A stretch of DNA of 21,622 nucleotides from NCBI GenBank assembly GCA_030671165.1, contig DAOVAG010000003.1, positions 1 through 21,622 on the forward strand. Direction: 5' to 3'. Source of the stretch: Candidatus Bathyarchaeota archaeon (GTDB lineage: Archaea > Thermoproteota > Bathyarchaeia > RBG-16-48-13 > GCA-020355125). The position numbers and the translations under genes are program-made. Below are positions 1 through 21,622 of this stretch, one piece after another (the stretch's first letter is position 1; each line of letters opens with the position of its first letter). Under the pieces are notes generated by a model. The model was not told where the DNA came from, made no database searches, and saw only the letters and a program-made list of their open reading frames with translations.

Positions 1-302
1 ACATTAAATATCGAGAGAACTGTATCCAAGGACATACATGCGAATATTACTATACACAACATTTTGATTCAGAAACAAGAAAGAGAACATGTTGTTATTT
101 AGGAAAATATGAATCATTACTAGAACAGTATAAGACCATTATAAACAAAAAACAAAACTTATACACAAATTATTCACAACAAGAAAAGATGTCTAATTTA
201 GATTCTGATGTCTCAGAAAAGCTCATGGGTAGCTCAGATTTTGTGGTGCCCAGGGTGAGATTTGAACTCACGACAATCCGGTCTTCAGCTTCGTCCTTAT
301 GA
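1..302 (+). CDS. 3' end of an unidentified gene, running antisense into tRNA-Phe
   Basis: A frame opening at base 3 stays open for 99 codons and stops with TGA at 300-302. It has no start inside the window, so it is the C-terminal part of a longer gene. The first ~60 residues look like genuine protein, with a Cys/His cluster (NCIQGHTC, then a CC pair in KRTCCYLGKYESLLEQYK) that could bind zinc. After about residue 80 the frame reads the antisense of the tRNA gene and gives the familiar artefact-like string PRVRFELTTIRSS, so the natural end may have been lost or moved. I do not recognise the family. Its position at the 3' end of a tRNA gene, a common integration target, leaves open that it belongs to an integrated element, but no integrase is visible. 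Confidence 0.5.
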   Translation, partial: IKYRENCIQGHTCEYYYTQHFDSETRKRTCCYLGKYESLLEQYKTIINKKQNLYTNYSQQEKMSNLDSDVSEKLMGSSDFVVPRVRFELTTIRSSASSL

Positions 303-348
303 AGAATCTTCACAAGTCGGACGCTCTCCCAGTCTGAGCTACCTGGGC
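244..348 (-). tRNA. tRNA-Phe (GAA) with an intron at position 30/31
   Basis: On the minus strand the acceptor strands GCCCAGG and CCTGGGC pair perfectly. They are followed by discriminator A and an encoded CCA (244-246). U8 and A9 precede the D arm GCTC/GAGC, and the T arm is GTGAG-TTCAAAT-CTCAC. Removing a 28-nt intron (290-317) gives a perfect anticodon stem TCCGG/CCGGA and the loop CTGAAGA, with anticodon GAA at 284-286. The alternative of reading the unspliced loop as TGT (Thr) leaves an A-C mismatch at 31/39 and an unpaired insert, so Phe is preferred; archaeal tRNA-Phe typically carries the loop CTGAAGA. Confidence 0.88.
290..317 (-). other. 28-nt tRNA intron with bulge-helix-bulge splice sites
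   Basis: The intron folds as a 9-bp hairpin, CTTGTGAAG paired with CTTCATAAG around the loop ATT, with one G-U pair. Next to it, exon CGTC (tRNA 25-28) pairs with intron GACG to make the 4-bp central helix. Three-base bulges CG/A and AA/G follow each strand, and cleavage after the second base of each bulge excises exactly these 28 bases. The exon-side helix is weak, so this is a relaxed motif. The boundaries are fixed by the need for a paired 31/39 in the anticodon stem. Confidence 0.82.
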
Positions 349-380
349 ACATATACTAAACTCAAAAACTCCCAACATAA

Positions 381-389
381 GTATATTAA
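381..389 (-). promoter_or_regulatory. Possible box A (TATA) promoter of tRNA-Phe
   Basis: The minus strand reads TTAATATAC here, about 37 bases upstream of the first tRNA base. An archaeal TATA-like box is normally about 25 bases upstream of the transcription start, so a leader of about 12 bases would be processed off. Assigned by position and composition only. Confidence 0.4.
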
Positions 390-590
390 CTTATCGTAGT
401 TTAGAAATTTTAAAAGGTTTATTATCAGTTTAAAAAAAAGATTATATTGATTACTTGAGGTATAATGTGTGTATTACATTTTTTTGTAGAAAAATATGTT
501 TCCACGTTGGAATAGAGAATTAAAGAATAGAAACCAAAGTGATCATATGAGCATATTTGATATAGAAAAAAGCCGATATTTCCTTTCTTC

Positions 591-1376
591 TTAGGAGATA
601 TATCCACTTGGAGGTTTCTTCTCTCTTAATCCACGTTCACTTTTTGGATCCATATAACTAATTTTTCTAAAATTCTTTAATCGTTCTTCCATTTCCTTCA
701 CTTTTTTATCCATATCCTCTAAATTTATCTGCAGATTATACATATCTTTGAGGATTTGAACAATATTCCTTGAAGCTCGCACATCGGGATACATACCTTT
801 AGTTGCACCAAGTAAACCTAGACAATCCAAATTCATCTCTTTACCTAAGCCAAGAAGTACTCCAAAAGCTCCTTTCACAGAACCATCTTGTGCAATCTTG
901 ACCTTTCCTTTACCGATCATTTTAATTATATTTGGGTCACTGGCGACAGAATAAACAACATCAATATTTTTACCTTTGATACCATATCCGCCCAATGCCA
1001 CTATCGATGTACACCCGAATCCTTTAATGTATTTAAGGATATGTTTGACTACGTCATACTGTCCGGGCATACTTGGCTGTATGTCTCCAGCTAAAAATAT
1101 TAAATCTGGCTTTCCTCTATAGGCATAAAATTCATATTTTGGGAGTTTATACGTCCCGTTTAATTCAATTTTTACACCTAAACCTCCATCGGGTAAAGCT
1201 AAATGAGTAGAATAGAGGTTTGCTAATTTAATTGGGTTTAGTTGTTCAATCAAAAAATCAACAGAGATCTTCCCAACGAAACCTAAACCTGGAAGACCTT
1301 GGATAAATACAGGGTTATTCAAAGTTTGTTTTGATAATTCAACAATCCAAGTATTGTTTGAAATTTTTAATTCCAC
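591..1376 (-). CDS. PAC2 family protein (proteasome assembly chaperone-like)
   Basis: A 261-residue protein of the PAC2 superfamily, homologous to archaeal PbaA/PbaB-type proteins and to eukaryotic Pac2. Some members assist 20S proteasome assembly or bind it through a C-terminal tail. The diagnostic N-terminal motif GLPGLGFVGKISVDFLIEQL sits at about residues 28-47, followed by the LPDGGLGV and FLAGDIQP segments and a glycine-rich core (VALGGYGIKG, LLGLGKEM, LLGATKGMYPD). The C-terminus has a predicted coiled coil (about 215-240: LEDMDKKVKEMEERLKNF) and ends PPSGYIS, which places a tyrosine near the extreme C-terminus, reminiscent of but not identical to an HbYX docking motif. It starts 2 bases after the stop of the cysteine-rich gene upstream, so the two are probably co-transcribed. 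The family is secure; the proteasome role is inferred. Confidence 0.85.
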   Translation of the reverse strand: MELKISNNTWIVELSKQTLNNPVFIQGLPGLGFVGKISVDFLIEQLNPIKLANLYSTHLALPDGGLGVKIELNGTYKLPKYEFYAYRGKPDLIFLAGDIQPSMPGQYDVVKHILKYIKGFGCTSIVALGGYGIKGKNIDVVYSVASDPNIIKMIGKGKVKIAQDGSVKGAFGVLLGLGKEMNLDCLGLLGATKGMYPDVRASRNIVQILKDMYNLQINLEDMDKKVKEMEERLKNFRKISYMDPKSERGLREKKPPSGYIS

Positions 1377-1378
1377 CT

Positions 1379-1684
1379 TTACGTTCCATTTATCAGATTA
1401 TTTCGAGGACAAAGTTTTCTCGCGTCACTACATAATATTTGAGCTTTTTTGCATTCAACAGAGTCTTTACCTATTGAACAAAGTTTTGAAACATTGCTAC
1501 AAACTATTGATTCTTGACTGCATGTTTTAAAGTTTGTTTTTGAACATAGTGTAGATATGAAAGAGCATATTTCTGAAACTTTATTACATTGCCTTTGTTT
1601 ACAAAGGGCTCTAGATGTCATGCATAGTTGTAGCGCAGCTTGACAATAATAAGGGCCAACTATTTTATCGATGTTAATGCTCAT
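1379..1684 (-). CDS. Cysteine-rich protein with four C-x6-C-x6-C repeats
   Basis: A 101-residue soluble protein with no signal peptide or membrane segment. It has twelve cysteines at residues 14/21/28, 33/40/47, 55/62/69 and 78/85/92. They form four triplets with exact seven-residue spacing, and most cysteines after the first of each triplet follow a hydrophobic residue (as in CNKVSEICSFISTLC). Heptad spacing would put each triplet on one face of an alpha helix, and four such helices could pack into a bundle with a thiol-lined core. This resembles in principle the copper-storage or DUF326-type four-helix cysteine proteins, although those use other spacings. I do not recognise a named family. 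The only immediate partner is the PAC2 gene 2 bases downstream. Metal binding or redox buffering is inference. Confidence 0.75.
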   Translation of the reverse strand: MSINIDKIVGPYYCQAALQLCMTSRALCKQRQCNKVSEICSFISTLCSKTNFKTCSQESIVCSNVSKLCSIGKDSVECKKAQILCSDARKLCPRNNLINGT

Positions 1685-1732
1685 TTTACAACTCTTCTAA
1701 TCCTTTTCGGTTATGACGAAACGTTAGAGTTA

Positions 1733-1740
1733 TTTATATC
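1733..1740 (+). promoter_or_regulatory. Box A-like promoter element in the divergent region 1685-1772
   Basis: TTTATATC lies 33-40 bases upstream of the methyltransferase ATG at 1773, the expected spacing for a short-leader archaeal transcript. The complementary strand reads GATATAAA about 50 bases from the start of the divergent cysteine-rich gene, so this 88-bp gap probably carries promoters for both directions. Confidence 0.4.
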
Positions 1741-1772
1741 TTGTTAATGTGATTAAAAATTAGTGATAAGAT

Positions 1773-2267
1773 ATGATAAATAGTCTAGCCCCTTTCGTAC
1801 CTTCACGATATGAAGTTGTAAAAAGGATGCTTGAAGTAGCAAATGTAGGTTCTGATGATGTAGTCTTTGATTTAGGTTGTGGAGATGGCCGTATCCTTAT
1901 TATGGCTGTGAACAATTTTGGAGCCAAGAAGGCTATTGGATATGAGATGCGAAGAGATCTTTATCAACAAACTTTAAACGAAATTATCAAACAAGATCTT
2001 ACAGATAAAATTTCTGTAATCAATGGTGATCTTTTAGAAGCGGATCTCACCCAAGCAACGGTCATAACTCTTTATTTAACGACATCTGGTAATGAACGTT
2101 TAAGACCGAAAATGGAAAAGGAAATTCAAAATAAAGCCCAAATTGTAAGTCATGACTTTAGAATAACTAAATGGTCTCCTTCTATAAAAGAAGAATTTTA
2201 CAGTCACTCAATTTACTTGTATGTTATGCCTCAAGCTGTTATAAAGAAAGAACATAAAAGTTCATGA
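1773..2267 (+). CDS. SAM-dependent methyltransferase, aKMT/FAM173-like
   Basis: A 164-residue class I methyltransferase. The N-terminal PFVPSRYEVVKRMLEVANV is followed by SAM-binding motif I DLGCGDGRI (about residues 33-41), the acidic ribose-binding position in GYEMRRD (about 55-61) and a motif near NGDLLEADL. The pattern VITLYLTTSGNERLRPKME with the later VSHDF resembles the archaeal protein lysine methyltransferase aKMT of Sulfolobus and the mitochondrial ATPSC-KMT/FAM173 group, which methylate lysines on proteins. The length is near that of aKMT (about 160). The closeness to aKMT is judged by motif order and length, so the substrate (protein lysine) is inferred. The ATG lies about 35 bases after a TATA-like box with no clear ribosome site, which suggests a short leader. 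Confidence 0.78.
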   Translation: MINSLAPFVPSRYEVVKRMLEVANVGSDDVVFDLGCGDGRILIMAVNNFGAKKAIGYEMRRDLYQQTLNEIIKQDLTDKISVINGDLLEADLTQATVITLYLTTSGNERLRPKMEKEIQNKAQIVSHDFRITKWSPSIKEEFYSHSIYLYVMPQAVIKKEHKSS

Positions 2268-2355
2268 TTCAATAATTAAATAGTAGAGTTCTATAGGAAA
2301 AAAATGATTAATGAAGAAATTGATTATTTATCTTTAAAAAATTGAGTTCTTGATA

Positions 2356-3585
2356 ATGGATTATGAGGTTATGATAATCGGTGCAGGTCCGGTCGGTTCC
2401 ACAGTAGCTGAGATTATTGGAAGAGAAGGACATAAAGTTTTAATCCTTGAAGAACATTCGGAGGTAGGATCACCAATACATTGTACAGGAAAATTATCAG
2501 TGAATGCTTTTAAAGAACTCAATTTAGAAACGGAAGGTATTATTAATGAAGTTAAAGGCGCTAACTTTTATTCACCTAATGGGCAATTATTTCATTTAGA
2601 ACGAAATGATACTCAAGCATATATTTTAGATAGAAAGATTTTTGATGAAAAGCTTGCAGAGAAGGCAATGAAAGTAGGAGTGAAGATTCTTACAGAAGCT
2701 CGAGCAATGAAGTTCATTGTTACTAAAGAAGGAGTAAATGTAATCTTTACACATAAGGGTGACACAAAGAAGCTAAAAGTAAGGATAGTTGTAGGAGCAG
2801 ATGGTGCAAATTCTATTGTAGCACGGCGAATGGGATTATACTCAAAAAAGTCTTCAAAAATAAGAATAGGCATTCAAAAGGAGGTTTTTGGCATCAATAA
2901 TCTCCAAAGTAGAATTGTAGAACTTTTTTTTGGAAAAAATTATGCACCTGGATTTTTTGCCTGGATTGTTCCAATAGGCAATGCGAAGGCAAGAGTTGGT
3001 TTAGCTTTAAGACCACATTTAGTAGAACGCCCAAAAAAATACCTTGATAAGTTCATTAGAACTCATCCAATTATTAAAGAAAAATTTGAAGGGTGTTCTT
3101 TCAATAAGGCCAAAGTACATATAATCCCTACAGGAGGAGCATTACACCAAACAGTTTCCGAAGGTGTAATAATAGTTGGTGATGCTGCAGGACAAATAAA
3201 ATCCACAACAGGGGGAGGACTTTATTATGGAATGCTCTGTGCTAAGATAGCAGGAAAGACAATATCTAAAAACCTGGATGCATCTAGCAAAGGTATACTA
3301 AGCAAGAACTCTTTGTTAGAATACCAAAGGTTATGGAAAGCTAGACTTGATAAAGAGATAAAAATTAGCACAAAATTGAGGGATTTTTTAACTTCTCTAA
3401 CTGATGGAGAAATTAATTATCTGTTTAAATTGATCATTGCACATCCACACATATTTAAAGAGATAGAGGCTAAAGGTGATATAGATTGGCAATCTAAAAT
3501 TGCATCAAAAGTATTAAACTCATTTTTAAAAACTTTGATAAAAAGACCAATGATCCTCTATAAAATGGGAAAAAACTTACTTTAA
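2356..3585 (+). CDS. Geranylgeranyl reductase family FAD-dependent oxidoreductase
   Basis: A flavoprotein of the geranylgeranyl reductase family; archaeal members saturate the isoprenoid chains of membrane lipids (digeranylgeranylglycerophospholipid reductase). The dinucleotide-binding motif is MIIGAGPVGS at residues 6-15 with the conserved acidic end at ILEEHS. The family HCTG motif contains Cys43, equivalent in position to the functional cysteine of Sulfolobus GGR. VVGADGANS, the YxWxFP-like stretch GFFAWIVPIG and the FAD-binding IIVGDAAGQIKSTTGGG follow. It is 409 residues from ATG at 2356; a TTG two codons earlier is possible but adds only M-I. No ribosome site precedes the ATG and a TATA-like stretch lies about 25-35 bases upstream, consistent with a leaderless mRNA. 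The exact lipid substrate cannot be told from sequence. Confidence 0.85.
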   Translation: MDYEVMIIGAGPVGSTVAEIIGREGHKVLILEEHSEVGSPIHCTGKLSVNAFKELNLETEGIINEVKGANFYSPNGQLFHLERNDTQAYILDRKIFDEKLAEKAMKVGVKILTEARAMKFIVTKEGVNVIFTHKGDTKKLKVRIVVGADGANSIVARRMGLYSKKSSKIRIGIQKEVFGINNLQSRIVELFFGKNYAPGFFAWIVPIGNAKARVGLALRPHLVERPKKYLDKFIRTHPIIKEKFEGCSFNKAKVHIIPTGGALHQTVSEGVIIVGDAAGQIKSTTGGGLYYGMLCAKIAGKTISKNLDASSKGILSKNSLLEYQRLWKARLDKEIKISTKLRDFLTSLTDGEINYLFKLIIAHPHIFKEIEAKGDIDWQSKIASKVLNSFLKTLIKRPMILYKMGKNLL

Positions 3586-3702
3586 TGATTACTAGTTACA
3601 CTTCTAACTTGGATGGAAAAGATAACAGATTAAAAGAAAAAATTTTGATAGAATGGAATCTCTTCCGATTAAAGATGTGGGTTAATCAATATTCTTTACT
3701 TT

Positions 3703-4044
3703 TCATTTCATTCCTTCACTTGATAGTAGACCTAAAATTATGTTCTTAATAGGTAGCTTGAAGTGACTCTTAACTGATATAAGAAGGGTTCTCCCTTTTT
3801 GAGTTACTTCATAACTCTTTATTTTACGTTTACCACGAATCATCCAAGTTCCGACGATGTAACCCTTCTCTTCTAATTTATGTAAAAAAGGGTATATTAC
3901 AGCTGGCTTGAGCCTCTTGCCAGTAATTTGTTTAAATTCTTTTATGAGGTTATAGCCATGCATTGGTTTGTGACAAATAAGCCAAAGGATCAATGGTTTA
4001 CTGAAACCTCGTATGAATGCTTCAACTATTTTTTTTTCATTCAT
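3703..4044 (-). CDS. PadR-like winged-helix transcriptional regulator (A)
   Basis: A 113-residue PadR-family DNA-binding protein. The family core is evident: LILWLICHKPMHGYNLIKEF (helices 1-2, about residues 18-37), the recognition-helix region KPAVIYPFLHKLEEKGYI (about 46-63) and the beta wing KRKIKSYEVTQKGRTLL (about 72-88). It lacks the long C-terminal dimerisation domain of larger PadR proteins. It is a clear paralogue of the divergent gene at 4139, sharing the order HGYNLIKE / IYPFLHKLEE / KIKSYEVTQKG. It converges on the GGR gene. Such regulators often autoregulate; the ligand is unknown. Confidence 0.8.
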   Translation of the reverse strand: MNEKKIVEAFIRGFSKPLILWLICHKPMHGYNLIKEFKQITGKRLKPAVIYPFLHKLEEKGYIVGTWMIRGKRKIKSYEVTQKGRTLLISVKSHFKLPIKNIILGLLSSEGMK

Positions 4045-4045
4045 A

Positions 4046-4095
4046 ATTACTTTACCATCCTAATTCCTAATAGATATTACTTATGGTATAATAAA
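4046..4095. promoter_or_regulatory. Inverted repeat between divergent PadR genes, candidate operator
   Basis: The arms ATTACTTTACCAT (4046-4058) and ATGGTATAATAAA (4083-4095) are inverted repeats matching at 10 of 13 positions, with TACCAT/ATGGTA as the exact core. They lie within the 94-bp shared promoter region and bracket the minus-strand box candidate (about 4067-4080). A good plus-strand box TTATATAA at about 4100-4107 sits about 35 bases before the ATG at 4139. One or both PadR proteins could bind here. Confidence 0.4.
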
Positions 4096-4138
4096 AGAGT
4101 TATATAAAGAGGATTTATTTACAATAAAATAGATCAAA

Positions 4139-4483
4139 ATGAGTGAGATGGAAGAGGAGTTAGTTAGAGGGGTAATAAGAAATCTTAGTCGACTCATAAT
4201 TTTGTGGATTTTAAAACAGAAATCACTCTCAGGTTACAGTGTACTTAAAGAGATGGAGAGGCTAACAGAACAAAAATTTCATCCAGGCATAATCTATCCC
4301 CTTCTTTATGAATTAGAAGATGAAATCTTTATTACCGGAGAATGGGTTCTGAAGAATAAGAGACGGATAAAAAGCTACACTATAACAGAAAAAGGAATAG
4401 AATTATTGAATCGCCTTCATAGACTCTTTGAATTTCCAATGAAGGAGATTTTACAGGATTTTCTAAATGAGAAAGATCAGTGA
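4139..4483 (+). CDS. PadR-like winged-helix transcriptional regulator (B)
   Basis: A 114-residue PadR-family regulator. It has the core LIILWILKQKSLSGYSVLKE (about residues 18-37), HPGIIYPLLYELEDEIFI (about 47-64) in the recognition-helix region and the wing KRRIKSYTITEKGIELL (about 73-89), then a short helical tail. The N-terminus is acidic (MSEMEEE). It is the divergent paralogue of the gene ending at 3703, so the pair probably arose by inverted duplication. The next gene, trmJ, follows after 56 bases but has its own ribosome site and an unrelated role. The regulator's target is unknown. Confidence 0.8.
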   Translation: MSEMEEELVRGVIRNLSRLIILWILKQKSLSGYSVLKEMERLTEQKFHPGIIYPLLYELEDEIFITGEWVLKNKRRIKSYTITEKGIELLNRLHRLFEFPMKEILQDFLNEKDQ

Positions 4484-4539
4484 ATGCTGAATTCTGTTAA
4501 GCAGTAAATATGTCGAATTATTCCATAAGGTTATGATGT

Positions 4540-5259
4540 TTGGGATCAATATTGAATATACGAGTTATTTTAGTAGAGCCTGAACATGAGGGAAATATTG
4601 GATCTATAGCTAGACTTATGATGAATTTTGGATTTAGCGAGCTTTTTATTGTTAAACCAATGGTTAAACTAGGAGATGAAACAAGAGCTTATGCATCGCA
4701 TGCACAAAAAATCATAACAGATGCGATCATTGTTAATGATATAAATACTGCTTTGGCGGGAGTTAATTATACCATTGGAACGACTTCCATATCTGCAACA
4801 AAACCTGGAAATCTCCTAAGAACAGCTATTACGCCTGAAGAATTAGTAAAAACAATGGTTATTAAAGGAAAAGTAGCGTTGCTTTTTGGGAGAGAGAGTA
4901 AAGGCCTTTCAAATATAGAACTGGCTAAATGTGACATTGTTGTCAGTATTCCTTCCAGCCCAATATATAGAACACTTAATATAGCATCCTCCTCAGCGCT
5001 AATCTTCTATGAGTTATGGAAGAGTAAGAATAAAGATCAACGAGGGTATATTGAAGAATCGAGTCGGCAAAATAGGGAGAGATTAGTAAAACTTTTCGAT
5101 AAAATCTTGGAAATAAATGTTTTACCAACATATAAAAAAAAGTTAACTAGTAAAGCTTTTCAAAATATCGTTGCTCGAGCTTTTATCTCAAAGAGAGAAG
5201 CAACTTTAATCATTGGTGCTTTAAGACAGACTATCCAAAAGCTATCATCAAGTGCTTAG
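4540..5259 (+). CDS. trmJ: tRNA (cytidine/uridine-2'-O-)methyltransferase, TrmJ type
   Basis: A 239-residue SPOUT-class 2'-O-methyltransferase; archaeal TrmJ methylates the ribose of position 32 in the tRNA anticodon loop. The SpoU motifs are all present: EPEHEGNIGSIARLMMNFGF (about residues 13-32), ALLFGRESKGLSNIEL (about 112-127) and the knotted SAM site SIPSSPIYRTLNIASSSALI (about 136-155). The C-terminal helical extension matches TrmJ rather than shorter SpoU proteins. TTG at 4540 is chosen because AAGGT lies 7-8 bases upstream; a second in-frame TTG at 4552 would also keep the whole domain. No in-frame ATG precedes the domain. It converges on ksgA across about 200 bases with no visible gene. 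Confidence 0.87.
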   Translation: MGSILNIRVILVEPEHEGNIGSIARLMMNFGFSELFIVKPMVKLGDETRAYASHAQKIITDAIIVNDINTALAGVNYTIGTTSISATKPGNLLRTAITPEELVKTMVIKGKVALLFGRESKGLSNIELAKCDIVVSIPSSPIYRTLNIASSSALIFYELWKSKNKDQRGYIEESSRQNRERLVKLFDKILEINVLPTYKKKLTSKAFQNIVARAFISKREATLIIGALRQTIQKLSSSA

Positions 5260-5457
5260 AGTTTGTTAAGAAATAGTGTACAGTTTAAACAAGAAGAGTC
5301 TATGTGATAGATGATGATAGTGATAATCAATTGGAATTATAATCCAATTCCTCTTTCAAGTTTTAATATTGAAAATATATCTATGAAAGAACATAGTAAA
5401 TTATATGAAATTTGGAATTGAAGAGTTGGAAAGTTTTAAGTGAATGTGGAATTAATT

Positions 5458-6309
5458 TCATGAAAACAAGATAATTTTGTTCTCCTTAAAGATACTATAA
5501 AGCTTATATGAAATTATTCCAAACTCTTCAGGAGTTAACTCGTAAACTTTTAAGTCTAGATAAGGAAGCTCCTTAACTAATGTTTTTATTGCATCATTTG
5601 CAATATTGGATTCATTTCGAATAAAAAATTTGAGAGCGTTTTGTAGCTTTTTGTTCCTATGGGTAAAAAGGCATCTTACCATTTTAAAATAGAAATGTTT
5701 ATCGCCTACATTAAAAAGTGGTTTTTGAGGTTTGATAGAAATAATAGTAGAGTCTACATTTGGATGTGGATAAAAAGATTCTCTAGGTACATCCTCTAAC
5801 ATTTTAATAGATGCGCTGTAAGAAGCAATAACAGACAAGCTCCTATAGTTTTTACTCCCCTTCTGAGCAACTAACTTTTGCACAAATTCCTTTTGAAGAG
5901 TCATAATAGCATATTGAAAGTTTAATCTAAAAAGATGTAAGATTAAGTTTGATGATATTGAATAAGGTGGATTAGCAACGATTTTATTAAATTTAGGGAG
6001 ATGAATCTTAAGAAAATTTCCTTGAATTATTCTTATGTTTTTTTTACTTCGAAAAATTTCCTTTATTGCTTTTACAAGTGTAGGATCAAGTTCAATAGCG
6101 ATAACCACTTTAGCAACATCAGATAAGAGACGAGTTAAAAATCCAAATCCCGCTCCAATCTCTATAATAATATCGTTCTCTGTTACTCTAGAATAAGTAA
6201 TCATTCTCCTTAACAAGAAAGGATCAATACAGAAACATTGCCCAATAGATTTTCTAGGTTTAATATGGTATTTAGCAAGGAGGAACTGTAAATCATCCAA
6301 AAGGGTCAT
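5458..6309 (-). CDS. ksgA: 16S rRNA adenine N6,N6-dimethyltransferase KsgA/Dim1
   Basis: A 283-residue rRNA dimethylase that modifies the two adjacent adenines near the 3' end of 16S rRNA during small-subunit assembly. The N-terminal KSIGQCFCIDPFLLRRMI (about residues 20-37) corresponds to the family LGQxFL segment. SAM motif I is IIEIGAGFGFLTRLL (48-62), the acidic ribose position is in AIELDP (71-76), GNFL follows, and the catalytic motif IV NPPYSISS is at 113-120. The substrate loop ESFYPHPNVDSTII is conserved. It is the last gene of the srp54-ksgA cluster, 14 bases after DUF655. ATG start. Confidence 0.94.
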   Translation of the reverse strand: MTLLDDLQFLLAKYHIKPRKSIGQCFCIDPFLLRRMITYSRVTENDIIIEIGAGFGFLTRLLSDVAKVVIAIELDPTLVKAIKEIFRSKKNIRIIQGNFLKIHLPKFNKIVANPPYSISSNLILHLFRLNFQYAIMTLQKEFVQKLVAQKGSKNYRSLSVIASYSASIKMLEDVPRESFYPHPNVDSTIISIKPQKPLFNVGDKHFYFKMVRCLFTHRNKKLQNALKFFIRNESNIANDAIKTLVKELPYLDLKVYELTPEEFGIISYKLYSIFKENKIILFS

Positions 6310-6323
6310 TATAATATCACAAA

Positions 6324-6902
6324 TTAAGGTGGACGAACGAATAGTCTATATTTCGAAAATTGTGATAGTTCTTCTAAAATCCGTTTAACAATGAGTTTAG
6401 TAGGATCAGGAATCTCTGTTCTCTTTCTAACATCTTGAAAACTACTAAATAATCTTTTTTCTCTAGTATCAAGAATGGTCCGTGTGTATTTTTTACCAAT
6501 ACCAGGAATAAGTTCAAGAGAATGCATCCTTGGAGTCAAAGCCCGAGCTATGTTGAAAAAATTAAGAAATCTCTTCTGATCTTTCATCACAATCTCTTCA
6601 ACTACGATTGGTAACTCACTTCTAGCAACAGAAGTTAAATCATCATACTCGATCCGCCCTATTATGTGGTTGATCTTGGTCCTAAATTTTTCTTTCCCCA
6701 CATATATTATTTCAAGAGGAGAAAGAGTGAATCCTGTTCTAGGTATTGCTTCTAATAGAGTGAAATAACTTTTTCCGAGAAGTTGAATCAATGATTCAGC
6801 TCTAAAACTTCCTCTCTGCGTCCCAATTTTACCTCGAGGAAGATAGTCCAACACATATGCGTGGGTCTCAAACTTTTTTATCCGAATTTCATCAAAACGC
6901 AT
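6324..6902 (-). CDS. DUF655 family protein with helix-hairpin-helix
   Basis: A 192-residue member of the archaeal DUF655 (COG1491) family, which is almost always encoded next to ksgA and is presumed to bind RNA or DNA. The N-terminal half is an OB-like/beta-rich region (ETHAYVLDYLPRGKIGT at about 12-28, then LIYVGKE-type strands). The C-terminal part contains a helix-hairpin-helix, LELIPGIGKKYTRTIL (about 129-144), with FSSFQDVRKRTEIPDPTKLIVKRILEEL completing the fold. Its function is not established; its steady association with translation genes suggests ribosome biogenesis. Confidence 0.88.
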   Translation of the reverse strand: MRFDEIRIKKFETHAYVLDYLPRGKIGTQRGSFRAESLIQLLGKSYFTLLEAIPRTGFTLSPLEIIYVGKEKFRTKINHIIGRIEYDDLTSVARSELPIVVEEIVMKDQKRFLNFFNIARALTPRMHSLELIPGIGKKYTRTILDTREKRLFSSFQDVRKRTEIPDPTKLIVKRILEELSQFSKYRLFVRPP

Positions 6903-6991
6903 AAATAAACCTCTAAGAAATACTTCTAGTTTTTAGTGGAAAATACGCGCAGACCTTAAATTACTAAAGGTTGCCCCCTTCTAAAGAAGGT

Positions 6992-7318
6992 TTATTTATA
7001 TTCATTCAATAATTTCAGCATTTCTTCTAATTGTGAAGTTAAAATGAGTCTTTTTCTACCACCTAAAAAAAACATTCTTAGTTCTTCAAGACTTAAAGGC
7101 ATACAGTTAACAACAGAAATAGCATCCTCTTTCTCAATTTCAAACTTTTGAATGAGTTTTTCCACAAGTTCTTGAGCTTTAACCGGATCAAGTTTAGAAA
7201 ATTTCCTTATGTACTCCATAATTCTAAGTTGGTATAAGCTTAAATCTTTAATATTTTCAAGTAATTTCTTTGCTTCTGAGATAGTTATCCTCTTCTTGTT
7301 GACTATTGTTTGAGACAT
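6992..7318 (-). CDS. rpo4: DNA-directed RNA polymerase subunit Rpo4 (RpoF, Rpb4-like)
   Basis: A 108-residue Rpb4-type subunit, which with Rpo7 forms the stalk of archaeal RNA polymerase and helps open-complex formation and RNA contact. The family pattern is visible: ITISEAKKLLENI near the N-terminus, LSLYQLRIMEYIRKFSKLDPVKAQELVEKLIQKFEIEKEDAISVVNCMPLS-type helices (about 27-77), and the ELRMFFLGGRKRLI end (about 79-92). The position between rpl21e (19-base gap) and DUF655 matches the usual archaeal gene order. Confidence 0.9.
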   Translation of the reverse strand: MSQTIVNKKRITISEAKKLLENIKDLSLYQLRIMEYIRKFSKLDPVKAQELVEKLIQKFEIEKEDAISVVNCMPLSLEELRMFFLGGRKRLILTSQLEEMLKLLNEYK

Positions 7319-7337
7319 TTTATCACATCAAGTATCT

Positions 7338-7631
7338 TTAATCGGAGTAAGGTATGAGATGTTCGGGGCGTACTATAAGAGTTCGAAGTTTATGACCTTC
7401 TTCAAGGTGAATGATGTAAGCTGAACCTCGTTTCTCTTGGATGACACCAACTTTTCCTTGATATCGAGCATGAGGCATTCCTTTATGGATGCTTGGATCA
7501 ATTTTTAAAACAGCCTTATCCCCAAAATTATACACGTGCATTAGCCTACCTAGAGGTTGCATTCCCCGTTCTCTAGGCTTTTTTGTTAATATTCTTCGAT
7601 GTCCTCTTCTATAACCATGCGATCTAGCCAT
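7338..7631 (-). CDS. rpl21e: 50S ribosomal protein L21e
   Basis: A 97-residue basic protein of the large ribosomal subunit. The N-terminal SHGYRRGHRRILTKKPRERG (residues 4-23) and the KIDPSIHKGMPHARYQGKVGVIQEKRGSAY stretch (about 43-73) are hallmark L21e sequence. Archaeal homologues are about 95-100 residues, so it is full length. ATG start, directly abutting the stop codon of pus10 on the downstream side as drawn (7631/7632). Confidence 0.96.
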   Translation of the reverse strand: MARSHGYRRGHRRILTKKPRERGMQPLGRLMHVYNFGDKAVLKIDPSIHKGMPHARYQGKVGVIQEKRGSAYIIHLEEGHKLRTLIVRPEHLIPYSD

Positions 7632-8963
7632 TTATAATTCCCCTATCTCAATACCTATAACATCAATTTCTAAACATTTCGCAGGAATATTACATATCTC
7701 GGAAACACTTGGAGTTGTCCGCCCATCATCTCCACTCAATAATTCTTTGACATATAGCCCTCCCTGGCAACGTATCATCATCTCGATACAATTCGATTTA
7801 ATCCTTTTAAATTCTATTCCATATACACGTTTCTTGCGTAACCTAAGTGGACGACGATGCATGACCCGAGATGGCGTCATTTGATGAATTAATTTACCAA
7901 TAAGCCCCTCTAATATCTTATATATCAACTTATCGGAAATATCTTGTTCAAACTCAACTAATACCCGGTAAACTTTAATGGCTTGTCCTGAACTTTTGAG
8001 AGCTTTAACAATTTCTTTTGAGGATAAATGTAAAGTATTCACTTCGATTTTACCATCTGCATTTTGATTAATTTCTTCTTCCAATTTTTCTAGATCGATT
8101 TTCCACATTTTAGGTTCTTTCACTTCAATTATAAAAGGTCGCCCTAAACCTAAAACTTTGGCATCGATATCTTCCCTACCAGCAGCATGAAGTTTAGCAA
8201 TCCTACCTTTAGTTTTTTTTAACAATGGCTTAGATATAAATTCTTCAACAGAATTTTGATACATTTTTCCTGTTCCAGCGCAATTTGGACAACCTTCACC
8301 TTTACATTGACGACAGACCCATTTAGATTGCGGTATTCCTCTAACAAGTTTTCTGTATTTTCCAAAAATAAATAGAGGATTTACATCGAGGGATATTCTC
8401 TTTATGAAGGGGTCAATTAGCACTAATATGTTTGGATGTTCAAAATCCACATTTTTCCCCGTAATTTTGGTAATTCTTTTACCAATTTCTCTGCTAAGTT
8501 CATTGCGGATACTTTCACCCCATTTAAGTTTGAAATTTACCCGTAATTCATCCTCTTTATCCTCAATATTTGCAGATCCTTTTATCCCCACTAGGAAACT
8601 TTCTACTTCAAACTCTGATAATTTTCTAATAATTTGGAGAACTAGCTTATCTAGTGATTTAAAAACATCTTGACAAAGATAACATGACTGCTCTATCTCT
8701 TCAATAATTATCCCAGCAGATTTTAGAGTTTTGATAGCTATTTTTGAGAATCCATGGTTCGCAGCATATATGAGAATATTTCTACCGGAATCATCTCCTT
8801 CACGGATTCGCTTACTTCCTTCAATCACTAAGAGAAGTAGAATAGCTTTTCCCCGCACCTCATTTGAAAGTCCATGTCCCAACATAGCGAATTGTCTTCC
8901 AAGGCAATGATTACATAAAGCATGTTTATGTAACAACAATTCTGCAGTTTCAATGATCTCCAA
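7632..8963 (-). CDS. pus10: tRNA pseudouridine synthase Pus10 (positions 54/55)
   Basis: A 443-residue Pus10, which makes pseudouridine 55, and in many archaea also 54, in the tRNA T-loop. The N-terminal THUMP-containing part has zinc-type CxxC pairs at 17/20 and 94/97. A further cluster WVCRQCKGEGCPNC (Cys 217, 220, 225, 228) precedes the catalytic domain. The active-site signature AGREDIDAKVLGLGRPFIIEV puts the catalytic aspartate at about 265. TPSRVMHRRPLRLRKKRVY and the LYVKELLSGDDGRTTPS end are conserved. The start is TTG with AAGG directly upstream, and no better start is seen. It lies 50 bases after srp54 and overlaps nothing. Confidence 0.92.
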   Translation of the reverse strand: MEIIETAELLLHKHALCNHCLGRQFAMLGHGLSNEVRGKAILLLLVIEGSKRIREGDDSGRNILIYAANHGFSKIAIKTLKSAGIIIEEIEQSCYLCQDVFKSLDKLVLQIIRKLSEFEVESFLVGIKGSANIEDKEDELRVNFKLKWGESIRNELSREIGKRITKITGKNVDFEHPNILVLIDPFIKRISLDVNPLFIFGKYRKLVRGIPQSKWVCRQCKGEGCPNCAGTGKMYQNSVEEFISKPLLKKTKGRIAKLHAAGREDIDAKVLGLGRPFIIEVKEPKMWKIDLEKLEEEINQNADGKIEVNTLHLSSKEIVKALKSSGQAIKVYRVLVEFEQDISDKLIYKILEGLIGKLIHQMTPSRVMHRRPLRLRKKRVYGIEFKRIKSNCIEMMIRCQGGLYVKELLSGDDGRTTPSVSEICNIPAKCLEIDVIGIEIGEL

Positions 8964-9013
8964 TTCCTTAGTTCACCAATGATTATTAAAATTGTTACAC
9001 AAATTACATCCTA

Positions 9014-10984
9014 TCATGCTTTACCAAGCATCTTTTTTAACATGGGGGGGAGCCTCCTCTTTCCGATCGATTTCATAAGCTTTTTCATTGCATTATATTG
9101 TTTTATTAAGTCTTTAACATCCCTCTCGGTTGTTCCAGAACCCTTAGAGATACGTTTAACTCTCGACGATTTGATGATCTTTGGATTCAGTTTCTCCTCT
9201 TTAGTCATCGATTGAATAATGTAACGCCACTTTTTTAACTTGTATTCTGCATCTTCAAGAGTATCCTCGGGAAGTTTGTAACCCATTCCTGGAATCATTT
9301 TCAAGATATGTCTTAGTGGACCCATACTTTTCATGGCTTCCATTTGTGAATACATGTCCTCTAATGTGAACCGCCCTTTTAGAATGCCCTTCGTTTTTTT
9401 CTCAGGTAATCTGATTTCTGCTTCTTTTACTTTTTGAATCAAGCCATTTATATCGCCCATCCCTAAAAGTCTACCAACGAATCTTGATGGGACGAAGAGG
9501 TCTATATCATCCAGTTTTTCTCCTGTTCCAACAAATTTAATAGGAACGCCAATTGAAGCTACAGCTGATAGGGCGCCTCCACCTCTTGCTGTACCATCAA
9601 GTTTTGTAATACAAATAGAACCAATTTTTGTTGCTTCATTAAAAGCCGTAGCTTGGAGGGTTGCTTGTTGTCCAATGGTTGCATCAATAATTAGAATGAT
9701 TTCGTTTGGATTAATAGCTTGGGTAATTTTTTTCATTTCTTGGATTAAACTCTTCTCATCCTTGTGTCTCCCTGCGGTATCAATAATTATAACCTCATAT
9801 CCATCCTTGGTAAAATCTTCAACGCCTTGAGCAACAATTGTTAAGACGTCTTGTCCTCCTTCTTTGCCATATACTGGGACATTGATATCTTTAGCTAACT
9901 GTTTTAATTGAGCAAAAGCGCCAAGCCTATAAGTATCTGCGCAAACAAGAGCAGTTTTGAAGCCACGTTTTTTGAAGTATCTGGCTATCTTTGCTGAACT
10001 TGTGGTATTCTGTATGATTATATTATTGGCAATAAAATTATGGTGTTCATTAATTGTGAGATCATAAACGTAGTCGATAGAATGGTTTTTGTTCTTCTGA
10101 ATGTCTTTTACTTTTACCCAGGTGATATCAGTCTTATGTTGAGTGATGTCGTATGATAATGGTTTTGAAGTTATTCTAATCGTTGTTCTTTCATCTTTGA
10201 GTTTTTCTTCTTCAGTAAAGATAGATTCATCACAAGTTTTTTCATATTTCCAAGGGAAATCTTTCCCGATAGTCGATGGAACCATTATATATTGTCCTTT
10301 TTTTAAGTTATCTGCTCTTACTCGATTAATAACACCATTATTAAATGTAAAAAAGGGGTGTTCAGGTGTTGTCGTAATTTTAGGATTAGTCGTGGAGTCT
10401 AACAATACTTCATAAAGCTCTTCAGTTGCTTTTAATTTCCAAATCCAGTCGACGAGTCTTTCTTCCATTTTCAGTGTTTCTAGATTAACAGAGTACGCCT
10501 TAAGATTTCTTGGCTGTATAGCTATACCATCTTGAAGAACAATAACATTTTCACAACAACCGATCTGTTCTTCAAATAACTCAGCTATTGTTATTACCGG
10601 TCGATTTACCATTGAAACTTTGGAGTGCCCGACCACACATTTCCCGCTCCCCTGTATTCCAACTAGCATGAAAATATTTGCCCGTCCCGGTTCAACTCCG
10701 ATTTTAGCAGGTGTATTCCCTACGAATTTTGTTAATTCTTCGTAGATCACTTTTATTACGTGGTCTCTTCTACTTATCCCAGGAGGTAACTTCTCTTTCA
10801 AGGTTCTCTCTTTAATTCGATTTGTTAGATCTAAGACAAGGTGGACATTTACATCAGCTTGGAGAAGGGCTCGTTGGAAATCCGTAACCAGTTGTTTAAC
10901 GGCATTCTCATCAATGATCGGAGTCTTGATGATTTTTCTAAGAGCTTCTGTTAGGGAAGCACCAAGTTTCTCTAAGGCTGACAT
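9014..10984 (-). CDS. srp54: Signal recognition particle SRP54 precursor containing an intein
   Basis: SRP54 is the GTPase that binds signal sequences and 7S RNA and delivers ribosomes to the membrane receptor FtsY. The open frame is 656 residues, but removing the 211-residue intein leaves 445, the family's normal size. The N domain spans about 1-90. The G domain holds the P-loop GIQGSGK (109-115) continued after the intein by TTSSAKIA, then DTYRLGAFAQL, DTAGRHKDEKSL and TKLDGTARGGGALSA. The methionine-rich M domain includes FTLEDMYSQMEAMKSMGPL and the RNA-binding VKRISKGSGTTERDV. It heads the cluster; a box candidate CCATATATTC (11011-11020) lies about 30 bases upstream of the ATG. Confidence 0.96.
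   Translation of the reverse strand: MSALEKLGASLTEALRKIIKTPIIDENAVKQLVTDFQRALLQADVNVHLVLDLTNRIKERTLKEKLPPGISRRDHVIKVIYEELTKFVGNTPAKIGVEPGRANIFMLVGIQGSGKCVVGHSKVSMVNRPVITIAELFEEQIGCCENVIVLQDGIAIQPRNLKAYSVNLETLKMEERLVDWIWKLKATEELYEVLLDSTTNPKITTTPEHPFFTFNNGVINRVRADNLKKGQYIMVPSTIGKDFPWKYEKTCDESIFTEEEKLKDERTTIRITSKPLSYDITQHKTDITWVKVKDIQKNKNHSIDYVYDLTINEHHNFIANNIIIQNTTSSAKIARYFKKRGFKTALVCADTYRLGAFAQLKQLAKDINVPVYGKEGGQDVLTIVAQGVEDFTKDGYEVIIIDTAGRHKDEKSLIQEMKKITQAINPNEIILIIDATIGQQATLQATAFNEATKIGSICITKLDGTARGGGALSAVASIGVPIKFVGTGEKLDDIDLFVPSRFVGRLLGMGDINGLIQKVKEAEIRLPEKKTKGILKGRFTLEDMYSQMEAMKSMGPLRHILKMIPGMGYKLPEDTLEDAEYKLKKWRYIIQSMTKEEKLNPKIIKSSRVKRISKGSGTTERDVKDLIKQYNAMKKLMKSIGKRRLPPMLKKMLGKA
10007..10639 (-). 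other. Mini-intein in the SRP54 P-loop (211 residues)
   Basis: The intein occupies precursor residues 116-326, splitting GSGK from TT in the Walker A motif. Residue 1 is Cys (CVVGHSKVSM, block A). Block B is ITTTPEHPFF with the T-x-x-H pair at intein residues 91 and 94. Block F is YVYDLTINEHHNFIANN, block G is IIIQN, and the +1 extein residue is the P-loop Thr. Only about 95 residues separate blocks B and F and no LAGLIDADG motif is seen, so the homing endonuclease is absent. The penultimate residue is Gln rather than the usual His. Splicing is needed to restore the nucleotide site. Confidence 0.93.
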
Positions 10985-11263
10985 CTGGTTTATCCGTCCT
11001 TAATGAATTAGAATATATGGTTAGATATTATAACTGTTTTATTATTAGTAGATCTAGAGTAAATAATTATTCTTCATCTTTATTAAATGAAAGATATGAG
11101 ATAAATCCTATTGTAAAGTCGGATGATTCTTAAATCGATATTGTAGTAGATTGTGATGGAGTAAAATAGAATTTGGCTTCAGGACTCATAGAATTCATCA
11201 ACTTTCAAATCTCTTCTTGTCTTCATTAGCCAACATTTGATTAACCTAGAGGAGATTAATAAC

Positions 11264-12208
11264 CTATTTCCTTTGCTTATCATTCAATTTTTCCAATGTC
11301 GCAGCAACCATTATTGGAAATATTATAGTGGCATCACCGATTATTGATGCAAGACGATTTCCACTTTTAATCTTTTTCCAAGAAATAGATTCTTCTAATG
11401 GTGCACCACTAAGACCTCCCCCCTCAGGTCTATCAAGTGTCACCTGAATCGCCGAATCAACACCATCTCTTAAAATGTTTGCACCCAAGACATGATGTTT
11501 CGGAATACTCCCCCCAAGTATTATGACGCCGGATTTTTTTGATTGAAAGACTATGTCTGAAAGCCCATTAAAATCCAGAAGAGGATCAAGTTTTAACGTT
11601 TTCAATTGACTATATGTCCAAAGGTGGAATCCCAACATTGAATCAAGGATTCCTGGAGAAAATATGGGTATATTGTGGATTGAAGCTTGCTTTAAGATTG
11701 AATTCTTATCGTCTATTCTTTTTCCAATTTCATGTAGAAGATGATAAATAGATAGATTCTGCTTCTTGAATTTGGGTAAATTGTTTAAGAAATCATATAT
11801 CCATCTTTCTAAGGCTTCAAAGCCACTTTGATCAATGTAAATATCTCCAACTCTTCCCAAATTATTATCTCTAAGTTTTTCATCGGAAGCTGAGAAGGAA
11901 CCTTGAATATTTTTATAGCCAAGGGAGTCAACTATATCGTGAACGATATTTGCACCACTCATTACAAGGGCATTCACATATTCATCTTTAACTAAATGGC
12001 TTATTATTTTTTTCAGACCTCCGAGTACCATAGGACCAGCTATAGCAAGGTAGACAGTGTAGTCAGGATCAAGGAACATTTCCAACATAATATCCACAGC
12101 TTTAGCGAGTTTACCAGCACCAAGAACACCAGATTTTTCCATTTCATTTACTAAGTAACCAACGGTCATACCAGGCTTTACAGTCATATGGTTGATGTAT
12201 TTTTTCAA
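11264..12208 (-). CDS. dys: Deoxyhypusine synthase
   Basis: A 314-residue NAD-dependent enzyme that transfers the aminobutyl group of spermidine to a lysine of translation factor aIF5A, the first step of hypusine formation. The N-terminal TVKPGMTVGYLVNEMEKSGVLGAGKL, the NAD-site MVLGGLKKII and SGANIVHDIVDSLGY, and the catalytic-lysine motif GGSIPKHHVLGANILRDG (lysine in PKHH) with the DRPEGGGLSGAPLEESISWKKI end are diagnostic. The start is TTG at 12208 with GGGG about 8 bases upstream; the first ATG in frame is seven codons later. It has its own promoter region to the right and is separated from srp54 by about 280 bases with no visible gene. Confidence 0.93.
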   Translation of the reverse strand: MKKYINHMTVKPGMTVGYLVNEMEKSGVLGAGKLAKAVDIMLEMFLDPDYTVYLAIAGPMVLGGLKKIISHLVKDEYVNALVMSGANIVHDIVDSLGYKNIQGSFSASDEKLRDNNLGRVGDIYIDQSGFEALERWIYDFLNNLPKFKKQNLSIYHLLHEIGKRIDDKNSILKQASIHNIPIFSPGILDSMLGFHLWTYSQLKTLKLDPLLDFNGLSDIVFQSKKSGVIILGGSIPKHHVLGANILRDGVDSAIQVTLDRPEGGGLSGAPLEESISWKKIKSGNRLASIIGDATIIFPIMVAATLEKLNDKQRK

Positions 12209-12596
12209 TGAATTTTCCCCGTTATTTTATCTAATAAATATTTATTTGCTAGATTAATTTTATTTTTTAGTATTTTGAAAATTCATAATTTGTTCAGATG
12301 ACGCTGAATAAATAGGATGTATTTACATTGTAAGAGATATAAGCTCTATATATTTGAAGTAGTTTAACTGAAAGATAGAAAATCACATCATATTCCATCT
12401 GTCACTCTGAAAAAAACATATTTTAGAGGAAAAAATTCAGACATAAAGATTTGAGACCTAATTTATGCCCTTTCTATTTTTACAAAACGTGAAAGGCCCT
12501 AAATACTTCCATTATATTTTCCATACATTATCAAAACTCTTATAGTAAGACCCGAACCTTCATGTAAAATCTAACCCTTTCTGAATAGATGCTTTA

Positions 12597-12740
12597 ATGT
12601 TCTTAATAGTAAAGACAGTCTATGGCTCAGATGCAGAGACGTCGGCTAATACTGCAGTATTAGTAAAAACTGTAACAGGATCAGCATCACCAAAGTTTAT
12701 TTCATGGCTTATTGTTGAAGCTCGTTTCTATATCAATTGA
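12597..12740 (+). CDS. Possible small ORF (47 aa) or gene remnant
   Basis: An ATG-initiated frame encodes 47 residues with protein-like composition. It carries an internal echo: VKTVYGSDAE and, 20 residues on, VKTVTGSASP. The Ser/Thr/Ala-rich character recalls fragments of archaeal surface or pilin-like proteins, but there is no recognisable family and no clear ribosome site. A remnant of a decayed gene is as likely as a live small protein. Confidence 0.25.
   Translation: MFLIVKTVYGSDAETSANTAVLVKTVTGSASPKFISWLIVEARFYIN
12646..12663. repeat. Perfect 18-bp palindrome
   Basis: CTAATACTGCAGTATTAG equals its own reverse complement over all 18 bases with no spacer. It lies inside the small frame 12597-12740 in an otherwise gene-poor stretch. 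It could be a dimeric regulator site or chance. Confidence 0.6.
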
Positions 12741-12748
12741 CATTCTGA

Positions 12749-12874
12749 ATGATTAATTTGAAAAAAGACATTATTAAAAAACTATTTACGTCGGTAAACA
12801 GTCTTACTGTGAATGCTTCTTTTGAGGAAACAGAAACCACTTACCAATTCTCAACTATTGCAGTGTATTCCTAA
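12749..12874 (+). CDS. Possible small ORF (41 aa) or gene remnant
   Basis: An ATG-initiated frame beginning MINLKKDIIKKLFTSVNSLT and continuing with a Ser/Thr/Glu-rich segment (VNASFEETETTYQFSTIAVYS). It starts 8 bases after the preceding short frame and in a different phase. The two together could be pieces of one decayed surface-protein-like gene. No homology is recognised. Confidence 0.22.
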   Translation: MINLKKDIIKKLFTSVNSLTVNASFEETETTYQFSTIAVYS

Positions 12875-13331
12875 GGTAATCATTGAATCAAAGGCTAGAA
12901 CTACCGAAACTCCAAACTATTGAAGCCTGAGAATCTATTTGTAATAAATTATCTGCATTGGACATAATTTTAACTATTTGAAGAGAAATAGGTTTGATAC
13001 GGCAAGGAGCAAAGAGTATCACGGATATCGGATGTAAAGTTTTATAAGTTTAGAGCTCCATTCCGCGTATTTTTTTCCTTATGTAATTGTAGAATTAATA
13101 GATTATTTACTTTCACTGTTAAATTAAAATATTTGATTCTTCTTTTCGAATTTTTATAATTAATCTCTTCAATTATAGATTCTCCGTGTAATATGGGTTT
13201 ATTTACTGCTAGTATAAATTGGAATTACATTACATCGATAATCATGAAAGAAATACGATTTAAAAAATATCATTTCAATGTTTGAAGATAGAAAAATTGT
13301 TTCAGATAACAAAAATAATTTTTGCAGATAT

Positions 13332-13340
13332 CTTTAAATA
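13332..13340 (+). promoter_or_regulatory. Box A of the aromatic-biosynthesis operon
   Basis: CTTTAAATA is a good archaeal TATA-like box. The expected start of transcription is about 25 bases downstream of its centre, near 13361. That puts the GGAGG ribosome site (13369-13373) and the leader peptide start (13381) immediately at the front of the transcript. Confidence 0.55.
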
Positions 13341-13349
13341 CTAACAAAA

Positions 13350-13364
13350 AACATTAAAAATGTT
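13350..13364. promoter_or_regulatory. Palindrome AACATT-AAA-AATGTT at the predicted start of transcription
   Basis: AACATT and AATGTT are perfect inverted repeats around AAA, placed between the TATA-like box and the ribosome site and overlapping the expected transcription start. This is a classic place for a repressor to block initiation. The AT-rich composition makes chance occurrence possible. Confidence 0.35.
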
Positions 13365-13380
13365 AATCGGAGGAATAATT

Positions 13381-13443
13381 GTGCTATTTTGGAGAGATTG
13401 GGTTTTCAGGGGGCATCGTTTTTACATCTTCAAAAAAGCATGA
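13381..13443 (+). CDS. Aromatic-rich 20-residue leader peptide
   Basis: GTG at 13381 is preceded by GGAGG (13369-13373) with a 7-base spacer, the best ribosome site in the region. It opens a frame MLFWRDWVFRGHRFYIFKKA ending at TGA. Seven of 20 residues are aromatic (Phe 3, 9, 14, 17; Trp 4, 7; Tyr 15), and the first structural gene of the aromatic amino-acid operon starts 96 bases downstream. Composition, position and strong translation signals match bacterial amino-acid attenuator leaders such as those of trp and pheA. I infer that ribosome progress over the Trp/Phe/Tyr codons tunes expression of the operon. I know of no well-characterised archaeal counterpart. A constitutive micropeptide or chance frame cannot be excluded. 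Confidence 0.6.
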   Translation: MLFWRDWVFRGHRFYIFKKA

Positions 13444-13507
13444 TATTAAGCATCTAAACTTTTTTGCAGTGTTACAATCTACTGCTAGTTTTCTTGTTTG
13501 TTGCTGC
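13431..13507 (+). promoter_or_regulatory. Candidate attenuator: competing stems and U-tracts
   Basis: CAAAAAAG (13431-13438, covering the last leader codons) is fully complementary to CTTTTTTG (13459-13466), an 8-bp stem that would sequester a six-U tract. The next element GCAGT (13466-13470) pairs with ACTGC (13481-13485). It is followed by a U-rich run with TTTT at 13489-13492 and further T clusters to 13515, resembling a terminator. GCAG can instead pair with CTGC at 13504-13507. Archaeal RNA polymerase terminates on U-tracts, so ribosome position over the leader could decide which tract is exposed. Folding was judged by eye. Confidence 0.4.
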
Positions 13508-13539
13508 TTTTATTTCGAGATGATTTTTCAGGGGATTCA

Positions 13540-14760
13540 ATGAAGGACACTATAGTGGTTAAATGGGGTGGATCATGTTTATCTAACCCAGAAAGCATTC
13601 TCCTAGCTGCAAAAAAGATATTGGGAGAAGTAAAGCGTAAGAGAAAAGTTATAGTGGTAGTCTCTGCTCTATTAGGAGTCACAGATCAGTTATTATCCTA
13701 TACAACTAAATCAATGTCGGATAGTGTATTAAAAGAAGATTTAGATGAGATTCTATCCATGGGTGAAAGGACATCCGCTCGCATAATGGCTAGTTCTCTA
13801 AAATCGCTCGGGATGAAAGCCGTAGAAATAGATCCTACCTCAAACCTTTGGCCAATATTTACGGATTCAAAATTTGGTAATGCTAACATAAAAATGAAAG
13901 AAACCAAAGATGCTGTAAACAAACGAATTATTCCACTTTTACTTGAAGATAAAATACCCGTAATTGGAGGTTTTGTTGGACTTTCACCGGAAGGAAAAAT
14001 AACAACTCTCGGAAGAGGGGGAAGTGATTTAACGGCTGTTGTTTTAGGTAACTGTATTGATGCAGAGGAAGTGATATTTGTTAAGGATGTTGAAGGCGTA
14101 TTTTCTGGTGATCCTAAAAAAATTTCTGATACTCAAAAAATTGAGTCGCTTGATATAGATGCAGCTTACAGCTTAGTTGCAGCAGGTGCTAAAATTATTC
14201 AACCCAAAGCTTTGATTTATAAGAAGGACAATATGATTCTGCGAGTTGTAGGTTTTGGTGCATCGAGTTTATCTGGAGGTACGATCATCACAGGAGAACT
14301 AGAGACTGGAGTGAAAGCCAAACTTTTCTCCTCGCCTCTTTCGATGATAACATTAATCACGCATAATAGTTCATTGGAAAATGTTTCAAGAATTCTATCA
14401 GCAGTTTCCACTGTAAACGGAGAAATGTTAGGGTTAACCGTCTCTCCAACATCTATTCTTCTATATATTTATAACCCGTCTAATCTTGTTCAGGAACTTC
14501 ACGAAATGATAAGGGATGAAGAAATCGCTACAGCGATACATTGTATTGATTCATTAGCTATGATAATAATATCTGGATATGGAATAGAAAATATACCCGG
14601 CATCCTAGATGTTGTTGTCTCTCCCTTATCAAAGAAAAACGTAAATCTTTATGGAGTGTTTACAATTAGTTCTTCAATAAGAATATTCGTTCCATGGGAT
14701 GAAAGAGAAAAAACTCTTTCATCAGTTAACAATGTTTTAAATAAATTCAAAAATATGTGA
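13540..14760 (+). CDS. lysC: Aspartate kinase
   Basis: A 406-residue aspartokinase that phosphorylates aspartate, the first step towards aspartate semialdehyde. The N-terminal KWGGS motif (residues 8-12), LSMGERTSARIMAS, TLGRGGSDLTAVVLG and VEGVFSGDPKKI define the kinase domain. The last ~130 residues form ACT-like regulatory repeats (MITLITHNSSLENVSRILS; IISGYGIENIPGILDVV), so feedback control by an amino acid is likely. ATG at 13540 is chosen over an upstream TTG at 13498 because AGGGGAT lies just upstream and the extra residues (MLLLLFRDDF) do not belong to the fold. Placement at the head of a shikimate operon fits the archaeal route, in which aspartate semialdehyde is a carbon source for dehydroquinate. 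Confidence 0.92.
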   Translation: MKDTIVVKWGGSCLSNPESILLAAKKILGEVKRKRKVIVVVSALLGVTDQLLSYTTKSMSDSVLKEDLDEILSMGERTSARIMASSLKSLGMKAVEIDPTSNLWPIFTDSKFGNANIKMKETKDAVNKRIIPLLLEDKIPVIGGFVGLSPEGKITTLGRGGSDLTAVVLGNCIDAEEVIFVKDVEGVFSGDPKKISDTQKIESLDIDAAYSLVAAGAKIIQPKALIYKKDNMILRVVGFGASSLSGGTIITGELETGVKAKLFSSPLSMITLITHNSSLENVSRILSAVSTVNGEMLGLTVSPTSILLYIYNPSNLVQELHEMIRDEEIATAIHCIDSLAMIIISGYGIENIPGILDVVVSPLSKKNVNLYGVFTISSSIRIFVPWDEREKTLSSVNNVLNKFKNM

Positions 14761-14768
14761 AGGAAAAA

Positions 14769-15560
14769 ATGAACATGGGAAAAAAAAGGAGATTAGAGAG
14801 AATTTTCAGAGAGGACGGTAAATCAGTAATAGTTCCAATGGACCACGGAGTCACACTCGGCCCAGTTAGAGGGTTAATAAATATGCAGGAGATTATTGAT
14901 AAATTAGTGCTAGGGGGAACCGATGGTATTGTTCTTCATAAAGGCATTGCACAAAAAATAGAAACTCGTGGAATGGGTCTTATAACTCACTTGTCAGCCA
15001 GTACAGAACTGAGTCCAGATCCCCTGTGGAAAGTTCAAGTCTGTAGTGTAGCGCATGCAGTAAAGTTAGGTGCAGATGGTATTTCAATTCATGTAAATGT
15101 AGGAGCTCCAAGAGAGGGGGAAATGTTAACGGATATGGCTTTAATTGCTGATGAATGCGAGGAATTTGGAATGCCCCTACTTGCTATGATGTATCCGCGG
15201 GGACCCAAGATTACCGATAGCAATGATGTAGAAATTATAAAGCATGTTGCAAGATTGGGAGCAGAATTGGGGGCAGATATTATCAAAACCAATTATACGG
15301 GTAGTCTAGAAACTTTTAAAGAGGTTGTGCAAAGCTGTCCTGTTCCCGTTGTAATCGCAGGTGGACCTAAACAGAAGAGTGATGAAGGTGTTTTAAAGAT
15401 GATTTATGACTCGATTCAAGCGGGAGGAGCAGGAGTCTCAATTGGTAGAAATACATTCCAACATGAAAACCCAATTTTAATGACTAAAGCTCTCTCAGCA
15501 TTAGTTCATAAAGGAGCAACTGTAGAAGAAGGTTTACTAATTCTCAGGGGAGTCAGATGA
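14769..15560 (+). CDS. aroA': 2-amino-3,7-dideoxy-D-threo-hept-6-ulosonate synthase (ADH synthase)
   Basis: An aldolase-type enzyme of the DhnA/class I FBP-aldolase-like family. It joins a ketofructose phosphate-derived unit with aspartate semialdehyde to form ADH, replacing DAHP synthase in archaea. Visible motifs are VPMDHGVTLGP, IVLHKGIAQ, MMYPRGPKI with its tyrosine, DIIKTNYTGS with the Schiff-base lysine, and VVIAGGPKQKSDEG plus the phosphate-binding GGAGVSIGRNTFQHENP. The assignment as ADH synthase rather than fructose-bisphosphate aldolase rests on the DHQ synthase II gene overlapping directly downstream. ATG at 14769 has AAGGA upstream; GTG at 14757, overlapping the previous stop, is an alternative and would suit translational coupling. 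Confidence 0.9.
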   Translation: MNMGKKRRLERIFREDGKSVIVPMDHGVTLGPVRGLINMQEIIDKLVLGGTDGIVLHKGIAQKIETRGMGLITHLSASTELSPDPLWKVQVCSVAHAVKLGADGISIHVNVGAPREGEMLTDMALIADECEEFGMPLLAMMYPRGPKITDSNDVEIIKHVARLGAELGADIIKTNYTGSLETFKEVVQSCPVPVVIAGGPKQKSDEGVLKMIYDSIQAGGAGVSIGRNTFQHENPILMTKALSALVHKGATVEEGLLILRGVR

Positions 15561-16651
15561 GAGAGTTTTGGATTGAAATTGAGAGTTCAATGACAAATGA
15601 GCTTAAAAAAGAGTTACTAAGAGCCTCTGAAGACCTGTGTGATGTAATAGTTTTAAGTGAAGCAGACATTCATCTTAGGAAATCGTGTACAAATCTTATA
15701 GCCTCCCCTGTTGATGGCGACATCCAAATAATAGGAGAGGAAATGATTAATCAGATCGAGATATTAAAGAAACAACAAAGAACACTATGCTTAAAGTTAT
15801 TAGTTAAAGATAGGGATGACGAAGCTAAAGCTGTGAAAGCGGCAGAGAGCGGGGTTGATTACATTATTGTTATTTGTCCAAACTGGAAAATCATTCCTCT
15901 TGAAAATTTGATAGCTAAAACAAATAAAAAGACAAAGCTTCTCGCAGAGGTAGTGGATGCAAAAGAAGCAAAAATTGCTGTTGAAATCCTTGAATTGGGA
16001 GTTGATGGTGTTGTCCTTAAAACAGATAATCCAAAGGAAATAGAAGCAACAGCAAGAGTTCTGAAAAGTATTGTGAGTCTACCTGAAATTGAAGATGAAA
16101 ATCAAAAAATTGAGTTAACAACGGTTAAGATTCTGAATTCTAAGCAATTGAGTATGGGATTACGAGTATGTATTGATACGTGTGACATTATGACACAGGG
16201 AGAGGGGATGCTTATTGGTTGTCAATCCTCAGGACTCTTTTTAATTCAAGCTGAGGTTGAGAAGAATCCGCATGTAGAACCTCGCCCCTTTAGAGTAAAC
16301 GCAGGTCCCGTCTCTTTGTACATTCTCGATTCAGATAATAAGACGCGTTACTTATCGGAGTTAAAAGCGGGAGATGAAGTATTGGCAGTTAATAGGAAGG
16401 GAGATTTTCGAAAAGTTGTAATAGGTCGATTAAAGATTGAAAGAAGACCTCTGACACTCATTGAAGCTGAAATGGATGGATATAGAATGAAAACAATCGT
16501 ACAAAATGCAGAGACAGTTCGATTTGTAACCAAAGACGGTTCTATATCGGTTAATGAACTAAATAAAAATGATGAAGTGTTAGCTTTTCGTCAGCTTGGA
16601 GGGAGACATTTTGGAGTTCTTGTTCAAGAGGAGTCTGTTACAGAAAGATGA
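15557..16651 (+). CDS. aroB': 3-dehydroquinate synthase II (archaeal AroB')
   Basis: A 364-residue enzyme that converts ADH by NAD-dependent oxidative deamination and cyclisation to 3-dehydroquinate; it is unrelated to bacterial AroB. Hallmarks are the N-terminal EFWIEI with a divergent barrel-like half (GVDYIIVICPNWKIIPLENLIA at about 95-116) and the conserved C-terminal half, MGLRVCIDTCDIMTQGEGMLIGCQSSGLFLIQAE followed by PRPFRVNAGPVSLYIL and LSELKAGDEVLAVN. Its ATG overlaps the preceding TGA (ATGA), and its own stop overlaps the next start in the same way, which argues for coupled translation. Confidence 0.94.
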   Translation: MREFWIEIESSMTNELKKELLRASEDLCDVIVLSEADIHLRKSCTNLIASPVDGDIQIIGEEMINQIEILKKQQRTLCLKLLVKDRDDEAKAVKAAESGVDYIIVICPNWKIIPLENLIAKTNKKTKLLAEVVDAKEAKIAVEILELGVDGVVLKTDNPKEIEATARVLKSIVSLPEIEDENQKIELTTVKILNSKQLSMGLRVCIDTCDIMTQGEGMLIGCQSSGLFLIQAEVEKNPHVEPRPFRVNAGPVSLYILDSDNKTRYLSELKAGDEVLAVNRKGDFRKVVIGRLKIERRPLTLIEAEMDGYRMKTIVQNAETVRFVTKDGSISVNELNKNDEVLAFRQLGGRHFGVLVQEESVTER

Positions 16652-17331
16652 TAATTAAGGTCTGTGCAGTTGTAACGGCCACGAATATACCCGATGTAAA
16701 ATGGATGGTTGAGAAAGCAGAGCAGTGTAATGCTGATATTATAGAGATAAGAATGGATTACCTTTCAGAGAAATTTAAAGTGGAAGAAATAAGAAAGTTA
16801 ACATCACTTCCATTAATCGCTACTAATCGTCTCCACGAAGAGGGAGGATTTTTTCGAGGTTTAAATAAGGAGCGGGTTAAAATATTATTAGATGCTGCAG
16901 CAGCCGGCTTCGACTACATTGACATTGAACTAATGGCGAACAATTCGAGGAAAATCGTTAAGAATATCAAAGCGTTGGGTGCAGAAAGCATCGTTTCTCA
17001 CCACATATTTACATTGACACCGAGACTGTCAGAAATCACAAAAATCTATGAAAGAGAGTTAAGTATAAAAGGTGATATTTGTAAAATAATCACAACAGCA
17101 AAAAAAATTGAGGATAATCTAACATGCCTTAACTTTGTAGTTGAAGCATCAAAATCAAATAATGTCATCTGTTTCTGTATGGGAAAGCAGGGAATAATTT
17201 CCAGATTACTTTCCCCCGTATTAGGAGGTTACATTACATATGCTTCTATTGGAAGAGGAAAAGAGTCAGCTGAGGGTCAATTAACAGTTGCAGAAACAAA
17301 AAAGTTTTACGAGTTGATCAACAAAAATTGA
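16648..17331 (+). CDS. aroD: 3-dehydroquinate dehydratase, type I
   Basis: A 227-residue class I dehydroquinase that dehydrates 3-dehydroquinate to 3-dehydroshikimate through a Schiff base. The substrate-binding EIRMDYL (33-39), RLHEEGGFFRG, YIDIEL, the general-base histidine in SHHIF (His119) and the Schiff-base lysine in GDICKIITTA (Lys146) are all in place, as is the C-terminal TYASIGRGKESAEGQLTV. The length is typical. The ATG overlaps the aroB' stop. Confidence 0.94.
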   Translation: MIIKVCAVVTATNIPDVKWMVEKAEQCNADIIEIRMDYLSEKFKVEEIRKLTSLPLIATNRLHEEGGFFRGLNKERVKILLDAAAAGFDYIDIELMANNSRKIVKNIKALGAESIVSHHIFTLTPRLSEITKIYERELSIKGDICKIITTAKKIEDNLTCLNFVVEASKSNNVICFCMGKQGIISRLLSPVLGGYITYASIGRGKESAEGQLTVAETKKFYELINKN

Positions 17332-18188
17332 TCTCGAAGATTAATAGTGAAACAAGACTCTATGGGGTTATTGGAGACCGTGTGGAACATTCATTTAGCC
17401 CTTTAATGCATAATGCTGCTTTCCAATTCCACGGTATAAACAGCGTCTATCTCACCCTTCAAGTAAAATCTCATGGTTTAGAGGACGCTATTAAAGGGAT
17501 TAAGAGTATGGGTATACTTGGAGTAAATGTAACAATACCTCACAAGATTTCAATAATGAAATATTTAGATGAGATTGATTCTAATGCAAAAAATATTGGA
17601 GCAGTGAATACGGTAATTAACAAAAATGGAAGATTGATAGGATACAACACAGACGGAGCCGGAGCTTTAGAAGCTTTAAAAATGGGAAATGGAAACCCGG
17701 CAGGAAAAAAAGTTATACTTTTGGGAGCTGGTGGAGCAGCTAGAGCCATATCCTTTTCGATCGCGCCTGTTGTTAGTAGATTGGTTGTACTTAATAGAAC
17801 AAGATCTAAAGCAACTTATCTAGTTAAAGCTATAAAAAAACGACTTAATATAGAGATAGTAGGAGAAGAATTAACAACTAGTAATCTTTCAAGGGAACTT
17901 ACAGACACTGAAGTGTTAATCAATACAACATCCGTTGGAATGTTCCCAAAGATTGAAGAAACACTTGTAGATAGAAACATTATTAAATCGCATATGGTTG
18001 TCTTCGATATAATCTATAACCCTCCAGAAACACGGCTTTTAAGAGAAGCAACAGCATCAGGTGCTAAGGTTATAAATGGGATAAATATGCTTGTAAACCA
18101 AGGTGCTCTATCCTTCAAACTTTGGGTCGGATTGAAACCACCTATCGATATAATGCTTAAAGCAATCAAGAGAGAATTAAGGGAATGA
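17328..18188 (+). CDS. aroE: Shikimate dehydrogenase
   Basis: A 286-residue NADP-dependent enzyme that reduces 3-dehydroshikimate to shikimate. The shikimate-binding serines in HSFSPLMHN (Ser22, Ser24), the catalytic lysine in VTIPHK (Lys73), the aspartate in NTDGAGALEAL (Asp109), the nucleotide-binding loop GAGGAARAI (133-141) with the NRT basic patch for NADP (VLNRTRSKA), and the NTTSVGM and GINMLVNQGALSF end are all present. It starts with TTG overlapping the aroD stop (TTGA), so it depends on coupled translation. Confidence 0.95.
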   Translation: MISKINSETRLYGVIGDRVEHSFSPLMHNAAFQFHGINSVYLTLQVKSHGLEDAIKGIKSMGILGVNVTIPHKISIMKYLDEIDSNAKNIGAVNTVINKNGRLIGYNTDGAGALEALKMGNGNPAGKKVILLGAGGAARAISFSIAPVVSRLVVLNRTRSKATYLVKAIKKRLNIEIVGEELTTSNLSRELTDTEVLINTTSVGMFPKIEETLVDRNIIKSHMVVFDIIYNPPETRLLREATASGAKVINGINMLVNQGALSFKLWVGLKPPIDIMLKAIKRELRE

Positions 18189-18192
18189 TAAG

Positions 18193-19068
18193 ATGGTTGG
18201 GTTTGGAACAGCTATAGCATATGGTGCAGTGACTATAATAAACGCTATAGCCACAGGTAAAGGAGCAGCCTTAGGAGTGAATCTTTGGACAAGAGCAAAC
18301 GTTCGATTGACAAGGGAGAAAGGAGTTGTTAATGGAAAAATTCTCTCGGAACCAAATGAGAATACAACACTAATTAAGGAATCTATATTAACTGTTCTAA
18401 AATACTTTCACGTTGAAAACAAATTTGGAGCTGAAGTAGAAACAGAGTCCAATATTCCAATAGCTAAAGGATTAAAAAGTAGCAGTGTAGCTTCAAACGC
18501 CTTAGTTTTAGCCACTATAGGAGCTCTAAGAAAAAATGTAGACGATTTCACCGTATTGAATCTGAGTGTAGATGCTTCAATTAAAGCTAAAACAACAATT
18601 ACCGGTGCTTTTGATGACGCAAGTGCATCCTTCTTTGGTGATATCACTTTAACTGATAACCTAAAAAGGACAATATTAAAGAGATTTACAATAAAAGAAG
18701 ACTTAACAGTTCTTCTTCACATTCCATCTGAGAAATCGTATACGTTTAAGTCTAATGTAGATAGGATGCGACTGATTGCTCCACAGATTAAAGTCGCTTT
18801 TCATGAGGCATTATCAGGTAATTATTGGACCGCATTGACAATGAATGGAATTTTATATGCAACTGCTTTAGGCTACGAACAGAAGCTAGCAATAGATGCG
18901 TTAGAAGCTGGCGCGTTAGCTTCTGGATTAAGCGGTAAAGGCCCTGCAACAGTTGCCATCGTATATGAAAATCAAATTGATAAGATTCTTGATGCTTGGC
19001 ACACCTATGAGGGTGAGATAATTCAAGGAAAAGTGAATCATGAAAAGGCTAGAATAACGGAGAAATAA
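18193..19068 (+). CDS. aroK: Shikimate kinase, archaeal GHMP type
   Basis: A 291-residue GHMP-superfamily kinase that phosphorylates shikimate; it is unrelated to the P-loop AroK of bacteria. The N-terminal GAVTIINAIATGKGAALG is followed by the ATP-binding loop PIAKGLKSSSVASNALVLAT (about 92-111), the GAFDDASASFFGDITLTDN motif (about 138-156) with its acidic residues, and the C-terminal glycine loop ALASGLSGKGPATVAIV. It begins 4 bases after aroE and closes the operon. EPSP synthase and chorismate synthase are not in the window, so the last two steps are encoded elsewhere. Confidence 0.93.
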   Translation: MVGFGTAIAYGAVTIINAIATGKGAALGVNLWTRANVRLTREKGVVNGKILSEPNENTTLIKESILTVLKYFHVENKFGAEVETESNIPIAKGLKSSSVASNALVLATIGALRKNVDDFTVLNLSVDASIKAKTTITGAFDDASASFFGDITLTDNLKRTILKRFTIKEDLTVLLHIPSEKSYTFKSNVDRMRLIAPQIKVAFHEALSGNYWTALTMNGILYATALGYEQKLAIDALEAGALASGLSGKGPATVAIVYENQIDKILDAWHTYEGEIIQGKVNHEKARITEK

Positions 19069-19116
19069 TAGTGACCATTACTAAAAAGATAGGTTTTCAA
19101 TAACAAACGATTTAAT

Positions 19117-19142
19117 GATTAAAATTTAATCCCAAACCCAAA
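19117..19142 (+). repeat. Dispersed repeat, copy 1
   Basis: It begins with the 15-base palindrome GATTAAAATTTAATC and continues CCAAACCCAAA. It matches copy 2 (21350-21375) at 22 of 26 positions. Beyond a T-rich insert, the following ACGCCT...CTCCCATAC also resembles the sequence after copy 2. Confidence 0.5.
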
Positions 19143-19157
19143 TTTTTTCTTTTTCTT
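19143..19157 (+). terminator. T-rich terminator of the aromatic operon
   Basis: TTTTTTCTTTTTCTT lies about 75 bases after the aroK stop. Archaeal RNA polymerase terminates on such T-tracts in the non-template strand, and no further gene of the operon follows. Confidence 0.45.
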
Positions 19158-19256
19158 ACGCCTATGCACTCCCATACTAAAATTTAATTCTAAATTATCT
19201 TGATAGTCTTAATTATGTATATACGTTATCAAGTCGTATGCTCCTTAAAAGTAAAA

Positions 19257-19279
19257 ATCTAGCTAGCTAATAAGAATTA
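19257..19279 (+). repeat. Imperfect direct repeat, left copy
   Basis: It contains ATCTAGCTAGCT followed by AATAAGAATTA. A near copy lies at 19756-19781, on the other side of the zincin gene. Confidence 0.4.
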
Positions 19280-19379
19280 CCTGTTTCAAGGGATTATCCA
19301 ACTTTTGGGTTAAGGAACGTATTTGGCTAAGCTTGGGCTTTGTATATCTAAAGTATGAATTTGACGAAGGGGACTACTT

Positions 19380-19727
19380 ATGTTGAATAGCGAATATCTG
19401 TTTAAAGCCAAGATCGTTCAAATGATTCTCACGAAAAAGAACATGGAAGCCATTAAAACACTGAGTCATCATTATAGTGTTGATATTCCACATCTGAAAG
19501 TTGGTATGCCCAAGAAGTATAGTAAGAACGTTGGATGTTATGTTTCTAAGACCAAGACCATCCATTTTATGAACCAGGAATATTTGAATAATCCATTCGT
19601 GATCCTTCATGAGTTTTATCATCATCTTCGAACACAAGGTAGAAGACATAGAGGTACAGAGAAATACGCCAACAGGTTTGCAGAAAAATTCATCGAAGCA
19701 TTCAACACTTTACAAGAAATGTCTTAA
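19380..19727 (+). CDS. Small HExxH zincin-like protein (ImmA/IrrE-like spacing)
   Basis: A 115-residue protein with a zinc-protease signature, VILHEFYHHL (about residues 74-83), followed 13 residues later by GTEKYANRFAEKF. The HExxH helix, then a glutamate and the AN-x-FA pattern, is the arrangement of ImmA/IrrE-type metallopeptidases, although the protein is shorter than most and lacks their DNA-binding partner domain. The N-terminal 70 residues (helical start, then YVSKTKTIHFMNQEYLNNP) resemble the strand layout of minimal zincins. ATG at 19380 has GAAGGGG 7 bases upstream. It stands alone between two imperfect direct repeats. ImmA relatives cleave repressors of mobile elements or act as stress sensors; the substrate here is unknown. 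Confidence 0.6.
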   Translation: MLNSEYLFKAKIVQMILTKKNMEAIKTLSHHYSVDIPHLKVGMPKKYSKNVGCYVSKTKTIHFMNQEYLNNPFVILHEFYHHLRTQGRRHRGTEKYANRFAEKFIEAFNTLQEMS

Positions 19728-19746
19728 CGTTATCTCTTCTATACCA

Positions 19747-19755
19747 TGTTTTTTT
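19747..19755 (+). terminator. T-tract after the zincin gene
   Basis: A seven-T run follows the stop codon by about 20 bases, suitable for archaeal termination. Confidence 0.35.
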
Positions 19756-19781
19756 ATCTAAGCTAGCTGCGATAAGAATTA
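19756..19781 (+). repeat. Imperfect direct repeat, right copy
   Basis: ATCTAAGCTAGCT, then GCG, then ATAAGAATTA: the same as the left copy except for a one-base and a two- to three-base insertion. It is followed by the 10-bp palindrome AGCACGTGCT at 19787-19796. Confidence 0.4.
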
Positions 19782-19784
19782 AGT

Positions 19785-19937
19785 TTAGCACGTGCTCCAT
19801 TTCTTGATCTTTTTGGCTCTTCTAATATTGTTGAATGAACTATTTCTAGCGATATGGCTTATAGTTAAAAGATTCAATTCATCTGCAATAGCTTCCGGAT
19901 CTACCCAAATAGATATAAATGAGATAAAATGAGGGAT
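19785..19937 (-). pseudogene. Protein-like open frame without a start, possible gene remnant
   Basis: Between a TAG (19938-19940) and a TAA (19785-19787) the minus strand is open for 50 codons with a plausible protein composition (WVDPEAIADELNLLTISHIA, then a basic RRAKKIKKW tail). It has no ATG or GTG, so it is more likely a fragment than a gene. No family is recognised. The rest of the 19728-20109 gap shows no other feature. Confidence 0.2.
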
Positions 19938-20124
19938 CTAAATAAGGAAGAATATTTAGTTAGTTAATACAATTTTTTTTAACCCAGTTTTTGAAGTAAA
20001 CACTTTTCACTTAATACAATAAAAATAAGAAGACTTAAAAAATTATCTTTTCGGTTCAATCCAGATATCAAGATAGAAATAAAATAACCTACCTCGGTCT
20101 ATTTGTATAGTGAGAGGAGATATA

Positions 20125-20322
20125 TTGCTCTGCGAGACCTGTGGAAGAGAAGTCGAAGTGCTTTATTCACTCATGATCAACCCATATAACATTTTTGGGT
20201 GCGAGAAGTGCCTTAAAGTGCTGAAAAACCTGATTAACCATTACCCAAAGTACAGTCGAGAGCGAATCGTACGTATATTGGAGGGGATAGTTGCTAAGCA
20301 AAAGATGACTGAAAAGTGGTGA
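20125..20322 (+). CDS. Small zinc-ribbon-like protein, probably truncated by frameshift
   Basis: A 65-residue frame beginning MLCETCGREVEVLYSL with two CxxC pairs (CETC at residues 3-6, CEKC about 26 residues later), the layout of a treble-clef or zinc-ribbon knuckle, followed by a basic helical segment (YPKYSRERIVRILEGIVAKQ). TTG at 20125 is preferred over GTG at 20110 because the GAGAGGAG stretch (20112-20119) then serves as ribosome site. The frame stops at a TGA just where the +1 frame continues with protein-like sequence (see the next entry). DNA or RNA binding is a guess; the family is not recognised. Confidence 0.5.
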   Translation: MLCETCGREVEVLYSLMINPYNIFGCEKCLKVLKNLINHYPKYSRERIVRILEGIVAKQKMTEKW

Positions 20323-20638
20323 GACAGGTAAAAAAGGCTACGCTAAACTAGATCCTGAAATCTTTGAGTTCTTAATAAATGAATATTCGATTCATGCTTT
20401 TCAGATACTCTATGTTGGAAATTCTCAAAAACATGATATAATCTGTATCTACAAAGCAGGTGTATAAGTTGCATAGTTAAATAGAAAAAATGAAAATCTA
20501 AACCTTGAAACATCAAAAACAAACTATGAACTTTCTCAGAATTGGAAGATAGCCCTCGATGATTACTTATCGTTTTATTTGAGAAATATTATAAAAATGA
20601 ATTTCAAAAAAATGCGATATTATATATATCTATTCTAA
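20313..20638 (+). pseudogene. Continuation of the zinc-ribbon gene in the +1 frame, interrupted by stops
   Basis: Skipping one A in the GAAAAG run near 20313-20316 joins the upstream frame to SGETGKKGYAKLDPEIFEFL and on through LYVGNSQKHDIICIYKAGV to a TAA at 20465-20467. After a second stop (TAG, 20474-20476) the same frame continues with ETSKTNYELSQNWKIALDDY to 20638. Neither piece has its own ATG start or ribosome site. The simplest reading is one gene of about 160 codons broken by a frameshift and two stops. A sequencing error could explain the frameshift but hardly all three lesions. The stretch 20639-20890 is AT-rich with nothing recognised. Confidence 0.4.
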
Positions 20639-20890
20639 AGTCTTCTTTTTATTCAAATTGATTTTTCGAATATCCACGTTAAAAATATTTATTTCTTTCT
20701 CATAAAATGGATCTTAACTGTTACTCTTTTCTTGTTAATACAGTTACATTAACTTTAGATTAAACCACAGTTTAAATTTATGATTGGATATAGTGTGTTA
20801 CTAAGGGTATCCATTTTGTTTTCCAATTTGGATGGTCAAATAAAAGATGATTTCCTTTTTATATTACGGATTATTGGAGTTGAAAAATAA

Positions 20891-21274
20891 ATGGTATTGA
20901 AGGAGTCTAATGAACAATATCGAATACTCTTTGAATCCACTCGTGATGGGATTATCATATCGGGACCTGAAGGTAATATATTATCTGCTAATCAGGTTGC
21001 AGCGGATATGATTGGTCTCAAGAAAAGGGAGGAACTGATTGGAAAATCTACAGCTGAATTCTATGCTGATCCAAATCAGAGAAAGACCGTATTTAAAGAG
21101 CTTATGAAGAAAGGATCTTTACAAGAATATGGCGTGACGTTAAAGAGAATAAATGGAGATCTTAGAAATGTTCTGGTCAATTTAACGCTTTTCAGAGACA
21201 AAGAAGGCAACATCTTACGAATAGACAGCATCTTCCGAGACATCACCGAACTTTATATATTCTTAGTGAGGTGA
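20891..21274 (+). CDS. Single PAS-domain protein
   Basis: A 127-residue protein made up almost entirely of one PAS/S-box domain: YRILFESTRDGIIISGPEGN (about residues 10-29), ILSANQVAADMIGLKKREELIGKS (about 30-53) and the closing strands VLVNLTLFRDKEGNILRIDSIFRDITE (about 94-120). PAS domains sense ligands, light or redox state and normally feed a kinase or another output domain; none follows here, the frame ending six residues after the domain (LYIFLVR). It may be a stand-alone sensor acting through a partner or the truncated front of a sensor kinase. The ATG follows GGAG by about 11 bases. There are no membrane segments. Confidence 0.8.
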   Translation: MVLKESNEQYRILFESTRDGIIISGPEGNILSANQVAADMIGLKKREELIGKSTAEFYADPNQRKTVFKELMKKGSLQEYGVTLKRINGDLRNVLVNLTLFRDKEGNILRIDSIFRDITELYIFLVR

Positions 21275-21580
21275 ATGATACATAAGTTTAAAGAATCTAC
21301 AAAATATTTCGTAAAGAAATATTCTATAAAATAGAGTTTTAAGTTTGATGATTAAATTTTAGTCCAAAATCCAAACGCCTCACCGTCACCCACACACATA
21401 GTCATGTATACACACTTTCTTTCATCTATACCGAGTGTACCCATAGCATACAACAACGAAAGACACAGGCTGATTGCTAAACTTTAAATTCTTTATAAGT
21501 TTTTTTATTATAATTAGATTTGACTTTCAACTTTTATAAAGAAAAGAATACAAAAGCGTAAAAAAAACGTGTTGATAGAA
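21275..21580. other. Intergenic region before the right edge
   Basis: No gene is seen. It contains copy 2 of the dispersed repeat (21350-21375), a T-tract near 21499-21507 and a box-like TTTATAAA at 21533-21540 that could drive the gene entering at the right edge. Confidence 0.4.
21350..21375 (+). repeat. Dispersed repeat, copy 2
   Basis: GATTAAATTTTAGTC followed by CAAAATCCAAA matches copy 1 (19117-19142) at 22 of 26 positions. The next bases, CGCCTCACCGTCACCCACAC, also resemble those following copy 1 once its T-rich insert is removed. Confidence 0.5.
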
Positions 21581-21622
21581 ATGACCACTATTATCGTAGA
21601 GGAGACCGAGAAGCTTGATGGG
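21581..21622 (+). CDS. Start of a gene cut by the right edge
   Basis: ATG at 21581 opens 14 codons, MTTIIVEETEKLDG, to the window edge. An in-frame GTG-TTG pair 9-12 bases upstream is an alternative start. A TATA-like TTTATAAA lies about 41-48 bases upstream. The piece is too short to identify, and it could be chance. Confidence 0.3.
   Translation, partial: MTTIIVEETEKLDG

Follow-up and report, generated by a model that had tools for sequence, protein, structure and literature searches.

The stretch of DNA analysed here (the window; 21,622 nucleotides of a Candidatus Bathyarchaeota archaeon) carries on its forward strand an operon for aromatic amino acid precursors, whose genes, from aspartate kinase (AK) through an archaeal shikimate kinase, are as an earlier preliminary description of this DNA had given them. 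AK and 2-amino-3,7-dideoxy-D-threo-hept-6-ulosonate (ADH) synthase constitute an alternative, DAHP-independent route into the shikimate pathway. The AK of the window matches that of L003, a Candidatus Bathyarchaeota MAG and the nearest named record, at 88%, and that of genome G002 at 89%. The operon and the features preceding it are as follows:

13333..13340, + strand: TATA-like box TTTAAATA, kept in the relative L003, with similar boxes in other relatives
13369..13373, + strand: GGAGG, ribosome-binding site of the leader, kept in L003
13381..13443, + strand: leader frame A VLFWRDWVFRGHRFYIFKKA, from GTG 13381 to TGA 13441-13443
13391..13407, + strand: cassette 1, composed of the SD-like GGAGA (13391-13395), a spacer, GTT (13402-13404, putative P site) and the Phe codon TTC (13405-13407, putative A site)
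13408..13425, + strand: cassette 2, composed of the SD-like AGGGGG (13408-13413), 6 nt, TTT (13420-13422, putative P site) and the Tyr codon TAC (13423-13425, putative A site)
13403..13543, + strand: frame B (+1), which would be entered by the proposed slippage, open to TGA 13541-13543
13460..13465, + strand: T6 run downstream of the frame A TGA, perhaps an archaeal terminator
13540..14760, + strand: aspartate kinase (AK), first gene of the operon
14757..15560, + strand: ADH synthase, above the TIGR01949 cut-off
15557..16651, + strand: 3-dehydroquinate synthase II
16648..17331, + strand: type I 3-dehydroquinase
17328..18188, + strand: shikimate dehydrogenase
18193..19068, + strand: archaeal shikimate kinase, above the TIGR01920 cut-off

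Transcription would start about 25 nt past the TATA-like box, that is, near 13360. The box, the GGAGG site, the GTG start, the frame of 20 residues (2 W, 4 F and 1 Y in VLFWRDWVFRGHRFYIFKKA) and the gap of 96 bases between the frame A stop and the AK ATG at 13540 had all been reported before, and each was confirmed in position. A second possible start of frame A, the in-frame ATG at 13360, would give a 27-residue version. The significance previously attached to the aromatic residues did not hold: when the 350 bases upstream were dinucleotide-shuffled 2000 times, a short frame of equal or higher aromatic content arose in 14% of cases (P 0.14), so that composition alone is no evidence, and in the families to which the window belongs only 3 of 30 loci reached p<=0.05 in the shuffle test of aromatic codon enrichment. 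Nor are the Trp codons of frame A conserved as a pair; the closest relative has just one of the two, and it sits within a Shine-Dalgarno-like string, TGGAGG. Frame A as a conserved peptide was rejected, since the substitution pattern of the window and L005 favours neither frame A nor frame B in their overlap. The same pair displays no codon periodicity in the stretch covered by frame B only (10, 5 and 9 differences by codon position).

Frame B ends in a stop that overlaps the AK start codon (ATGA). If TTG 13379 is taken as its start, it encodes 54 aa up to TGA 13543 and overlaps frame A in the +1 register; the preliminary description makes no reference to it. The AK gene of the window is also preceded by an SD of its own, AGGGGATTC. 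Read-through of UGA into frame B was discarded as an explanation, the upstream stop being TAA in L004 and L005 and TAG in L018. An Rfam scan of the window at the gathering threshold, which covered riboswitches and T-boxes, returned only a tRNA gene (247-348, - strand, RF00005). Elsewhere in the window, the SRP54 gene (9014-10984, - strand) contains an in-frame intein (Intein_splicing, E 9.6e-26).

AK matches were sought in 101 genomes and then in 256 genomes of the class (139 of the 256 at E<=1e-55), and 121 upstream regions were inspected, comprising 41 loci from the searches and 80 fetched stretches. Thirteen regions were excluded as belonging to a different AK by their flanks (L026, L104, L170-L177 and L180-L182), and L079, which is too short, was left out of the shuffle test. 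The window's families (f1, f5, f8, f18 and f21; the first three form group A) comprise 30 loci. Their leaders carry one or two cassettes, in which AGGAGG or AGGGGG is followed by 6 nt, or GGTGAT or GGTGGT by 3 nt; after this SD-like stretch and fixed spacer comes NUU, and then UUC or UAC/UAU. All 30 loci combine a cassette with a +1 frame that is open from the last cassette onward (23 were scripted and 7 further f21 loci were read by eye). This frame closes at the AK start codon in f1, f5, f8 and two of the six f18 loci, and is the AK frame itself in the other four f18 loci and in 14 loci of f21. In unfused loci, the stop of frame B falls between -5 and +23 nt relative to the AK start that the analyst assigned.

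Tested against shuffles, the openness of the +1 frame gives a summed log10 P of -14.4 for 17 representatives from 15 genera and of about -13.7 with one locus per genus, values that are not strict probabilities because the loci are related and the AK starts were assigned by the analyst. In none of the 17 representatives is frame A open as far as AK, and the third frame, C, is open only in L016; outside this set, C is also open in L018. In four of the seven scripted f21 loci there is no start codon in the AK frame between leader and AK. Synonymous-only codon differences behind the leader, summed over pairs of ten f21 loci, number 149 in the +1 frame vs 71 and 93 in the others, a bias not seen between the window and L005. 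The motif NTTTTCNGGNGGN7TTTAY stands at the AK leader in nine of ten group-A genomes, being absent there in G045. Thus described, the cassettes, their register, the open frames and, in many loci, the missing start codons are read directly from the DNA. Pairing with the anti-SD, taken from the 16S tail of two relatives and not of the window's genome itself, is better than in shuffles at 34 of 34 AK sites; this result, like the NUU and the aromatic identity of the codon after it, is partly a product of the search, which demanded NTT before T[TA]Y or TGG and, for AK sites, GG[AGT]G upstream.

Control genes behave differently. The cassette occurs in none of 30 prephenate dehydratase (PDT) loci, all of which have an in-frame start codon, and in 2 of 30 loci of PF00579 (TyrRS/TrpRS, 16 genomes), both being the TrpRS genes of G309 and G438 treated below. 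The group-A motif has 19 matches away from AK in the 256 class genomes, compared with 4 for the reversed pattern; in none of the 19 was a leader-like arrangement seen (frames were measured in all, and 11 were read in detail). These matches (L135-L149 and L157-L160) are recorded here as an excess over the reversed-pattern control.

Judged by its sequence and that of its relatives, the region upstream of AK in the window is quite probably a regulatory leader that senses aminoacyl-tRNA by programmed +1 ribosomal frameshifting. For its mode of action we infer pairing with rRNA in the cell, slippage, an amino-acid signal and re-initiation. Ribosomes would start in frame A at GTG 13381, and the SD-like stretches upstream of GTT-TTC (13402) and TTT-TAC (13420) would pair with 16S rRNA. 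With ample charged Phe- and Tyr-tRNA, frame A would be read to its stop at 13443, about 100 nt before the AK gene. When these tRNAs are scarce, the A site would stay empty, the P-site tRNA would slip from NUU to UUU and translation would continue in frame B, which in the window would bring ribosomes to the AK start codon and allow re-initiation there; where frame B is the AK frame (f21 and most f18 loci), the shift would lead straight into AK. It is proposed that a shortage of Phe or Tyr would in this way activate the initial step of aromatic biosynthesis. With UGG in the A site, an identical device would control trpE in most Bathyarchaeia and TrpRS in other lineages. Several observations count against a frameshift: the AGGAGG of f1, f5 and f8 lies 6 nt from NUU, unlike the 3 nt of prfB (and of the f18-type GGTGAT); re-pairing from GUU to UUU is mismatched at the first position; in the window and L005, frame B has a start at a good SD distance and lacks codon periodicity; the window's AK has its own SD, and the genus of the window lacks the trpE cassette; an in-frame start is present in 44 of the 93 TrpE loci treated below and in the TrpRS of L362; and the group-A motif has its excess of matches away from AK. 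For the window's AK, the lack of a usable start of its own is indicated only indirectly, by the overlap of frame B with the AK start.

A sensor role of the A-site codon predicts UGG at that position in the Trp pathway. TrpE was sought in 24 genomes (16 with a match to PF00425) and in the 256 genomes (117 with a match), and 100 TrpE loci, from 99 of these 117, were scripted. In 93 of the 100, NTT-TGG follows a start codon (ATG in 88, GTG in 5) at a distance of exactly four codons, and TrpE is in the +1 frame. The three codons in between are mostly RGG-NAT-NNN, and the P codon is CTT in 41, GTT in 31, ATT in 18 and TTT in 3. These leaders out-pair shuffles with the anti-SD in 87 of 93 cases, no SD filter having been applied. 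The TrpE frame contains no ATG, GTG or TTG up to codon +30 past the shift in 49 of the 93 loci; the remaining 44 have one, which precedes the shift site in 17 (for 5 loci, at codon -1 only) and is found only after it in 27. In four f13 genomes (L275, L284, L286 and L287), TAG stands directly 5' of the TTT, so that the TrpE frame can be entered only at GTT_TGG. The cassette is absent from 7 of the 100 scripted loci (L207, L208, L256, L242, L294, L285 and L288) and from trpE in two further genomes, G033 and G014. Two of these loci, L207 and L208 (genomes G000 and G001), come from the window's own genus and begin trpE with an ordinary ATG; the cassette was lost or replaced there in a lineage-specific manner.

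Outside the class, TrpE matches were found in 15 of 56 other genomes of the phylum, and 10 N-termini were inspected. Seven (G534, G269, G323, G263, G449, G422 and G317) contain NTT-TGG such that TTT is a codon of the TrpE frame, 4 to 6 codons after a possible start as judged by eye, and no cassette was seen at the N-terminus in G437, G279 and G337. A search for the Trp pattern across 398 genomes of the phylum gave many matches besides trpE; the 20 that were fetched, among the matches listed, comprise 4 TrpRS genes, one trpE-like piece and 15 chance-like cases. The trpE-like piece, L369 (G159:C8 near 180000), represents an additional trpE-like start in that genome, which is interrupted and bears this cassette too. 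The Trp cassette precedes TrpRS in at least four genomes outside the class, namely G309, G389 and G369 (f46, close to Candidatus Methanomethylicia by nearest names) and G438 (f62). In these genes it leads in +1 into an open stretch of 301 codons within the fetched DNA, and L357 and L362, both of which were scanned, exceed the TIGR00233 trpS cut-off. The first in-frame start in the TrpRS frame comes at codon 44 in L357, 77 in L358, 43 in L359 and 6 (GTG) in L362. Of eight relatives in the database, the closest begin with VFG or MFG, and some start further in or have other N-termini.

At AK itself, other families of Bathyarchaeia present a different picture. Outside the window's families, leaders are strongly aromatic: against shuffles, 67 of the 77 loci reach p<=0.05 and 49 reach p<=0.01. 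In 70 loci (f10, f20, f6 and more), a run of Phe or Tyr codons is followed by a stop and a hairpin; this count omits the f13 AK loci as well as L178 and L179, although their leaders are aromatic. Folding behind the leader has a mean z of -2.5 against shuffles (44 of 70 below -2). In 57 of the 70, a GCCCAG-like arm begins no more than 14 nt from the stop; by eye the pairing of the stem is kept while its inner letters vary. The mere count of stems was dismissed as evidence: a stem of at least 6 is present in 70 of 70 loci and also in 78% of shuffles, so only the stem score (15.8, vs 9.7 in shuffles) and the sequence are informative. In L012 and L014 (f6), Tyr codons occur in runs (NPYYYYYYYCFF for L012) and a long hairpin with a U-run follows at the stop; among the loci examined these two leaders are the clearest candidates for archaeal attenuators. 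By their sequences, the AK leaders of f10, f20, f6 and other families outside the window's look like classical attenuators. Hence the idea put forward in the preliminary description, an aromatic leader acting by ribosome-mediated attenuation ahead of this operon, fits other families of the class but not those of the window, where aromatic content is at chance and folding shows no excess. As most Bathyarchaeia examined have a leader with aromatic codons at this gene, translation-dependent control by aromatic amino acids in an archaeon appears likely.

These attenuator-like leaders at the same gene are an argument for reading the window in the same way, with a ribosome stalled at aromatic codons altering RNA folding or coupling, so that the polymerase passes a terminator at the U-run at 13460. 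The T6 run behind the window leader, and the single terminator-like stem at 13466 that ends in a T-rich tail (0.1 expected), agree with it. Against classical transcription attenuation stand the folding behind the leader in 25 loci of the window's families, which does not exceed expectation (mean z -0.48, 4 of 25 below -2), and the runs of at least 5 T, present in five of ten group-A loci and missing in L006, L007, L009, L011 and L016. Together with a chance-level aromatic count in the window, and given that stalling offers no account of a +1 frame always leading to AK, this makes attenuation improbable here. It is also unlikely that frame B merely precedes AK as a coupled frame with a start of its own (TTG 13379 for the window), that frame A is incidental and that no shift takes place. 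In the window and L005, frame B does have such a start, TTG or ATG at a good SD distance, and might be translated from it directly; GTG codons overlap the leader start in f18 and f21, and the 17 TrpE loci whose in-frame start precedes the shift site point the same way. However, frame B has no ATG, GTG or TTG at all in L007 and L016 and has one only in its last 21 nt in L006 and L091. Direct initiation is likewise at odds with the 49 TrpE loci devoid of a start up to codon +30, with the TAG immediately before TTT in the four f13 genomes, and with the distance of four codons from leader start to NTT-TGG, which is fixed in 93 of 93.

For trpE, initiation at a non-standard codon (AUC, AUA or AUU) in the TrpE frame might be considered, as the leader ATG is often followed in this frame by GGN-ATN-NNN-TTT-GG. 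Such initiation is highly improbable: the four f13 genomes have a stop between the AUN position and TTT, L222 has GTA at that position, and initiation of this kind would not explain why ATG and UGG are conserved in the other frame. With programmed frameshifting as the preferred reading, it is fairly likely that thermoproteotal archaea share a general switch in which, when a charged tRNA is scarce, a +1 slip at a hungry sense codon near the beginning of the message yields the very enzyme that restores the amino acid or the charged tRNA (AK for Phe and Tyr, TrpE and TrpRS for Trp), with classical attenuators replacing it at AK in other families of the class, and that this would be the first natural amino-acid sensor built on hungry codons.

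The closest known parallel is bacterial prfB, as described in a 2016 review (PMC5009743). Both have a short zero-frame leader within the gene, an internal SD, a slippery NUU_U, a slow A-site codon and the main protein in the +1 frame, and in both the product would relieve the slowness, a likeness closest for TrpRS. An SD-like stretch at a short fixed distance is found here (spacing of 3 or 6 nt; the 87 of 93 TrpE leaders), as is a possible slip from NUU followed by U onto UUU, the latter partly by construction of the search; a +1 product without a usable start is found for TrpE (the 49 of 93) and for TrpRS in L357-L359, L362 having its start at codon 6. Unlike in prfB, the A site holds UGG, UUC, UAC or UAU and not a UGA read by a release factor, the P codon may be GUU or AUU as well as CUU, and the host is an archaeon; in f1, f5 and f8, the SD lies 6 nt away and re-initiation instead of fusion would follow the shift. 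The archaeal cassette is not a member of the prfB group, and by analogy it would work like one.

Leader-peptide attenuation of bacterial trp and pheA operons shares the short translated leader with codons for the end product and the sensing of aminoacyl-tRNA, and the AK leaders of other Bathyarchaeia come closest to it; the window's families differ in having neither an above-chance aromatic run nor excess folding, and their output would be a change of frame. In the telithromycin-induced frameshifting at the ermC uORF, according to the same review (PMC5009743), shifted ribosomes also enter a spacer and a downstream gene is expressed, but that system is triggered by a drug, works by RNA unfolding and has no tie to amino-acid supply. 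A programmed frameshift in an archaeal chromosome is described for Saccharolobus fucA1 in a 2021 review (PMC8211752); it differs in its -1 direction, in having no known regulatory role and in its unrelated sequence. That review counts one reported case of programmed -1 frameshifting in Archaea and adds that +1 frameshifting was suggested for a haloarchaeal virus and that frameshifting was presumed for magnesium chelatase (PMC8211752). The 2016 review states that no examples were known of starvation-specific trans-frame proteins arising from hungry-codon frameshifting (PMC5009743), and a paper on archaeal trp regulation names the systems of M. thermoautotrophicus and T. kodakaraensis as identified by 2007 (PMC1854888). 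Searches of the open-licence literature on archaeal leader-peptide attenuation and on frameshifting in archaea, at trpE or at synthetase genes gave, among the matches listed, no title or beginning of an abstract that describes such a device.

If the proposed reading is true, it would supply dozens of natural examples of hungry-codon frameshifting and show that archaea sense amino acids at the ribosome. Many TrpE and some TrpRS proteins would then probably be mis-started in databases.
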